This document shows, in pieces, positions 1-64,000 of a stretch of 64,000 nt of DNA (the stretch's first letter is position 1; every line of letters starts with the position of its first letter). The DNA lies in contig NZ_QGTL01000001.1 in the NCBI RefSeq assembly GCF_003182135.1, positions 62,001-126,000 of the forward strand. Reading direction: 5' to 3'. Source of the stretch: Nocardia neocaledoniensis. GTDB lineage: Bacteria > Actinomycetota > Actinomycetes > Mycobacteriales > Mycobacteriaceae. The position numbers and the translations under genes are program-made. The notes beneath the pieces were generated by a model. It saw nothing but the letters and a program-made list of their open reading frames with translations. It had not been told where the DNA came from and made no database searches.

Positions 1-906
1 GGCTCGGGAGACGCAGAGCATCATGGTTTTGCCGGAGTCGCGTTCCTCGGGGGTGAGGAGGGAGTCGCGGTGGTCGATCTCGCCGTCGAGGACGGGGGTT
101 TCGCAGCTGCCGCAGGTGCCTTCGCGGCAGGAGGTGATGACCGGGACGCCCGCTGATTCGAGGACGTCGACGATGGAGCGGTCGGCGGCGATGCGCAGGG
201 TGCGGCCGGACTGGGCCAGCTGGATCTCGAAGGCGGCGTCGGGGCCGGTGCGGTCGACGGCGCGCGGGACGAAGCGTTCGGTGCGCATCGTCATGCCCTG
301 ACGTTGGCCCTCGGCTTCGACGGCGGCCAGCAGGGGTTCGGGGCCGCAGCAGTACACCGCGGCGCCGGGGCTCGCGGCGAGGATGTCGGCGATCGGCAGC
401 AGGCCGGACACGTCCTGGGGAACCAGGTTCACCGCGGGATACCGGCCGAGGAGCGCGTCCGCGAAGGCCATGTGCGCCTTCGTGCGGGCACCGTAGTGCA
501 GGGTCCAGCGCGCGCCCGCGCGGTCGGCGGCGGCGATCATCGGCAGGATCGGGGTGATCCCGATGCCGCCGGCGACGAAGGTGTACTCGGGCGCACTGCC
601 CAGCTCGAAGTTGTTGCGGGGCAACGACACCGACAACGTGCTGCCGGGCAGCGCGGTCCGGTGCAGGTACGCCGATCCGCCTCGCCCCGTGGGTTCGTGC
701 AGGATCGCGATCCGCCAGCGATCGCGCTCGGCCGGGTCACCGCACAGCGAGTACTGGCGCACACCCGACTCCCCGACCGCCACGTCGATGTGGGCCCCCG
801 GCGTCCACGACGGCAGGTCCCCGCCGTCGGCCGCCGCCAGCACCAGCGCGAACACCGCGTCGGCTTCGTCGGTTCGTTCGATCACCCGCACGCTCAACTC
901 GGTCAC
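1..906 (-). CDS. PDR/VanB-family ferredoxin-type oxidoreductase, C-terminus cut by window edge
   Basis: Reductase component that passes electrons from NAD(P)H through flavin to a plant-type [2Fe-2S] centre, usually serving an oxygenase. Read leftward, the protein has an FAD/FMN-binding barrel (residues about 1-100), an NAD-binding part with GGIGITP near residue 120, and a C-terminal ferredoxin domain with the CREGTCGSC motif and a later cysteine in MMLCVSRA at the window edge. That domain order is typical of the phthalate dioxygenase reductase/vanillate demethylase reductase group. I chose the GTG at 906 because GGAAGG lies 8 nt upstream; the in-frame GTG at 933 has no such site. Probably only a handful of residues are missing at the left edge. 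The partner oxygenase is not visible. Divergent from the acyl-CoA dehydrogenase gene. Confidence 0.85.
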   Translation of the reverse strand, partial: MTELSVRVIERTDEADAVFALVLAAADGGDLPSWTPGAHIDVAVGESGVRQYSLCGDPAERDRWRIAILHEPTGRGGSAYLHRTALPGSTLSVSLPRNNFELGSAPEYTFVAGGIGITPILPMIAAADRAGARWTLHYGARTKAHMAFADALLGRYPAVNLVPQDVSGLLPIADILAASPGAAVYCCGPEPLLAAVEAEGQRQGMTMRTERFVPRAVDRTGPDAAFEIQLAQSGRTLRIAADRSIVDVLESAGVPVITSCREGTCGSCETPVLDGEIDHRDSLLTPEERDSGKTMMLCVSRA

Positions 907-1069
907 GCTCGTGCCCTTCCACAGTCCGGCCACCTCTGCGGCGAAGTCGTCCCCTTCACCGTGATCGCGACGCGGCGGGCGTGCTGGGGCGAAACACCGA
1001 GTCGATTGGACCGATCGACATTCACTATCGCCCCGGCAGCAGACAGCGGGCCCGCCCGACACTGACCCC

Positions 1070-2230
1070 ATGACTCCAGTGGCGGAACTGGTCGACAAGA
1101 CCAGACAGTTCGTGGCAGACCACGTGATCCCGGTGGAACGCGAGGTCGTGGTCGGTGGCCGGGTCACCGACGACGCCCTGCGCCTGGACCTGCAGAAGAA
1201 GGCCAAGGAGGCCGGGGTGTTCGGCCCGCTCTCCGATCCCGAGTACGGCGGTCTCGGCCTCGACACCAGGGCGCAGGCCGAGGTGCTCGAGGCGGCGGGC
1301 GCGAGCCTGCTCGGGCCGCTGGCGGTCAACGCGTGGGCGCCCGACGACGGCAACATCCACCTGCTCGCCGCGGTCGCGAATCCCGAGCAGCGGCACCGCT
1401 ACCTGGCTCCGCTCGCCGCCGGCGAGGTCCGCTCCGCGATCGCGATGACCGAACCCGCTCCCGGCGCCGGCTCGGACCCGCGGATGCTGGCCACCGTCGC
1501 CGAGGAGACCGACACCGGCTGGGTTATCAACGGCCGCAAGCACTTCACCACCGGCGCCCAGGGCGCCGCGTTCACCATCTGCGTCGCCACCACGGTCGAC
1601 GGGCCGACGATGTTCCTGGTCGACCAGGACAACCCGGGCCTGCGCGTGGGCCGCCGGATGCCGACGCTGGATCACACCAGCGCGCCCGGTGGACATTGCG
1701 AGGTCGAGTTCACCGATTGCGAGGTCCCCGAGACGGCGATCCTGGGCACGGTCGGCCGCGGCCTCGATCTGGCGCAGGTCCGGTTGGCGCCCTCGCGCCT
1801 GGTGTTCTGCATGAACTGGCTCGGCCTGGCCGTGCGCGCCCAGCAGCTCACCATCGAGCACATCAGCGGCCGCACCTCCTTCGGCGTGCCGATCGCCGAT
1901 CACGGGCTGGCCCAGGGCTTGATCGCCGACAACGAGATCGACATCGCCGCCGCCCGCGGGCTGATCCGCACCACCGCGGCCACCATCGACGAGCACGGCG
2001 CCGCGTCCGGGCAGGCCAGGCACGAGGCCTCCATCACCAAGACCTTCGTCTCCGAGGCGGTGTGGCGGGTGCTCGACCGCGCGGTGCAGCTGCACGGCGG
2101 GCTCGGGGTCTGCGAGGACCACCTGGTGGCCCGGTTCCTGGTGGAGGCAAGGGCTTTCCGCATCTACGAGGGTCCGTCGGAGGTGCTGCGCTGGTCGATC
2201 GCGCGGCGCGTCCTGCGCGGACCGCGCTGA
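1070..2230 (+). CDS. acyl-CoA dehydrogenase family protein
   Basis: Flavoprotein that introduces an alpha-beta double bond into an acyl-CoA. The 386 residues are the usual family length: an N-terminal helical part, the middle beta domain with the substrate-loop sequence AIAMTEPAPGAGS (residues about 123-135), and a C-terminal helical domain ending in the conserved RIYEGPSEVLRWSIARRV region. QLHGGLGV near residue 340 is the typical FAD-contact stretch. It starts 163 nt from the divergent oxidoreductase and is followed after 12 nt by a hotdog thioesterase gene and then an alpha/beta hydrolase, suggesting one catabolic acyl-CoA or cholesterol/aromatic side-chain operon; the real substrate cannot be read from the sequence. 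No strong ribosome site is visible before the ATG. Confidence 0.9.
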   Translation: MTPVAELVDKTRQFVADHVIPVEREVVVGGRVTDDALRLDLQKKAKEAGVFGPLSDPEYGGLGLDTRAQAEVLEAAGASLLGPLAVNAWAPDDGNIHLLAAVANPEQRHRYLAPLAAGEVRSAIAMTEPAPGAGSDPRMLATVAEETDTGWVINGRKHFTTGAQGAAFTICVATTVDGPTMFLVDQDNPGLRVGRRMPTLDHTSAPGGHCEVEFTDCEVPETAILGTVGRGLDLAQVRLAPSRLVFCMNWLGLAVRAQQLTIEHISGRTSFGVPIADHGLAQGLIADNEIDIAAARGLIRTTAATIDEHGAASGQARHEASITKTFVSEAVWRVLDRAVQLHGGLGVCEDHLVARFLVEARAFRIYEGPSEVLRWSIARRVLRGPR

Positions 2231-2242
2231 GAGGACGACGAG

Positions 2243-2767
2243 ATGACCCGCAGCATCGCCGGATTCGGCGCCGCCTACCCCGCCCTCGACCCCGACGCCG
2301 TCGACTTCGGCTACCTGCGCGACGCCTCGCAGGCGCTGGTGCCGTTCGGCGCGCACGTCGGCACCGTGATCACCGAGATCTCCCCCGCCCGCTCGGTGGT
2401 GGAGATCCCCGCCGAACCGGTGATGTGCAACCACATGGGCACCGTCCACGCGGGCGCGCTGTTCACCGCCGCCGACATCGCGGGCGCCGCGGCGTTCGTC
2501 GGCGCGGCCGCGCACCGCCTGCACACCATCGACCGGCTGGTCCTGCGCGGCGGCACCGCCGCCTACCGCAAGCCGGCGCGTGGCCGTATCCGGGCGGTCG
2601 CCACCGTCGACGCCACCGAGCTCGCCATGATCCTGGCCGCCACCGAGTCCACCCGGTTCGGCCTGTCCGGCCGGGCCGAGCTGCTCGACGACAACGACGT
2701 GCTCACGGCCGAATTCACCTTCGACTACGTATGCGATGTCCGCATCGCCGGAACGGATCCCGCATGA
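2243..2767 (+). CDS. hotdog-fold thioesterase-like protein (DUF4442/PaaI type)
   Basis: Small 174-residue protein with the hotdog signature: VMCNHMGTVHAGALFTAADIAG (the HMGTVHAGALFTAAD part is the long hotdog helix and its lead-in) near residues 55-75. Such proteins hydrolyse acyl-CoA or acyl-ACP thioesters, although the DUF4442 branch is often functionally unassigned. A GAGAGGAC stretch before the ATG serves as ribosome site. Its stop overlaps the start of the next gene (ATGA), which indicates translational coupling to the alpha/beta hydrolase and a shared operon with the acyl-CoA dehydrogenase upstream. Confidence 0.8.
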   Translation: MTRSIAGFGAAYPALDPDAVDFGYLRDASQALVPFGAHVGTVITEISPARSVVEIPAEPVMCNHMGTVHAGALFTAADIAGAAAFVGAAAHRLHTIDRLVLRGGTAAYRKPARGRIRAVATVDATELAMILAATESTRFGLSGRAELLDDNDVLTAEFTFDYVCDVRIAGTDPA

Positions 2768-3630
2768 CCGCGACCACGCCCGACACCAGCACGGTCGAGA
2801 CCGTCGACGGTGTGCGGTTCACCGTGCGCTGGCTGGCCGCCGCCGACCCCACCGCCCCCGTCGTGCTGATCCTGCCCGCGATGGCGATGAAGGCCCGCAA
2901 CTACCAGGCACTGGCCAAGGCCCTGCACGCCACCGGCCTGTCGGTGGCGTCGGTCGATCTGCGCGCGCACGGCGAGGCCGAGCCCGCGCTCGGCGAGCAC
3001 ACCGACTTCGGCTACCGCGAGATGCTCGAAATCGACCTGCCCGCCATCGTTTCCGCCGTCGAGGACCGGTTCCCGCAGGCGCCGCTGCACCTGTTCGGGC
3101 ACAGCCTGGGCGGTCAGCTGGCCCTGCTGTTCGCCGCCGCCGAACCCGAGCGGGTCGCCGGGGTCACCGTGATCGGCACCGGCACCGTGTTCTGGTGGGC
3201 CTTCGGTCCGCGCCGCTGGTTCGAGGCGCTGAGCCAGATCCAGTGGATCGGTCTGGTCGCCCGGGTCAAGGGGCACTGGCCGGGCGGGGTGCTGATCCCG
3301 GCGCCCATGCCGGGCGGGGTGATGGTCGACTGGTCCATCCACTCGCTGACCAGCTACTACCGCCCGCGCGGCACCACCCGCCGCTACAACACGCTGCTGG
3401 CGCAGATGACGCTGCCGGTGCTGGCGATCTCGCTGTCCGAGGACGTGCTCGGCCCGAAGTCCAATGTCGACTTCCTGGTGTCGCGGATGCCCGCCGCGCG
3501 CGTCACCCAGTGGCACATCGACGCGGACTCCGCCGTCGAGCACCGCGATCACTTCGCCTGGTTGAAGGATTCGCCCGCGATCGCGACCGAGGTGTCGCGC
3601 TGGATCACCACCGGCTCCGCGCCGGCCTGA
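2764..3630 (+). CDS. alpha/beta-hydrolase (monoacylglycerol-lipase-like)
   Basis: A 288-residue serine hydrolase without signal peptide, hence cytoplasmic. The oxyanion strand VVLILPAMAMKARNY is followed by SVDLRAHGEA (conserved after beta-4), the nucleophile elbow GHSLGG (Ser near residue 120) and a late acid/His region around EDVLGPKS and AVEHRDHF. The ATG at 2764 overlaps the previous stop as ATGA; longer in-frame extensions upstream lie inside the previous gene and are not credible. It could hydrolyse a monoacylglycerol or ester substrate. Directly after it comes the ABC transporter ATPase gene with an 8-nt gap, so transporter and hydrolase may form one transcript. Confidence 0.85.
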   Translation: MTATTPDTSTVETVDGVRFTVRWLAAADPTAPVVLILPAMAMKARNYQALAKALHATGLSVASVDLRAHGEAEPALGEHTDFGYREMLEIDLPAIVSAVEDRFPQAPLHLFGHSLGGQLALLFAAAEPERVAGVTVIGTGTVFWWAFGPRRWFEALSQIQWIGLVARVKGHWPGGVLIPAPMPGGVMVDWSIHSLTSYYRPRGTTRRYNTLLAQMTLPVLAISLSEDVLGPKSNVDFLVSRMPAARVTQWHIDADSAVEHRDHFAWLKDSPAIATEVSRWITTGSAPA

Positions 3631-3638
3631 GGAGAGAC

Positions 3639-4769
3639 GTGGCACGACTGCAGATCCAGGCGGTGTCGAAGAAGTTCGACACCGACTACGCGGTGCGCGA
3701 GGTGAGCCTCGACATCGCCGACGGCGAATTCATGGTGCTGCTCGGCCCCAGCGGCTGCGGCAAATCCACCCTGCTGCGGATGATCGCCGGACTGGAAGAA
3801 CCCAGCGAGGGCCGGATCCTGGTGGGCGGCACCGACGTCACCGACGCCGCGCCGCAACGGCGCGACCTGGCGATGGTGTTCCAGAGCTACGCGCTCTACC
3901 CGCACCTGTCGGTGGCCAAGAACATCGGCTTCCCGCTGCGCGCCCGGCGCAGGCCCCGCGCGGAGATCACCCAGCGGGTCGCCGAAGTGTCGGCCACCCT
4001 GGAGCTGTCGGCGCTGCTGGACCGGCGCCCGGTGGCACTCTCGGGCGGACAGCGGCAGCGAGTCGCGTTGGCGCGCGCCATGGTTCGCGATCCCGGCGCG
4101 TTCCTCATGGACGAGCCGCTGTCGAATCTCGACGCCAAACTGCGCAGCGCGACGCGCGCCGAACTGATCGCCCTGCACCAGCGATTGGGGGCGACGTTCC
4201 TCTACGTCACCCACGACCAGGTCGAGGCGATGACCATGGCCTCGCGCATCGCGCTGCTCAACGAGGGCCGGGTCGAACAGTGCGGCACCCCCGCCGAGCT
4301 CTACGACCAGCCCCGCTCGACCTTCGTCGCCGGATTCCTCGGCGCGCCACCGATGAACCTGTTCCCCGCCGTCGTCACCGCGACCGGAGGCGCGCTGCGG
4401 GTGACCGCCGACGGCGTCGACGCGGCCCTGGCCATCACCGACGAACTCGACACCGCCACCCCGGTGATCGCGGGCATCCGGCCCGAGCGCCTGCGCATCG
4501 ATCCCGCGGCCAACGACGTCCGCGGGACGGTGCGCATGGTCGAGAACCTCGGCAGCGAGGAACTGGTGCACCTCGACGCGGGCGCGACCAGCCTGTGCGT
4601 GCGCGCCGCGCGCCCGGCCGGGGTCGCCGCGGGCGAGGACATCACCCTGCGGGTGGATCCCGCCGACATCCACCTGTTCGACCCCGACACCGGCCTGCGG
4701 TTGACCTGGCGTGCGCCGCAACCGGATCCGCCGAAGGCCGTGGACGCGGCGGCCGTGCCGGTCCCCTGA
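3639..4769 (+). CDS. CUT1-type ABC transporter ATP-binding protein (UgpC/MalK-like)
   Basis: Cytoplasmic ATPase that energises the importer encoded downstream. All motifs are present: Walker A GPSGCGKST, Q-loop MVFQSYALYP, signature LSGGQRQRVALARAM, Walker B FLMDEPLSNLD, H-loop YVTHDQVEAM. After the nucleotide-binding domain (to about residue 235) there is a TOBE/MOP-like C-terminal region to residue 376, the layout of MalK/UgpC ATPases that serve sugar or glycerophosphate importers. The GTG at 3639 is chosen because GGAGAG precedes it by 2-3 nt beyond the hydrolase stop and the reading VARLQIQAVSKKF is the family's normal N-terminus. Lipoprotein, phosphoesterase and two permeases follow. Confidence 0.93.
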   Translation: MARLQIQAVSKKFDTDYAVREVSLDIADGEFMVLLGPSGCGKSTLLRMIAGLEEPSEGRILVGGTDVTDAAPQRRDLAMVFQSYALYPHLSVAKNIGFPLRARRRPRAEITQRVAEVSATLELSALLDRRPVALSGGQRQRVALARAMVRDPGAFLMDEPLSNLDAKLRSATRAELIALHQRLGATFLYVTHDQVEAMTMASRIALLNEGRVEQCGTPAELYDQPRSTFVAGFLGAPPMNLFPAVVTATGGALRVTADGVDAALAITDELDTATPVIAGIRPERLRIDPAANDVRGTVRMVENLGSEELVHLDAGATSLCVRAARPAGVAAGEDITLRVDPADIHLFDPDTGLRLTWRAPQPDPPKAVDAAAVPVP

Positions 4770-4801
4770 TTTCCCCGCACCACTCGATGAGGAGAACCAC
4801 C

Positions 4802-6169
4802 ATGAAACGCACCCTGCCCCTCCTGGGCGTGGTGTTCACCACCGCCGTCGCGTTGAGCGGCTGCGGTCTGGGCGGCACCGTGTCCTCGGACACCACTTCG
4901 ACCGCGCAGATCCCGGAGCTGAAGCCCGAGCAGCAGGTCTCGATCACCTTCGAGTCTTACAACTACGGTCTCGCCGGTGCCTGGACCGACACGTTCAACG
5001 CGCTGATCGCCGACTTCGGCAAGAAGTACCCCAATATCAAGGTGACCGCGCAGAAGCCGCAGGGCAACAGCCCGAACCCGGCCACCGACACCATCTCCAG
5101 CATCCAGAACCAGATGGTCGCGGGCACCCCGCCCGATGTCGCCCAGCTCGGTTTCTCCGATCTGGACTTCACCATCAATCAGCTGCAGGCCAAGCCGCTC
5201 GACACCCTCGTCGGCAAGCAGGAGGTGGCCCGCAACTTCGACGGCCGCCACGCCTACGCGCCGCGCGCCCGCGTCCTCGACGACTGGAACGGCCACACCT
5301 ACGGCGTGCCGTTCGTCTTCTCCACCCCGGTGCTGTATCTCAACGCCTCGCTGTTCGCCGAAGCCGGGCTCGATCCGGCCAAGCCCCCGGCCACCTGGGC
5401 CGAGGTCGCCACCGCGGCCAAGCAGATCGCCGACCGCACCGGCAAGGGCGGGGTGTACATCGACTGCCTGACCAAGACCGCCAAGGACTGGTGCTTCCAG
5501 TCGATGGTGCGTTCCAACGGCGGCCGGGTGATCTCCCAGGACCGGCGCACCCTCACCTACGCCGACGCGCCCGCCGTCGAGGTGACGCAGATGGCGCAGA
5601 ACCTGGTGAACTCGGGCAGCATGCCCAAGCTCAACCAGAAGCAGGGCTACGAGGCGTTCGCGCGCGGCGAGATCGGCATGATCCTCGAGACCAGCGCCAT
5701 CCAGGGCACCTTCGTCACCGGCGCCAAGGACAAGTGGGATCTGCGCTCGGCCGCGATGCCCGCGTTCGGCGACAAGCCGACGGTGCCGACCAATTCCGGT
5801 GCGGGCCTGCACATCCTGTCCAACGATCCGGCCAAGCAGCGCGCCGCGTGGGAACTGATCAAGTTCCTCACCAGTGAGGAGTCCTACATCAAGATCGCGC
5901 AGAACATCGGCTACCTGCCGCTGCGCACCGGCCTGCTCGACCAGCCCGACGGCCTGAAGGACTGGGCCGCGAAGAACCCGCTGCTGAAGCCGAACGTCGC
6001 CCAGCTGGGCACCATGGAACCGTGGGTCTCCATGCCCGGCAACAACTATCTGCAGATGCGCGACGGCATGATGGACGCGGTCGAGGCGATCGTGTTCCAG
6101 GGCAAGGATCCGCAGTCGACCCTGACCGCCGCGCAGGCCGAGGGCGCCAAGCTCATCCCGGCGGCATGA
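4802..6169 (+). CDS. extracellular solute-binding lipoprotein of CUT1 ABC importer (UgpB-like)
   Basis: Captures the ligand outside the membrane and hands it to the permeases. The N-terminus MKRTLPLLGVVFTTAVALSGC is a lipoprotein signal with the lipobox LSGC, lipidated Cys at residue 21. The mature part (455 residues in total) has the family-1 binding-protein features QMVAGTPPDVAQLG near residue 100 and GEIGMILETSA near 290. An AGGAGAACC site precedes the ATG. Its stop overlaps the start of the phosphoesterase gene, an unusual insertion between binding protein and permeases. Family 1 proteins bind sugars, sugar alcohols or glycerophosphodiesters; I favour a phosphodiester because of the neighbour, without direct proof. 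Confidence 0.92.
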   Translation: MKRTLPLLGVVFTTAVALSGCGLGGTVSSDTTSTAQIPELKPEQQVSITFESYNYGLAGAWTDTFNALIADFGKKYPNIKVTAQKPQGNSPNPATDTISSIQNQMVAGTPPDVAQLGFSDLDFTINQLQAKPLDTLVGKQEVARNFDGRHAYAPRARVLDDWNGHTYGVPFVFSTPVLYLNASLFAEAGLDPAKPPATWAEVATAAKQIADRTGKGGVYIDCLTKTAKDWCFQSMVRSNGGRVISQDRRTLTYADAPAVEVTQMAQNLVNSGSMPKLNQKQGYEAFARGEIGMILETSAIQGTFVTGAKDKWDLRSAAMPAFGDKPTVPTNSGAGLHILSNDPAKQRAAWELIKFLTSEESYIKIAQNIGYLPLRTGLLDQPDGLKDWAAKNPLLKPNVAQLGTMEPWVSMPGNNYLQMRDGMMDAVEAIVFQGKDPQSTLTAAQAEGAKLIPAA

Positions 6170-7026
6170 TGAGTGATCTGACCATCGTCCAGCTCACCGA
6201 CACCCACCTGCGGCCGACCGGTGAGCTCGTCCACGGTGTCGTCGACACCGACGCGAACCTCGCGCGGGTGCTCACCCAGCTGCGCGCGGCCGGGCAGCAC
6301 GTGGATGCCCTGGTGCTCTCGGGTGACCTGTCCGACAACGGGTCACCCGAGGCGTACCGGCGGCTGCGGGCGGCCGTGGAGCCGGTCGCGGCCGAACTCG
6401 GCGCCGAGATCGTCTACGTGATGGGCAATCACGACGAGCGGTCGGCCTTCGGCGAGGAACTCCTCGATCGGGCGCCCGGGTCGGTCGATCCCGCGCTGCC
6501 GCACGATTCCTGCGTCGAGATCGCCGGCCTGCGCGTCATCGCGCTCGACAGCACGACGCCGCTGCGGCACGAGGGCAGGCTCGAACTCGAGCAGCTGGCC
6601 TGGTTGGGCGAGCAGCTGCGGGTGCCCGCGCCGCGCGGCACCCTGCTGGTGCTGCATCATCCGCCGATTCCCTCGCCGGTGGCCACCGCCGATTTCCTCA
6701 AGCTCGAGGACGCCGACCGGCTGGCCGAGGTGCTCGCGGGCTCCGACGTGCGGATGATCCTGTGCGGGCACAACCATCTGACCGCCGCGGCGGCGGTGGC
6801 GGGGATCCCGGTGTGGATCGGTCCGGCGCTGTCGTACCGGATCGACCCGATGGCGCCGGTGGGCAGGCATCGCGGGCTGGCCGGATTCGGCTACAGCCGG
6901 ATCGATCTCGTCGGCGAGACGATGCTCGCGACGGCCATCGAGGCCACCCCGGCGGTCGCGGTCTACGACCGGCCCGAGGCCGAGGTGCTCGAGCAGCTGG
7001 CGGCGATCGCCGCGCGGACGCGGTGA
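6166..7026 (+). CDS. class III metallophosphoesterase (CpdA/GpdQ-like) within ABC operon
   Basis: Binuclear-metal phosphodiesterase, 286 residues, no signal peptide. The five metal-binding blocks appear in order: DTH (residues 12-14), GDLSD (GD at 53-54), GNHDE (88-91), LHHPP and CGHNHL. This set is typical of the group containing 3',5'-cAMP phosphodiesterases, Rv0805 and the glycerophosphodiesterase GpdQ. The start ATG overlaps the binding-protein stop (ATGATGA); a second ATG 3 nt later is equally possible. The stop is followed within 1 nt by the first permease, so the enzyme is translated as part of the importer operon. That placement suggests it hydrolyses the imported compound, for example a glycerophosphodiester, rather than acting as a general cAMP enzyme. 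Confidence 0.88.
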   Translation: MMSDLTIVQLTDTHLRPTGELVHGVVDTDANLARVLTQLRAAGQHVDALVLSGDLSDNGSPEAYRRLRAAVEPVAAELGAEIVYVMGNHDERSAFGEELLDRAPGSVDPALPHDSCVEIAGLRVIALDSTTPLRHEGRLELEQLAWLGEQLRVPAPRGTLLVLHHPPIPSPVATADFLKLEDADRLAEVLAGSDVRMILCGHNHLTAAAAVAGIPVWIGPALSYRIDPMAPVGRHRGLAGFGYSRIDLVGETMLATAIEATPAVAVYDRPEAEVLEQLAAIAARTR

Positions 7027-7027
7027 C

Positions 7028-7981
7028 ATGTTCGTCATCGACGAACGGCAGGACCCGGCGCAGGCGGTGCCCAGCACCGCGGCGCCGGGTCCGCGCCGGT
7101 TCACCCGTCGCGCGCTGACCCGGCTGATCGCGCCCTACCTGTACCTCGCGCCCGCGCTGGTGCTGCTGGTGGTGTGGACCTATCAGCCGCTGGCCCAGGC
7201 CGTCGAGCTGTCCACCTATTCGTGGAACCTGCTGCCGACCGCGCCGATGAAGCCGGTCGGTACGGCCAATTACGAACGGCTGCTGGATCTTCCGGCGTTC
7301 TGGGGATCGCTGGGCCGCACCGCGACCCTGATCCTGGGATTGCTCCCGTTCACGGTGCTGTTGCCGGTGCTCATCGCGCTGGCGAGCCGGCGCGTGCACG
7401 GCCGGGCCAGGACCGTCTATCAGGCGCTGGTGTTCGCGCCGTTCCTCGTGGCGCCGGTCGCCGCGGCGGCGGTGTGGCGGTGGCTGCTGCATCCGGGCAG
7501 CGGCTTCGTCGATCAGCTGCTCGGCACCGGCCACAACTGGGTCTACGACGCCTCGACCGCGCAGGCGGTGATCATCATGATCACGGGGTGGCAGCTGCTC
7601 GGTTTCGCGACGCTGGTGGTGTGGGCCGGGCTGGCCGGGATCAGCGGCGACTACAGCGAGGCCGCGCGGGTCGACGGGGCCACCCCGGGGCAGATCCGGC
7701 GCTGGATCACCCTGCCGCTGCTGTCCCCCACGCTGCTGTTCCTCGTGCTCACCACCGTGCTGCTCAGCCCCACCCTGTCGTTCCCGCTGATCGACTCGAT
7801 GACCCAGGGCGGGCCGTCGCAGGCCACCACCAACATCTACTACCTGCTCTGGGACTACGCGTTCCACAGCTTCGACGCCGGGCTCAGCGCCGCGGCGGGG
7901 GTGTTGCTGTTCGTCGGTTTCGGCGCGCTGGCCGCGGTGCTGGTCTGGATCTCGGAAAAGGTTGCTGTTCATGATGATTGA
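7028..7981 (+). CDS. CUT1 ABC transporter permease (UgpA/MalF-like)
   Basis: Integral membrane subunit, 317 residues, about six membrane segments, the first at IAPYLYLAPALVLLVVWTY (residues about 34-52). The cytoplasmic coupling loop carries the EAA signature as EAARVDGATPGQIRRWITLP, which docks onto the ATPase. The N-terminal 30 residues are proline/arginine rich and cytoplasmic. It starts 1 nt after the phosphoesterase stop and overlaps the next permease by 11 nt, so all importer genes are tightly coupled. Confidence 0.93.
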   Translation: MFVIDERQDPAQAVPSTAAPGPRRFTRRALTRLIAPYLYLAPALVLLVVWTYQPLAQAVELSTYSWNLLPTAPMKPVGTANYERLLDLPAFWGSLGRTATLILGLLPFTVLLPVLIALASRRVHGRARTVYQALVFAPFLVAPVAAAAVWRWLLHPGSGFVDQLLGTGHNWVYDASTAQAVIIMITGWQLLGFATLVVWAGLAGISGDYSEAARVDGATPGQIRRWITLPLLSPTLLFLVLTTVLLSPTLSFPLIDSMTQGGPSQATTNIYYLLWDYAFHSFDAGLSAAAGVLLFVGFGALAAVLVWISEKVAVHDD

Positions 7982-8783
7982 CCGTCTGCGCGCGGCGGGC
8001 AGCCATCTGCTGCTCGCCGCCACGGCGCTGCTGTGCGTGTTCCCCATCTACTGGCTGTTCGCGACGGCACTGCGCCGTCCCGAGGACGTCACCTCGCTGA
8101 CCCCGCTGCCGTGGCCGCTGTCGATCGAGAACTATCTCGACGCGGCGCAGAAGGTGGATGTCGCCGGGCTGATCGCCAACACGTTCTTCGTGGCGATCCT
8201 GTCCGCGGCCGGGCAGCTGCTGGTGGCGCTGCTCGCGTCGTACGCGTTCGCGATGTACACCTTCCCGCTGCAGCGGCTGATGTATCTGGCGTTCGTCGGC
8301 GTCTGGCTGGTGCCGTTCCAGGTGACCATGCTGCCCAACTACATCCTGCTCAACGAGCTGGGCCTGATCAACACGCTCATCGGCTGCGTCGTGCCGACGC
8401 TGTGCTCGGCGCTGGGAGTGCTGCTGCTGCGCCAGCACATGACGGCGTTCCCGAAGGAGCTCATCGCGGCCGCGAAGATGGACGGCCGCTCCTCCTGGGC
8501 CATCCTGTGGACCGTGGTCGTCCCCAACCTGCGCCCCGCCCTGGCCGCCCTCGGCATCCTGCTGTTCATCAACGCCTGGAACGAATATTTCTGGCCCGCC
8601 GTGGTTCTGCGCCAGTCCAACGACGTCCTCCAGCTGGGCCTGCGCAGCTTCATGGGCACCGAAGGCGACCAATGGGGCCCCATGATGGCCCTGGCCAGCC
8701 TCGCCTGCCTTCCCGTCCTCCTCCTCTACCTGGTCCTCCAACGCCACATCGTCAACGCCTTCGTCCGCTCGGGCCTCAAGTGA
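7971..8783 (+). CDS. CUT1 ABC transporter permease (UgpE/MalG-like)
   Basis: Second membrane subunit, 270 residues with about six membrane spans and the EAA-type loop ELIAAAKMDGRSSWAILWTV. The family's characteristic N-terminal span plus short periplasmic stretch with PIYWLFATALR is present. Start: ATG at 7971, preceded by GGAAAAGG inside the upstream permease; an in-frame TTG at 7962 and a second ATG at 7974 are alternatives. Together with the preceding four genes it completes a five-component importer. Codon choice shifts to very C-rich third positions toward its end (8500-8780), with no sign of a frameshift. Confidence 0.92.
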   Translation: MMIDRLRAAGSHLLLAATALLCVFPIYWLFATALRRPEDVTSLTPLPWPLSIENYLDAAQKVDVAGLIANTFFVAILSAAGQLLVALLASYAFAMYTFPLQRLMYLAFVGVWLVPFQVTMLPNYILLNELGLINTLIGCVVPTLCSALGVLLLRQHMTAFPKELIAAAKMDGRSSWAILWTVVVPNLRPALAALGILLFINAWNEYFWPAVVLRQSNDVLQLGLRSFMGTEGDQWGPMMALASLACLPVLLLYLVLQRHIVNAFVRSGLK

Positions 8784-8810
8784 GATCGGCGCGCCCTCCA
8801 CAATGGTCGG

Positions 8811-9395
8811 GTGACATTCGCACTGTGCCGTGACGCGGCAGCCGCTGACTGGCTGCTCCACCAGGAGCTGCCATGGCATCGGCTCGCCGCGCGCGGCCCC
8901 GCCGGGTATCAGAGGTATGCGCGGCTCAGGTTCGCGCCCGACCCTCGCTTTCCCGGGCAAAGGCTGAACGACGTCCGCTTCGACCAGCCGGAACTGTCGG
9001 AGAAGCAGCAGATCGGTATCGCGCTGGAAACCCTGGCGCGGTCCACGACCACACCCGAGACCTGCTATTTCGCCGTGTGGAACGGGTGGAGCACGATCAC
9101 CATCGACACGGCGCCCACGCTGCGGATTCCCCACCGCGACTACTGGCTGCTCCGTGGCGCACTCGCGGACTTCGCGGACTGGAACAGCGGCGACAGCGCA
9201 CGATGGCCGTTCGGCGACTGCCCCGATCCCGCGTTCATCTGGCCCGCGGACCGCGCGTGGTGCGTCACCGACGATGTCGATCCGCACTTCGCCTCGATCG
9301 GTGCCGCCGCGGAGGCGATCGATCGTCTTGTGGCCGATCCTCGCATCGACGCCGTGCGCGATGATCCGGCCGCGGAGCCACCGTCTTGGTGCTGA
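8811..9395 (+). CDS. conserved actinobacterial protein of unknown function
   Basis: 194 residues, unusually rich in tryptophan and aromatic residues (for example CYFAVWNGWSTI, PHRDYWLLRG, FIWPADRAWCVTDDVDP). No signal peptide or membrane segment, so probably cytoplasmic. I recognise the pattern as a widespread but uncharacterised actinobacterial protein and cannot assign a function. A -10-like CACAAT at 8799-8804 lies 7 nt before the GTG and no ribosome site is visible, suggesting a leaderless transcript separate from the ABC operon. Confidence 0.7.
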   Translation: MTFALCRDAAAADWLLHQELPWHRLAARGPAGYQRYARLRFAPDPRFPGQRLNDVRFDQPELSEKQQIGIALETLARSTTTPETCYFAVWNGWSTITIDTAPTLRIPHRDYWLLRGALADFADWNSGDSARWPFGDCPDPAFIWPADRAWCVTDDVDPHFASIGAAAEAIDRLVADPRIDAVRDDPAAEPPSWC

Positions 9396-9544
9396 AGCGC
9401 GCTCCGGCCTGCCACGGAGGCGTCACAGCGCCGGGGCCGATTCAGCCGGGTTGACGGGTCTTGCCGGGGGGCATAGGGCGGATTATGGTTGAGGCGCAAC
9501 GGATCCCGTTGTGCCGATGCTGATTTCGCGGGGTGCGGAGTGCG

Positions 9545-10426
9545 ATGACGGTGGGGTCGGCGGTTCGGCTGTGGAGCGGGCTGGGGGTGCTCGTCGGCGT
9601 TGTCTCGTTCGCGGGGGCGTTCGGAGTGGGTTGGGCGATGGCGCTGCCGTCGTCGACCTCGCCTCCCCCTGCCACGACCACGACCTCACGGTCCGGGGAC
9701 GGCAGCGGTACCGGTGACGGGTTCACGCCGACACTGCGGGCGCCCGTTTCGGCGATGCGCGGAAGCGCGATGGCGGTGCACGGGACGAATTGGCTGTGCG
9801 ATCAGGTCTCGATCGTCCCGAACTGGGCCGCCACACCGACCTCGGCGGTCGATGAGACCGCGCAGACCGGCATCGTCAGCGCGAAGGTCGGGGGCGACTA
9901 CACGTTCGCCGCGTCGGTGCCGGTCCCGAAGACGGCGGCGCTGGGCGCGAGCACGCTGTGGGTCAGCTGCACCGCCGATCCCGATATCACCGACTCCGTG
10001 TCGGTCCGGATTCTCGCCGTTCCGGTGACCACCACGGTCCCGATCAGCACCGCACCGATCAGCACCGAACCCGTCGTCACCGAGGAGCCGGCCGTCGTCG
10101 ACCCGGTGCCGCCGACCGCGGACGCGCACGGCCCGGACGGATCCTCGGGGTCGCCGTCGGCGGGCCCGGCCGGGCTCGTCGGGCTGCTGCTCGTCGGCGG
10201 GGCCATCGCGCTCGCCGTCCGCGGCCGATCGCGCCCACCCGACCCGGGGCGACCCCCGGTCGGTGTCCGCGTCCCGCCCGAGCAGCGGGAGCCCGAGGTG
10301 AGCGTGCGCGTCCACGCCGATCCGCGACCGCGGCTCGACTTCAGGACCGTGCCCGCCCGGGTGCCGACCGTAGAGATCAGGACGCACCGGCCGGAACCGT
10401 TCATCACCGTGCGAGAGGTCCGCTGA
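9545..10426 (+). CDS. membrane-anchored Thr/Pro-rich protein of unknown function
   Basis: About 293 residues. N-terminal hydrophobic segment (LWSGLGVLVGVVSFAGAFGVGWAMA) acts as signal or anchor, followed by a Ser/Thr/Pro-rich linker, a beta-rich extracellular part with two cysteines (NWLCDQVS and LWVSCTAD, a possible disulphide), a Thr/Pro-rich stalk and a second membrane segment (GLVGLLLVGGAIALAVRG) before a proline/arginine-rich tail of about 75 residues. The architecture suggests a cell-envelope protein with a cytoplasmic tail. I chose ATG 9545; GTG 9533 in the same frame is possible. The next gene starts at the last base of its stop (TGATG), so the two are likely functional partners. No known family recognised. 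Confidence 0.65.
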   Translation: MTVGSAVRLWSGLGVLVGVVSFAGAFGVGWAMALPSSTSPPPATTTTSRSGDGSGTGDGFTPTLRAPVSAMRGSAMAVHGTNWLCDQVSIVPNWAATPTSAVDETAQTGIVSAKVGGDYTFAASVPVPKTAALGASTLWVSCTADPDITDSVSVRILAVPVTTTVPISTAPISTEPVVTEEPAVVDPVPPTADAHGPDGSSGSPSAGPAGLVGLLLVGGAIALAVRGRSRPPDPGRPPVGVRVPPEQREPEVSVRVHADPRPRLDFRTVPARVPTVEIRTHRPEPFITVREVR

Positions 10427-11046
10427 TGTTCCCTGAGGCGCTCACCGCGCGAGCGGTGCTGTACGACAACGGTTCCCACGAGGTCGGTCGCGCCGAGCTG
10501 ACGGCCCGGCTGCGCGAACTCGGCGTCGATCGCCAGCTGCGGCTGGCCGCGCCGGCACTCGGGCCGCTCGTGCGCGAGCTGGCCCTGCCGAAGATCGCGG
10601 CGGCGCTGGACGGCCTGCTCGACATCAGCGTCGGTGACGCGGCGCTGGCCGGCTGGCGCGGGTACGACCGGCTCCGTGGCGCCGCCCAGCGCACCCGCAC
10701 CGGTCCCGAGGAGAACGTCGAACTGCTCGCGCACGAACTCACCCACACCTACCGGCCGAGCCTCGAGATCCTCGTGGACGGGCACTCGTCGGGCTCGCTC
10801 ACCGTGGAACTCGTGCTCGCGCTGGAAGTACAGCCGCTGGCGGCGACCGTCCGCGACGCGCACCTCGTCGCCCTCGGCCCCGGCGACTGCACCGTCTCCG
10901 TCTCGGTCGGCACCGCCTCGGTCGGGACGATCATCGAGCGGCAGCGCGAGATCCCGACCGCGCGGATGGTCGACCTCCGCAGACCGTTCCCGCTCATCGC
11001 GACCGGCCGCCCCGGCGGGCAGCCCGGCCGACGCACGTCCACCTAG
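10426..11046 (+). CDS. protein of unknown function coupled to the envelope protein
   Basis: 206 residues, soluble, no signal peptide. It shares one base with the preceding stop (TGATG). Predicted to be alpha/beta with a C-terminal beta-rich portion (LTVELVLALEVQPLAATV, TVSVSVGTASVGTIIE) and a basic, proline-rich end. I recognise no family. Translational coupling suggests that it works with the membrane protein at 9545, perhaps binding its proline-rich cytoplasmic tail; this is inference from position only. Downstream lies 173 nt without a gene, then the convergent end of accC. Confidence 0.6.
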   Translation: MFPEALTARAVLYDNGSHEVGRAELTARLRELGVDRQLRLAAPALGPLVRELALPKIAAALDGLLDISVGDAALAGWRGYDRLRGAAQRTRTGPEENVELLAHELTHTYRPSLEILVDGHSSGSLTVELVLALEVQPLAATVRDAHLVALGPGDCTVSVSVGTASVGTIIERQREIPTARMVDLRRPFPLIATGRPGGQPGRRTST

Positions 11047-11219
11047 CGCACGCAGTGTGCGCGCCCCGGCCGAGCTGCACGCTTCCGCCGTGACCGTTGA
11101 GATGCGCTCGGACGCACCAAGGAAGTGCCAGGCCGCAACTGCACCGGATGCTCGGTGGTCGGGCGCGAAGCACCAGCGCGGCGATGCTCGGCGCAGGACG
11201 GCCGGGCGCACGCCAACGC

Positions 11220-12584
11220 CTACCGCACGGCGGCCGGTTCGTTCAGGGCGCCGATGAGGGCCGTGTCGTGGGTGGCGGCCCGGAAGCGCGGGTGGTCGAG
11301 GATGTCGTGGAGGAAGTCGGTGGTGGTGGCCACGCCGGGGCCGGTGATCGTGGTCTCGGCGAGCGCGCGGCGCATGCGGGCGATGGCCGTCGGCCGGTCC
11401 GGCGCCCAGACGATGACCTTCGCGAGGAGTGAATCATAATGTGGCGGAATGGCATAGCCCTGCGCCACCTGGGTGTCCACGCGCACGAACGGGCCGGCGG
11501 GGAGCGCGCACTCGACGAGCGTGCCGGGGGCGGGCGCGAACGCGCGTTCCGGGTCTTCGGCATTGAGGCGGCATTCGATGGCGACACCGTACGGCGCGCG
11601 ATCGCCGAGGGTCAGCGGGTCGCCCGCCGCGATGCGCAGCTGTTCGGCGACCAGGTCGACGCCGGTGACCATCTCGGTGACGGGGTGCTCCACCTGGAGG
11701 CGGCAGTTGACTTCCATGAAGTAGAAACGGCCGTCGGGCGCGAGCAGGAACTCCACGGTGCCCGCGCCGACGTAACCGGCCGCCTCGCAGCCGCGGACGG
11801 CCGCGGCGCCGATGCGGTCGGCGAGCTCCGGCGACAGGCCCGGCGCCGGCGATTCCTCGACCAGCTTCTGATGCCTGCGCTGCAGCGAACAGTCCCGCAG
11901 ACCCAGGTGCCGGACGGTGCCATGGGTGTCGGCGAGGATCTGGACCTCCACGTGCCTGGCCGATTCCAGGTACCGCTCGACATAGAGCCTGCCGTCGCCG
12001 AAGACGGCGGCGGCCGCGGCCCTGGTGTGCTGCCAGGCCGTGGCGAACTCCTCGCCGTCACGCACCACCCGCATCCCGCGGCCGCCGCCACCCGCGACAG
12101 CCTTGATGATCACCGGGTAGCCGATCTCGTCGGCCAGGGCGCGCGCCCCGTCGGGATCGTCGATGGCGTCGCGGCTGCCGGGCAGCAGGGGCAGGCCCGC
12201 GTCGGCCATCAGCGCGCGAGCGGTCGACTTGTCACCGAGGCGGGCCATGACCGCGGGCGGGGCGCCGACGAACACGAAGCCCTCGGCCTGGCACACCTCG
12301 GCGAAATCCGGGTCCTCCGAGAGGAATCCGTACCCCGGATGGATCGCGTCGGCCCCGGTGGCGCGCGCCGCCTCGATGATCGCGGGGATCGACAGGTAGC
12401 TGCGTTTGGCCGGGGCCGGGCCGATCTGGACGTGTTCGTCGGCCAGGCGCACCGCCGCGGAGTCGCGGTCCGCGGCCGAGTGCACCGCCACCGTGGCGAT
12501 GCCCAGTTCGCGGCAGGTCCGGATCACCCTGACCGCGATCTCCCCGCGGTTGGCGACCAGGACCTTGTGGAAGGGGCGCGTCAC
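11220..12584 (-). CDS. accC: acetyl-CoA carboxylase, biotin carboxylase subunit
   Basis: ATP-dependent carboxylation of the biotin on AccB. 454 residues, the length of free-standing AccC. Features in order: N-terminal VLVANRGEIAVRVIRT, ATP-grasp glycine loop AGGGGRGM (near residue 165), the MEVNCRLQVEHPVTE metal/active-site block (near 290), and the C-terminal BC domain. The canonical sequence is MNTRLQVEHP; here N-C-R-L replaces N-T-R-L. The GTG start overlaps the accB stop (GTGA). It is the last gene of the leftward synthase operon. A separate E. coli-type subunit is notable because mycolate-producing actinobacteria mostly use fused biotin carboxylase/carrier alpha chains. Confidence 0.93.
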   Translation of the reverse strand: MTRPFHKVLVANRGEIAVRVIRTCRELGIATVAVHSAADRDSAAVRLADEHVQIGPAPAKRSYLSIPAIIEAARATGADAIHPGYGFLSEDPDFAEVCQAEGFVFVGAPPAVMARLGDKSTARALMADAGLPLLPGSRDAIDDPDGARALADEIGYPVIIKAVAGGGGRGMRVVRDGEEFATAWQHTRAAAAAVFGDGRLYVERYLESARHVEVQILADTHGTVRHLGLRDCSLQRRHQKLVEESPAPGLSPELADRIGAAAVRGCEAAGYVGAGTVEFLLAPDGRFYFMEVNCRLQVEHPVTEMVTGVDLVAEQLRIAAGDPLTLGDRAPYGVAIECRLNAEDPERAFAPAPGTLVECALPAGPFVRVDTQVAQGYAIPPHYDSLLAKVIVWAPDRPTAIARMRRALAETTITGPGVATTTDFLHDILDHPRFRAATHDTALIGALNEPAAVR

Positions 12585-13120
12585 CGCAGCGCCTCGAACA
12601 CGATCAGGGCCTGGCCGTGCTCCACGGCGTCGCCGTTGTCGACGAGGATCTCCGCCACCACGCCCTCCCGCGCGGCGGTGACCGGGATCATCAGCTTCAT
12701 CGCCTCGATGATGCCCACCTGCTGACCGGCGCGAACGGGGTCGCCCACCGCGACGAACGGCGCGGCGCCGGGTTCGGGCGCGCGATAGAACACGCCGACG
12801 GTCTCGGCGGTGAGGGGGAAGGTCGTCGCGGCGCCGGTGTCGGCGGACCGATCCGCCGTCGCCACCGTCCCGGCGGCGGGGTCGGCCGGGACGAGCACCA
12901 GGTGCCCCGCCGGCTCCCCGTTCTCGGCGGGCGTCGCAGCGGGGCGCTCGTCCCAGGTGATGCGCAGGGACACCGGACCATTGGCGACCGTCACCGAGGT
13001 CGGGGCGGACCCGGTGGCGCGCACACTCATGGCGTGACGGCTGAGCACCGCGAGGCTGTGGTCCGCTTCGGTCGGGCTGACCGCCCGCGCGGCGGGGTCG
13101 CTGGTCACGGACTCGGTCAT
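12581..13120 (-). CDS. accB: acetyl-CoA carboxylase, biotin carboxyl carrier protein
   Basis: 179 residues; carries biotin for transfer of carboxyl from AccC to the AccDA transferase. The C-terminal biotinyl domain (about 105-179) has the attachment site EAMKLM with Lys 142 and the thumb-like VGVFYRAPEPGAAPFVAVGD stretch typical of AccB. The N-terminal 100 residues are variable and Ala/Pro rich. The ATG at 13120 is preceded by AGGAG at 7 nt spacing. It is separated from accDA by 92 nt and overlaps accC by 4 nt. A biotin ligase must act on it but none is encoded in the window. Confidence 0.9.
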   Translation of the reverse strand: MTESVTSDPAARAVSPTEADHSLAVLSRHAMSVRATGSAPTSVTVANGPVSLRITWDERPAATPAENGEPAGHLVLVPADPAAGTVATADRSADTGAATTFPLTAETVGVFYRAPEPGAAPFVAVGDPVRAGQQVGIIEAMKLMIPVTAAREGVVAEILVDNGDAVEHGQALIVFEALR

Positions 13121-13212
13121 CGGGGCTGCTCCTGAAGCTCGGTGCGGGTGTTCGGTGGCGGACGGGTCGGTGCGCTGCAGACTCTGCCGCAGGACGGTCA
13201 GCGGGTGGCGGA

Positions 13213-14907
13213 TCAGGAAGTCGACCACGAGGTCTCCGTGAGGTCGCGGGCCAGGCCGTAGCCACGGAAACGACTGTGCCGCTGGGCGATCAGGTCGGCG
13301 GTCGGCCAGGCCCGCAGCTCGTGCACCGCTTGGCGCACCGCCCGCCGCAGCAGTGCCGCCGCGCCGACGGGATCGCGGTCGGCGCCGCCCTCGGGTTCGG
13401 GGACGACGGCGTCGGCGATGCCGAGCTCGAGCAGGGCGACCGCGTCGACCCGCAGCGCGGCGGCCGCACGGGGCGCGGCGGCCGGGTCCTTCCACAGGAT
13501 GGCGGCGCAGCCCTCGGGACTGATCACCGAGTAGATCGCGTTCTCGCACACCAGCACCCGATCGGCCAGCGCCAGCGCGAGCGCGCCGCCGCTGCCGCCC
13601 TCGCCGGTGATCACGGTGACCACCGGAACAGGCAGACCGGCCAGCAGTTTCAGCGATTCGGCAATGGCCACCGCCTGGCCCTGCTCCTCGGCCTCGATGC
13701 CGGGGTAGGCGCCCGCCGTGTCCACCAGCGCGACGACGGGCCTGCCGAGTTTCGCGGCCAGGCGCAGCGCCCGGACCGCCTTGCGATAGCCCGCCGGAGT
13801 GGGCATCCCGTAGTTGCGCTCGGTGAGTTCGGGTCCGGTGTGGCCCTTCTGGGTGCCGAGCACGACAACCGGCAGTCCGTCGAGGCGGGCCAGGCCCGCG
13901 ATCATGGCGGGGCAGTCGGCCGACATGCGGTCGCCGTGCAGTTCGACGAAATCGTCGAAAGCGGCGGCGAGGTAGTCCAGGGTGGTCGGCCGGTCGAGCC
14001 GCCGGGCCGCGCGCACGCGGTCCCAGGACTCGCCCACGCTGAGCGCGGCGGGGTCGGTGACGAGCGCGTCGGGGTCACCGGGTTCGGTGCGCAGCGGTGG
14101 CCGCTCGGTCATCGCGACCAGCCGGGAGAGCCGGGTGCGCAGCGCCCAACGGTGGCAGATCATGTCGACGATGCCGTGTTCGAGCAGGAATTCCGCGGTC
14201 TGGAAGCCCTCGGGCAGGGTCTGGCCGATGGTCTGCCGGATCACCCGGGGCCCCGCGAAGCCCAGGCGCGCACCGGGTTCGGCGATGATGATGTCGGTGG
14301 CGGTGGCGAAGGACGCCGCGACGCCGCCGTAGGTGGGGTCGCTGATGATCGAGATCGTCAGCACGCCTGCGTCGTCGAGGCGGCGCAGCGCCCGGCTGGT
14401 CTTGGCCATCTGTATGAGCGCGACGATGCCCTCCTGCATCCTGGCCCCGCCGGAGGCGGTCACGAGCACCAGCGGCGCCCGGTCGGCCAGCGCCGCCTCC
14501 GCCGCGGCGGTGACGGCCTCGCCGACGGCGCTGCCGAGGCTGCCGCCGAGGAAGCGGAAGTCCATGACCGCCAGCACGATCGGGGTGCCGTCGACGGTGC
14601 CGCGCACGCAGCGGATCGCCTCCGGCAGGTCGGTGCTCTCCCGCGCCTGCCTGATCCGCTCGGGGTAGGCGCGGGTGTCGGTGAAGCCGAGCGGGTCGGC
14701 GACGGTGGCCGCGGTGGCGATCGGCTTGGCCGAGTCGGCGTCGAGGAGCTGGTCGACGCGCTGGTCGGCGGTGAGCATGCCGTGGCCGTCGCATTCCGGG
14801 CACACCCGGCTCGCCCGCTCGTAGCGTTTGCGGTAGATCATCGTGTCGCAGAGGGGGCACAGCAGCCAGGCCGTGCCGGTGGTCGCGGTGGTGTCGACGA
14901 CGGTCAT
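13213..14907 (-). CDS. accDA: acetyl-CoA carboxylase carboxyltransferase, AccD-AccA fusion
   Basis: Single 564-residue chain joining the beta (AccD) and alpha (AccA) halves of the carboxyltransferase. The AccD half begins with a four-cysteine zinc ribbon (Cys 17, 20, 36, 39: CPLC and CPEC) and contains [12 protein letters not shown], which forms an oxyanion site. The AccA half starts near residue 300 and contains [21 protein letters not shown] and the conserved [17 protein letters not shown] block. In E. coli these are two genes; the fusion removes the need for balanced subunits. ATGA overlap with the pfaD stop. With AccB and AccC it gives the cluster its own malonyl-CoA supply. Confidence 0.93.
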
Positions 14908-16472
14908 CGGTCCTCCAGCGGGCGTGGGACGTAGCGGGCGCAGGCCGCGGGCAGGCGCACCCCCGCGGTGCGCAGGTGGGCGACGCGGGTGAGGTAGGCG
15001 GCGCCGAACAGCAGCTGCGCGGCGATCTCGGCGACCGCGCGGTTCTCCGGTGCGGCGAGATGGGTGCCCGCCGTCCAGGTGTTGAAGGCGCCCATCGCGG
15101 GGCCGCACCAGATCTGGTAGTCGGCGACCCGATCGGCCTCGCCGCGGATGCTCCAGCCCGAGGACAGGCCGAGGTACCAGCGGAAGACCAACGCCATCTT
15201 GGCTTTCGGGTCCCGCTCGGCCCCGCTCAGCTGGGCCGGGTCGCGCTCGGTGAAGTACCGGACGCACTCCTGCCACACCTCGTCGAGCGGCCTGCGGAAC
15301 AGGGTGGATTCCAGCTCGGCGCGCAGCGCGGTCGGCAGCGCGTCGAGCCCGGGGTAGGCGCGGTAGGTGTCGTAGAGCTTCTGCGCGCGGGCCGCGAACA
15401 TCGTGCCCCGGCGCAGCACCTGCACCTGCACGCCGAGCTCGAACATGTCCGAGGACGGCGACATGGCGCAGTCGGCGAATTCGGCCCGCGCCAGCAAGGT
15501 CTTGGTGGCGCCGCATTGCGCCGCCTCGACGGCCGACTGGTTGACCGACCCCGTCACCACGTAGGCCGCGCCGAGCCCGAAGGCGGCGGCGACGGCGTCG
15601 GGTGTGCCGAGCCCGCCTGCCGCGCCGATCCGCACACGCTCGGCGCCGGGCACGGTGGCGCCGAGCCGGTCCCTGGCCGCGATCAGTTCCGGCAGCAGCA
15701 CCGTCAGCGGCCTGCGGTCGGTGTGGCCGCCGGAGTCGGCTTCGGCGGTGATGTCGTCGGCCATCGGCACCTGCTCGGCGAGCCGGGCCTGCTCGGCGGT
15801 GATCCGGCCCGCCGCCACGAGTTCGCGCAGCAGCCGGGCGGGCGCGGGCCGCAGGAACAGCTCGGCCACCTCGACGCGGGAGACCTTGGCGATCACCCGG
15901 TGCCCGATCTCGATGCCGCCGCGCCGGTCGACGCGCAGACCGAGGGCGCGATAGCGCACGACCTCGGCGGTCAGGTCCATGAAGGCCGAGGCCTCCACGC
16001 AGCGGACATCGTGGCGCAGGCAGGCGTCGACGATCGCGCGTTCCAGGGCGGGTTCGCTCGGACTGTGGATGAGGTTGCAGGCGAACGGCTGCGCGCCCAG
16101 GTCGGCGGCGAGCTCGCCCAGTGCCGCGTCCACCGTGGCGGGCGCGACGCCCGCCGCGCCGTAGGCGGCCAGGTAGCCGTGCCGCGCCATGGCCTTCACC
16201 AGGGCGGGCGAGGCGATGCCGTTGGCCATCGCACCGGCGGCATAGGCGGCGCGGACACCGTGGGCCGCGCGGAAGGCGCTGTCGCCGAGGCGTTCCGGCG
16301 GCAGCGGCACGACCGCGGCGAGCACCTGGGCGCGGGCGGCGACGGTCTCGTCGGCGGTGGCGCCGACCTGTCCGTCGGCACGGACGATCCAGACCGGCGA
16401 GTCCAGATCGAGCAGCAGGGCGGTGATGGCCTCGGTAGCAGTGGCGAGCGCCACGGTGCGCATCGTGGTCAT
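14904..16472 (-). CDS. pfaD: PfaD-family flavin-dependent enoyl reductase (trans-acting ER)
   Basis: 522 residues, an FMN-dependent TIM-barrel enoyl reductase that works in trans on ACP-bound enoyl chains of PUFA-type and related iterative synthases. Recognisable: N-terminal lid region, [11 protein letters not shown] and [10 protein letters not shown] (residues about 95-140), the [19 protein letters not shown] loop, the FMN phosphate-binding stretch [18 protein letters not shown] and the C-terminal region [20 protein letters not shown] that is characteristic of PfaD. Start ATG shares a base with the dehydratase stop (TGATG) and the stop overlaps accDA. Function in saturating chosen double bonds is from family knowledge. 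Confidence 0.9.
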
Positions 16473-18697
16473 CACGCGCTCCGATCGACGAGTTCGACGG
16501 CCAGGTCGGTCACCTCGTAGATACGCAGGCCCGGCTTCCACAGCGAACCGTCCACCACCGCGGTCACGCCGCGCGGCCCGCGGCGCAACGCCTTGATGTG
16601 GGCCTCGAGCTCGACGGTGCCGTCGGTGGGCAGGAACTGGCCGCGGTAGCGCCAGCTGAAGGGGATGTCGGCGGGGATGCGGAACACCGGGTCGGCCATG
16701 TCCGCGGCGTGGCCCGCGTCCACGAGCCATTCCTGGACGGCGTGGATCACCGATTCGACGCCGAGTGAGCCGGGGATGACCGGGTCGAGGTGGAAGTGGC
16801 GGGCGAAGAACCAGTCCGCCGGGTCGATGGGCCGCAGTGAATGCAGGTATCCCGCACCGTGTTTCCCGCCGCCGTCGACCACCTCGACCCGGTCGATGAG
16901 CGCCAGCGTCCGGCGCGAGCACAGCGGCGAGGCGGGGTCGGCGCGGCGGGCGGCCACGTCGATCGTCCGGACCTGGGCGGTCGGGTTCTCGGCCAGCCAG
17001 GACGGTGCGGGCCGTCCGGCGTCGAGCCCGGTCTGGTTGGCGAGGGCCTCGTCGCTGAAGTACCCGAACATGGTCTCGCCGGTGTAGAACGGCGCGCCGT
17101 CGACGCTGAGCGTGTAGTCGAAGGTCTGCAGGGAGGAGCCGGGCAGGATCGTGGTCGACAGCATCCGCGAGGACTGTTCGATGGTGCGGTCGCGCAGGTC
17201 GACCTGGCGCAGCACCGTCGCCGTGCCGCCGAGATTGCGCAGGCTCAGGGTGGTGCCGGGCTGGGTCAGCGTGGGTCCCGCGTAGTAGCCCATGAGCAGG
17301 GCCGCCTGCAGGGAGGTCTCCATGTACACGAAGTGCGGCATGGAGTCGTTGGCGGTGTCGGCGTAGTACCAGGAGTCGGCGGGCGAATCGTATTCGGTGG
17401 TGTAGGCCGCGTGGTCGAGAGTGCCTCGCGCACCGTCGAATTCGCGGACGCGGTCGACGAGGAGCAGACCGCCGGTGGGCAGCCGCGTCGCGCGGACGCC
17501 GGTGTACTCCGCGAATTCCGGGCCCATGGCGATCGCCTGGTCGCCGCGCGCCAGGTGGGTCATGTGGAATTCGTTGAGCAGCAGGGTCGGCACGGCCTGG
17601 CCGGGACCGATGCCCGCGCCGGGCGCCTCGGTGACGGTGACCTCGACGGACAGGCTCCCCCCACCGGCGAAGTGCGCCGTGCCCAGGACGTGCGGGCGGG
17701 GAACGAGGTCCAGGTCGGTGACGACGAGCTCCAGCGTGCCCTGGGCCGCGCCGTTTCCGGCGGCGGCACCGATCGTGTCCCGGGGTGTGCCGGCGGTGGC
17801 CACCGCTCCCCCGGTCAGGGTGCTGCCGGACAGGCACAGGTGCATGCCGGTGAAGAGCGCGAACACCTCGGCGGCCTGGCGCGCGGCGGCCTCGGGCGCG
17901 CCCTCGTACCGGGCGACGATCCGGCCGTCACCGGTACCGCCGTAGAGCTCGATCGCCTCGATCGCGGTGAGCGCCAACGGCTCTCCGGCGGCCAGCCGCG
18001 CCGCGACCTCGACACCGTCGCGCCGGTGTCCCGGCCCGAACACCTCCGCGATCGCACCGGTCGTCAACGATTCCAGCGCCGCCCGGTCCAGGGAGGTACG
18101 CGCGGTCCGCGCCAGCGGCTTGAACGCGCCTTCCCGTACGGGCGCTTCGCCACCGGACACATGGTGGAGCGCGGAGGAGGCACCCCGATCGACGGGAACT
18201 ACCGTGGAACCCGCCGATCGCAGTTCGCCGGCAACGGCGGCGAAGTCCGCCGAGCCGTCGCGAAATGCCTTGCTGGACAAGGGTATGCCTACCGCTCGGG
18301 CCCAGAGCGCGCGCTGCAGGGCCACCTGCGCGGTCAGGGCGGCGCGGTGGGCGGTGGTGACGCCGGTGCGGAGCTCGGCGATCACGCCGCGTGACGCACC
18401 GGCGCTCGCCGCCCTCGTCCGAGCGGTCGCGGTCGTTTCCACCGGGCGTGTGGAACGGTCCTGCGCCGGGAGGGCCGCCGCCTCGTCTGACCGCCGAGTC
18501 GACTCCGCCGTGTCCCCGGCGGGTGCCACGGCGGGTCCGGCGGGGACCCCTGCCGGCGCGGGTGTGAGCGCCTGCGGCACCGTGTCGTGCGCTGGTCCGC
18601 CCGGCCGCGCGGCCTGCGGCAGCACGCCCGGGGCGGGCTGGGCCGGGGTCACGCCGGTCGGGTCGAAGGCGATGCCGTCGAAGTCGAGGGCTGTCAT
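16472..18697 (-). CDS. PUFA-synthase-type dehydratase didomain protein (PfaC C-terminal half-like)
   Basis: 741 residues. Residues 1-95 are an Ala/Pro/Thr-rich linker; about 103-135 is a helical segment; 202-225 has the [18 protein letters not shown] motif that in PfaC precedes the dehydratases. DH1 (about 385-560) has [13 protein letters not shown] and [23 protein letters not shown] (non-canonical first hotdog). DH2 (about 590-741) has the FabA-like [18 protein letters not shown] with catalytic His 634. PfaC proteins normally carry KS and chain-length-factor domains before these; here they are absent. Start overlaps the giant synthase stop by ATGA. Role: dehydration (and perhaps isomerisation) of 3-hydroxyacyl-ACP, choosing the position and geometry of double bonds. 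Confidence 0.85.
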
Positions 18698-21600
18698 CGG
18701 GTCCACTTCCTCACCGAGGTCTGGAACTTGTCCGTCAGGTCGGGCGTCGTGAGGACGGTGACGTCCGAGAAACGTTGCAGCACTGTGCCGTCGGTGGACA
18801 GTGCGGTGGCGTCGATGCGGGCTTCGAGCCTGCTCGCGCGCGGGTTGTCGACCACCAGCACGAAAGGTTCGGCAGTCGGGAGCGGGTGGTGGTAGTCGAT
18901 GCGGCCGACGCCGAGGGGCAGGCAGGCCGTGCCGAGGAGGCGGTGGCCGAGGACGGGTGGGCCCTGCAGGATCAGGTCGGCGGCGACCGGGTCGTGCAGA
19001 CGGCCCGCGTAGGCGCCGCCTGCGACCGGGCCGGTGGGCAGGTGGCAATCCAGGACGATCGCGGTGTCGCTCTCGGCCCGGATCGCGCGCAGGCCCTGGA
19101 GCGCGGGGGCGTGGAACTGCACGGCGTCCCGGTAGATCCGGTCGGCGGAGGTGCCGGGTCCCGCGGGAACCGCTTGCCGGACACCGCTGTCCGGGGCGGC
19201 GGCGAGCAGCAGGGTCGCGCGGAAGTGCGCGATCTTGCCGTCGAAGACGGTGGCGCGCACCGCGATCCGGCCGTCCACGTCGGCGCTCGGGACGAGCTCG
19301 ATCTCCACTGCGGTGACCGGGTGGTCGAAGACGAGTCCCTTGAGCACCTGGTAGTCGCGGACGCCCACGACGGTGTGGCCCGGCGCGGTGCGTTCGGCGA
19401 GATGGATCATCGCGCCGAGGCCGAAGGTGGCGGGCAGCACGATGTGCTCGCCGATCCGGTGGGCCTCGATCACGGGTTCGTCGATCAAGCCGGCGATGTC
19501 GCGGCGGGCGCGCACCGTGGCCGCGGCGCGGTCACCGGTCGACAGGGCGGTGGCGGCGCCGACCAGCAGGACCGGTTCGGGCCTGCGGTTCGCGGTGAAC
19601 TGGGTGGTGAAGGCGGCCACGCCCGCGGCGGGGGCCAGCAGCGGGATGCCGCGGGCCCGGAAGTGCGCGCGCAGGTCGGCGGTGACCATGCCGCCGTCCC
19701 AGGCGCCCCAGTCGATCGCGGTGACGCGATGTCCGGGATGCCTGCGCCGCCAGCTCACCGCGAACCGGCACAGGGCCTCGTTCGCCGCGGCGTAGTCGGC
19801 CTGGCCCGCGTTGCCGAAGAGGCCGGCCACCGAGGTGAACAGGACCAGGTCCCTCGGCTCCCCCACCGCGGCGAGGACGGCGGCCAGACCGCCGAGCTTC
19901 GGGCGCAACACACGAGCGATCGAGTCGGCGGTCTTGTCCGGGATCATCGAGTCGGCCAGCACCCCGGCGCCGTGCACGACACCGGTGATCCGGTCGCGCC
20001 AGGGCGCGACGGCCTCGGCGAGCGCCGTCGCGTCGGTGGCGTCGACGCTCAGGTAGTCGGCGCGGTCACCGAGCGCGGCCAGGGTGGAGCGGATCTCGCG
20101 GACGGCGCGGACGTCACCGCAGGCCCGCTCGATGTCTCTGGGCCGCGCGCCGGTTCCGGCCAGCGCGCGTACGGCGGCGGGCTTGAGCTCACTGTCGGGA
20201 AGGCCGTGCGCCCAGGTGGGTTCCTCGGCGAGGGTGGTGCGGCCGAGCAGCAGGAACCGCGCCGCGCTGTGCCGGGCGAGCGCGAGCACGCACGTCGCCG
20301 TCACTCCCCTGGCGCCGCCGGTCACCAGCAGCAGGTCGTCGTCGGTGAGGACCGACGGGGCGAGGTCCGTCGCCGTGCTGACGATCTCGGTGGTGACGGC
20401 GGGCTTGTGCCCGCTCGGCACCGGCGTGCGGCGCTGTCCCGAGATGTCGACGCCGACCTCGACGGTGTCGATCGCCGCGTCGCACAGTTCCTCGAGCACG
20501 ATCTGCGCCACCCGGGCCGGCGTCGCCGCGGGCGCGATGTCGAGCGCGCGGCAGAACAGGGTGGGTTCCTCGGCGGCAAGGGTTTTCACCAGGCCACCGA
20601 GGCCGCCGAGCAGCGCGGGGATCGGCTCGGCGTCCCCGAGCAGGCCGAGGTGGCCGTCGAGCCGGGTGACGGTGACGAATCCGGCCCGGCCGGTCGCGCC
20701 CCGCAGCGCGGGCGCCACGCGGCCGGTGACCAGGATCGCCTCGGTCAGGATCCGCTCGGCCTGCGCCCACTCCGTGGCGACACCCGCCACGACCACGCAC
20801 AGGTCGGCGGCCGCCACCTCGTCGTCGGGGCGGGCCCGGCGCACCGTCCAGCTGAGCGCGCGCAGCGCCTCCTCGATCGCCTCCGCGTCGGTTTCCGCGG
20901 ACTCGTCCAGGCACACGATCAGTGCCCGGCCGGCAGGCCGGTACGGGTCCACCGCCAGGTCGACCGGGGCGAGCTCGACGAGTTCGACGACGTGCCGCGG
21001 CGTTTCGGCCGCGGCCTCAGCTTTTGGGTGGACATCACCCCCGGCCAGCTCGCCCACGATCTGATCGAGGGAGCGCAGCGTGCCGAGTTGCTCGGGCCCG
21101 AGACTGGGGAGCGTCGGGAACCGTTCCTGCAGAGCGCCGATCACCTGGACCCGCTTGATCGAATCGACCCCCAGATCCGCTTCCAGATCCATCGTCGGAT
21201 CGACCATCTCGACCGGGTAACCGGTTTTGTCGGCGACCACTTCCCGCAGCGCCTGCCGCAGGGTCTCGGCGGTGGGCGTGAGACCCGCGTCCACCGAGGC
21301 GACCTCGTCCGTGTCCGCGGCGTCGGCCGGCGTGGCGGAATCGCCCGCCGCGCCAGTCGTTGCCGCGCCGTCGGCGGCGAGCAGATCGGCGATCTGATCG
21401 AGGGTGCGCAAGGTTCCGAGCTGCTCGGGGCCGAGGCTCGGCAGCGACGGGAAGCGCTCCTGCAGCGCGCCGATCACCTGCACGCGCTTGATCGAGTCGA
21501 CGCCGAGATCGGCCTCGAGATCCATGGTCGGATCGACCATCTCGACCGGATAGCCGGTCTTGTCGGCGACCACTTCGCGCAGGGCTGCGCGGATCGCTTC

Positions 21601-24600
21601 GCCGCCGAGCGTGTCAGCCGCCGGGGCAGCCTGCGATTCCGCGGCGGGGTCGGCACTCGCGGCCGGCACGCCGGTCGGATAGGCAGTGCCGTTTCCTGTG
21701 GGTGTCGCCGGTTCGGGCGCGGGGGCGGGCAGATGGCCGTTCGCGGGCACCCCCGGGGACCCGTTGCTCGGAGTGGGCGCGGCGGGCAGGGCCCGGGTGG
21801 GTGCGGGCGCGGGCACCGAGGCGGGGGCGGTCCGGTAGCTGGTCACCGTGCGCGGGCCCGTGGCTCCGCTTTCCAGCTCGGCCAGCTGGGCGAGCACATC
21901 GCTTGCCCGCGAGTGGCTTTCGCTGATGGCGACACCGTGGTCCTTCACGGCTTCGATGGCGCGCAGCAGGTGGTCGTCGACGGCACCGGCGCTCAACGCG
22001 CCCGCCAGCCCGCGGGCCAGGTCGAGCTGGCCGTCGAGGTACTGCCGGTGCGTGTCCAGATGCTGGGTGAGTGCGGTGTCGAGCGGATCGACGGGGATGG
22101 TCACGAGCTGTTCCTCCACGAGCGGGGGCACCGAGGGGCGGTGCGAGAGTTCGGACACGGCAGGTGATTCGGCGAGCGGGTGCGAGGGCGAGTCGGCCCG
22201 GCCGTCGGCCACGGCGCGCGAGCCCGCCACGGCCGACCCGGGAACGGTCGTCGCGAGATCGGGCAGCGCCGATCCGTGCGGCGAGAGCCCAGCGGGTGCA
22301 TCAACGGGTGCGGGCCCCGCTTCCGGGCCGGCGAGGGCGTGCGGCGCCGCGAGCTGGACGCGGTAGTCACCCGACAACGCCTCGGCGTAGGCGGCGCGGC
22401 GGGCGTCGGGGACGTATTCGGGGGCCGAGAGCGTCACGGTCATCCGGCCGGCCGCCGGGGTGGTCGGCGCGTCGGGGGTGGCGGCGTAGCGGTTGATCCC
22501 GGAGATCTCGACACCGAGGACGGCGAGACGGACGGCCGCCCGCTTGAGTGCCACGTCACCGTTGCCGATCGGGCCGGAGTCGGTGGCGAAGGCGATCACG
22601 TCGTCGCCCAGGGTGCGGCGCACCAGCGAGGTGAGCACCTGCTTCGGACCGCATTCGACGAAGATCGTGCAGCCGTCGGCGTGCATGGCCCGCAGCGCGT
22701 CGACGAACTCGACCGGCTGGCTCAGCTGCGCGGTCAGGGTCGCCCGGTTGGCGGCGACGTCGGCGCCGTAGGAGGCACCCGCGGTGTCGGCGTAGACCGG
22801 CGCGTCCGGCTCGGCGATGTCGACTTCGGCTACGGCGGCGCCGAATTCGGTCACCGCGTGGGCCACGTACGGGGTGTGGAACGCGGCGGCCACGGGCAGA
22901 TCCCTGGTGGCCCAGCCGTTCTCGGCACTGCGCGCGGTGAAGGCGCTGATGCCGTCGGGTCCACCGCCGACGACGATCTGGTCGGGCGCGTTGTGATTGC
23001 AGATCCACACGTCGTCGAGATCGGCGATGACCTCGGCGACCTCCTCGCGGGCCGCGTTGACGGCCACCATCGTGCCCGCCTCCGCGTCGTCGGCGACCGT
23101 CATCGCCGCGCCACGCGCCCTGGCCAGACCGAAGAAGTCCGCGGTGCTCAGCGCGCCGGAGGCCCACAGCGCGGTCAGCTCACCGAAGCTGTGGCCGAGG
23201 TAACCGTCGGCCCTGAGCCCGAATTCGGTGAGCACCCGGAACTGCCCGGCCGCGAGCGCGCCGATCGCGGGCTGCGCGAATTCGGTACGGCGCAACGCGG
23301 ATTCCTGCTCGGCGCGGGTCTGCTCGGTGAACGCCGGCGGCGGGAACACCACCGCGCCCAGCCGCTGCTCGGCGCCGACGAACGCGGCGTTGGCCGCGTC
23401 GAAAGCGGCTCCGACGGGCGGATTGTTCAGCGCCGTGTCCAGGCCCATGTCCACGTACTGGCTGCCCTGCCCCGCGAACAGCACGCCCACCTTGGGGTCG
23501 GGGACGGCGGCCGCGCGGAAGTAGACGCCCTCGGGGTGGTCCCAGTGCGCCGCGTCGGGCCGGCGCACCAGCTCGTCGACGGCGAGCGAGCGCAGATCCG
23601 CGGCGGTGTCCTCGTCGACGGAGACGAAGCCGATCCTGGCGTGCGCGGCCGGAATGTCACCGCCGTCGGTGCCGGGGGTGCTGCGCACGACGTCGATCAG
23701 CGCGGCGACATCGGGGGCGTGCCAGACGTGCGCGCGCGGCACCCGGTGCAACACCGGGCCGCGCGTCTGGTCGGCTTCCTCGAGCACGATGTGGAAGTTG
23801 GTGCCGCCGAAGCCCATGGCCGAGGCGGCGGCCCTGCGCACCGGGCGCTGCGGGTCACGCACCCAGGGGCGGGTCCTGGTGTTGACGTAGAACGGCGTCC
23901 GGGCGGCGTCGATCTCGCTGTTGGGCGCGTCGACGTTGATCGTGGCGGGCAGCACCTTCTGGTGCAGGGCCAGCGCCAGCTTCATCACCCCGGCGGTGCC
24001 CGCGGCGCCCTTGGTGTGTCCGATCTGGGACTTCACGCTGCCCAGCGCCGCGAACCCGGTCTCCGAACTCGCCTCGGCGAGCAGCCCTTTCAGCGCGGTC
24101 AGCTCGGTCTTGTCGCCGACGGCCGTGCCGGTCGCGTGCGCCTCGATGAGCTCCACGTCGGCGGGTGAGCATTCCGCGTCGGCGTAGGCGCGGTCGAGCG
24201 CCACCCGCTGGCCCTCCGCGCGGGGCGCGTAGATGCTCTTGGAGCGGCCGTCACTGGAGGAACCGAGACCGCGGATCACCGCGTAGACGCGGTTGCCGTC
24301 GCGGCGCGCGTCGGCGAGGCGGCGCAGGGCCAGCATGGTGATGCCCTCGCCCAGCAGCGTGCCGTCGGCCTCGGCGGAGAACGGGCTGATCCGGCCGGTC
24401 GGCGAGAGCGCGCCGACCTTGCTGAAGCACAGGTAGATGAAGATCGAGTTCTCGGTGTCGACGCCGCCGGTGATCATCATGTCGGCGCGACCGTCCTGCA
24501 GTTCCGCGATCGCGGTGCGGATCGCGGCCAGCGAGGCCGCGCAGGCCGCGTCGACGGTGCAGTTGATGCCGCCGAGCCCGAGGCGGTTCGCGACCCGGCC

Positions 24601-25173
24601 CGCCACCACATTGGCGAGCAGGCCGGGGAAGGAGTTCTCCTCCCACGGCGCGAACGCGGCGACGAACCGGCGTGAGATCTCCGCGACATCGCTCTCGGAC
24701 AGGCCCATCGACCGGCCTGCCTCCGCCAGCACCGGCGTCGACAGGCGCGCGGCCAGCGGATGCATCAGCGGCACCGGACCGGTGGTGCCGAGCACCACGC
24801 CGGTGCGCGCGGGGTCGTACCACCGCGAACCGGTCGCGCCCGCGTCGGCGAGCAGGTCACGCGCCACCCCGAGGCTCAGGGTCTGCATGGTGCTGGTGAC
24901 CTCGAGCTGGTTCGGCGGCATCCCGAACTCGAGCGGGTCGAACGCGACGTCGGGCAGGAAAGCGCCACGGCGCGAATAGGTCTTGTCCGGCGCCGCGCGG
25001 TCGGGGTCGTAGTAGTCGTCCAGGCTCCAGCGCGACGCGGGCACCTCGGAGGTGCAGTCGACGCCGTCGATGATGTTCTGCCAGTACTCGCGGTGGGTGT
25101 GTGCCTTGGGCAGCAGACCCGACATCCCGACAATGGCGATCGGGTCGCGTGCCAGGCGTCGTTCGTCTGTCAC
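18694..25173 (-). CDS. iterative type I synthase, PfaA-like: KS-AT-ACP-ACP-KR-DH
   Basis: 2159 residues. KS (about 8-465) with Cys 211 in DAACAAS, His 346 in EAHATGT and His 386 in GHTKGAAG. AT (about 560-860) with Ser 662 in GHSFGE; the family loads malonyl. A linker with helical and Pro/Ala-rich stretches (900-1190) leads to two ACPs, phosphopantetheine sites Ser 1227 and Ser 1338 in LGVDSIKR. KR (about 1400-1880): TGGARGVT cofactor loop and Ser 1781, Tyr 1794, Asn 1798. C-terminal double-hotdog DH (about 1895-2140) with AHRIGEHIVLPATF and DPVAADLILQG. Start GTG 25173, behind AGAGGAA, 12 nt after the SGNH gene. Domain order matches PfaA of bacterial PUFA synthases with only two ACPs. Builds and partly reduces an acyl chain on ACP; product unknown. 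Confidence 0.92.
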   Translation of the reverse strand: MTDERRLARDPIAIVGMSGLLPKAHTHREYWQNIIDGVDCTSEVPASRWSLDDYYDPDRAAPDKTYSRRGAFLPDVAFDPLEFGMPPNQLEVTSTMQTLSLGVARDLLADAGATGSRWYDPARTGVVLGTTGPVPLMHPLAARLSTPVLAEAGRSMGLSESDVAEISRRFVAAFAPWEENSFPGLLANVVAGRVANRLGLGGINCTVDAACAASLAAIRTAIAELQDGRADMMITGGVDTENSIFIYLCFSKVGALSPTGRISPFSAEADGTLLGEGITMLALRRLADARRDGNRVYAVIRGLGSSSDGRSKSIYAPRAEGQRVALDRAYADAECSPADVELIEAHATGTAVGDKTELTALKGLLAEASSETGFAALGSVKSQIGHTKGAAGTAGVMKLALALHQKVLPATINVDAPNSEIDAARTPFYVNTRTRPWVRDPQRPVRRAAASAMGFGGTNFHIVLEEADQTRGPVLHRVPRAHVWHAPDVAALIDVVRSTPGTDGGDIPAAHARIGFVSVDEDTAADLRSLAVDELVRRPDAAHWDHPEGVYFRAAAVPDPKVGVLFAGQGSQYVDMGLDTALNNPPVGAAFDAANAAFVGAEQRLGAVVFPPPAFTEQTRAEQESALRRTEFAQPAIGALAAGQFRVLTEFGLRADGYLGHSFGELTALWASGALSTADFFGLARARGAAMTVADDAEAGTMVAVNAAREEVAEVIADLDDVWICNHNAPDQIVVGGGPDGISAFTARSAENGWATRDLPVAAAFHTPYVAHAVTEFGAAVAEVDIAEPDAPVYADTAGASYGADVAANRATLTAQLSQPVEFVDALRAMHADGCTIFVECGPKQVLTSLVRRTLGDDVIAFATDSGPIGNGDVALKRAAVRLAVLGVEISGINRYAATPDAPTTPAAGRMTVTLSAPEYVPDARRAAYAEALSGDYRVQLAAPHALAGPEAGPAPVDAPAGLSPHGSALPDLATTVPGSAVAGSRAVADGRADSPSHPLAESPAVSELSHRPSVPPLVEEQLVTIPVDPLDTALTQHLDTHRQYLDGQLDLARGLAGALSAGAVDDHLLRAIEAVKDHGVAISESHSRASDVLAQLAELESGATGPRTVTSYRTAPASVPAPAPTRALPAAPTPSNGSPGVPANGHLPAPAPEPATPTGNGTAYPTGVPAASADPAAESQAAPAADTLGGEAIRAALREVVADKTGYPVEMVDPTMDLEADLGVDSIKRVQVIGALQERFPSLPSLGPEQLGTLRTLDQIADLLAADGAATTGAAGDSATPADAADTDEVASVDAGLTPTAETLRQALREVVADKTGYPVEMVDPTMDLEADLGVDSIKRVQVIGALQERFPTLPSLGPEQLGTLRSLDQIVGELAGGDVHPKAEAAAETPRHVVELVELAPVDLAVDPYRPAGRALIVCLDESAETDAEAIEEALRALSWTVRRARPDDEVAAADLCVVVAGVATEWAQAERILTEAILVTGRVAPALRGATGRAGFVTVTRLDGHLGLLGDAEPIPALLGGLGGLVKTLAAEEPTLFCRALDIAPAATPARVAQIVLEELCDAAIDTVEVGVDISGQRRTPVPSGHKPAVTTEIVSTATDLAPSVLTDDDLLLVTGGARGVTATCVLALARHSAARFLLLGRTTLAEEPTWAHGLPDSELKPAAVRALAGTGARPRDIERACGDVRAVREIRSTLAALGDRADYLSVDATDATALAEAVAPWRDRITGVVHGAGVLADSMIPDKTADSIARVLRPKLGGLAAVLAAVGEPRDLVLFTSVAGLFGNAGQADYAAANEALCRFAVSWRRRHPGHRVTAIDWGAWDGGMVTADLRAHFRARGIPLLAPAAGVAAFTTQFTANRRPEPVLLVGAATALSTGDRAAATVRARRDIAGLIDEPVIEAHRIGEHIVLPATFGLGAMIHLAERTAPGHTVVGVRDYQVLKGLVFDHPVTAVEIELVPSADVDGRIAVRATVFDGKIAHFRATLLLAAAPDSGVRQAVPAGPGTSADRIYRDAVQFHAPALQGLRAIRAESDTAIVLDCHLPTGPVAGGAYAGRLHDPVAADLILQGPPVLGHRLLGTACLPLGVGRIDYHHPLPTAEPFVLVVDNPRASRLEARIDATALSTDGTVLQRFSDVTVLTTPDLTDKFQTSVRKWTR

Positions 25174-25185
25174 GGAAGGTTCCTC

Positions 25186-25794
25186 TCAGGCGGCGACGGT
25201 GGTGGCGGTGGCCGAGGCGATCAGTTCGGCCGCGGCGGCGGCGAACAGGCGGTGGCCCACCGGACTCGGGTGCAGACCGTCGGCGGTCCACACCTCGGGC
25301 CGGGCCCATTCGGGCCTGGCGGCGATATCGAGGAGCAGGGCGCCGGTGTCGTCGGTGACCCGGGCGAGGACGTCGTTGGCGGTGGCGAAACGCTCGCGCA
25401 GCAGGGCGCGGAAGCCGTCCGGCACCGGCAGGCGGGCGGGGATGTCGGGATAGCTCGCGGTGAACACGGTGGCTTCCCGCGCTCGCAGGGTGGCGAAGAT
25501 GGTGTGCAGGTTGTCGGCGAAACGTGCCTCGTCATACGCGCTGACCAGGTCGTTCACGCCGACAACCACGCCGTAGAGGCCGGCCCGGGCCGACGAGGTC
25601 GCCGGTGCGAGCTGGCTCGCGACGACATCGCCGGTCGTGGCGCCGTGCGTGCCGAAGTTGCGAATCGTGGTGGGCCGCAACCCGAGCTGACCGCCGAGGC
25701 GGGAGACCCAGCCCCGGTAGCCACCCGCCGCGGCGGGATCGCCACGGCCCTCCACGAAGCTGTCTCCGAGCGCCGTCAGGCCGGCCGCGATCAC
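25186..25794 (-). CDS. SGNH/GDSL-family hydrolase
   Basis: 202-residue lipase/esterase-type hydrolase without signal peptide. Catalytic blocks: GDSFVEG (Ser 12), GVVVGVNDLV (Asn 81, Asp 82) and DGLHPSPVGH (Asp 172, His 175); the block II Gly is in NFGTHGATTGD. Its ATG overlaps the FAD-oxidoreductase stop (ATGA), so it is co-translated with the pathway genes. Because the synthase has no thioesterase or reductase release domain, this enzyme is a candidate for chain release or for removal of an acyl or acetyl group; that is inference. Confidence 0.87.
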   Translation of the reverse strand: MIAAGLTALGDSFVEGRGDPAAAGGYRGWVSRLGGQLGLRPTTIRNFGTHGATTGDVVASQLAPATSSARAGLYGVVVGVNDLVSAYDEARFADNLHTIFATLRAREATVFTASYPDIPARLPVPDGFRALLRERFATANDVLARVTDDTGALLLDIAARPEWARPEVWTADGLHPSPVGHRLFAAAAAELIASATATTVAA

Positions 25795-27041
25795 GCCGAG
25801 ACCCCGGTATTCACCACGTGCCGGTCGGCGACGGGGAAGTTCACCTCTTCGTAGAGCGCGGTCAGCTCCGCCTCACCGAAGAACTTGTCCGGCGGGTAGA
25901 GGCCCGCGATGAGTCCGAAGAACTTCTTGGAGTAGTGCTCGCTGCGGCTGGCCGCGCGGAACACCGAGTCGTAGTACGGGGTGAGGGTGAGCTCGGAGAT
26001 CGACTGGGTGAGCTCGTAGGTGCTGGCGCTCTGGGCGTCGCGCTCACGCTGGTACTCCGGCAGCGTCTCCTCGAACGGGCGTGCGCCCGAGAGGCTTTCG
26101 TGCACCAGGTCGGCCAGCAGCTGGCCGTACTTGAAGGCGTCGGTGATGCCCCAGCCGGTGAACGGGTCCTTGTGGTAGCCGGCGTCGCCGACCAGCGCCC
26201 AGCCCGGACCGAAGGACTGGCGCCGGTAGTTGTCGGGGTAGAGCATCGGCCGGAACGGCTCGACGCGCTTGCCGGTCTCGCGCAGCCGCGCGCCGATCTC
26301 CGGGTCGATCTGGTCGACGATCTCCTGCACGCCGGCGTCGGGGTCGGTGCGGAAGTCACGGAAGCGGTCGCGCTTGCGCATGACGGCCACCAGGGCCAGG
26401 CCGTCGTTGGTCGGCCAGGACGCGAACTGCTGCTCGCCGAAACCGGTGCGGTGGTGCATGCCCCAGTCCACGCCCTCGTAGTACGAGTAGTAGATGAAGC
26501 AGGCGGCGGGCGAACCCTCGTAGGTGGCCGCGCCGACCTCCTTGGCGACGATCGAGTTCGAACCGTCCGCGCCGACGACGAGTTTCGCGCGGAACTCCTG
26601 CTCGGGACCCTCACCGACGCGGCCACGGATACCGGCGACCCGGTCGCCCTCACGCAGCAGGCCGGTGACGGTGAAGCCCTCGATCACCTCGGCGCCGGAC
26701 TCGCCCGCCGCGTCGACCAGGATCTTGTCCAGCACGGTGCGGCGCGGGCAGTAGACGGCGTCGATGCCGTCGGCCGACGGATCGGCCATGCCCGGGATCT
26801 CGATGTCGGTGTAGGTGAAGTTGAGGTGCCGGATCGGCGGGCAGCCGGTGGCGACCACGGCGTCGAGCAGGCCCCAGGACTTCAGAAAGCCGAGACCGGC
26901 CTGGTGGATGTAGTGCGTGGACGGGGTGTCACTGGGAAAACTCGCGCGATCCACGGCGAGCACGCGGTGGCCCTGACGGGCCAGCAGCATGGCCAGGGGC
27001 GAACCCGCGACCCGGGTTCCGACGACGATGACGTCATACAT
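25791..27041 (-). CDS. FAD-dependent oxidoreductase (geranylgeranyl-reductase/halogenase-like fold)
   Basis: 416 residues of the PHBH-fold flavoprotein group. Dinucleotide motif at the N-terminus (YDVIVVGTRVAGSPLAMLLA, a G-x-x-x-A-G variant), the mid-protein motif LVVGADGSNSIVA, and the second FAD motif ALVGDAGYHKDPFTGWGITDA. Relatives saturate polyprenyl or polyene double bonds, hydroxylate or halogenate; the FWGxxxGT-type halogenase motif is not seen (WxWxIP also absent), so reduction or hydroxylation is more likely. Start ATG 27041 is preceded by GAAAGTG. In an operon position directly before the SGNH hydrolase and synthase it is a probable tailoring enzyme. Confidence 0.85.
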   Translation of the reverse strand: MYDVIVVGTRVAGSPLAMLLARQGHRVLAVDRASFPSDTPSTHYIHQAGLGFLKSWGLLDAVVATGCPPIRHLNFTYTDIEIPGMADPSADGIDAVYCPRRTVLDKILVDAAGESGAEVIEGFTVTGLLREGDRVAGIRGRVGEGPEQEFRAKLVVGADGSNSIVAKEVGAATYEGSPAACFIYYSYYEGVDWGMHHRTGFGEQQFASWPTNDGLALVAVMRKRDRFRDFRTDPDAGVQEIVDQIDPEIGARLRETGKRVEPFRPMLYPDNYRRQSFGPGWALVGDAGYHKDPFTGWGITDAFKYGQLLADLVHESLSGARPFEETLPEYQRERDAQSASTYELTQSISELTLTPYYDSVFRAASRSEHYSKKFFGLIAGLYPPDKFFGEAELTALYEEVNFPVADRHVVNTGVSA

Positions 27042-27183
27042 GATGTGATCACTTTCGGTGGTCGAATTCCGATTTCGAGTCTGTCGCCGGTGGAATGCGG
27101 AAACCACTGGGGCGTCCCGCAATTCATCGGCCGATCGGTCCCGGCTATCGTCGGCGGAACCGGTGCGAGAATTTCGCGTCGCG

Positions 27184-28848
27184 TTACCCGCGCGACACGT
27201 AGAGCTGAGCTATTTCGGCGGAATAGGTTTCGGCGATCGCGGCCCTGCGCAATTTCAGCGACGAGGTGAGCAGGCCGGCGTCGACGGTGAAATCCCCGTC
27301 GACGACGCGGAATGCGCGAATGGATTCCGGCCGCGACACCAGCGAATTCGCGTCGTCCACGGCGGCCTGGATCGCCTCGGCCGGATCGGCGTCGGGATGC
27401 TCGGCGCGCCACTTCGCGCACCGTTCGGCGTCGAGGGTGATCAGCGCCGTCACGAACGGGCGCCCGTCTCCGACGACCATGCAGTTGCTCACCAGCGGAT
27501 GCAGCCGCACCCGGTCCTCGAGCGGGGTCGGTGCCACGTTCTTGCCGCCGGAGGTCACCAGGATCTCCTTCTTGCGCCCGGTGATCCGCAGGTGCCCGTC
27601 GTCGAGTTCGCCGATGTCACCGGTGTGCAGCCAGCCCTCGGCGTCGACGGGCCGCTGGTCGGCGGCCGCGCCCCAGTAGCCGGGCGAGACGTGCGGGCCG
27701 CGCACGAGCACTTCGCCGTCGGCGCCGATCCCCACCTCGGTCCCCGGAATGGGACGGCCCACGGTGCCGAGCCGGTTGGTGGACGGCGCACTCACGGTGA
27801 CCGCGGTGGCCGCCTCCGTGAGGCCGTAGCAGTTCAGGATCACCACGCCGAATCCGGCGTAGAACCCCGCGGTGGTGTCGTCGAGGGAGGCGCCGCCGGA
27901 GATCACGTAGCGCAGCCGCCCGCCGAACGCGGCCGCGACGGCGTCGTCGGCGACGGTGGGCGCGGCACCCTCGGCCAGCAGTGTCAGGCCACGCGCGACG
28001 GCCGCGTCCTCCTGTCCCTCGGGGAGCAGCGCGCGGACGTGCTTGCGAATCTTCTCCAGCGCGTAGGGAATCAGCGCGAGGAAGGTCGGGCGCAGTGTCG
28101 CCAGCGCCGGGACCAGGTCGGGCACGCCGGGCAGCAGATGGGTGCGGCTGCCGCCGTAGAGGCAGGCGAACAGGATCGTCTGGCCGAACACGTGCGAGAG
28201 CGGCAGCGCGAGCACCGTCGTGCCGTCGAAGATCCCCTCGACCTGCCGGGCGGTGTTCGCGGCGGTGACATACATGTTGCGGTGGCTGATCATGCAGCCC
28301 TTGGCCAGGCCGGTGGTGCCGCTGGTGTAGACGATCATCGCCAGGTCGGCGGCGCCCACCGCGGCGATCCGCGCGTCGAGGCCGGGGTGCTCGCCGCCCT
28401 CGGCCCCCGCGCCGAGTTCGTCGAAGGACCACACGGCGCCGGCCGCGCCCGCGTCGGTCAGGCGGGCGGCGTCGGCGGCGGTCTCGGCCGCGTGGAACCG
28501 GCTCCCGCTGTCGCGCAGGATGTGCGCGATCTGCGCGGGTGAGGAGGTCGGATACACCGGCACGATCACCGCGCCGACGGCCATGGCCGCGCAGTCGAGC
28601 AGCGCCCACGCCAGGCTCGTGCGACCGAGCACCGCGACCCGGTCCCCCGCGGCCACCCCGCGGTCGAGCAGGGCCGAGGCGAGCGCGCGGACCCTGGTGT
28701 CGAGCTCGCCGGTGGTCAGCTGGGTGCCGTCGGCGGCACACAGTGAGGGACGGGCCGGGTCACGCCGCGCCGCGTCGGAAACAATCGCGTACAGACTGGA
28801 CGAATCGGCCGGAACGAATCCGTTCGCGGTGACAGACACTGTGTTCAC
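27184..28848 (-). CDS. AMP-dependent acyl-CoA synthetase/ligase (FadD15-like)
   Basis: 554 residues of the ANL superfamily; activates a carboxylate as acyl-adenylate and probably transfers it to CoA. Motifs: P-loop YTSGTTGLAKGC (near residue 180), NCYGLTEAA (A5), GWLHTGDIG (A7), ITGRKKE (A8 hinge) and LTSSLKLRR with the C-terminal catalytic Lys. This resembles mycobacterial FadD15-type long-chain ligases. Start GTG 28848; no clear ribosome site. It ends 142 nt before the FAD gene, leaving room for an internal promoter. It may load a starter acid or activate a free product of the synthase pathway. Confidence 0.88.
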   Translation of the reverse strand: MNTVSVTANGFVPADSSSLYAIVSDAARRDPARPSLCAADGTQLTTGELDTRVRALASALLDRGVAAGDRVAVLGRTSLAWALLDCAAMAVGAVIVPVYPTSSPAQIAHILRDSGSRFHAAETAADAARLTDAGAAGAVWSFDELGAGAEGGEHPGLDARIAAVGAADLAMIVYTSGTTGLAKGCMISHRNMYVTAANTARQVEGIFDGTTVLALPLSHVFGQTILFACLYGGSRTHLLPGVPDLVPALATLRPTFLALIPYALEKIRKHVRALLPEGQEDAAVARGLTLLAEGAAPTVADDAVAAAFGGRLRYVISGGASLDDTTAGFYAGFGVVILNCYGLTEAATAVTVSAPSTNRLGTVGRPIPGTEVGIGADGEVLVRGPHVSPGYWGAAADQRPVDAEGWLHTGDIGELDDGHLRITGRKKEILVTSGGKNVAPTPLEDRVRLHPLVSNCMVVGDGRPFVTALITLDAERCAKWRAEHPDADPAEAIQAAVDDANSLVSRPESIRAFRVVDGDFTVDAGLLTSSLKLRRAAIAETYSAEIAQLYVSRG

Positions 28849-28935
28849 GAATCGAATTCTTCACGGCGCCAACCATTCCCGTCGCCGCCGCGCTCCCGGT
28901 TCCTACCGCGCGAAAGTCATCGCCTATCGACGGGT

Positions 28936-29859
28936 TCACGCCGACAATGCGCGGACATCATCGAGTTGTGCCGATTCGACGCATTCCAGGAACAACGCGA
29001 CCGCGGGATTCGGTTCGTCGGCCCGCCACACGGCGTGCAAATCCAGCGTGGGCACCGGATCGAACAATTTCACCGCCACCGAACTACTGCCCGGCACACC
29101 CATTCCCATCGAAATCGCGCGCGGCAGCGACGCGAAGCCGACGAGTGGTCGCACCGAGACCATGTGCGCGGTGGCGCCGGGATCGTCGGCCGAATGCGTG
29201 ACATTGAGCGAGATCCTGGTTTCGGCCGCCGACCGCAGGATGGTGTCGTACATCGCCGGACACTGCTCGCGGGCGAACAGCACGCAGTCCTGACTCTGTA
29301 GTTCCGCGAACGGGACACCGGGCCGGTCGGCCCACCGATGTCGGCGGCCGACGACCGCGACGAGCGGCACCCGGTGCAGGAGGCGGCGGTACCGGAAATC
29401 GGCGGTACTGGGGTGACCGTAGACCAGAGCCACGTCCAGGGAACCGTCGGCGAGACCGGCCAGCTGGGGGCCGGTCCGCTTCTCCCACAGCGACACCACG
29501 ATGTCGGGGTGTCGTTCGGTCATCCTGGTGAGCGCCTCCGGCAGCACATGCCTGCTGGCAGGCAGGTTGTAACCGATGTTGAGACTGCCCGCCCTGCCCT
29601 CGGCGGTGGCTTTGGCCGCCTGGGCGGCGCGGTCGAGCTGGGCGACGATCTGGCGGGCCTGGTTCTCGAACTCGCGCCCCGCGGGGGTCAGCCGGACCTC
29701 GTGCGAGTTCCGGGCGACCAGCTGGACGCCGAGCGATTTCTCCAGCTTCTGCAGCTGGGCACTGAGACTTGGTTGGGTCAGATGGAGGCGCTGCGCTGCG
29801 CGACCGAAATGCAACTCTTCGGCGATGGTGATGAACGAAACGAGGTGTCGGAATTCCAT
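28936..29859 (-). CDS. LysR-family transcriptional regulator
   Basis: 307 residues. N-terminal winged helix-turn-helix (about 1-60: FRHLVSFITIAEELHFGRAAQRL, LTQPSLSAQLQKLEKSLG) followed by a two-lobed effector domain. It is the first gene of the leftward set, 87 nt before the ligase, so it is the obvious candidate regulator of the lipid-synthase operon. LysR proteins typically bind T-N11-A sites near their own promoter; the sequence upstream (29860-30075) has no dyad I can support with confidence. Confidence 0.9.
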   Translation of the reverse strand: MEFRHLVSFITIAEELHFGRAAQRLHLTQPSLSAQLQKLEKSLGVQLVARNSHEVRLTPAGREFENQARQIVAQLDRAAQAAKATAEGRAGSLNIGYNLPASRHVLPEALTRMTERHPDIVVSLWEKRTGPQLAGLADGSLDVALVYGHPSTADFRYRRLLHRVPLVAVVGRRHRWADRPGVPFAELQSQDCVLFAREQCPAMYDTILRSAAETRISLNVTHSADDPGATAHMVSVRPLVGFASLPRAISMGMGVPGSSSVAVKLFDPVPTLDLHAVWRADEPNPAVALFLECVESAQLDDVRALSA

Positions 29860-30075
29860 GACGCCGGGCTCCTTCCGAGTACCACCACGCTATCGAGGCC
29901 GGATAACCGGTGATGAATGGCGATCGCCCAGCAGTTGCCGTGCGCGTTGCCGGTGGGTGAACCCGGTCGCGTCCCGGCGTGGCCCGCGGCGGCGCGCCGG
30001 GCGACTCGGCGAAAGGCCGGGCACCGCAACGACTTACACCGCGGCGAACGGCACACTCTACCGGCCGCCCGCCGA

Positions 30076-30747
30076 TCAGGCGAGCGAACCGGTGACCACG
30101 GCGTAGGCGAAGCCGTCCCAGCCCTTGGATCCGACGGTCTGGATGACGGTCGCGTCCAGGCTCGGCTCGGCGGCGAGCAGTTCCACCAGTTCGCGGCCGG
30201 CGCGCACGCTCGGGTCGTCGGAGTGCTCGTCGGCCAGTGCGCCCCCGCGCACGACGTTGTCGACGATGATCACCGACCCGGGGCGGGTGAGCCGCAGCGC
30301 CCATTGCACGTAGTTGGCGTTGTTGACCTTGTCGGCGTCGATGAACACCAGGTCGAACGGTTCGGTGAGGTCTTCGGCGACCTGCGGCAGGGTGTCCAGC
30401 GCCGCCCCGACCCGGATGTCCACCCGCGCGCCGACGCCGGCGCGGTCGAGGTTCTCCCGCGCCACCTTGGCGTGCCGCGGTTCGAATTCCAGGGTGACCA
30501 CGGTGCCGTCGGCGCCGACCGCGCGCGCCAGCCATTCGGTGCTGTAGCCGCCGAGGGTGCCGATCTCGAGCACCCGCCGCGCGCCCGCGCCCCGGGCGAG
30601 CAGATGCAGGAACTTGCCCTGCGGCGGGGACACGTCGATCGGCGGCAGCCCCGCGTCGGCGTTGGCGGCGAGCGCGGGCGCGCCCTCGCCGCCGATGAGG
30701 GTGTCCACGACGTATCGGTCGACCTCGGCCCAGTTGTAGTCGGTCAT
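30076..30747 (-). CDS. SAM-dependent O-methyltransferase (COMT-like, class I)
   Basis: 223 residues, the length of the small bacterial catechol/caffeoyl-CoA-type O-methyltransferases. SAM motif I RVLEIGTLGGYSTEWLA, motif with FDLVFIDADKVNNANYV (metal-binding Asp of the family) and SVIIVDNVVRGG. Substrates of this family are catechols, flavonoids or other hydroxylated aromatics. It lies 27 nt downstream of the type VII-associated gene and could be read with it; there is no evidence that it belongs to the lipid-synthase cluster beyond proximity. Confidence 0.9.
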   Translation of the reverse strand: MTDYNWAEVDRYVVDTLIGGEGAPALAANADAGLPPIDVSPPQGKFLHLLARGAGARRVLEIGTLGGYSTEWLARAVGADGTVVTLEFEPRHAKVARENLDRAGVGARVDIRVGAALDTLPQVAEDLTEPFDLVFIDADKVNNANYVQWALRLTRPGSVIIVDNVVRGGALADEHSDDPSVRAGRELVELLAAEPSLDATVIQTVGSKGWDGFAYAVVTGSLA

Positions 30748-30774
30748 GGACGCCAGTGTGCCACCAGGCGCGGG

Positions 30775-31755
30775 CTACTTCGCGGTCTCGACCTCGGTGA
30801 CACCCCGCACCACCGCCACCGCCGTGGACGCCAGCGTCTTCACCTCGACCAGCGCCTTGGCGAGCTCGATCAGCAGGGTGCCCACCTTGGCCGAGGCCAG
30901 CCCGATGTCGAACAGCGCGCGGGCGATCAACGCGGGCGTCGCGGTGCCGCCGGAGATCAGCAACAGCGCGGTGGCCTCGGCGAGCATCCCGGCCAGGCTG
31001 CTCAGGATCTCGACGATCACGCCGCGGACCGCCTCGACGATGCGTTTCATGCCCGTGTTGCAGTCCGAGAGGACCTGCGCGATCGCCCCCTGTTCGGCGA
31101 TCTTGCCCGCGAGTTCGGTGGCGTTGGCCCGATAGGCCTCGGCGGCCGACCCGGCCCACGCCCCGATCCCGGAGTCCAGGGCCGCGGCCAACTGTCCGGC
31201 CGTCGTGGTGAGGTGTTCGCCGATGGCCTTCCAGGAGTCGGAGTACGCCTGCACCATGTCGGGGTTGCCGCTCACCGAGTCCAGCGCCTTGCGCAGCGGT
31301 TCGACGTGCTCGAGCATCCAGCCCATCAGCTGGGAGCCGAGGAAGTTGAACGGATCGAACTTGCGCAGCGTGGTGGTGCCCTTGATGGCCTGGACGAACA
31401 TCGTCGCGGCGTCGCCGACATCGCGCGCGGTGGCGCCGGCCTTGGAGATCGCGTCGACCTTGCCCATCACCTCGCCACCGGTCATCGCCGTGTACGCGCT
31501 CGCGCCGTTCTCGAGGACGTCACCGTGCAGTGTGCCCTTGAAGAACCCCGCGTCGGGCTCCTCTGCGCCCAGATCCGGCACGCCGACGTTCTGCAGCAGC
31601 GTCGCGGTCTCCTGGTAGTAGGTCTGCCGGAAGTCCACCCCCTCGCTGAGCAGGTCGTTCTCCGGCGCCTCCGCGTCGTCGAAGGTGTCGATGGTCCCGG
31701 GGACGGGCAGGGTGTTCTCGTTGAGCCAGCGGCCCACGGCGGTCTGTTCGGCCAT
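30775..31755 (-). CDS. putative type VII secretion-associated effector with WXG-like domain
   Basis: 326 residues, largely helical, Ala-rich, no signal peptide. A WXG100-like hairpin sits near residues 180-250: AALDSGIGAWAGSAAEAYRAN gives the W-x-G turn (WAG). The C-terminus has two long hydrophobic stretches (GVIVEILSSLAGMLAEATALLL and ALFDIGLASAKVGTLLIELAKAL) that could insert in a membrane. It starts 2 nt after the EspC-like gene, matching the common actinobacterial YbaB - EspC-like - effector order. No toxin domain or active site is recognised, so effector status is inferred from context. Confidence 0.65.
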   Translation of the reverse strand: MAEQTAVGRWLNENTLPVPGTIDTFDDAEAPENDLLSEGVDFRQTYYQETATLLQNVGVPDLGAEEPDAGFFKGTLHGDVLENGASAYTAMTGGEVMGKVDAISKAGATARDVGDAATMFVQAIKGTTTLRKFDPFNFLGSQLMGWMLEHVEPLRKALDSVSGNPDMVQAYSDSWKAIGEHLTTTAGQLAAALDSGIGAWAGSAAEAYRANATELAGKIAEQGAIAQVLSDCNTGMKRIVEAVRGVIVEILSSLAGMLAEATALLLISGGTATPALIARALFDIGLASAKVGTLLIELAKALVEVKTLASTAVAVVRGVTEVETAK

Positions 31756-31757
31756 CG

Positions 31758-32087
31758 CTATGCCACGTCCATGATCTCGGCCGCGGTGGCGACCAGCGCA
31801 GTGGCGCTCGCGTCGTCCTGCGCCTCGAAGGTGTCGGCGGCGGTACGCAGGGTGCCGGGGACCTGTCCACTCCGGGTGGTGAGCAGGTCGAGGAGCCGGG
31901 TGATCTCGTCGTGCAGCTGGCCGAGGGTGTTCACCGCGTACGGCTTGACGAACAGCCCGTACGCGTCGTCGGCGTGCGCCAGATACGCGGCCGCTTCCTG
32001 CGCCTTCGCCACCCCGTTCGCGACCTCCTGGACCGCGTCGGCGTGGGCGCGGACAGCCATCACATCGACATTCACCGCACCGGTCAT
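31758..32087 (-). CDS. EspC-like type VII secretion target protein
   Basis: 109 residues, no signal peptide, two predicted helices separated by a turn; the pattern NVDVMAVRAHADAVQEVANGVAKA at the N-terminus and the length fit the ESX-secreted EspC family. These proteins form helical hairpins and are exported by ESX machinery. An AGGAGG-like stretch (GAGGAGGCG) precedes the ATG. It sits between a YbaB-family gene and a WXG-like gene. No ESX core component (EccC, EccD, MycP) lies in the window, so export would depend on a distant locus. Confidence 0.7.
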   Translation of the reverse strand: MTGAVNVDVMAVRAHADAVQEVANGVAKAQEAAAYLAHADDAYGLFVKPYAVNTLGQLHDEITRLLDLLTTRSGQVPGTLRTAADTFEAQDDASATALVATAAEIMDVA

Positions 32088-32200
32088 GCTCGCCTCCTCC
32101 TCGTCGGCACGGGCCGCTGCCCGCACACCCCTTCTCGAATTCCTTGGACGCGCCCGCGCCCGATTCGGTTCCCAGTCCGGCGGAACCGGATTCGCCGCGG

Positions 32201-32743
32201 CTACTGGAGCCAGGACCTGCGCTGGAAGTAGAGGTCGTCCTCGTCGGGCTCGTCCGGGGTCACGACCCGGTCGCGATCCGGCTTGCGCGTGGCGGGCGGC
32301 GCGGGCGCGAGGTACGCCGGAGCGGTGGGGGTCGGCCACGGCGCCGCGGAGGTGGGCGACGGCGCGGCCGGCGGCGCGGGCGCGGGGTCAGGGAAGCGCT
32401 CGGCGTACTGGTCGACGATGGTGTCGGCAGCGGTGTCCGTACCGACGATTTCGCCGATCAGCCCGGTGACCGTGCCGCGCAGCCGCGCCTGGGCGCGCCG
32501 GGTGCACGCCATCAGTTCGGCCGCGACGGCGGCAGGATCCATGCCGCGCACGGCGGGGGCCAGGGTGATCGCGGTGGTGGCGCCGTTGACGTCGACGGTG
32601 ACGCCGATCCGGCCGTCGGCCGAGGTCTCGCTGACGCTGACCTCGGTCATCCTCGCCCGCAGTTCCTGATAGCGGGTCGCTTGCCGCTCGAGCTCGCGGG
32701 CCCGCTGCGTGAGTTCGTCGGCGGCGCCGGTCAACTCGTCCAT
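32201..32743 (-). CDS. YbaB/EbfC-family protein (EspL-like)
   Basis: 180 residues. Residues 1-90 form the YbaB fold (a helix from the N-terminus, the beta part SADGRIGVTVDVNGATTAITL, then a helix) and the rest is a Pro/Ala/Thr-rich, acidic tail. YbaB proteins bind DNA non-specifically; the related EspL is a cytosolic factor needed by ESX-1 for stability of its substrates. Its position upstream of an EspC-like and a WXG-like gene supports a chaperone-like role for the cassette. The 113 nt to the next gene may contain a second promoter. Confidence 0.8.
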   Translation of the reverse strand: MDELTGAADELTQRARELERQATRYQELRARMTEVSVSETSADGRIGVTVDVNGATTAITLAPAVRGMDPAAVAAELMACTRRAQARLRGTVTGLIGEIVGTDTAADTIVDQYAERFPDPAPAPPAAPSPTSAAPWPTPTAPAYLAPAPPATRKPDRDRVVTPDEPDEDDLYFQRRSWLQ

Positions 32744-33006
32744 GTCGGTCGCTCTCCCCTCCTGCCGGAAACTCCGGCCGTGCGCGGCGGAGGCGGCCCA
32801 GCGATCCGCCCCCGATCGGATCGCGCCGAGACTAGCGCCGCGCGGATCACCGCCGTGCGACCGGGTGGGCGGGCCGGGCGTGGACCTCCGCCGGTAACCG
32901 TGTTACCGTCTGCGCGCCGCCGGAATCGTGACGTGGGTCATGATCGATGTCCGGTGCGGCTCGGGACACCTCCGCGACGGCGCGGAGGTGGTTGGGAAGG
33001 AATGGC

Positions 33007-34314
33007 ATGCGGCAATCTCGATCGCTGACGCGGCGCGCGGCGCTGACCGTGGCGGCCTGTCTGGCGGCGGTGGCGGGACCTGGCCTCGGCGCGGCGCCGG
33101 CGGCGGGCGCGCCGATGAGCGCGTTCTACACCCCGCCCGCGGAGATTCCGCAGGCCCCGGGTTCGATCGTGCGGACCGCCCCGATGACGCTGCTCGCGAC
33201 CCCGCCGACCGCGAAGGGCTGGCCCACGCAGGGACAGCACGTCCTCTACACCTCCCGGCTGCAGGACGGGTCCCCTGTCGCGGTGTCCGGCACCTACATC
33301 GAGCCGCAGAACCCCTGGCAGGGCCCCGGCGCGCGCCCGACCGTGGTGATCGGCCCCGGCACCTCGGGGCAGGGCGACCGGTGCGCCATGTCGGTGGCCT
33401 TCTCGACGGGCGTCTCGGTCACCGCCGATCCGCTCGGCCTCTCGGCGAATCAGGAGCTGCCGTCCTCGGCGGTGTGGAGCGCACTCGGCGCGCGCGTGCT
33501 GATCACCGACTACATCGGCCTCGGCACGCCGGGCATCCACACCTACGCCAACCGCTTCGAGAGCGGGCACGCCGTCCTCGACGGCGCCAGGGCGGCCAAC
33601 GCGCTGGGCGGCGTCGGCCCCGAGACGCCACTGATCCTGTGGGGCTACTCGCAGGGCGGCGGCGCCACCGCCGCGGCGGCCGAGATGCAGCCGGAGTACG
33701 CGCCCGAGCTGAATCTGAAGGGCACCTGGGCCGGCGGCCCGGTGGCCGATCTGGCCGCGATCCTGACCACGATCGATGGCGCGCTGATCGGCGGCGCCAT
33801 CGGGTTCGCGGTCAACGGCATGCTCGCGCGCTACCCCGAACTCCACGCCGCGGTCGACCGGGTGACCAGCCCCGCGGGTCGCGACATGCTCGCGACGCTG
33901 AGCGATTCCTGCGTCGCCGACCTGATCACCCGGCACCCGTTCCTGCGCACGAATTCGCTGACGGTGGACGGACGTTCGCTCACCGAGCACCTCGCCGAGA
34001 TCCCCGAGGCCGCGCCCGTGCTCGCCGAACTGCGCCTCGGCAGCACGAAACCGGCCACCCCGGTGTTGATCACCAGCGGCCGCAACGACGACACCGTCCC
34101 GTACGGGCAGGCCAGGCGCCTGGCCGAGGACTGGTGCGGCCAGGGCGCCACCGTCACCTTCCGCACCAACGAACTGCCGCCGATCCTGCCGGGCACGACC
34201 ATCCCGAACCACTTCGGCCCGGAACTCATCGACGGCTTCGGTCCCGACAACGCGGTGACCTACCTGCTCGACCGGCTTGCCGACAAGCCGGTCGGCGGCT
34301 GCTCGTTCGACTGA
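33007..34314 (+). CDS. secreted lipase (LIP/secretory lipase family)
   Basis: 435 residues. Signal peptide: basic MRQSRSLTRRAA followed by a hydrophobic core and cleavage near AGA-PMS (about residue 35); the RR pair leaves Tat export possible. Catalytic Ser 215 in the elbow GYSQGG, likely acid in GRNDDTVPYGQ and His in NHFGPE. Two cysteine pairs probably form disulphides (GDRCAMS, SDSCVAD, DWCGQG, GGCSFD). AAGGA sits 5 nt before the ATG. Likely hydrolyses triacylglycerols or esters outside the cell. It is convergent with ureC across a shared hairpin terminator. Confidence 0.9.
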   Translation: MRQSRSLTRRAALTVAACLAAVAGPGLGAAPAAGAPMSAFYTPPAEIPQAPGSIVRTAPMTLLATPPTAKGWPTQGQHVLYTSRLQDGSPVAVSGTYIEPQNPWQGPGARPTVVIGPGTSGQGDRCAMSVAFSTGVSVTADPLGLSANQELPSSAVWSALGARVLITDYIGLGTPGIHTYANRFESGHAVLDGARAANALGGVGPETPLILWGYSQGGGATAAAAEMQPEYAPELNLKGTWAGGPVADLAAILTTIDGALIGGAIGFAVNGMLARYPELHAAVDRVTSPAGRDMLATLSDSCVADLITRHPFLRTNSLTVDGRSLTEHLAEIPEAAPVLAELRLGSTKPATPVLITSGRNDDTVPYGQARRLAEDWCGQGATVTFRTNELPPILPGTTIPNHFGPELIDGFGPDNAVTYLLDRLADKPVGGCSFD

Positions 34315-34329
34315 GCGCCGCGCGAGAGG

Positions 34330-34355
34330 CCCCGCCGACAACGTGGTCGGCGGGG
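34330..34355. terminator. bidirectional intrinsic terminator between lipase and ureC
   Basis: Perfect 10-bp stem CCCCGCCGAC/GTCGGCGGGG with a 6-nt loop, followed on the plus side by TTT. It lies in the 49-nt gap between two convergent stops and can serve both transcripts. Confidence 0.8.
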
Positions 34356-34363
34356 TTTCGCCG

Positions 34364-36085
34364 TCAGAACAGGAAGTAGCGCTGCGCCATCGGCAGTTCG
34401 GTGGCCGGCTGTTCGGTCCAGACCTCGCCGTCGACGCGGACGGTGAAGGTGTCGGGGTCCACCTCGATGCGCGGCATGGCGTCGTTGTGCGGCATGTCGG
34501 CCTTGGTGAGCGCGCGCACGTTCTTGACCGGTGCCAGCTTCCGGCGGATGTCGAGCCGATCGGCCAGCCCGTCGTCGATGGCCTGCTCGGAGACGAAGTG
34601 CAGCGAGGTGGCCGCGGCGGCAGGGGCGGCGGCGCCGAACATGGGGCGCGGCAGCACCGGCTGCGGGGTGGGAATGGAGGCGTTCGCGTCACCCATGGCG
34701 GCCCAGGCGATCATGCCGCCCTTGAGGACCGCGTGCGGGCGCACACCGAAGAACGCCGGCTCCCACAGCACCAGGTCGGCGAGCTTGCCGACCTCCACCG
34801 AGCCGATCTCGTCGTCGAGTCCGTGCGCGATCGCCGGGCAGATGGTGTATTTCGCGATGTAGCGCCGCACGCGGGCGTTGTCGGCGGCGCCGTCGCCCGG
34901 CAGCGCGCCGCGGCGGCGTTTCAGCACGTGCGCGGTCTGCCAGGTGCGCATCACGACCTCGCCGATGCGGCCCATCGCCTGGGAGTCGGAGCCGATCATG
35001 GAGATGGCGCCCAGGTCGTGCAGCAGGTCCTCGGCGGCGATGGTGGACGGGCGGATCCGCGATTCGGCGAAGGCCAGGTCCTCGGGGATCGACGGGCTCA
35101 GGTGATGGCACACCATGAGCATGTCGAGATGCTCGTCGAGGGTGTTCACGGTGTGCGGCCGGGTGGGGTTCGTCGAGCTGGGCAGCACGTTGAGATGCGA
35201 AGCGACGGTGATGATGTCGGGCGCGTGCCCGCCGCCCGCGCCCTCGGTGTGATAGGCGTGGATGCCGCGACCCGCGATGGCGGCGAGGGTGTCCTCGACG
35301 AATCCGGCCTCGTTCAACGTGTCCGAGTGCAGCGCCACCTGCACGCCGGCGGCGTCGGCGACGGTCAGGCAGGCGTCGATCGCGGCGGGCGTGGAGCCCC
35401 AGTCCTCGTGCAGCTTGAATCCCGATGCGCCGCCGCGCAATTGCTCCCACATGGAGTCCTGGCTGACCGTGTTGCCCTTGCCGAGCAGCACGATGTTCAT
35501 CGGCCAGTGGTCCAGGGATTCCAGCATCCGGGCCAGGTGCCAGGAGCCGGGGGTGACGGTGGTGGCCTTGGAGCCCTCGGCCGGGCCGGTGCCGCCGCCG
35601 ATCAGGGTGGTGATGCCGCCGCCGAGCGCCTCGTCGAGCAGCTGCGGGCAGATGAAGTGCACGTGGCAGTCGATGGCGCCGGCGGTGAGGATGCGCCCGT
35701 TGCCCGCGATGATCTCCGTCGACGGGCCGACCACGAGGTCCGGGTGCACGCCGGACATGGTGTCGGGGTTGCCCGCCTTGCCGATTCCGCAGATCCGGCC
35801 GTCGCGGATGCCGACGTCGGCCTTGATGATGCCCCAGTGGTCGACGATGACGACGCCGGTGATGACGGTGTCGGGGGCGCCGTCGGCGCGGGTGGCCCTG
35901 GACTGGCCCATCGATTCGCGCAGCACCTTGCCGCCGCCGAACACCGCTTCCTCACCGGCCAGTCCGGGTCCGCCGCTGCGGTCCTCGGTGATCTCGATGA
36001 TCAGGTCGGTGTCGGCGAGGCGGATGCGGTCACCGGTGGTCGGCCCGAACAGTTCGGCGTAGCGGGCGCGGCTCAGTTCGGTCAT
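34364..36085 (-). CDS. ureC: urease alpha subunit
   Basis: 573 residues, full length. Catalytic subunit of the nickel urease that splits urea into ammonia and carbamate. Metal and active-site elements are intact: DCHVHF (His 141, His 143), carbamylated Lys 224 in [21 protein letters not shown], the flap [16 protein letters not shown] and [12 protein letters not shown] with the metal-binding Asp. The ATG overlaps the ureB stop (ATGA). Gene order is ureA-ureB-ureC. The accessory genes ureE/F/G/D that normally follow in actinobacteria are absent: transcription ends at the shared terminator right after ureC. Confidence 0.97.
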
Positions 36086-36408
36086 CGGTTCTCTCTCGTC
36101 TCGTCCAGGCGCCCCGGCGCGCTCGCGCTGATGCCGTACACCTCGCGGGTGCCGCCGAGCGGGACCAGCGAGACACGCTGTGGCAGACCGGGTTCGAACC
36201 GGACGGCGGTACCGGCGGGGATGTCGAGGCGGTGGCCGTGCGCGGCGGCGCGGTCGAAGTCGAGCGCGGCGTTGGCCTGGGGGAAGTGCACGTGCGAACC
36301 GACCTGGACCGGCCGGTCGCCGGTGTTCACCACCTCGAGGGCGAGGCGCGGCGCACCCTCGTTCAATGTGATCGTGCCCTCGGCACAGAGGTATTCACCG
36401 GGAATCAT
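36082..36408 (-). CDS. ureB: urease beta subunit
   Basis: 108 residues, normal length. The start [18 protein letters not shown] and the later [16 protein letters not shown] and [22 protein letters not shown] are diagnostic of UreB. It is a structural subunit of the urease complex. It begins 9 nt after ureA, and its stop overlaps ureC, so the three subunits are co-translated. Confidence 0.96.
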
Positions 36409-36417
36409 GGGCGTGAC

Positions 36418-36720
36418 CTATCCGATCGGGTGGTGCACGGTGACGAGCTTGGTGCCGTCGGGAAAGGTCGCCTCGACCTGCACGTCGTGGATCATCTCCG
36501 GCACCCCCGCCATCACGTCGTCGCGGGTGAGCACCGAGCGGCCCGAGGACATCAGCTCGGCCACGGTGCGCCCGTCCCGCGCCCCTTCGAGCACGTGGTC
36601 GGTGATCAGCGCGACCGCCTCGGGATGATTCAGCTTGAGCCCCCGCGCCTGCCTGCGGCGCGCCAGTTCGGCCGCGTAACTCAGCAGCAGCCGTTCCTGC
36701 TCGTGCGGCGACAGTCGCAT
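36418..36720 (-). CDS. ureA: urease gamma subunit
   Basis: 100 residues, the standard length. [20 protein letters not shown] at the start, [21 protein letters not shown] and [11 protein letters not shown] at the end are UreA signatures. Start ATG 36720 is backed by AGGAGAGA upstream. First gene of the ureABC operon; the 153-nt gap to the upstream esterase-like gene should contain its promoter. No nickel- or nitrogen-regulator site could be recognised. Confidence 0.96.
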
Positions 36721-36873
36721 CGGGTCTCTCCTCGGCAGGTCGTGATCGGGTGAGCGACATTCTGGCACGTCGCCGTGTCACCCGCCCGCACAGTGCGCTC
36801 GGACACAGCCCCGCTGTGTCGTCGCCGCTGCCCGCGATGACCGCGCGGCCGTTCGGCCGGTGGTGCGGCACCG

Positions 36874-38169
36874 TCAGCAGACGAACTCGTCCGGCGGTGG
36901 GACCAGGTCGATCAGATACCTGGCCACCGCGTAGTCGACACAGCGGTTCCCCTGGAAGGCGACCGTGTGCTGATTGCCGCGATAGGTGAGCAGGACCGCG
37001 CCGAGCCGGCGGGCCAGGGCGATGCCCTCCTCGTGGGGCGTGGCCGGGTCGCCGGTCGTCGAGACCACCACGGTGCGCGGAAGTCCCGGGATCGACAGCG
37101 GGTGCGGTTCCAGAGTGTTGGGGACCGGCCAGAACGCACACAGATCCTTCGGCGCCGCACCGGTGCCGCGCCCGTCGTCGAGAAAGGGCGCGGCACGGCG
37201 GTAGTCGACGTCGAGCCGGGCGACGGCCTCGCGATCGTGCGTCGGGGGTCCGTCGACGCAGCGGATCGCGGCGTGGGCGTCGGACGAGCGAGGGTAGGTG
37301 CCGTCCTCGCGGCGGCCCCACGACCAGTCGGCGAGCCACAGCAGCGTGTCGCCCCGGCCCGCGCGCAGTTCGGCCAGTCCGGTGGCGAGGTCGTCCCACC
37401 CGTTCTGGTGATACAGCGAGAACAGCACCGCTTCCACCGCGTCGGAGTAGCTCAGGCCACGCGGGTCCGTCGTCGGCGCCGGGGCGGTGAGCAACGGCTC
37501 CAGCAACTCCCGCAGCGCATCGGAAGCCAGGTATTCGTCATAGCCCAAGGCGCATTCGGACCGCACCCAGGCGCAGTGTGTCGCGAAGGAATCGAAAGCA
37601 TGCTGGAACCCGGCGATCTGGGGGTCCTGTGCGGCTTCCCTGGTGCCCAGATGCGCCAGCAGGTCGGTGCCGTTGTTCCGCGCGCAGAGCTCGGCGCAGT
37701 CGCGGAACTCGGCTTCGGTGGTAGCGATTCCCGCCGGGGTGTTCGCCGAGGGCGGCAGCGCTCGCCAGGCATCGATCTCGCGCGCGGTACGACACGACAA
37801 GGCGGGCCGGGAGGCACCGATTCCGCGCGGATCGATGCCGATCCGATCGAATCGCCGCGCGATCTGTGTCGCCGTGGCCTCGTTGGCCATCCACAGCCCG
37901 GACTGCCCCGGTCCGCCGGGGAGGAACAGCACCGACCCCAGGCGGTCGCCCGTCGCCTCGGTCCGTGAGATCGCGACCTGGATGACCCGGCCGCCCGGAT
38001 CCGCGTAGTCGAGTGGGACTTCCACCCACCCGCACCGATCGCGACTACCATCGCGACCCGCCACACTCGCCACACTTGGCGAAATCCTGCCAGTCACCGT
38101 CGCCGCGCGCGCTCCGTGTGAGCCAGGACCCTGCGCCGCCGCCGGACGGACGGCGGTGACATGGTGCAC
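36874..38169 (-). CDS. TAP-like alpha/beta-hydrolase family protein lacking the nucleophile elbow
   Basis: 431 residues. The ends match tripeptidyl-aminopeptidase-type hydrolases of actinobacteria: VEVPLDYADPGG and LGSVLFLPGGPGQSG at the front, IGIDPRGIGAS, and TTGDPATPHEEG (acid) plus GNQHTVAFQGNRCVDYAV (His) at the end. But the block with the catalytic Ser (G-Y-S-Y-G-T type) that should follow the RDM-like segment is missing: LLAHLGTREAAQD (about 170-182) runs straight into PQIAGFQHAFDSF, a region normally about 50 residues further on. No G-x-S-x-G exists anywhere in the protein. The N-terminus also lacks a clear signal peptide. The frame is open throughout, so this may be an in-frame deletion derivative, inactive as a hydrolase. 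Start GTG 38169 is uncertain. Confidence 0.7.
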   Translation of the reverse strand: MHHVTAVRPAAAQGPGSHGARAATVTGRISPSVASVAGRDGSRDRCGWVEVPLDYADPGGRVIQVAISRTEATGDRLGSVLFLPGGPGQSGLWMANEATATQIARRFDRIGIDPRGIGASRPALSCRTAREIDAWRALPPSANTPAGIATTEAEFRDCAELCARNNGTDLLAHLGTREAAQDPQIAGFQHAFDSFATHCAWVRSECALGYDEYLASDALRELLEPLLTAPAPTTDPRGLSYSDAVEAVLFSLYHQNGWDDLATGLAELRAGRGDTLLWLADWSWGRREDGTYPRSSDAHAAIRCVDGPPTHDREAVARLDVDYRRAAPFLDDGRGTGAAPKDLCAFWPVPNTLEPHPLSIPGLPRTVVVSTTGDPATPHEEGIALARRLGAVLLTYRGNQHTVAFQGNRCVDYAVARYLIDLVPPPDEFVC

Positions 38170-38238
38170 GCGATCGGTCGCCTTCGCATGACCCGGCGGC
38201 CGGTCGGCTGCCGGCGAGTGGAGCTCAGCGTCGTGGAG

Positions 38239-38667
38239 TCAGGCGGCGGTGAGGTTCTGGAGGCGGACCTGGCCGCGGGCGATGGTGCGGCCGTCGGCGT
38301 CGGTGATCACGACGACCCACAGCTGCTGGCTGCGGCCGCGGTGGATGGGGGTGGCCTCGCCGGTGAGGACGCCGTCGCTGACGGCACGCAGGAAGTCGGT
38401 GTTGTTGTTGACGCCGACGACGGTGCCGCGGTCACCGAACCAGACGCTGCCGCCGACGCTGGCCAGCGTCTCGATGATGGTGCAGTAGACGCCGCCGTTC
38501 TGGATGCCCGCGGGCTGGAACAGCTGCGGGCGCACCTTCCATTCGCCGCGCACCCGGTCGGCGGTGACCTCGGTGTAGCGCAGCCCGATGAGGTCGGTGA
38601 AGGTGCCTTCGCTCATCTTGGTCATCTGCTCGGCCGTGACGTCACGCCACTGTGCGGTTTCGCTCAT
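38239..38667 (-). CDS. PaaI-family hotdog thioesterase
   Basis: 142 residues. Hotdog signature: QPAGIQNGGVYCTIIETLASVGG (N-G-G in place of the usual H-G-G before the long helix) and GVNNNTDFLRAVSDGVLTGEATPIHRGR. Such enzymes cleave acyl-CoA thioesters, often aryl or short-chain. Start ATG 38667 (MSETAQWRDV) follows CGGAACGC; an in-frame ATG at 38790 would add 41 arginine-rich residues and read through a strong hairpin, so I regard it as less likely. An IdeR-type box overlapping a leftward promoter lies 140 nt upstream, suggesting iron control. Confidence 0.85.
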   Translation of the reverse strand: MSETAQWRDVTAEQMTKMSEGTFTDLIGLRYTEVTADRVRGEWKVRPQLFQPAGIQNGGVYCTIIETLASVGGSVWFGDRGTVVGVNNNTDFLRAVSDGVLTGEATPIHRGRSQQLWVVVITDADGRTIARGQVRLQNLTAA

Positions 38668-38711
38668 GCGTTCCGGTTTACACCATCGCCGACCGACCGG
38701 TACGAGACGAT

Positions 38712-38743
38712 GCGGCGGACCCGTCCGGAGACGGGCCCGCCGC
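38712..38743 (-). terminator. strong hairpin in the leader of the thioesterase gene (terminator or attenuator)
   Basis: In the leftward RNA, GCGGCGGGCCCGUC pairs with GACGGGUCCGCCGC across a UCCG tetraloop: 14 pairs with one G-U. It lies between the predicted start of transcription near 38799 and the thioesterase ATG at 38667. No U-tract follows, so read-through or attenuation is possible. Confidence 0.55.
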
Positions 38744-38805
38744 GGCAGGAATGAGGGGGTCGACCGCAGCCCTCGGGACCACCGGCTCATCCATACGCCA
38801 CATTG

Positions 38806-38835
38806 AGCATAGGTCAGGCTTACCTAAGTGGTCAA
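38806..38835 (-). promoter_or_regulatory. IdeR/DtxR-type iron box overlapping a leftward promoter
   Basis: Box at 38809-38827, ATAGGTCAGGCTTACCTAA, agrees at 16 of 19 positions with the IdeR consensus TTAGGTTAGGCTAACCTAA. On the minus strand TTGACC (38835-38830) and TATGCT (38811-38806) are spaced by 18 nt, so repressor binding would cover the promoter. Direction points to the PaaI-type thioesterase. The box could also affect the divergent L,D-transpeptidase. Confidence 0.75.
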
Positions 38836-38984
38836 GCGTCGTGTCGCGATGGGCTTGCTCAACAGGATCGCAATACTCCATGATCACTGCTACCTCTATG
38901 TTCCGAGGCTTGTGTCGATGTTGAAAGCTCACGATCTGGGCGCACGACGGCCAGGGGTGGGCGCGGCGAGAGAGGCAAGATTTC

Positions 38985-39497
38985 GTGAGTAGTAGTCGTA
39001 TCCCCCGCTGGGCCGCGCAGGCGGCGATGTGCGCGGCCGTGGCAGGCGCGGCCGTCGCGGCGCCGGTCCAGGCCGAACCGCTGTGGCCCGGCGGCCCCGA
39101 TGTTCCCGGCGTCCCCGCCATCATCCCGGCGCCGGAGCCGGAGCCGGTCGTCGCACCGTGCAGCGAGAAGGCCAGGGCCTGCCTGCAGCTGTCGACCAAC
39201 AACGCCTGGCTGATGGACAACGGCAAGGTGACCTTCGGGCCGACCCCGATGTCGCACGGCCGTCCCGGTTACGAGACCCCGCCCGGCGTCTTCAAGGTGG
39301 CGTTCAAGAAGCCGTTCCACTGGAGCACCCTGCACAACGCCCCGATGGAGTACGCCGTGTTCTTCAACGGCGACATCGCTTATCACATCGGGCCCACCGA
39401 GGAGCAGTCGCACGGCTGCATCCGGCTGACGCCCGAGGGCGCCAAGGCCCACTACGACTGGCTGGAGCCGGGCGACATCGTCGAAGTGGTTCCGTGA
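38985..39497 (+). CDS. secreted L,D-transpeptidase (YkuD domain)
   Basis: 170 residues. Signal peptide of about 30 residues, cleavage after VQA (VQA-EP). A short Pro-rich linker leads into a YkuD catalytic domain with His 134 and the S142-H-G-C145-I-R signature (YHIGPTEEQSHGCIRL). Such enzymes make 3-3 peptidoglycan cross-links or attach proteins to peptidoglycan. At this size it lacks the Ig-like domains of mycobacterial LdtMt2, resembling short single-domain relatives. GTG start with GAGGCAAG 7 nt upstream. Its 3' end overlaps the convergent MerR gene by 46 nt. Confidence 0.9.
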   Translation: MSSSRIPRWAAQAAMCAAVAGAAVAAPVQAEPLWPGGPDVPGVPAIIPAPEPEPVVAPCSEKARACLQLSTNNAWLMDNGKVTFGPTPMSHGRPGYETPPGVFKVAFKKPFHWSTLHNAPMEYAVFFNGDIAYHIGPTEEQSHGCIRLTPEGAKAHYDWLEPGDIVEVVP

Positions 39498-40435
39498 GTT
39501 CGCCACGGTGAGTCAGGGGAGGCCGGATCATCGGCCTCCCCTTCGCTTTTCGCCGACACGGTGAGCGCGTCGAACAGCCACAGGTGCGCGGCGCCGGAGG
39601 TCACGGCGTCGCCGGCGATGGTCGCGGTGAGCCGCCAGTAACGCCGCGCGGGCTCGACTCCCCCGGCGTCGGCCAGGAGCTGCCGACGAAAGGACGGGGT
39701 GTCGGCGCGATCGCGCGCCGCGGCGTGGACCTCGACGTAGCGATCGAGCGCGGGTCCCGGCGCGGGCGCGCGACCGGCGGCCACCAGCGGCGCCGCGACG
39801 AGGCACGCGTCGGCCACGTCGAGGAGCAGGCGGCGGTGGTCACGGACGCCGGGGGTGCCGCGATGCCGGATGGTGGCGGACATGGCCGGTCCGAAGTACG
39901 GATCTGCCACGGCGGCAACGAGTTCCGCGTAGGCGAGCACCTTCTCGGGGTCGGCGTCGGCGGCCGGTTCCGGGACGTTCATGTCGACGAAATCGTCGAT
40001 CACCTCCGACGGCAGCGGGGCGAGCAGACGGCGCCAGAAGATCGCGAGCGCCGTCCGGGCCACCGTCGGATCCGCCACGGCGGCGAGACGATTCAGCTGC
40101 TCCGGGGCGCCCTCTTCGACGGCACGCAGCAGGGAACGGCGCCGCGCCAGCGCGTCCAGCTCCAGATCGAGCGCGGCCCGCTCGGCCGCGACGACCTCCG
40201 CGACCGAGCGGGCGCCCGCCAGCACGTCGCCGATGGCCGCCAGACCGATGCCGAAGGACCGCAGCCGCCGCAGCAACAGGAGCCGGTCCACCGCGGCCGG
40301 ATCGAAGACCCGATGCCCGGCGGAGGTGCGGCCGACATCGAGCAGGCCTTCGTCGCAATAGAACCGGATCGTGCGCACCGCGACGCCCGTGCGCGCGGCG
40401 AGCTCGCCGATCGTCCATCGTGTGCTGTCGGTCAC
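39452..40435 (-). CDS. MerR-family regulator with long C-terminal effector region
   Basis: 327 residues. N-terminal MerR winged helix (WTIGELAARTGVAVRTIRFYCDEGLLD, then AGHRVFDPAAVDRLLLLRRLRSFGIGLAAIGDVL), a dimerisation helix (about 95-115), and a roughly 200-residue helical C-terminal part of unknown ligand specificity. Start: GTG 40435, 9 nt after GGAGGTG; the in-frame GTG at 40453 would place the ribosome site inside the gene. It is divergent from the DinB-like gene at 40504 across a palindrome, the classic MerR target layout. The 3' end overlaps the L,D-transpeptidase gene. Confidence 0.87.
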   Translation of the reverse strand: MTDSTRWTIGELAARTGVAVRTIRFYCDEGLLDVGRTSAGHRVFDPAAVDRLLLLRRLRSFGIGLAAIGDVLAGARSVAEVVAAERAALDLELDALARRRSLLRAVEEGAPEQLNRLAAVADPTVARTALAIFWRRLLAPLPSEVIDDFVDMNVPEPAADADPEKVLAYAELVAAVADPYFGPAMSATIRHRGTPGVRDHRRLLLDVADACLVAAPLVAAGRAPAPGPALDRYVEVHAAARDRADTPSFRRQLLADAGGVEPARRYWRLTATIAGDAVTSGAAHLWLFDALTVSAKSEGEADDPASPDSPWRTHGTTSTMSPGSSQS

Positions 40436-40447
40436 AGTCGCTGGCAC

Positions 40448-40463
40448 CTCCACCTCGGTGGAG
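40448..40463. promoter_or_regulatory. palindromic candidate operator for the divergent MerR regulator
   Basis: CTCCACC-TC-GGTGGAG, perfect 7-bp arms with a 2-nt centre, in the 68-nt gap between merR-like and DinB-like genes. TACGGT/TACCCA lie just to the right as possible -10 elements. Site overlaps the ribosome site of the regulator, so autoregulation is plausible. Confidence 0.6.
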
Positions 40464-40503
40464 TTCCTACGGTACCCACGACGACCACGTGAAGGAGACC
40501 ACG

Positions 40504-41109
40504 ATGACCGAACAGCACGTCACCGCCGACCGCGTCTGGCGGGCGGTGGCCGAGGAACGGACCACCCTCGCCGACCTGCTCGCCGACCTGCCGGAATCGG
40601 CCTGGGACACCGCCTCGCTCTGTGACGGCTGGCGGGTACGGGATGTGGTGGCGCACCTGGTGATCGCCACCAGGGTGACCCTGGGATCGCTGCTGCTCGA
40701 GCTGCTCCGCGCCAGGGGGAACACCGATCGGCTCATCCACGACACCGCGGTCCGGCTCGCCGACCGGACACCGACCGCCGACCTGCTGGCCGAGCTGCGG
40801 TCGACCATCGACTCGCGGGCGATCCCGATCGGCACCACCCCGACCGACCGGCTCATGGACCTGCTGGTGCACGGCCAGGACATCGCGGTTCCCCTCGGCC
40901 TCGACCGGGTGATGCCGGTCGAGGCGGCGCAGTGGTCGCTGGAACGGGTGTGGACGATGGGCGCGCCGTTCCACGCGCGGCGCCGCCTGGCCGGCTACGC
41001 GCTCACCGCGATCGACACCGGCTGGACCGCGGGGTCCGGGTCACCCGTCATTGGGACCGCCGCGGAACTGCTGATGATCGTCACCGGCCGGGAGCCGTTG
41101 CGGCCCTGA
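40504..41109 (+). CDS. maleylpyruvate isomerase/DinB-type mycothiol-dependent protein
   Basis: 201 residues with the N-terminal four-helix DinB/MDMPI domain: ERTTLADLLADLPESAWDTASLCDGWRVRDVVAHLV, where the W-x-V-x-D-x-x-A-H motif provides the first metal ligand, and VHGQDIAVPLG provides the others (H-x-x-D). Known members use mycothiol as cofactor, or are of unknown function. AAGGAG is 6 nt before the ATG. Likely induced by the adjacent MerR regulator, perhaps in detoxification. Confidence 0.85.
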   Translation: MTEQHVTADRVWRAVAEERTTLADLLADLPESAWDTASLCDGWRVRDVVAHLVIATRVTLGSLLLELLRARGNTDRLIHDTAVRLADRTPTADLLAELRSTIDSRAIPIGTTPTDRLMDLLVHGQDIAVPLGLDRVMPVEAAQWSLERVWTMGAPFHARRRLAGYALTAIDTGWTAGSGSPVIGTAAELLMIVTGREPLRP

Positions 41110-41272
41110 GCATTCCGTGCCGATCGTGCTGCGACCCCTGCGCTGCCTCGTGCGAAGCCACGCTCGTCGTCGCCGCGGCGCGCCTGACAGCCAAACCCAG
41201 CGGAGCGGCGCCGCGACGACCGAACTCCGCTGCGGCGGTCGAACCACCGGAGGGTGGGTGCCGCCCGGTTCG

Positions 41273-42157
41273 TCAGGCCGACCGGGACGGCCGGGCGAAC
41301 TGGTCGATCAATGCGGCGTAACTCTCGCCCTCCTGCCCCGCCGCGACCGCGCGGTCCACCAGTGCGGCGAAGACCCTGGGGAGTTCGGCGTTCACACCGA
41401 GCCGCTCACTCTCCTCGACGAGATGGGCGAGGCCGCCCGCGTGAGTGGCCAGGGTCGCGTCGTCGGGCGGGAACTTCCTGCTGTCGACCTGCTCGGCGTA
41501 GCCGTCCAGCCAGCCCGCGGTCCCCTGCGCCATGAGCGTCGCGAACGGCGTGAACACCGACGCGTCGACTCCGGCGGTGCGCAGCAGCGCGACGCCCTGC
41601 AGCCAGCCGTTCAGCACACTCCACATCATGCTCAACCCCGCGACGTCGTACAGCGCCGAAAGCCCTTGGTCCGCACCGAGATACGTCGCGGTACCGAGCG
41701 CGTCGAGCAGAGCGCGGTGGGTGTCGAAGGCGGCCTGTGGCCCACTCACCAGGATCACCGCTTCGGGGGTGCCGATGACCGGAGGCACCGCCATGATCGC
41801 GCCGTCGAGATAGACCGCTCCGGGTCGCTCGACCCAGCGGGCGGTGTCGCGGGCCTGCGCCGAGTCGCCCGAGGTGAGGTTCACCAGGACACGACCGTCG
41901 AGGGCGCCGGGGTCGAGCACCTGCCGCAACGCGGTGTAGTCGGAGACGCACGCGAGCGTCACCGGACTCGCCGTGACCGCCGCGTCGGCCGAGTCGGCGA
42001 GCAGCGCTCCCCGGGACACCAGATCGGCCGCCTTGCCGGGAGTTCGGTTCCACACGGTGACCCGATGACCGGCCGCCAGCAGGGCGTCGGCCAGCGCGCC
42101 GCCCATGAGCCCCAGGCCGATCACCGTCACATCAGAATTCGTCGAAGAAGAGGACAT
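41273..42157 (-). CDS. NAD(P)-dependent imine-reductase/6-phosphogluconate-dehydrogenase-like oxidoreductase
   Basis: 294 residues. N-terminal Rossmann domain (VTVIGLGLMGGALADALLAAGH; GxGxMG) with VWNRTPGKA after beta-2, pointing to NADPH; C-terminal helical dimer domain typical of imine reductases and beta-hydroxyacid dehydrogenases. The usual catalytic Lys of hydroxyacid dehydrogenases (GxxGxGxxxKxxxN) is not present, in keeping with the imine-reductase group. I start at ATG 42157, which lies just 7 nt below a -10 element and would be leaderless; GTG 42178 is an alternative. Divergent from and probably controlled by the MerR gene at 42205. Confidence 0.82.
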   Translation of the reverse strand: MSSSSTNSDVTVIGLGLMGGALADALLAAGHRVTVWNRTPGKAADLVSRGALLADSADAAVTASPVTLACVSDYTALRQVLDPGALDGRVLVNLTSGDSAQARDTARWVERPGAVYLDGAIMAVPPVIGTPEAVILVSGPQAAFDTHRALLDALGTATYLGADQGLSALYDVAGLSMMWSVLNGWLQGVALLRTAGVDASVFTPFATLMAQGTAGWLDGYAEQVDSRKFPPDDATLATHAGGLAHLVEESERLGVNAELPRVFAALVDRAVAAGQEGESYAALIDQFARPSRSA

Positions 42158-42163
42158 GGCAGC

Positions 42164-42195
42164 ATCATCAACGTTCACACCGGTATGAAGGTCAA
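42164..42195 (-). promoter_or_regulatory. MerR-type promoter with dyad operator between imine reductase and MerR genes
   Basis: Minus-strand -35 TTGACC (42195-42190), then a dyad TTCATACCGGTGTGAA at 42189-42174 (two mismatched positions), then GATGAT (42169-42164) at a 20-nt spacing. The long spacer filled with a dyad is the hallmark of promoters untwisted by MerR activators. Transcription would start at about 42157, the ATG of the reductase. Confidence 0.7.
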
Positions 42196-42204
42196 GGAGA
42201 AACC

Positions 42205-42606
42205 GTGCGCATCGGCGAACTGAGCCGGCTGAGCGGGGTCAAGGCGCACCAGCTGCGGTACTACGAAGCACAGGGCCTGCTGGAACCGCACCGCACCACC
42301 GCCGGGTACCGGGTCTACGACCAGGCCGATGTCGTCAAGGTGCGGCAGATCCGCCATCTCCTCGACGCCGGACTGTCCACCGACGACATCGCCTACCTGC
42401 TCCCCTGCGCGATCGGGGAGGCACCCGAACTCCTCGGCTGCCCCGAGCTGCTGACGGCCATGCGAACCCGCTTGCGGCGCCTGGACGATCAGCTCGAGAC
42501 ACTGTCGCGGTCTCGAGAAGCACTGGCGCACTACATCAATGAAGCCGCTCGCATCGGCGGCGAGACCTACGGCCCCTTCGGCCCGACCGCGCCGATACCG
42601 GCCTGA
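42205..42606 (+). CDS. MerR-family transcriptional regulator
   Basis: 133 residues, a compact MerR: winged helix RIGELSRLSGVKAHQLRYYEAQGLLEP, GYRVYDQADVVKVRQIRHLLDAGLSTDDIAYLL, then a coiled-coil dimerisation helix (about 80-115) and a short tail. Two cysteines (LLPCAIGE, LLGCPEL) lie near the end of the DNA-binding half and start of the coiled coil. GTG start with AAGGAG upstream. Its likely target is the divergent imine-reductase-like gene. Confidence 0.9.
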   Translation: MRIGELSRLSGVKAHQLRYYEAQGLLEPHRTTAGYRVYDQADVVKVRQIRHLLDAGLSTDDIAYLLPCAIGEAPELLGCPELLTAMRTRLRRLDDQLETLSRSREALAHYINEAARIGGETYGPFGPTAPIPA

Positions 42607-42640
42607 CCCGCGCAGCAACCTCCAGGGGCATTGACATTCC

Positions 42641-42668
42641 CGACGGCGAACGCGAGCGTTCGCCGTCG
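42641..42668 (+). terminator. hairpin terminator after MerR gene
   Basis: CGACGGCGAACGC and GCGTTCGCCGTCG form a perfect 13-bp stem with a very tight centre (GA; effective loop CGAG). It follows the MerR stop by about 35 nt. No T-run follows, as usual in this group. Confidence 0.6.
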
Positions 42669-42789
42669 CGCTGACGCGACTGGACATCCGTACAGGTCAC
42701 GGCGCGCTCCGTTGTGACGAACACCAACACCGGCTGGTACTTCCACCGGGAAGGATGCCGGACCGAATTGCGCCGATCGGGCGATTTCC

Positions 42790-42818
42790 TTGCCGGGGGA
42801 AATGAGCGGGGCTACGTT
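42790..42818 (+). promoter_or_regulatory. promoter of peptide cassette 1
   Basis: TTGCCG (42790-42795), 17-nt spacer, TACGTT (42813-42818), followed by ACCCACATCACA. The same element, TTGCCA-17/18-TACGTT or TATGTT then ACCGGCATCACA-like sequence, recurs before cassettes 2 and 3, so the promoter was duplicated along with the genes. Confidence 0.75.
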
Positions 42819-42915
42819 ACCCACATCACAACAGAGATCTGATTGTGATCCGCACCGCGGCCGATGAATTCTCTTTTCCGGCCGGGTGTTCATCAATCAT
42901 GCAAGGAGATTCACC

Positions 42916-43029
42916 ATGGGTTCGCTGACCGAGATAATGATGGCCGCTATCGCGGGCTTGGGTTCCGCGGTCGAGGGTGACGGCCTGCTGGCAGTCTTCC
43001 TCGGCTCGGTCGAGGCTTTCTTCCCGTAA
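42916..43029 (+). CDS. small amphipathic peptide, type A, copy 1 (PorH/PorA-like, putative)
   Basis: 37 residues: begins MGSLTEIMMAAIAGLGS and ends FLGSVEAFFP. Strong AAGGAG 7 nt before the ATG. No signal peptide, no Lys, Arg, Cys or Trp; four acidic residues (Glu 6, 20, 33, Asp 22). Helical-wheel reading of both halves gives hydrophobic helices with a break at the conserved Gly-Asp (21-22). Invariant among the three type A peptides: G2, S3, E6, G14, S17, G21, D22, L24, F28-L-G-S31, E33 and the F-F-P end. Size, acidity and lack of signal resemble corynebacterial PorH/PorA, which are O-mycoloylated on Ser; S3, S17 and S31 would be candidates here. Coding status rests on ribosome site plus three conserved copies. 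Confidence 0.75.
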   Translation: MGSLTEIMMAAIAGLGSAVEGDGLLAVFLGSVEAFFP

Positions 43030-43104
43030 ATCGCCTCACCCACCACGGACACCCTTCGAACTCGTCGATGAGTTCGAGGCCACTCACCCCCCAGGAGCAA
43101 GCAC

Positions 43105-43221
43105 ATGGGATCTCTCTACGAATTGATGCAGACCGGCGCGAGCAGCCTCAGCGAGGCCGTCCTGCCTTTCATTCAGGCGCTCATCACGGTCAGCGGCGGA
43201 ACGCCGACGCCGGGTAAGTAA
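43105..43221 (+). CDS. small amphipathic peptide, type B, copy 1 (PorA/PorH-like, putative)
   Basis: 38 residues: begins MGSLYELMQTGASSLSEA, ends SGGTPTPGK. CAGGAGC lies 6 nt before the ATG. No signal peptide. The first 30 residues can form an amphipathic helix with a central Pro 21; the tail is Gly/Thr/Pro-rich. Invariant among type B copies: G2-S-L-Y-E6, T10, G11, S14, L15, L20-P-F22, Q24-A-L-I27 and S30-G-G-T-P34. It shares only the MGSL/F..E start with type A, so the two may be ancient paralogues forming a hetero-oligomer. 75 nt downstream of A1 with no promoter between, so co-transcribed. Confidence 0.75.
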   Translation: MGSLYELMQTGASSLSEAVLPFIQALITVSGGTPTPGK

Positions 43222-43736
43222 AACGCGCCACACGCAGTCGGGGGCGGACCGGAAGGTCCGCCCCTGACTCGTTTTCCCAGGACACTCCACCGCCCGGAAC
43301 GCGGCAGATTCATAGCCCCTGTGCATCATTTCGAATCATTTTCGTCCACGAATAAAGAGGATTTCTCAGCACGCTCCGACCCTCGATCCAACGAGTCGGG
43401 CGAACTTCGAGCGAGGGAGTGCGAACCCCGCTGCGCCACGCCGTCGTGACGACCCAACGGGCGCCGGGACGCTCCGAAGTGCACCACCCCCTCACGCACC
43501 GAACCCGAGGAATGTCCACGCAAGTTCCCAGATCAGAACGCTATGACCGAATATCAAGACCCATTGACAGACTCATCGCGAACGCACGCGTTCACCACCT
43601 GCGGGCGGGTTTGCCGTACCAGACAGTCGCAGTAACCACAGGTCACACGTAGTCCCGTCACACGCGGCGGCAACGGGCGAGTAGCTTCCATCGGGAAAGA
43701 AAAAAATGAACGAATCAGAGTGAGTGAAACATCTGG
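43222..43736. other. gene-poor spacer between cassettes 1 and 2
   Basis: Contains the terminator after B1 and then about 465 nt of relatively AT-rich, codon-bias-free DNA. Two open frames (43419-43652 rightward, 43326-43523 leftward) lack ribosome sites and conserved features, so I do not call them. It could be the remains of an older cassette or a regulatory region. Just before promoter 2 there is GTGAGTGAAACA, also present before promoter 3 as CTGAGTGAAACA. Confidence 0.55.
43236..43269 (+). terminator. intrinsic terminator after peptide cassette 1
   Basis: GGGGCGGACC/GGTCCGCCCC with a GGAA tetraloop, extended by AGTC/GACT on the outside to 15 pairs (one G-T), followed by CGTTTTCCC. It lies 14 nt after the B1 stop. 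Confidence 0.85.
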
Positions 43737-43765
43737 TTGCCACTCTCCTGAGGCGGCGCTACGTT
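43737..43765 (+). promoter_or_regulatory. promoter of peptide cassette 2
   Basis: TTGCCA (43737-43742), 17-nt spacer, TACGTT (43760-43765), followed by ACCGGCATCACATC. Preceded by GAGTGAAACA, a sequence shared with promoter 3. Confidence 0.78.
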
Positions 43766-43830
43766 ACCGGCATCACATCAGCTACACGATCGTGATGACT
43801 GCTTCCGGAAAAAGCGCAAGGAGACACAAC

Positions 43831-43944
43831 ATGGGCTCGTTCGATGAGCTACTACTCGGCATCCTGGGCGGAATGGCGTCCGCGAACCAGGGCGACCTCC
43901 TGCTCGAGACCTTCCTGGGCTCGCTCGAATCGTTCTTCCCGTAG
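43831..43944 (+). CDS. small amphipathic peptide, type A, copy 2 (divergent)
   Basis: 37 residues: begins MGSFDELLLGILGGMAS and ends FLGSLESFFP. AAGGAG is 8 nt upstream of the ATG; an upstream in-frame start at 43720 lies within the promoter and is rejected. Keeps all type A invariant positions but has Asn-Gln where copies 1 and 3 have Ala/Val-Glu before Gly-Asp, and is more acidic (D5, E6, D22, E26, E33). No basic residues. Translated as the first gene of cassette 2. Divergence with conserved core argues for selection on the peptide rather than a fresh duplication. Confidence 0.75.
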   Translation: MGSFDELLLGILGGMASANQGDLLLETFLGSLESFFP

Positions 43945-44010
43945 TTCAATCCGCCGACCACCCCTCGAATTCGGCCGAAACGCTGATTCACCCGTCCCCA
44001 AGGAGTAAAA

Positions 44011-44124
44011 GTGGGATCGCTCTACGAAATGTTCGCGACCGGCATGGCCAGCCTCGGCGACGGCGCCCTGCCGTTCGTCCAGGCACTGATCTCCCTCAGT
44101 GGCGGCACGCCCATCGGCGGCTGA
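44011..44124 (+). CDS. small amphipathic peptide, type B, copy 2
   Basis: 37 residues, GTG start, AAGGAG 5 nt upstream. Begins VGSLYEMFATGMASLGDG (first residue read as Met) and ends SGGTPIGG, one residue shorter than copies 1 and 3 and without the terminal PGK. Retains the G-S-L-Y-E start, LPF-QALI core and SGGTP. Its stop is 29 nt before the -35 element of cassette 3, and no terminator is visible, so read-through into cassette 3 is possible. Confidence 0.73.
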   Translation: MGSLYEMFATGMASLGDGALPFVQALISLSGGTPIGG

Positions 44125-44153
44125 CCAGCCTGTTCACTGAGTGAAACACACGT

Positions 44154-44183
44154 TTGCCACATCCGTGGCGGACGCGATATGTT
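44154..44183 (+). promoter_or_regulatory. promoter of peptide cassette 3
   Basis: TTGCCA (44154-44159), 18-nt spacer, TATGTT (44178-44183), followed by ACCGGCGTCACA. Preceded by GAGTGAAACACA as in promoter 2. Closest to consensus of the three -10 elements. Confidence 0.78.
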
Positions 44184-44241
44184 ACCGGCGTCACAGTAGT
44201 GATCGGACTGTGCCGGTGTTCGACAAGCAAGGAGTTAGACC

Positions 44242-44355
44242 ATGGGTTCGTTGACCGAGCTGATGATGGCGGCGATCGCGGGCTTGGGTTCCGCGGCCGA
44301 AGGCGACGGCCTGCTCGCCGCCTTCCTGGGGTCGGTGGAGGCCTTCTTCCCGTAG
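44242..44355 (+). CDS. small amphipathic peptide, type A, copy 3
   Basis: 37 residues: begins MGSLTELMMAAIAGLGS, ends FLGSVEAFFP. AAGGAG is 8 nt upstream. It differs from copy 1 at only three positions (I7L, V19A, V27A), while many third codon positions differ; mostly synonymous change indicates purifying selection and supports a real protein. Same invariant residues as the other type A peptides. First gene of the cassette directly upstream of the mycoloyltransferase. Confidence 0.77.
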   Translation: MGSLTELMMAAIAGLGSAAEGDGLLAAFLGSVEAFFP

Positions 44356-44424
44356 ACCCGGTGCTCGACGGCACCTCGGCCCGATTCCGGGCCTGATCCA
44401 CCTCATCACCATCAGGAGTTAGAC

Positions 44425-44541
44425 ATGGGTTCCCTCTACGAACTGCTGGAGACCGGCGCGGGCAGCCTCAGCAACGCGGCGCTGCCCTTCGTGCAGGCGC
44501 TGATCAGCCTCAGCGGCGGCACGCCCACCCCGGGCAAGTAA
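44425..44541 (+). CDS. small amphipathic peptide, type B, copy 3
   Basis: 38 residues: begins MGSLYELLETGAGSLSNA, ends SGGTPTPGK like copy 1. AGGAG is 8 nt upstream. Two acidic residues (E6, E9) and one Lys at the end. It lies 91 nt before the mycoloyltransferase gene, with a hairpin between them that may stop most transcripts while allowing some read-through. Confidence 0.77.
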   Translation: MGSLYELLETGAGSLSNAALPFVQALISLSGGTPTPGK

Positions 44542-44567
44542 TCCCAGCGCACGTAGGTCAGCGCGAC

Positions 44568-44598
44568 CGGGGGTCGGCCGTGGTCCGGCCGGCCCCCG
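44568..44598 (+). terminator. hairpin between peptide cassette 3 and the mycoloyltransferase gene
   Basis: CGGGGGTCGGCC pairs with GGCCGGCCCCCG (12 pairs, one T-G) around a 7-nt loop. The following sequence TTCCCG is not a clear T-run, so partial read-through into the mycoloyltransferase gene is plausible. Confidence 0.65.
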
Positions 44599-44632
44599 TT
44601 CCCGCCCGAGAAGTCAGCAGGCTCGCACCACC

Positions 44633-45670
44633 ATGAAGAACGAAATGCTCCGCGGCATCATGTCGGCCGTCTGCGTCCTGGCCGTCGCCTCGGCCCCCGT
44701 GTTCGTCGACGGCGCGCACGCGTCGGCCGCTCCCGGCGCCCGGCTGGTGAGCCAGACGCAGTCCGGCCAGGTCGTCGACATCACCGTGTACTCCCCCGCC
44801 ATGGATCGCACGATCAAGCTGCGAGTCCTGCGGCCCACCGATACGGCGACCCCGGCGCCGACGCTCTACCTGCTCAACGGCGCGGGCGGCGGCGAGGATT
44901 CGGCCAACTGGCCCGGGCAGACCGACGCGGGCGGGTTCTTCGCGGACAAGCACGTCAACGTCGTCATCCCGATGGAGGGGGCGTTCAGTTACTACACCGA
45001 CTGGCAGCGGCCCGACGCCGGACTGGCGAAGAACCTCGAGAACAACGGCAACAACATGTGGACGACGTTCCTCACCCGCGAGCTGCCGCCGGTGATCGAC
45101 GCGACCTTCGGCACCAACGGGGTGAACTCGCTGGCCGGCATCTCGATGGCGGGCACCTCGGTGCTGGATCTGGCGATCCAGGCGCCCGAGCTGTACCGCA
45201 GCGTCTCCGCCTACAGCGGCTGCGCGATGACCAGCGACCCGATCGGCCGTGCGTTCGTCTCGCTGGTCGTGCGAATGGGCGGCGGCGACGTCGAGAACAT
45301 GTGGGGTCCGGCCACCGACGCCGCCTGGCGCGAGCACGACCCCTATGTGCAAGCTCATCGTTTGCCCGATGTTCCGATCTATATTTCCGCGGGCACCGGA
45401 TTGCCGGGACCGCACGACACTTTGTCGAATCCGCGGGTGCACATCAACGGCAAGAATCCGAATTCCATTCTGACGAATCAAATGCTCGTCGGCGGCGGCA
45501 TCGAGGCCGCGACGGCGTATTGCACGGCGAATCTGGCGCAGCGTACGCGAGAACTCGGCCGCACGAACATCACCTACAACATCCGCCCGACGGGCACCCA
45601 TTCGTGGGGCTACTGGGAGGACGATCTGCACGCCTCGTGGCCGATGATGGCGACGGCGCTCGGCATATGA
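44633..45670 (+). CDS. secreted mycoloyltransferase (antigen 85/Cmt-type esterase)
   Basis: 345 residues. Signal peptide of about 32 residues (hydrophobic SAVCVLAVASAPVF, cleavage near ASA-AP). Catalytic elements of the antigen 85 fold: SLAGISMAGTSVL with Ser 171 and THSWGYWEDDL with His 323; the early LYLLNGAGGGED forms the oxyanion region. These enzymes transfer mycolic acids from trehalose monomycolate to arabinogalactan, to another TMM, or (MytC in Corynebacterium) to serine of small proteins. Position directly after three peptide-pair cassettes suggests the last role. Its stop overlaps the WS/DGAT start as ATGA. Confidence 0.88.
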   Translation: MKNEMLRGIMSAVCVLAVASAPVFVDGAHASAAPGARLVSQTQSGQVVDITVYSPAMDRTIKLRVLRPTDTATPAPTLYLLNGAGGGEDSANWPGQTDAGGFFADKHVNVVIPMEGAFSYYTDWQRPDAGLAKNLENNGNNMWTTFLTRELPPVIDATFGTNGVNSLAGISMAGTSVLDLAIQAPELYRSVSAYSGCAMTSDPIGRAFVSLVVRMGGGDVENMWGPATDAAWREHDPYVQAHRLPDVPIYISAGTGLPGPHDTLSNPRVHINGKNPNSILTNQMLVGGGIEAATAYCTANLAQRTRELGRTNITYNIRPTGTHSWGYWEDDLHASWPMMATALGI

Positions 45671-47097
45671 GCGCCGAACTCCGGGTCGGCGCCGAGCGGC
45701 TGGACCCGCGGGACGCGGTGTTCGTCTACGACGAGACCGACCGGCACCTGTCCAACGTGGTCGCGGTGTACATCGCCGACGCGTCGGGGCGGGAGCCGCT
45801 GACCCGCGACGAGGTGCTGGACTGGGCGCGCGCGAGCATCGGCCACGCGGCCCTGTTCCATCGGACCCTGCGGCGGGCGCCGCTGGACCTGGATCTGCCC
45901 TCGTGGGTGCCCGACCCCGGACTGTCGGTGCGCGAACACGTCGTCCTGGACCGGCCCGGCGACGGATCGTGGGCGGCGGCGCGTGCCCGGATCGCCGAGA
46001 TCACCGCGGCGCGGATGGATCTCACCCGGCCGCCGTGGGAGATCCATGTCCTCGACGGCGTCGACGGCGTGCCCTCCCTGCCTGGCCCGGCCACGGTCAT
46101 CGTGCTCAAGTTCCATCACAGTGCCGGAGACGGCATGGCGACCCGTGCGCTCGAGAGCAAGCTGTTCGGGACCGATCCCGCGCCGGCGATCCGGCTCGAC
46201 CCGGCGTCGTCGCTGCACGCCGCCGTGCGGACGACCGGCGCGTTCCTCGCCGCGCCCCTTCGCTTCGTCGGCGGGTTGCGCCGCGCCGCGGCGGCGGGCG
46301 AAGAGCTGCGGGAACTGGTGGAGGCGGGCACGATCCACGAACCGGTCGCGCTGCGCCCGGCGACCCGGTTCAACCGGGACGTCCACGCCGCGTTGATCTT
46401 TCACCTGCTACCGATCCCGATGGCCGAGGTGCTGGCCGCCAAAGCCGCGGCGCCGTACCGGGTCACCGTCAACGACCTGATGCTGACGACGATCGCCGGC
46501 GCGCTCGCGGCCTACCTCGCCGAACGCGGCGAGACCCCGGACGGCTCCCTGGCCGCGATGGTCCCGATGTCGATGCGCGGTGTCGCCGACTGGGATTCGG
46601 CCAATCAGCTCACCCAGATGATCGTCGACCTGCACACCGACCTCGCCGACCCGGCCGAGCGGCTCGCGGCGATCAAGCGATCGGCGAGCCGGGCCAAGGA
46701 GCGCACCGCGAACCCGGTTGTGTTGCGCGGCGATCGGCGGGTCGAGACGGCGCCCGCGCTGCTGTTGCGTGCCGCCGGATGGGCAAGGGCGCAGCGGCGT
46801 TTCGACGACGCGGCGACGGTGCCGCTGTGCAACACCACCATCAGCAATGTGCCGCCGGTGACCGACAGCCTGGTCTTCCTCGGTCGGCCGATCCGGCGCG
46901 TGGTGGGTTCGCTGCCGATCCTCGACGGCGACGGCCTGCGCCATCTGATCACCTCACAGGGCGACGAGATCGTGATCGCCGTGACGACCGATGCCGCGAT
47001 GATGCCGGACCCGGACCACTACGGCGACCTGCTGGTGTGGTCGTTCCGCGAGCTCGCCGCGGCGCTGGGCCGGGACGTGCCCGCGCCGGCGTCCTAG
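45667..47097 (+). CDS. wax ester synthase/diacylglycerol acyltransferase (WS/DGAT)
   Basis: 476 residues. Transfers acyl from acyl-CoA to an alcohol or diacylglycerol. Active site HHSAGDG (His 150, His 151, Asp 155, Gly 156), N-terminal family start ELRVGAERLDPRDAVFVYDE, MVPMSMRG and the C-terminal NTTISNVPPVTDSL block typical of the family. No signal peptide; membrane-associated. Translationally coupled to the mycoloyltransferase (ATGA), an uncommon pairing. Its last bases overlap the convergent FhuF-like gene by 4 nt. Confidence 0.9.
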   Translation: MSAELRVGAERLDPRDAVFVYDETDRHLSNVVAVYIADASGREPLTRDEVLDWARASIGHAALFHRTLRRAPLDLDLPSWVPDPGLSVREHVVLDRPGDGSWAAARARIAEITAARMDLTRPPWEIHVLDGVDGVPSLPGPATVIVLKFHHSAGDGMATRALESKLFGTDPAPAIRLDPASSLHAAVRTTGAFLAAPLRFVGGLRRAAAAGEELRELVEAGTIHEPVALRPATRFNRDVHAALIFHLLPIPMAEVLAAKAAAPYRVTVNDLMLTTIAGALAAYLAERGETPDGSLAAMVPMSMRGVADWDSANQLTQMIVDLHTDLADPAERLAAIKRSASRAKERTANPVVLRGDRRVETAPALLLRAAGWARAQRRFDDAATVPLCNTTISNVPPVTDSLVFLGRPIRRVVGSLPILDGDGLRHLITSQGDEIVIAVTTDAAMMPDPDHYGDLLVWSFRELAAALGRDVPAPAS

Positions 47098-47804
47098 CGT
47101 TGCAGGCAGCCGGTGCGCCGGACCGGGAGACCGCGATCGGTGAGCGCGCCGAGCAGCAGCTGGCCGCGACGGGCCCCGGCGGCGCCGTCGACGCGGGCCA
47201 GGTCGGGCACATAGGTCGCGGCGCCGATGACGGATTCGCCGACCAGCGACCAGAACCGGCGCGCGGGCAGTCCGGAGCAGCGGGTGAGCACCGACTGCAA
47301 CGGGATCAGCGCCGAGGCGCACCGCTGGGCCAGCCAGACCGCCATCGCGGCCTCGCACGGCAGCGCGAGCGTGCCGGGTTCGGCGGCGTCGGGATCACCG
47401 TCGACGACGCGAATCGTGGTGTCGGACAAGCCCGCCCAGTCGATGCCGCCGTCGTTGTCGTGATGGATCCACAGGTTGTCGCGGCCCGGATCCCAGGCCT
47501 GCGCGTCGAGCACGAACAGGGCGGTCACCCGGCCGACGACGGCGTGGATGAGCGCGGTCGCGACCACCTCGGCGGCGATGTCGTCGTTGATCATCTCCGC
47601 GGCGTGCCTGCGGTACATGAGTTCGACGCGGCCCTCGGACAGGCCGTTGGGGACGTGCCACCAGCGACGTTTGCCCTGACCTGCCATCGCCGCCACGGCA
47701 TAGACCCGCGGATGTTCGGGTTGCAGCGATTGCAACCTGGCGCACGCGCGGTCGAACGCGGCGGTGGTGCGGGTCATGGCGGTGGTGGTGACGGGCTCGG
47801 GCAT
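47094..47804 (-). CDS. FhuF-like ferric-siderophore reductase homologue without the full Fe-S motif
   Basis: 236 residues, cytoplasmic. The central and C-terminal layout (PCEAAMAVWLAQRCASALIPLQSVLTRCSGLPARRFWSLVGESVIGA) recalls actinobacterial siderophore-iron reductases of the FhuF type. In that family the protein ends with a C-C-x10-C-x2-C [2Fe-2S] motif; here it stops at RRTGCLQR, so only one of the four cysteines remains, and no continuation of the motif follows in any frame. GGAGGT precedes the ATG. It is divergent from the siderophore permease operon across an IdeR box. Either a degenerate reductase or a non-redox siderophore-handling protein; assignment moderate. Confidence 0.5.
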   Translation of the reverse strand: MPEPVTTTAMTRTTAAFDRACARLQSLQPEHPRVYAVAAMAGQGKRRWWHVPNGLSEGRVELMYRRHAAEMINDDIAAEVVATALIHAVVGRVTALFVLDAQAWDPGRDNLWIHHDNDGGIDWAGLSDTTIRVVDGDPDAAEPGTLALPCEAAMAVWLAQRCASALIPLQSVLTRCSGLPARRFWSLVGESVIGAATYVPDLARVDGAAGARRGQLLLGALTDRGLPVRRTGCLQR

Positions 47805-47849
47805 CGAACCTCCTCGGACGGTGGGGCTCCCGTGACGATGATGTCACGA

Positions 47850-47879
47850 AACATAGGTTAGGCTTACCAGACTTCACAA
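47850..47879. promoter_or_regulatory. IdeR-type iron box between FhuF-like gene and siderophore permease operon
   Basis: Box ATAGGTTAGGCTTACCAGA at 47853-47871 agrees with the consensus at 15 of 19 positions. A leftward promoter TTGTGA (47879-47874), 18-nt spacer, TATGTT (47855-47850) overlaps it. The box also lies 46 nt before the GTG of the rightward permease operon, so it probably controls both directions. Confidence 0.8.
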
Positions 47880-47916
47880 GTCGTGTCCGGTATCGAGGCA
47901 GGAGAAGTTCGTCGCC

Positions 47917-48963
47917 GTGATCCACCCTGGCAGTGTCAGACGCCGTCGTCTGACCGGGCTTCTTCTGCTCGCGGTACTGCTCGCCGTGGCGGTGCTCGCG
48001 AGTGTCGCCATCGGCACCCGCTCGCTCGCACCCACCACGGTGCTAGACGCCGTCGTGCACGCTCTCGGCTGCGACGGCGGCCCGTTCCGCTGCGCGGCCG
48101 GCTCCACCGCCGAGGAAATCGTGCGTGAGCTGCGTCTACCGCGCACCGCACTGGCCCTGATCACCGGCATGGCGCTGGGCAGCGCGGGCGCGCTCATCCA
48201 GGGGTATACCCGGAATCCGCTCGCTGATGCCGGTTTGTTGGGACTCAATGCCGGTGCCGGCTTCCTGGCCGCGCTGAGCATCTATCTGTTCGGCTTCACG
48301 ATGCCCAGCCAGTACATCTGGTTCGCCTTCGCCGGATCGGCGATCGCGGGCGTCGTCGTGTTCGGCGTGTCCTCGATCGGCGGCGGCAAGGCCAGCCCGC
48401 TGAGCCTGGTGCTCGCCGGCGCCGCCCTGACCGCGTTTCTGCAGGCCATGACGAACGCGGTGGTCGTGCTCGACAACGCGGCCCTCGACACCTACCGCTT
48501 CTGGGTGGTGGGCACCGTGAACGGCCGCGAGGCCGACGTGTTCTGGCAGGTGCTGCCGTTCCTCGTCGTCGGCATGGCGATGGCGGTCGCGGCCGCGCCG
48601 AACCTGAACCTGCTCGGCCTCGGTGACGACGTCGCGCGCGGGCTCGGCGTCGATCTGGGCCGGGCGCGCGCCTTCGGCCTGTTCGCGATCGTGCTGCTCA
48701 GCGGCGCGGCCACCGCCGCGGTCGGGCCGATCGCGTTCCTGGGTCTGGTGGTGCCCCATCTCGCGCGCACGATCACCGGACCGGACAATCGGTGGCTGAT
48801 CCCGTACTCGGCGCTGCTGGGCGGGCTGTTGCTGCTGGTGGCCGACATCGCCGGACGGGTGGTCGCCCGGCCGGGCGAGCTGCAGGTCGGGGTGATGCTG
48901 GCCGCGATCGGCGCCCCGTTCTTCATCGCGCTCGTACGCCGCAAGAAGTTGGTGAGTCTGTGA
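47917..48963 (+). CDS. ferric-siderophore ABC transporter permease (FecCD family)
   Basis: 348 residues with about nine to ten membrane spans. Family features: RELRLPRTALALITGMALGSAGALIQGYTRNPLADAGLLGLNAGA in the first third and GPIAFLGLVVPHLARTITGPDNR toward the end, which forms the coupling loop with the ATPase. GTG start, with AGGAGAAG 10-11 nt upstream. First gene of an operon of two permeases and an ATPase; the binding protein is not encoded next to it. Expected to be derepressed in iron limitation through the upstream IdeR box. Confidence 0.94.
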   Translation: MIHPGSVRRRRLTGLLLLAVLLAVAVLASVAIGTRSLAPTTVLDAVVHALGCDGGPFRCAAGSTAEEIVRELRLPRTALALITGMALGSAGALIQGYTRNPLADAGLLGLNAGAGFLAALSIYLFGFTMPSQYIWFAFAGSAIAGVVVFGVSSIGGGKASPLSLVLAGAALTAFLQAMTNAVVVLDNAALDTYRFWVVGTVNGREADVFWQVLPFLVVGMAMAVAAAPNLNLLGLGDDVARGLGVDLGRARAFGLFAIVLLSGAATAAVGPIAFLGLVVPHLARTITGPDNRWLIPYSALLGGLLLLVADIAGRVVARPGELQVGVMLAAIGAPFFIALVRRKKLVSL

Positions 48964-50069
48964 GCACGATCGAGACCGACCCGCCCGGGGAGACCCTGGC
49001 CCGGGTGCGACCGGCGCTGCGGGTGGGACCGGTGTCGCTGGTCCTGCGGCCTGTGCTGTTCGGCGTGGTCCTGGCACTGGCGGTGCTGGTGTTCGGCCTG
49101 TTCTGCCTCGACATCGCCGTGGGCGACACCCGGATCCCGCTGGGCCGGGTGCTCGAGGTGCTCGGGGGCGGCGGCACCCGATCGCAGCGCTTCATCATCA
49201 TGGAATCCCGGCTGCCGCGCGCGCTCACGGCCGTGGTGGTCGGCGCCGCGCTCGGGCTCTCCGGCGCGCTGATGCAGTCCATCCTGCACAATCCCCTGGC
49301 CGGGCCGGACGTGCTCGGCATCACCACCGGCGCCAGCGTGGGCGCGGTCGCGGTGCTGGTCGGCAGCGGTGGCGTGACCACCGGGCTGATCGCGACCGTC
49401 GGCGCTCCGCTGGCCGCGCTGCTGGGCGGGCTGCTCACCGCGGTGCTCATCTATGTGCTCGCCTGGGGACGCGGCCGGTCCGGGGAACAGGGTGTCACCG
49501 GGTTCCGGCTCGTGCTCATCGGCATCGGGGTCAACGCCGTGCTCATGTCGGTGATCAGCTGGCTGCTGACCCGGGCCACCCTCACCGACGCCGCCAGGGC
49601 CCAGGTCTGGCTCAACGGCTCGCTCGCCGCCGCCGACACGGCGCGCGTGGTGCCCGCGGCGATCGCGCTCACCGTGGTCACCGTGGTGGCCCTGATCTCG
49701 GCCCGCACCTTGGCGGCGCTGCGCCTCGGCGAGGAGTCGACGCGGGTGCTCGGCGTGCGGATCCAGTCCCAGCAGGCGCTGCTGATCGGCGCGTCGGTGG
49801 TGGCGGCCTCGGTCGCGACGGCGGCGGTCGGGCCGGTCGGTTTCGTGGCGCTGGCGGCGCCGCAGATCGCGCGGATGGCGCTGCGCACGCCGGGCGAACC
49901 GCTCATCGCGTCCGCGCTCACCGGCGCGGGGCTGGTCGCCGGGGCCGACATCGTCTCGCGCACGCTGCTGCCCGTCGAGCTGCCGGTCGGTATCGTCACC
50001 GCCGCGCTCGGCGGACCGTTCCTGCTCTATCTGCTCGTCCGCATGAACCGGAAGGCCACGCTCTCATGA
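48960..50069 (+). CDS. ferric-siderophore ABC transporter permease (FecCD family), second subunit
   Basis: 369 residues. Starts at GTG 48960, overlapping the stop of the first permease (GTGA). The N-terminal 30 residues are cytoplasmic; conserved ESRLPRALTAVVVGAALGLSGALMQSILHNPLAGPDVLGITTGAS and GPVGFVALAAPQIARMALRTPGEP blocks identify the FecCD family. Pairs with the preceding subunit as a heterodimer, as FepD/FepG do. Confidence 0.94.
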   Translation: MSTIETDPPGETLARVRPALRVGPVSLVLRPVLFGVVLALAVLVFGLFCLDIAVGDTRIPLGRVLEVLGGGGTRSQRFIIMESRLPRALTAVVVGAALGLSGALMQSILHNPLAGPDVLGITTGASVGAVAVLVGSGGVTTGLIATVGAPLAALLGGLLTAVLIYVLAWGRGRSGEQGVTGFRLVLIGIGVNAVLMSVISWLLTRATLTDAARAQVWLNGSLAAADTARVVPAAIALTVVTVVALISARTLAALRLGEESTRVLGVRIQSQQALLIGASVVAASVATAAVGPVGFVALAAPQIARMALRTPGEPLIASALTGAGLVAGADIVSRTLLPVELPVGIVTAALGGPFLLYLLVRMNRKATLS

Positions 50070-50890
50070 CCAGCCCCGCCCACCGCCTCGCCGCCGACAG
50101 CGTCTCCCTCGGCTACGGCGAGCGGGTGATCGTCGACGAGCTCAGCCTCGACATCGCGCCCGGCGTGGTCACCACCGTCATCGGGCCCAACGGCTGCGGC
50201 AAGTCCACGCTGCTCAAGTCGCTCGGTCGTCTGCTGCGCCCGCGCGCGGGCCAGGTCGTGCTCGACGGCAAGGCCATCTCGACGATGAAGACCAAGGACG
50301 TGGCCAGGGTCGTCGGCATGCTCCCACAGACTCCGATGGCGCCGGAGGGCCTGACCGTCGCCGACCTGGTCGCCCGCGGCCGCCACCCGCACCAGTCCTG
50401 GCTGCGGCAGTGGTCGGCCGACGACGAGACCGAGGTCGCGGCCGCGCTGGCCCAGACCGGCATCGCCGACCTGGCCGACCGCACCCTCGACGAGCTCTCC
50501 GGCGGCCAGCGCCAGCGCGCCTGGATCTCGATGGCCCTGGCCCAGGGCACCGACATCCTGCTGCTCGACGAGCCGACCACCTATCTCGACCTCGCGCACA
50601 GCCTCGAGGTCCTCGACCTCGTCGACCGCCTGCACGCCGATCTCGGCCGCACGGTCGTGATGGTGCTGCACGATCTCAACCTCGCCATCCGCTACAGCGA
50701 CGAGCTCGTGGTGATGGCGCAGGGCCGGATCGTGGCGCAGGGCAAGCCCGCCGAGATCGTCACCGCCGAGCTGCTCGCCGAGGTGTTCGGGCTCGAGGCG
50801 ACCGTGCTCACCGACCCGGTCTCGGGGCGCCCGCTCATCGTCCCGATCGGCACCAGGCACGTGCACGGCGCCGACGGGTATGACGAATGA
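50066..50890 (+). CDS. ferric-siderophore ABC transporter ATP-binding protein (FepC-like)
   Basis: 274 residues. Walker A GPNGCGKSTLLK, Q-loop MLPQTP, signature LSGGQRQRAWISMALAQG, Walker B ILLLDEPTTYLDLAH, H-loop MVLHDLNLAIRYSD. ATG overlaps the permease stop. Completes the importer; a substrate-binding lipoprotein must come from elsewhere, possibly the one at 62502-63551. Confidence 0.95.
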   Translation: MTSPAHRLAADSVSLGYGERVIVDELSLDIAPGVVTTVIGPNGCGKSTLLKSLGRLLRPRAGQVVLDGKAISTMKTKDVARVVGMLPQTPMAPEGLTVADLVARGRHPHQSWLRQWSADDETEVAAALAQTGIADLADRTLDELSGGQRQRAWISMALAQGTDILLLDEPTTYLDLAHSLEVLDLVDRLHADLGRTVVMVLHDLNLAIRYSDELVVMAQGRIVAQGKPAEIVTAELLAEVFGLEATVLTDPVSGRPLIVPIGTRHVHGADGYDE

Positions 50891-50910
50891 CACACCAGCA
50901 AACCCCCCGT

Positions 50911-50955
50911 TACGACAATCTGTAGTACGCATCTTTGTCGTTGAGTCCGTAAAAT
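50911..50955 (+). promoter_or_regulatory. BlaI/MecI-type dyad operator and leaderless promoter of blaI-like gene
   Basis: Dyad TACGACAATCTGTAGTA at 50911-50927 (TAC-x-ACA, 3-nt centre, TGT-x-GTA) matches the TACTACA/TGTAGTA operator type of BlaI/MecI repressors. TAAAAT at 50950-50955 ends 6 nt before the ATG at 50962, implying a leaderless transcript and autoregulation. Confidence 0.75.
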
Positions 50956-50961
50956 TGTGGA

Positions 50962-51342
50962 ATGGCAGGACTCGGCGAACTCGAAAAAGCGGTCATGGAC
51001 CAGTTGTGGTCGGCCGACGAACCGCAGACGGTGCGGCAGGTCCACGAAGCACTGGCCGCGCGGCGCGAGCTCGCGTACACCACGGTCATGACGGTGCTGC
51101 AGCGACTGGCGAAGAAGAATCTGGTGGTGCAGCGCCGCGATGACCGCGCGCATCGATACGCACCGGTGCACACCCGTGACGAACTGGTCGCGAGCTTGAT
51201 GGTCGACGCGTTGCAGCAGGCCGACGCCGCGGGCAGCCGCGCCGCCGCGCTCGTGCACTTCGTCGAACAGGTCGGCAAGGACGAGGCCGACGCCCTCCGG
51301 GAGGCCCTCGCCAAGCTCGAATCCGACGAGCAGAGCAGCTAG
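50962..51342 (+). CDS. BlaI/MecI/CopY-family transcriptional repressor
   Basis: 126 residues: N-terminal winged helix (LGELEKAVMDQLWSADEPQTVRQVHEAL, AYTTVMTVLQRLAKKNLVV) and a C-terminal dimerisation helix pair. In this family proteolysis of the repressor by a membrane M56 peptidase relieves repression; the next gene encodes exactly such a peptidase 63 nt downstream. No beta-lactamase gene is nearby, so the controlled regulon is unknown. Likely leaderless. Confidence 0.93.
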   Translation: MAGLGELEKAVMDQLWSADEPQTVRQVHEALAARRELAYTTVMTVLQRLAKKNLVVQRRDDRAHRYAPVHTRDELVASLMVDALQQADAAGSRAAALVHFVEQVGKDEADALREALAKLESDEQSS

Positions 51343-51405
51343 ACTCCTGGCGGCTCTCACAACGACGTGAGCGCCCCTCGCCCCACAACGCAGTGAGCAG
51401 AGTCG

Positions 51406-52344
51406 ATGAACGCAACCGCGGCAGTCTTCGCAGGTCTCGCCTTGCTTCTCGCAGGGCCGGTGCCCGCACTGCTCAGCCGCGCGACCTGGGTGCACCGCAC
51501 GCCACGCGCGGCGCTGGTGTTGTGGCAGGCCATCGCCCTGGCCGCGGTGCTCAGCGCCTTCGGCTCCGGGCTGGCCATCGCCAGCCTGCTGCTCGTTCCC
51601 GGCCCCGACGGTAGGCCGACCACCTCCCCCACCAAGGAGATCGACGCGCTCGGTCTGCCGCTGTGGACGGTGTACGTCACGGTCTTCGCCCTGACCCTGA
51701 TGGTCGGCGCCCGTTTGATGTTCTCCATCGTGCGCGTGGGGGTGCACACCCGTCGCCGCAGGTCCCGGCACCGCATGCTGGTCGACCTGCTCGATCAGAG
51801 CGGCCCGGTGCGCCGGGCCGCCGACATCAGGGTGCTCGCCGCCGCCGAACCCATCGCCTACTGCCTGCCCGGCCTGCGGCAGCGGGTGGTGCTCAGCGAA
51901 GGCACCCTCACCAACCTCGCCGACGCCGAGGTCACCGCGATCGTGAGCCACGAGCGCTCGCATCTGCGGGCCCGCCACGACCTGGTGCTGGAGGCGTTCA
52001 CCGCCGTGCACGAGGCCTTCCCCCGGGTGGTCCGCAGCAAGGCCGCCCTCGGCTCGGTGAAACTGCTCATCGAGCTGCTCGCCGACGATTCCGCGGTGAA
52101 GGTCACCGGCCCCAAACCGCTGGCCCGGGCGCTCGTCGCGTGCGCGAAGTCGACCGCGCCGCAGGGCGCGCTCGCCGCGGGCGGGCCGACCACCCTGATC
52201 CGCATCCAGCGGCTGGCCGGACGCACCGGCGACGTGAGAGTCGCCACGGCCGCCTACCTCGGTTCTGCCGCGATCCTGGTGGTGCCGACCCTCGCCGTCG
52301 CGGTGCCGTGGCTGCAGGAGCTGAACCGCCTGTTCCACGGCTGA
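51406..52344 (+). CDS. M56-family membrane zinc metallopeptidase (BlaR1-like without sensor domain)
   Basis: 312 residues, four or five membrane spans (for example residues 5-25, 36-63, 86-107 and a C-terminal one at about 280-305) around a cytoplasmic zinc-binding site HERSH (182-186) and a downstream ELLADDS stretch supplying a further ligand. Ends shortly after the last span, so the extracellular penicillin-binding sensor of BlaR1 is missing; such short forms are common in actinobacteria. Expected to cleave the BlaI-like repressor. No independent promoter visible. Confidence 0.92.
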   Translation: MNATAAVFAGLALLLAGPVPALLSRATWVHRTPRAALVLWQAIALAAVLSAFGSGLAIASLLLVPGPDGRPTTSPTKEIDALGLPLWTVYVTVFALTLMVGARLMFSIVRVGVHTRRRRSRHRMLVDLLDQSGPVRRAADIRVLAAAEPIAYCLPGLRQRVVLSEGTLTNLADAEVTAIVSHERSHLRARHDLVLEAFTAVHEAFPRVVRSKAALGSVKLLIELLADDSAVKVTGPKPLARALVACAKSTAPQGALAAGGPTTLIRIQRLAGRTGDVRVATAAYLGSAAILVVPTLAVAVPWLQELNRLFHG

Positions 52345-52598
52345 CCTGCCGATCAGTCGTTCTCGTCCGGCACTTTCCCCGCCCGGCTCGGCCGTTACCG
52401 AGCCCTGTCCGACCACCCAGACAACCACCGGTACAAACCCTGGGCTGACCAGCCTGTTTACCCACGCGAGCGCGAAGACGCCTATCCTGGGAGACCGGTC
52501 CTTCCTGCTGGGCCGCACCCCGGGCCCGCCGTGCGCGGCTCCGGGTCATCGGCGCCGGTCATCTTCCAGCGCGATGCGCAGCCCAACGAAAGGCCATT

Positions 52599-54068
52599 TT
52601 GTCCTCCTCCACGCGTCCTGACGCCACCTTCGCCGACCTCGGCCTGCCCGTCGCCCTGGTACAGACCCTGCGCAACGCGGGCATCGAGAAGCCCTTCCCC
52701 ATCCAGGCCGCCACCATCGGCGACGCGCTCGCCGGGCGTGACGTGCTCGGTCGCGGCCCGACCGGCTCGGGCAAGACCCTCGCCTTCGGCCTGCCGATGC
52801 TGACCCGCCTCACCGGCGCCTCCGCCAAGCCCGGCCGTCCGCGCGGCCTGGTCCTGGTGCCCACCCGCGAACTGGCGACCCAGATCGAGCGCGCCCTCGA
52901 CGAGGCCGCGCTCTCGCTCGGCCTGCGCGTCGCCTCCGTCGTCGGCGGCGCGCCCATCAAGCGCCAGGCCGACCGGCTCGCGCGCGGTGTCGACCTGCTC
53001 ATCGCCACCCCCGGCCGCCTCGACGACCTGATCAAGCAGCGCGCCGCGGACCTGTCCGACGTGACGATCACCGCGCTCGACGAGGCCGACCACATGGCCG
53101 ACATGGGCTTCCTGCCCCAGGTGACCCGGCTGCTGGACCGCACGCCGAAAGACGGTCAGCGCCTGCTGTTCTCGGCCACCCTCGACGGTGACGTCGACAA
53201 GCTGGTCAAGCGCTACATGAACCAGCCGGTCACCCATTCCACCGCGCCGCCGGAGGCGTCGGTGACCACCATGTCGCACCATCTGCTGTACGTGCGCGAC
53301 AAGAACGTCAAGCGCACGGTCGCCACGGAGATCGCCGCGCGCGAGGGCCTGACCATCATGTTCGTGCGCACCAAGCACGGCGCCGACCGCCTGGCCAAGC
53401 AGCTGCGCGGTGCCGGTGTCGCCGCGGGCTCGCTGCACGGCGGCAAGGCGCAGAACAACCGCACCCGGACGCTGGCGGCCTTCGCCGACGGTTCGGTGCC
53501 GGTGCTGGTCACCACCGATGTCGCCGCGCGCGGCATCCACATCGACGGCGTCTCGCTGGTGGTGCACTTCGATCCGCCCGCCGAGCACAAGGCCTACCTG
53601 CACCGCGCCGGGCGCACCGCGCGCGCCGGGGAGGACGGCGTCGTGGTCACCCTGGTCACCGACGAGGAGCGCAAGGACGTCGCCGCGATGACCCGCAAGG
53701 CGGGCGTGCGGACCGACGGCGTCGACGTGCGCCCCGGTGACCGGAACCTGGTGGAGATCACCGGCGCCCGCAAGCCCAGCGGCATCGCACTGGCCGCGCC
53801 CGCCGCGCCTGCCCAGAGCGCGCCCAAGTCGCCCGGCGGCGGTCGCCCGCGCCGCGGAAGGTCCGGTGGCGCACCGGGTTCCGAGGCTTCACAGGGTCAC
53901 AGCCGGGGCGGCGCCCCGCGCCGGGACCGGCCATCCGGGGAGTCGCGCGGCCGCAAGCCCGCGGGCGCGGGCGGACACGCCCGCAGCGGCGACACGCCGA
54001 CGAATTCGCGTCGTCGCGCCGCGCGTCCGGCGGGTTCGGCGACCCACCGCAACCGCACCGCAAACTGA
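52599..54068 (+). CDS. DEAD-box ATP-dependent RNA helicase
   Basis: 489 residues. Motifs in order: Q motif (FADLGLPVALVQTLRNAGIEKPFPIQ), I GPTGSGKT, Ia PTRELATQ, Ib TPGR, II DEAD, III SAT, IV MFVRTKH, V TTDVAARG, VI HRAGRTARAG. The last 120 residues are a disordered Gly/Arg/Ser/Pro-rich tail with RGG-like clusters, typical of cold-shock and ribosome-biogenesis helicases of actinobacteria. Start is TTG 52599 behind GAAAGG; the 254-nt leader upstream is unusually long for this window and may regulate expression at low temperature (inference). Confidence 0.94.
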   Translation: MSSSTRPDATFADLGLPVALVQTLRNAGIEKPFPIQAATIGDALAGRDVLGRGPTGSGKTLAFGLPMLTRLTGASAKPGRPRGLVLVPTRELATQIERALDEAALSLGLRVASVVGGAPIKRQADRLARGVDLLIATPGRLDDLIKQRAADLSDVTITALDEADHMADMGFLPQVTRLLDRTPKDGQRLLFSATLDGDVDKLVKRYMNQPVTHSTAPPEASVTTMSHHLLYVRDKNVKRTVATEIAAREGLTIMFVRTKHGADRLAKQLRGAGVAAGSLHGGKAQNNRTRTLAAFADGSVPVLVTTDVAARGIHIDGVSLVVHFDPPAEHKAYLHRAGRTARAGEDGVVVTLVTDEERKDVAAMTRKAGVRTDGVDVRPGDRNLVEITGARKPSGIALAAPAAPAQSAPKSPGGGRPRRGRSGGAPGSEASQGHSRGGAPRRDRPSGESRGRKPAGAGGHARSGDTPTNSRRRAARPAGSATHRNRTAN

Positions 54069-54090
54069 ATTCCGGCAGCACCTGAAACCT

Positions 54091-54124
54091 CGCGTGGCCG
54101 AACCGATTACGGTTCGGCCACGCG
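54091..54124 (+). terminator. intrinsic terminator after the helicase gene
   Basis: CGCGTGGCCGAACC and GGTTCGGCCACGCG form a perfect 14-bp stem with a 6-nt loop (GATTAC), followed by CCGTTTCC. Lies 22 nt after the helicase stop. Confidence 0.9.
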
Positions 54125-54347
54125 CCGTTTCCAGCCACTCCTCCCTCGCAGGCGCGGAGTCGGGGGCAACGCACCGGTGCGTCGCCGGCGCACGGCCGCA
54201 GGCACGCTCGATCGCCGGCCACGCGGCCGATCGCCGCGATCGCGGGTTCGCCGCGCGCTCCCGGCCGTGCCGAGCTCCCCGCGCACCGGCACGGACACGC
54301 GGTCCGGCGCCATGGGCAGCGCCGCGCGGATCCGCCACACTGGACAG

Positions 54348-55211
54348 GTGACGGATCGTCCGCTCCTCGCGATCGTGTGCGCGTTGCTGGCCGCGCTGCT
54401 GTTCGCGGTGTCCTCGGTGACGCAGCAGCGGGCCGCCGCGGCGGTGCCGCAGGGCGAGGCCCTGGTCGGCGGGCTGATGCGCAGCCCGCGATGGTGGGCG
54501 GCGATCGTCGGGGACGTGGGCGGCTACGGCATGCAGGTGCTCGCCCTCGGCTTCGGCGCGGTGCTGCTCGTGCAGCCGATCCTGGTGTGCTCGCTGGTCT
54601 TCGCCCTGCCGCTGGCCGCTCGGCTGAACCGGCAGCGCGTCACCGGCCGGGCCGCGGCGACCGCGGGGGTCCTGGTCACCGCGCTGGTGGTGTTCCTCGT
54701 CGTCGGCCATCCGACCGCGGGTGCCGAGACCGCGCCGCTGCGCGACTGGCTGGCGCCCCTGGCGATCCTGCTCGGCGTCGTGGCGGCGGCGACCGCGGCC
54801 GGGTTCCGACGCGCTGATCCGGCCGAGCAGGCGCTGGCCCTCGGCCTCGCCGGTGGCTGCCTGTTCGGCCTGGCCGCCGCGCTCACCGACCGGGTCGTCG
54901 CGCTGTTCGGCGACGGCCTCGGCGCCGTACTCACCGGATGGCAGACCTGGGCGCTGGTCGCCGCGGGTCTGCTGGGGTTCGCCCTGCAGCAACGCGCCTA
55001 CCAGGTGGGGCCGCTGGTGGCCTCGCTGCCCGCGGCGACGGTGGCCGAACCGCTGGCCGCGGCGTTCCTCGGCCTCACCGCCCTCGACGAGCGGTTCCGC
55101 ACCGGCGGCCTCGGCCTGATCGTGGTGATCGCCTGTGTGATCGTGCTGTGCGTGACCACCGTGTGGCTGTGCCGGTCGCAGGCGGAGCCGTACCCCGACA
55201 CCGTGCGCTGA
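54348..55211 (+). CDS. DMT-superfamily (EamA-like) membrane transporter
   Basis: 287 residues with about nine to ten membrane spans in two repeats: LLAIVCALLAALLFAVSSVTQQ (first) and LAGGCLFGLAAALTDRV (start of the second). QPILVCSLVFALPLAARLN is the typical link of the actinobacterial DMT family. Substrate cannot be inferred. GTG start; a CACACT -10-like element sits just before, which may make it leaderless. Preceded by about 220 nt without a gene after the helicase terminator. Confidence 0.85.
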   Translation: MTDRPLLAIVCALLAALLFAVSSVTQQRAAAAVPQGEALVGGLMRSPRWWAAIVGDVGGYGMQVLALGFGAVLLVQPILVCSLVFALPLAARLNRQRVTGRAAATAGVLVTALVVFLVVGHPTAGAETAPLRDWLAPLAILLGVVAAATAAGFRRADPAEQALALGLAGGCLFGLAAALTDRVVALFGDGLGAVLTGWQTWALVAAGLLGFALQQRAYQVGPLVASLPAATVAEPLAAAFLGLTALDERFRTGGLGLIVVIACVIVLCVTTVWLCRSQAEPYPDTVR

Positions 55212-56690
<1,479 letters not shown>

Positions 56691-56940
56691 ACACCCCGGT
56701 CCGGCCCGCACGCGGGCCGGACCGCGCCGCTGACGCATCATCGGTGGGGAACGATTACTATGGTGTTGCCGGTATCGGCATGTCTTCTTCCACCGAAAGG
56801 ATCCAGTTGTCACCCGCGTCCAAGGGCGCCACACAGGAGGGTTCCTCTACGGAGCCGGGTGACAAACCCGGCGTTCGCATCCTCCTTTCCGCAGCGTCCG
56901 TTCGATCCGTCCCCACCGCCGTGTCCGGGTGGTGCTGAGG
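56691..56940 (+). promoter_or_regulatory. 250-nt leader before the CNNM/CorC genes
   Basis: Gap with a possible -10 (TTACTATGG near 56755-56763), an internal hairpin GCCGGGT-GACAA-ACCCGGC (56854-56872) and a 52-codon open frame (56780-56938) that stops 2 nt before the CNNM ATG. A long structured leader with a stop-start contact would fit magnesium- or translation-coupled control of an ion transporter, but no known riboswitch core is recognisable to me. Confidence 0.4.
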
Positions 56941-58296
56941 ATGTCTCACGTGCTGACCGTGCTCAGCCTGATCGGTTTCGTCGCTCTCACCCTCGGTACG
57001 GCGTTGTTCGTCGCCGCCGAGTTCTCCCTCACCGCCCTGGAACGCAGCACCGTCGAGGCCGCCGCGCGCGCCGGTGACGTGCGGTCCCGGCTGGTCAAGC
57101 AGGCCCACAACACGCTGTCGTTCCAGCTCTCCGGCGCGCAGCTCGGCATCACCATCACCACGCTGATCACCGGCTTCATCGCCGAGCCGGTGCTCGCCCG
57201 GTTGATCGCGCCGCTGCTGGACGCGATCGGGCTCGGCCCGAACGCCGCGCAGGGCGTGGCTCTCGCGCTGGCACTGGTGCTGGCCACCTCGCTGTCGATG
57301 ATCTACGGCGAGCTGGTGCCCAAGAACATCGCGATCGCCGAACCCATGTCGACCGCCCGGCTCACCGCGGGCCCGATGATCTGGTTCTCCGCGCTGTTCA
57401 AGTGGCTGATCCGGTTCCTCAACGGCGCCGCCAACTGGATCGTGCGCAGGCTCGGCATCGAGCCCGCCGAGGAACTGCGCTCGGCGCGTTCCCCGCAGGA
57501 ACTCGGCTCGCTGGTGCGTACCTCGGCGCTGCGTGGCGCCATGGACCAGCGCACCGCGCAGGTGATGGACCGTTCGCTGGAATTCGGTGAGCGCAGCGCC
57601 GAAGACCTGATGACGCCGCGCGTGAAGGTCGAATCCCTCGACCGCGACGACACCATCGCCGACCTCATCGCCGCCTCCGCCCGCACCGGCTTCTCGCGGT
57701 TCCCGGTCATCGACGGCGACCTGGACAACTCGCTCGGCGTGGTGCACGTCAAGCAGGCGTTCACCCATCCGGCGCACCTGCGCAAGCATCTCCCGCTGAG
57801 CAAGCTGGCGGTGGCGGTGCCGATCGTGCCCGCCAGCCTCGACGGCGACGAAGTGCTCGAGCGCGTGCGCGCCGACGGCATGCAGGTGGCGCTGGTCGTC
57901 GACGAATACGGCGGCACCGCGGGCCTGGTCACCATGGAGGATCTGATCGAGGAGATCCTCGGCGATGTGCGCGACGAGCACGACGAGGAGGAACGCGATG
58001 TCCGCCGGGTCTCCGACGGCTGGGACTGCTCGGGTCTGCTGCGCATCGACGAGGTGTCGCGCGCGACGGGCTACGAAGCGCCCGAGGGCGAATACGAGAC
58101 CCTGGGCGGTCTCGTGCTGACCCAGCTGGGCCGGATCCCGGCCACCGGCGACGAAGTGGTGCTGCCCGAATCCCGCGGCACCGGCGGCGGCTGGATCGCG
58201 CGGGTCGACCGGATGGACGGCCGCCGCATCGACCGGGTGCGGTTGATCCCGGTCGACGCCGAGCACCTCGCGGCACGGGAGCACCACCATGGGTGA
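56941..58296 (+). CDS. CNNM/CorC-family protein (DUF21-CBS-CorC_HlyC)
   Basis: 451 residues. DUF21 membrane domain (about 1-190: LFVAAEFSLTALERS, FQLSGAQLGITITTLITGFIAEPVL, SMIYGELVPKNIAIAEP), a CBS pair (about 200-350: DLMTPRVKVESLDRDD, LVVDEYGGTAGLVTMEDLIEEILGDV) and a C-terminal CorC_HlyC domain. Proteins of this group are implicated in magnesium/cobalt export or homeostasis. I start at ATG 56941 (MSHVLTVL); GTGs at 56929 and 56932 are in frame. Overlaps the second CNNM gene by 8 nt. Confidence 0.9.
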   Translation: MSHVLTVLSLIGFVALTLGTALFVAAEFSLTALERSTVEAAARAGDVRSRLVKQAHNTLSFQLSGAQLGITITTLITGFIAEPVLARLIAPLLDAIGLGPNAAQGVALALALVLATSLSMIYGELVPKNIAIAEPMSTARLTAGPMIWFSALFKWLIRFLNGAANWIVRRLGIEPAEELRSARSPQELGSLVRTSALRGAMDQRTAQVMDRSLEFGERSAEDLMTPRVKVESLDRDDTIADLIAASARTGFSRFPVIDGDLDNSLGVVHVKQAFTHPAHLRKHLPLSKLAVAVPIVPASLDGDEVLERVRADGMQVALVVDEYGGTAGLVTMEDLIEEILGDVRDEHDEEERDVRRVSDGWDCSGLLRIDEVSRATGYEAPEGEYETLGGLVLTQLGRIPATGDEVVLPESRGTGGGWIARVDRMDGRRIDRVRLIPVDAEHLAAREHHHG

Positions 58297-59353
58297 TCTG
58301 TTCGGCATCGTGCTGACCATCGTGCTGCTGGCGGCGAACGCGTTCTTCGTCGCCGCCGAGTTCGCGCTGATCTCGGCGCGCCGCGACCGCTTGGAAGCCC
58401 TTGTCGCCCAGGGCAAGCGGAAGGCCGAGACCGTCATCGAGGCGGGCGAGAACCTCTCGATCATGCTGGCGGCGGCCCAGCTCGGCATCACCATCTGTTC
58501 GATCCTGCTCGGCCGCGTCGGCGAGCCCGCGGTGGCGCATCTGCTCGAGCAGCCGTTCCACGCGCTCGGCATGCCCGATCAGCTGCTGCATCCGGTGTCG
58601 TTCACGCTGGCGCTGTCGCTGGTGGTGATCCTGCACATCCTGCTGGGCGAGATGGTGCCGAAGAACATCGCGCTGGCCGGGCCGGAACGCTCGGCGCTGC
58701 TGCTGGTGCCGGTCCACCTGGTGTGGTTGCGGATCGCGCGCCCGCTGATCGCGCTCTACAACTTCCTGGCCAACATCTCGCTGCGGATGCTGCGGGTGGA
58801 GCCCAAGGACGAGCTCGAGGCGACGGTGTCGACGGTGGAACTGGCCGAGATGATCGGCGAGTCCCGCTCGGAGGGACTGCTCGACGAGGAGGAGCACCGC
58901 AGGCTCACCCAGGCGCTCGGCACCTCCGAGCGCATCGTCGGCGACGTGATGGTGCCGCTGGCCCAGGCGCGTTCGGTGCCGTTGCGCGGCAACGGAACCA
59001 CCCTCGGCGACATCGAGGCGGCGGTCGGCGAGACCGGCTTCTCGCGGTACCCGGTGCGGGCCGCCGACGGCTCGCTGGTCGGCTATCTGCACGTGAAGGA
59101 CGTGCTCGACAAGGTGGCCGACGACACCGCGGGACCCGACACCCAGATCCCCCGCACCGACATCCGGCCGCTGCCGACGGTGAGCACGGGCACCACCCTC
59201 TACGAGGCGCTGGCCCGCCTGCGCCGCACCAACTCCCACCTGGGCCGGGTGGTGGACGGTCGCGGCAACACCGTCGGCGTGGTGGCGCTGGAGGACCTGA
59301 TCGAGGAGTTCGTCGGCACCGTCCGCGACGGCACCCACCGCCTCAGCGACTGA
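58289..59353 (+). CDS. second CNNM/CorC-family protein (DUF21-CBS)
   Basis: 354 residues: DUF21 membrane domain (AANAFFVAAEFALISARRDRLE, ILHILLGEMVPKNIALAGPE) and a CBS pair (GDVMVPLAQARSVPL, VVALEDLIEEFVGTVRDGTH). Unlike its partner it lacks the CorC_HlyC domain. Such adjacent long/short pairs are common in actinobacteria and may form a hetero-oligomer. The ATG at 58289 overlaps the first gene by 8 nt. Confidence 0.9.
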   Translation: MGDLFGIVLTIVLLAANAFFVAAEFALISARRDRLEALVAQGKRKAETVIEAGENLSIMLAAAQLGITICSILLGRVGEPAVAHLLEQPFHALGMPDQLLHPVSFTLALSLVVILHILLGEMVPKNIALAGPERSALLLVPVHLVWLRIARPLIALYNFLANISLRMLRVEPKDELEATVSTVELAEMIGESRSEGLLDEEEHRRLTQALGTSERIVGDVMVPLAQARSVPLRGNGTTLGDIEAAVGETGFSRYPVRAADGSLVGYLHVKDVLDKVADDTAGPDTQIPRTDIRPLPTVSTGTTLYEALARLRRTNSHLGRVVDGRGNTVGVVALEDLIEEFVGTVRDGTHRLSD

Positions 59354-59358
59354 GCGCC

Positions 59359-59389
59359 GAGCCCGCGCGGCAGCCTGCCGCGCGGGCTC
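59359..59389. terminator. bidirectional hairpin between CNNM and MFS genes
   Basis: GAGCCCGCGCGGCA and TGCCGCGCGGGCTC form a perfect 14-bp stem with a 3-nt loop (GCC) in the 39-nt gap between two convergent stops. Confidence 0.8.
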
Positions 59390-59392
59390 GCG

Positions 59393-60643
59393 CTAGGCGT
59401 ACCCGCGCCGCAGGGTGTTGGCCCCGGCGAGCAGGACCGCGGCCACGGCGCACCAGGGCGCGGCCGTCCCCCAGGCACCGTCCGGCAGCAGGTCGATCAG
59501 CGCGCCGAGCGCGACCGAGCCGATCAGCACGGCGACTCCGCCGAGCGAGGCGAGCACCCCGAAGTACGTGCCGAGGCGCCGCTCCCCCGCCAGGCGCGGC
59601 ACCAGGTCGCGCGAGATCGGCAGGACGATCATCTGCCCGAACGCGAGCAGCAGGACGAACGCGGCCGCCGGAAGCAGGCCGAGCACGCCGGTGAGCCGCA
59701 CCGGGGCGAACACGGCCATCACCACGAACCCGGCCGCCATCACCGTCAGCCCGGCGGGCAGGGCGGCGGCGGTGCGCACCCGCCGGGTGACCGGCACCTG
59801 GGCGACGACGACGAACAGCGACGACAGCGCGAAATACCAGCCCAGCGGCGCCTGCGACCCCCACGCGCGCTCGACCTCCAACGGCAGCAGCAGATAGAGC
59901 TGGTTGTAGGCCACCAGCTGGGTGCTCATCGCCATCGCGAAGACGAGGAAAACCTTGTTGGCCATCACTTCTCGCCAGCCGTCGAGCCAGCTCTCGGCGG
60001 CGTGTGCCCCGGGCGTCGCGGGCAGCCAGCGCAGGTGGGCGAGCAGGATCGCGACGAAGACACCGGCTCCCACCAGGCACGCCACGGAGAAATCGACCAT
60101 CAGCAGCACGGAACCGAGCAGCGGTCCGGTGAACGCGCCGATCTGACCACACACCGAGAACAGCGCGAAGGCGTCGGTGCGTGACAGACCCGAGGACTCC
60201 GCCCCGTCCGCGGCGGTGGCCAGCGCGCTCTCCACCGCCGGTGAGAACAGCGCGCCCGCGACGCCGATCAGCACCGTGGCCACCACGATTCCCGGCACCG
60301 AGGTGCTCATCGCCAATCCGGCGAAACCGAGAATCCGGCACACGCATCCGGTGAGGACCACGGGTTTGACGCCCCATCGGTCCGCCAGCGCACCTCCGAC
60401 GAAGAACAACCCCTGCTGGGAAAACGTGCGCAGGCCGAGCACCGCGCCGACGAACGCCGCCCGCAGGCCGAGATCCTCGGTCAGATACACCGACAGATAC
60501 GGCAGCACCAGGAAGAAGCCGACGTTGAACGCGAGCTGGGTGAGCACGAGCAGCCGCACCGACGGTGTCGCCGCCGCCAGTCCGGTCAGCAGCGACCACC
60601 GGCCCGGACGCCGGGCCTGCGGTGCGGTTTCAGGTCCCGGCAC
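59393..60643 (-). CDS. MFS transporter, probable siderophore-linked
   Basis: 416 residues, 12 predicted spans. ALADRWGVKPVVLTGC between spans 2 and 3 is the MFS signature A-like loop, and there is a central cytoplasmic loop near residue 210. It starts 9 nt after the siderophore ATPase gene and so is the last gene of the leftward iron operon. Position suggests siderophore export (EntS-like) or cytoplasmic release, but the sequence does not prove a substrate. GTG start at 60643. Confidence 0.85.
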   Translation of the reverse strand: MPGPETAPQARRPGRWSLLTGLAAATPSVRLLVLTQLAFNVGFFLVLPYLSVYLTEDLGLRAAFVGAVLGLRTFSQQGLFFVGGALADRWGVKPVVLTGCVCRILGFAGLAMSTSVPGIVVATVLIGVAGALFSPAVESALATAADGAESSGLSRTDAFALFSVCGQIGAFTGPLLGSVLLMVDFSVACLVGAGVFVAILLAHLRWLPATPGAHAAESWLDGWREVMANKVFLVFAMAMSTQLVAYNQLYLLLPLEVERAWGSQAPLGWYFALSSLFVVVAQVPVTRRVRTAAALPAGLTVMAAGFVVMAVFAPVRLTGVLGLLPAAAFVLLLAFGQMIVLPISRDLVPRLAGERRLGTYFGVLASLGGVAVLIGSVALGALIDLLPDGAWGTAAPWCAVAAVLLAGANTLRRGYA

Positions 60644-60652
60644 GCGGCGGCC

Positions 60653-61438
60653 TCAGCGCGCGGGGACCGATACCGGCCCTGGCTCGAACAGGATCGACAG
60701 GCGGTCCTCGGCCTCGTCGACGAGGACCTCGGCCCGCACCTGATACACCCGCGCGATCAGTTCGGGCGTGAGCACTTCGATGGGCTTGCCGCCCGCCACG
60801 ACCCGCCCCTCCTGCAGGACGATGACCGTATCGCAGAACATGGCGGCGAGGTTCAGGTCGTGCAGGGCGATCACGCTCGTCACCGGCAAGCGCGTGACCA
60901 GGGCCAGCAGCTCCAGCTGATGATGGATGTCGAGGTGGTTGGTCGGCTCGTCGAGCAGGAGCTCGCGCGGTTGCTGGGCCAGGGCGCGCGCGATCTGCAC
61001 GCGCTGCTTCTCGCCGCCGGAGAGCCGGTGCCAGAGCTGGTCCGCCTTCGAGGTCAGGCCGGTGTGTTCGAGCGCCGCGGTCACCGCGGCGTCGTCGGCG
61101 GCCTGATCGCCGCCGAAGGTGCCGCGGTGCGGGATGCGGCCGAGGCGCACGACATCGCGGACGGCGATGTCGACATCGGTGTCGGCGTGCTGGCTGACGA
61201 CGGCGACCGCCCGCGCGATCTCCTTGCGCCGGGTCTTCGCGAGATCCTCGCCGTCGAGGGTCACCACGCCCGAGGTCGGGCGCACCACACCGTTGAGCAG
61301 GCGCAACAGCGAGGACTTGCCCGAGCCGTTCGGCCCGAGCAGGCCCACGGTGTCGCCCGGCGCCGGGGTCAGGCTCACCCCGTCGACGACCAGCGCGCCA
61401 CCGCGATTCCAGGTGACCGAGTTCGCGTGCAGGCTCAT
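60653..61438 (-). CDS. ferric-siderophore ABC transporter ATP-binding protein (FepC-like), second system
   Basis: 261 residues. Walker A GPNGSGKSSLLR, Q-loop VVSQHADTDVD, signature LSGGEKQRVQIARALAQQ, Walker B LLLDEPTNHLD, H-loop IALHDLNLAAMFCD. ATG 61438 overlaps the permease stop (ATGA). Belongs with the permease at 61435 and the binding lipoprotein at 62502. Confidence 0.95.
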   Translation of the reverse strand: MSLHANSVTWNRGGALVVDGVSLTPAPGDTVGLLGPNGSGKSSLLRLLNGVVRPTSGVVTLDGEDLAKTRRKEIARAVAVVSQHADTDVDIAVRDVVRLGRIPHRGTFGGDQAADDAAVTAALEHTGLTSKADQLWHRLSGGEKQRVQIARALAQQPRELLLDEPTNHLDIHHQLELLALVTRLPVTSVIALHDLNLAAMFCDTVIVLQEGRVVAGGKPIEVLTPELIARVYQVRAEVLVDEAEDRLSILFEPGPVSVPAR

Positions 61439-62424
61439 CGGACACTCCCGCGGCGGAACAGGATCGCGATGAACGCGGGGACACCGACCAGTGCGGTGCC
61501 GACCCCCACCGGCAGCGGGGTCGGCGCGAAGGCGACGCGCGAGACGGCGTCGACCCACACCATGAACACCGCGCCGAGCACGGCCGTCGCGGGAATCAAC
61601 CGGCTGTGCCGCGGCCCCACCAGCATCCGGGCCGCGTGTGGAAGCACCAGGCCGACAAATCCGATCGCGCCCGCCACGCTGACCAGGGCCGCGGTGATGA
61701 TCGCGGTGACGACCAGCAGCAGCATCCTGACCCGGCCGACGGAGATGCCGAGGGAGGCGGCGACATCGTCGCCGAAGGCGAAGGCGTCCAGGATGTGCGC
61801 GCAGTACCAGCACAGCGCCGTCCCGAGCAGCACGACCGCCGCGCACAGCGTGACATCGTCCCAGCGGACGCCCTCCAGCGAGCCGAGCAGCCAGAACATC
61901 ACGCCACGGGTCTCGTCGGAGTCGGCGAAGGCGAAGATGACGAACGAGGTGAGCGCCGAGAACAGCTGGGTGCTGGCGACACCGGCCAGAATGACCCGGT
62001 CGTTGCTCCCGCCGGAGACGCGCGCCAGGAACAACACGAGCGCGAACGCCACCAGTGAACCGATGAACGCCCCGCCGGAGAGCCCGAGCACCGCGCCGCC
62101 GACCCCGAGGACGCCCACGATCACGGCTCCGGTCGAGGCGCCGGAAGAGATGCCGAGGACGAACGGGTCAGCGAGCGGGTTGCGCAGCAGCGACTGCATG
62201 ATGACACCGCAGATCCCGAGCCCGGCGCCACACGCGGCGGCGACCAACGCCCTGGGCAGCCGCTCCTCCCACACGATCGCGTTCTTCGACACGCGCACCG
62301 GGATATCGGCCAGGCCGAGGTGGTTGAGCAGGACGTCGCGGACATTGACCAGCGAGATGTCGGCGGGGCCCAGCGTGACGGCGACCAGGATCGACAGCAC
62401 CAGCGCGACGAGCCCGCCCACCAC
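61435..62424 (-). CDS. ferric-siderophore ABC transporter permease (FecCD), second system
   Basis: FecCD-family permease; blocks ERLPRALVAAACGAGLGICGVIMQSLLRNPLADPFVLGISSGAS and GAIGFVGLVLPHAARMLVGP. From the first standard start (GTG 62424) it has 329 residues, and the first membrane segment is cut short. In frame upstream the reading continues without stop as LTALRDRADAAV...SWVVGALVVV to a CTG at 62505 that overlaps the lipoprotein TGA exactly as CTGA, in the same way the neighbours overlap as ATGA/GTGA. A start at CTG 62505 would give 356 residues, the usual length. A single permease gene implies a homodimer. Confidence 0.9.
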   Translation of the reverse strand: MVGGLVALVLSILVAVTLGPADISLVNVRDVLLNHLGLADIPVRVSKNAIVWEERLPRALVAAACGAGLGICGVIMQSLLRNPLADPFVLGISSGASTGAVIVGVLGVGGAVLGLSGGAFIGSLVAFALVLFLARVSGGSNDRVILAGVASTQLFSALTSFVIFAFADSDETRGVMFWLLGSLEGVRWDDVTLCAAVVLLGTALCWYCAHILDAFAFGDDVAASLGISVGRVRMLLLVVTAIITAALVSVAGAIGFVGLVLPHAARMLVGPRHSRLIPATAVLGAVFMVWVDAVSRVAFAPTPLPVGVGTALVGVPAFIAILFRRGSVR

Positions 62425-62501
62425 GACCAGCGCTCCGACGACCCACGATCGGCCCGCGGCCGTCGCGGGGACCGCGGCGTCGGCGCGGTCGCGCAGCGCG
62501 G

Positions 62502-63551
62502 TCAGTTGGGCACCTTCAGATCGCGCAGGCCCGCGGCGATCTTCTCGAGACCGTCCACCGCGCGGATCGACGGATTCATCTCCGCGCCGTGCAGGGCGAG
62601 GTAGCGCTTGGCGCGCACGGCCTCGAGATCCCGTGTCACCGGATCGGATTCGAGGAAGGCGGTCTTGTCGGCCAGCCGGTCGCCGGGGAAGCGGTTGCGC
62701 AGCAGGTCGCCGAGGACCAGGACATCGGGATTACGGTCGACCAGGGTCTCCCAGCCGACCGCGGGCCAGTCGTCGGTGAGCTCGGCGAACACGTTGGTGG
62801 CGCCGACCGAGGTGGCGAGCATGTTGGCCGAGCCGAGTCCGCCCGCCACGTACGGGCTCTTGGTGTCGGCGAACCAGAACGCCATCGACACCGGCGCCTT
62901 CTGGATCCCGGCGAGCGCGGCGGCCTCGCGACGGCGCAGCTCGTCGATGAGTTGCGCGCCGCGCGCGTTCACGTCGAACACCGAGGCGAGTTCGCGGATC
63001 TCCTGATACACCGCCTCCATCGTCACCGGGGTGGTGCGCTTGCCGCCGCCGTTGACGCTGACGCCCTTGTCACAGTCGGTGGGCGAGAGATAGGACGCGA
63101 TGCCCGTCTCGGCGAAGCGGCCGCGCTCGGCGACGCCGCCCTGCTTGAAATGCCTGCCGAAGGAGGCGGTGACGAAATCCGGGTCCGCGCCGAGCACGAC
63201 CTCGTAGGTCGGCGCGTTGTCGGCGAGCCGCGGGACCGACGCGTTCGCCTCGGCCAAGTTCTCGCGCACGGGATCGGTCCACGACGCCGTGCCGACCACC
63301 CGGTCACCGAGACCGAGCGAGAGCAGGATCTCGGTCGAGCCCTGGTCCAGCGACACCACGCGCTGGGGCGGTGCGTCGATCGTGACGCGCTGCCCGCAGT
63401 TGTCGAGGGTCAGCGGATAGCTCGTGCTGCCCTCCCCCGCGGCGGCGGTCCCGGTGTCCTGCACCGATTCCGAACTCCCACAGGCGACGAGCACGCTCGC
63501 CAGCACCGCAGTGGCGGACACGAGCCCGATCCGGCCCACAGAAATCTTCAT
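62502..63551 (-). CDS. ferric-siderophore-binding lipoprotein (periplasmic-binding protein family 2)
   Basis: 349 residues. Lipoprotein signal with lipobox LVAC, lipidated Cys 24. The two-lobed BtuF/FhuD-type fold is visible through RVVSLDQGSTEILLSLGLGDRVVG, GADPDFVTASFG and RNPDVLVLGDL. DNCGQRVTIDAPPQRVV is the family's opening. First gene of the leftward importer operon (lipoprotein, permease, ATPase, MFS). An IdeR-type box about 100 nt upstream implies iron repression. It could also supply the permease pair at 47.9-50.9 kb, which lacks a binding protein. Confidence 0.93.
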   Translation of the reverse strand: MKISVGRIGLVSATAVLASVLVACGSSESVQDTGTAAAGEGSTSYPLTLDNCGQRVTIDAPPQRVVSLDQGSTEILLSLGLGDRVVGTASWTDPVRENLAEANASVPRLADNAPTYEVVLGADPDFVTASFGRHFKQGGVAERGRFAETGIASYLSPTDCDKGVSVNGGGKRTTPVTMEAVYQEIRELASVFDVNARGAQLIDELRRREAAALAGIQKAPVSMAFWFADTKSPYVAGGLGSANMLATSVGATNVFAELTDDWPAVGWETLVDRNPDVLVLGDLLRNRFPGDRLADKTAFLESDPVTRDLEAVRAKRYLALHGAEMNPSIRAVDGLEKIAAGLRDLKVPN

Positions 63552-63651
63552 GCTCGTCCGGTTCCTACTCGCCGCCGATGGTTCTCGCCTCGGGCGCCCG
63601 CGCGTCGACCGACGACCGCATCCGCTCCGAGGAATCACCGGCAAGCTATCA

Positions 63652-63690
63652 CGAAGTTAACCTAACCTAAGTACCCGGGCACGGTACGTT
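63652..63690. promoter_or_regulatory. IdeR-type iron box between siderophore lipoprotein and LLM oxidoreductase genes
   Basis: CGAAGTTAACCTAACCTAA (63652-63670) matches the IdeR consensus at 15 of 19 positions. A rightward -10-like TACGTT at 63685-63690 stands 7 nt before the GTG at 63698; its -35 would overlap the box, so both directions may be iron-regulated. Confidence 0.75.
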
Positions 63691-63697
63691 GGAGCGC

Positions 63698-64000
63698 GTG
63701 GACCTACGGATCTTCACCGAACCCCAGCAAGGCGCGACCTACGACGATCTGCTCCGCGTCGCGCGGGCCACCGAGGACGCGGGCTACGACGCGTTCTTCC
63801 GCTCCGACCACTACCTGCACATGGGTGGGGTGTCCGGTCTGCCCGGACCCACCGACGCGTGGATCACCCTCGCCGGCCTGGCGCGCGAGACGTCCCGGAT
63901 CCGGCTGGGCACCCTGGTGACCGCCGCGACCTTCCGGCATCCCGCGGTGCTGGCCATCTCCGTCGCCCAGGTCGACCAGATGTCCGGTGGCCGGGTGGAT
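63698..64000 (+). CDS. LLM-class F420-dependent oxidoreductase, N-terminal part (cut by window edge)
   Basis: First 101 residues of a luciferase-like TIM-barrel enzyme. VDLRIFTEPQQGATYDDLLRVARATEDAGYDAFFRSDHY is the family opening (beta-1/alpha-1 and the first active-site loop), followed by ITLAGLARETSRIRLGTLVTAATFRHPAVLA. The class mostly uses coenzyme F420. GTG 63698 follows a -10-like element by 7 nt, so it is probably leaderless and shares its control region with the iron operon. The rest lies beyond the window. Confidence 0.85.
   Translation, partial: MDLRIFTEPQQGATYDDLLRVARATEDAGYDAFFRSDHYLHMGGVSGLPGPTDAWITLAGLARETSRIRLGTLVTAATFRHPAVLAISVAQVDQMSGGRVD

Follow-up and report, generated by a model that had tools for sequence, protein, structure and literature searches.

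The O-mycoloylation of proteins has been demonstrated in Corynebacterium, and the cited passages note orthologues of the enzyme in Nocardia, Gordonia and Rhodococcus and describe the extent of the modification beyond C. glutamicum as open (PMC5310785, PMC11066868). According to the passages cited, mycoloylation of PorA, PorH and ProtX depends on MytC, which also acylates PorA in vitro (PMC5310785, PMC11927696). MytC/Cmt1 is the one demonstrated protein O-mycoloyltransferase. PorH and PorA are short, leaderless, helical and encoded in tandem on the same strand between groEL2 and ppk2; this published order fits 11 Corynebacterium loci, in which we recognised the groEL and ppk2 ends by eye. In Nocardia and Rhodococcus, the known cell-wall channels include the MspA-type porins NfpA/NfpB of Nocardia farcinica and PorARr/PorBRr of Rhodococcus ruber, as given in the passages cited (PMC9233653).

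Here we describe a locus in a stretch of 64,000 nucleotides (the window) that resembles the Corynebacterium system in its anatomy. A conserved cassette for two peptides, which travels with a MytC-type mycoloyltransferase gene, is present there in three copies. We propose that the peptides are likely O-mycoloylated by that enzyme and would assemble as helical hetero-oligomeric mycomembrane channels; we give this reading a probability of roughly 0.55.

Three pairs of peptide genes

The preliminary description of this DNA had named six tiny genes forming three A-B pairs, and all six open reading frames were recovered between 42916 and 44541, in the order A1, B1, A2, B2, A3, B3, each encoding 37-38 aa. 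All six peptides begin with M-G-S, and an AGGAG motif lies ahead of each start codon, in line with the good ribosome sites that had been claimed. The type A peptides (37 aa) have a charge of -4 to -5 and contain no lysine or arginine in A1-A3, as had been said of their basic residues, and the type B peptides (37-38 aa) have a charge of -1 to -2. The lack of cysteines and signal peptides also held: the cysteine count is zero in all six, and no signal peptide was seen on inspection by eye.

Table 1 Features of the peptide locus in the window.
Feature	Position	Strand	Basis
Promoter-like element, cassette 1 (TTGCCG, 17 nt, TACGTT)	42790..42818	+	sequence; recurs before A genes
Predicted stem-loop at likely transcript start, cassette 1	42824..42849	+	prediction; arm covariation
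Peptide A1, 37 aa	42916..43029	+	ORF, profile match
Peptide B1, 38 aa	43105..43221	+	ORF, profile match
Promoter-like element, cassette 2 (TTGCCA, 17 nt, TACGTT)	43737..43765	+	sequence; recurs before A genes
Predicted stem-loop, cassette 2	43771..43797	+	prediction
Peptide A2, 37 aa	43831..43944	+	ORF, profile match
Peptide B2, 37 aa, GTG start	44011..44124	+	ORF, profile match
Promoter-like element, cassette 3 (TTGCCA, 18 nt, TATGTT)	44154..44183	+	sequence; recurs before A genes
Peptide A3, 37 aa	44242..44355	+	ORF, profile match
Peptide B3, 38 aa	44425..44541	+	ORF, profile match
Mycoloyltransferase, MytC/Cmt1-containing clade, 345 aa	44633..45670	+	PF00756 7.1e-37; Cmt1 4.8e-67; tree; motifs
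WS/DGAT-type acyltransferase	45667..47097	+	PF03007 2.9e-22, PF06974 4.4e-20

A comparison of A1 with A3 shows 3 changed residues out of 37 and 11 codons with synonymous differences. For this pair, the NG86 method gave a dN of 0.046, well below the dS of 0.55, and these signs of purifying selection agree with the selection on protein that had been proposed. The peptides had also been called amphipathic, which stands only in part: the amphipathic moment of B showed a modest excess (0.017-0.073 of shuffles were as high), whereas that of A was not clearly above shuffled residues (0.106-0.147).

The pattern AGGAG-N4..9-ATGGGNTC occurs six times in the 7.3 Mb of the same genome, five of the occurrences being these genes, and the control, the same pattern read backwards, gave three. 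Profile searches of this genome found no A or B copies beyond these six. No Pfam or NCBIfam family was found for the six peptides (three of which were one residue short at the start in the NCBIfam search), apart from one weak Pfam match, DUF3679 for A2 (E 0.078), which was disregarded. B3, the only peptide queried against the PDB, gave no sequence match, and none of the open-access papers listed in literature searches describes the A/B peptides in its title or abstract.

The claim that each pair has its own promoter was borne out to the extent that a promoter-like element lies ahead of A1, A2 and A3. In the form in which we wrote it, the element stands upstream of 45 of the 58 A genes examined, these three counted in. 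The arms of the predicted stem-loops change together across 21 chosen stems. As read from the sequence, each A-B pair is preceded by a promoter-like element with a predicted, conserved 5' stem-loop, and the gene for the enzyme comes after the third pair.

Distribution and linkage to a mycoloyltransferase

Among 401 genomes of the family, the profile search placed A in 50 at E<1e-4 and, at the same threshold, B in 49 of these 50; in all 49 genomes with both, as counted from the search listings, A precedes B on the same strand. The pair is conserved in relatives, occurring in Nocardia, Rhodococcus, Prescottella and Speluncibacter, whereas at least 20 genomes of the genus of the window gave no A or B in profile searches. 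Genus groups g4 and g9 yielded weak A matches (14 of the 64 genomes listed for A, E above 3e-4), which were not counted as family; all 11 in g9 fall inside open frames of 421-806 aa, and one of the three in g4 inside a 520-aa frame. Weak partial B matches in three genomes of genus group g14 were also left out. In Rhodococcus and Prescottella, MGS micropeptides form a larger, unnamed set.

A mycoloyltransferase had been placed downstream of the cassettes, and the gene after B3 does encode one, from the MytC-containing clade. Linkage of this enzyme type to the peptides was followed from both sides. Starting from the enzyme rather than the peptides, 80 named loci comprise 44 with A and B upstream, 1 with B only and 35 with neither, the last being mostly other paralogs; in the 44, the B stop lies 90-356 nt upstream of the enzyme match. 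Starting from the peptides, a mycoloyltransferase match was found downstream of B in 23 of the 24 AB loci of a first survey, and in two of these 23 (G122 and G155) the first enzyme looks incomplete; at AB locus G165, near a contig end, no enzyme was found in the 782 bases available after B. When the AB label is mapped on a tree of 52 rows, 3 changes suffice, compared with a mean of 16.9 for shuffled labels (0 of 500 shuffles as low). In N. alba, no A/B pair was found and the enzyme is retained, with the same promoter element immediately ahead of it, so the pair and the enzyme likely share one transcript.

The enzyme linkage and the likely shared promoter would also suit peptides that stay in the cytoplasm or inner membrane as helpers regulating the mycoloyltransferase or lipid synthesis. 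We consider such a role improbable, as the enzyme, in which a signal peptide is seen by eye, would be active beyond the cytoplasm as related enzymes are, a regulator triplicated with separate promoters would be unusual, and most similar MGS micropeptides elsewhere have no mycoloyltransferase within the flank examined.

The window enzyme contains the PF00756 esterase/mycoloyltransferase domain and a Ser-Glu-His triad, with S171/E291/H323 aligned to S189/E310/H341 of Cmt1. Its best PDB match is Cmt1/MytC (229.7 bits, versus 145.4 for PS1/MytA and 106.3 for Ag85A); it belongs to the same clade as MytC/Cmt1, apart from MytA/PS1 and Ag85A, and is 39 percent identical to it over 313 columns. Besides the triad, it keeps the substrate-side segment of MytC (Cmt1 residues about 271-311) with only a single-residue gap; in PS1 and Ag85A the gaps in this segment span 3 to 10 residues. 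The enzyme is one of many paralogs, and protein acylation is its candidate role. One-to-one orthology with Cmt1 was not supported: by bit scores and tree Cmt1 is nearer other rows, among them a second paralog in this genome (261 bits, compared with 224 for the window enzyme), the Cmt1 branch being long and its placement unsure. Therefore, the window enzyme may use other acceptors.

The start of the WS/DGAT gene overlaps the mycoloyltransferase stop (ATGA), and a WS/DGAT homologue is the second conserved neighbour, present at 40 of the 44 AB loci. On the other side of the cassettes lie a MerR regulator and an oxidoreductase. As for transporters, the only genes recognised in the vicinity encode two FecCD-type permeases, at 3.4 kb and beyond on the downstream side of B3, from a family of iron-siderophore importers.

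These neighbours bear on the alternative raised in the preliminary description, namely leaderless two-peptide bacteriocins or membrane-active toxins against competitors, with no immunity or export gene in sight. The peptides are indeed short, leaderless, paired, hydrophobic and present in tandem copies, and none of the neighbours examined was recognised as an immunity gene, the transporters found being the permeases. However, leaderless two-peptide bacteriocins are typically cationic, whereas A and B are acidic (net charge -1 to -5). Their conserved neighbours are envelope enzymes, and the peptides are shared by several genera, with a dN smaller than dS. On charge and context, we judged a bacteriocin or toxin very unlikely.

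Comparison with PorH/PorA and a possible channel

Membership in the PorH/PorA family fails by sequence: four profile comparisons between A or B and Corynebacterium PorH or PorA gave no match (hhalign 0.17-1.41 percent), and we rejected homology. The anatomy matches. What survives of the PorH/PorA-like proposal is the leaderless co-encoded pairs, their conservation, the purifying selection and the enzyme downstream; the kinship in sequence and the groEL2-porH-porA-ppk2 context do not. A and B are likewise short, leaderless (by eye) and in tandem on one strand, with an A-to-B gap of 66-75 nt in the window against 82 nt in Corynebacterium locus L099. Unlike the Corynebacterium peptides, they begin with MGS, are shorter than PorH and lie by a mycoloyltransferase and WS/DGAT gene in the four genera named above.

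Both peptides are predicted to be helical. Structure prediction modelled A as one long helix (residues 4-35, mean pLDDT 86.9), and B, in a weak model (pLDDT 67.5), as a helix of residues 3-30, leaving a loose SGGTP-type tail after about residue 30. In alignments of 24 and 25 rows for the A and B sets, the invariant serines are S3, S17 and S31 in A and S3 and S30 in B, and these are candidate acceptors.

From these features, we infer export, acylation and pore formation. A and B, lacking a signal peptide, would exit the cytoplasm by the route of PorA/PorH, the enzyme would transfer mycolate from trehalose monomycolate to serine, and A and B would pack as an oligomeric pore with the acyl chains as anchor. 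MspA-type porins were present in each of the 12 genomes examined (11 matches in this one), so the pair would not be the sole channel. These channels of the same genera are far larger beta-barrel proteins with signal peptides and are unrelated to A/B.

The linkage of peptides to a mycoloyltransferase also fits if A and B are acylated structural lipopeptides that stabilise the mycomembrane or link membrane to wall and form no channel. The porins already present and the WS/DGAT neighbour, which points to lipid work, favour this idea, and a precedent is ProtX of C. glutamicum, a protein that the cited excerpts describe as small, mycoloylated and cell-wall-linked (PMC12632848, PMC5310785) and as acylated at its penultimate residue (PMC5310785). 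By that description, ProtX is likened to A and B as a very small, mycoloylated mycomembrane protein. However, it is not known as a member of a co-encoded pair, and the two-peptide pairing (49/50 genomes) is more like a hetero-oligomer than a single anchor peptide. We regard a purely structural role as unlikely.

The locus supplies, in culturable strains, a candidate enzyme together with specific candidate substrates encoded next to it, and the question of leaderless export gains a second sequence family with no detectable kinship to the first. If the channel reading is true, it extends to further genera a system so far described in Corynebacterium, and Nocardia and Rhodococcus, whose familiar channels are of the MspA type, may have another kind of outer-membrane protein as well, a helical one. 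Tentatively, and at somewhat less than even odds, the leaderless micropeptides starting with MGS might form an unrecognised class of mycoloylated peptides that serve the mycomembrane as channel and coat in genera other than Corynebacterium, with A-B the best conserved, MGS an export or acylation tag, several MytC-type paralogs each serving their own peptides, and an A-B alpha-helical pore beside the MspA beta-barrels. Tandem duplication of the pair, which occurs in a few Nocardia, would serve to increase the channel or make it more diverse.

Six micropeptide genes and their neighbours

All six small open reading frames proposed as three A-B pairs were present in the sequence, and it is near certain that A and B are real, linked genes. 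The A peptides comprise 37 residues with a charge of -4 to -5 and, as the preliminary description had stated, contain no lysine or arginine; the B peptides comprise 37-38 residues with a charge of -1 to -2, one of them (B2) starts at GTG, and cysteine is absent from all six, again as described. A1 and A3 differ by 3 amino acids and 11 synonymous codons (dN 0.046, dS 0.55), and B1 and B3 show a dN of 0.13 and a dS of 0.59; these values, rough for such short sequences, indicate the selection on the protein that had been suggested. A scan of the 7.3 Mb genome for the pattern AGGAG-N4..9-ATGGGNTC gave 6 matches, of which 5 fall at A/B genes, against 3 for the backward control.

The product of the adjoining gene, taken earlier for a mycoloyltransferase, has as its best solved match Cmt1 (MytC in the literature) of C. 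glutamicum. The following WS/DGAT acyltransferase gene overlaps its stop codon via ATGA. More distant in the window are genes for a MerR regulator and a reductive-aminase-like oxidoreductase, and two FecCD-type permease genes lie 3.4 kb beyond B3.

Positions of the features in the window
Feature	Position	Strand	Remark
A1, B1, A2, B2, A3, B3	42916-44541	+	three A-B pairs
Mycoloyltransferase gene	44633-45670	+	3' of B3
WS/DGAT acyltransferase gene	45667-47097	+
GC-rich inverted repeat, then T-rich stretch	43240-43275		3' of B1; possible terminator (by eye)
YkuD, L,D-transpeptidase-type gene	38985-39497		another cell-wall enzyme; ~3.9 kb 5' of A1

Distribution and linkage to the enzyme

The profile search in relatives that had been proposed as a check returned matches in 24 of 201 family genomes for three A rows and in 17 for three B rows, and wider profiles (24 A rows, 25 B rows) matched 64 and 54 of 401. 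With the cut-off at E < 1e-4, A was present in 50 of the 401. Of these, 27 belong to the window's genus and, by genus code, 11 to g10, 3 to g22, 8 to g23 and 1 to g25; at least 20 other genomes of the window's genus gave no A match at this level. B passed the same threshold in 49 of the 50, and in every one of these 49 A lay 5' of it, both on one strand. An order-wide draw of 298 genomes gave 8 matches to the A profile, each in the window's family. Where an annotation was given, A was hypothetical or uncharacterised (57 proteins, the majority without a name).

A mycoloyltransferase match followed B on the same strand in 23 of 24 AB loci, taken one per genome. Genomes G122 (locus L044) and G155 (L042) keep the pair before a seemingly incomplete enzyme and a second enzyme after it, and in G165 (L038) no mycoloyltransferase match was found in the 782 bases from B to the contig end. 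Among the best 80 of 577 named enzyme loci, which are not a random draw because AB-linked enzymes made up the query alignment, 44 are preceded on their own strand by both peptide genes, 1 by B alone and 35 by neither. These 44 carried one pair (37 loci), two (6) or three (1); the window's triple array recurs in Nocardia sp. MH4 (L151), and the enzyme at the N. neocaledoniensis locus L128 was 97 percent identical to that of the window. A second mycoloyltransferase followed the first in 6 of the 44 (L112, L113, L115, L116, L137 and L139, from Rhodococcus, Prescottella and Speluncibacter). The fetched flank contained a WS/DGAT gene, on varying strand and side, in 40 of the 44 AB loci versus 1 of the 36 others, that one being the B-only locus.

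In a 52-row enzyme tree, the 22 AB-linked enzymes split into two groups of 18 and 4 rows, the 18 falling inside a 22-row clade with support of 100/100, in which the 4 other rows were from g14 without A/B. The AB label required 3 changes against a shuffled mean of 16.9 (0 of 500 shuffles as low), a clustering eased by kinship among the rows. One clade (100/99) united Cmt1, on a long branch, with both AB groups and 8 of 10 placed own paralogs, while PS1/MytA and Ag85A fell outside. The window genome gave 18 matches to the enzyme, some being fragments of a single gene; by profile search, A and B adjoin only one of its mycoloyltransferases, and in blastp Cmt1 scored higher with the paralog L082 (261 bits) than with the window enzyme (224 bits).

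In line with the claim that each pair has its own promoter, a promoter-like TTGCC(A/G)-17/18-TA(C/T)GTT element lies 5' of each of the three A genes. This element, with a GTCAC...GTGAC stem at the likely transcript start, preceded 45 of 58 A genes; the motif as written was not found before the other 13, some of which are second copies within an array. Some of the 45 stems fold poorly (e.g. L127, L136). In 21 distinct stems hand-picked from the 45 for a covariation test, 91.3 percent of cells were paired versus 85.9 in shuffles, slid versions all scored lower, and both-side changes occurred in 9 cells against a shuffled mean of 3.8, while pairs with double changes did not exceed shuffles (2 vs 1.8). 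Since a palindromic operator would give the same pattern, an RNA structure is unproved. At the N. alba enzyme locus (L119, near 2864), where no A or B was found, an AB-type element and stem begin 113 bases 5' of the enzyme match; this position directly before the enzyme hints that pair and enzyme share one transcript.

Comparison with PorH/PorA and proposed role

A PorH query sequence, with E up to 0.1, matched 12 of 101 Corynebacterium genomes, with a second small gene 3' of porH. The downstream frame had a common ending in 11 of 11 loci and the upstream frame a GroEL-like ending in 7, so judged by eye, and the 11 loci agree with the order groEL2-porH-porA-ppk2 given in PMC5944148. Neither A nor B matched profiles of 10 PorH and 11 PorA rows. 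The proposed kinship therefore stands for anatomy but not for descent, as far as testable; because all these peptides are very short and fast-diverging, the missing match is weak evidence for a separate origin. A and B resemble each other only over the first ~18 residues (60.6 percent).

AlphaFold predicted a single helix (4-35, pLDDT 86.9) for A, and a helix (3-30) with a loose tail for B (pLDDT 67.5). A preprint (PMC12632848) models the C. glutamicum PorA-PorH pore with five copies of each and the acylated serines as a ring. A and B are likely mycomembrane peptides that the neighbouring enzyme would acylate, and a channel formed by them is plausible. Known channels of these genera are MspA-type, according to PMC9233653, and MspA was present in 12 of 12 genomes tested, so the A-B pair would supplement rather than replace it.

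Other Met-Gly-Ser micropeptides

Among 439 small frames preceded by ribosome-binding sites at 114 mycoloyltransferase loci, A/B excluded, 29 begin with Met-Gly-Ser (MGS), the commonest start (runner-up 17); by eye, 22 could be assigned to families that recur, 4 stand alone but are of a similar kind and 3 resemble noise. Genome-wide, the AGGAG-N-ATGGGNTC pattern gave 6, 9, 8, 9 and 15 matches in five genomes (backward control 3, 0, 1, 1 and 1). On inspection, micropeptide-like frames accounted for 5 of the window genome's 6 matches and for 2 of 9 (both A/B) in genome G065. The proportions in Rhodococcus sp. P-2, R. spelaei and P. agglutinans were 7 of 8, 9 of 9 and 13 of 15. Among the 24 non-A/B micropeptides of these last three genomes, a terminal serine was seen in 12, and a mycoloyltransferase match inside the fetched flank of 1.5-4 kb in 3.

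Further MGS families of 21-54 residues lie near other MytC-type paralogs at named Rhodococcus and Prescottella loci and in further genomes (L070, L074, L080, L159, L189, L114, L115 and more). The AGGAG-N-ATGGGNTC scan placed the MGS micropeptides at sites scattered through the genome in G075, G083 and G047 (13, 7 and 9 per genome with A/B counted; L240-L289). At two Tomitella loci (L158, L166), clusters of small GS-containing peptides with a start other than MGS surround a related mycoloyltransferase.
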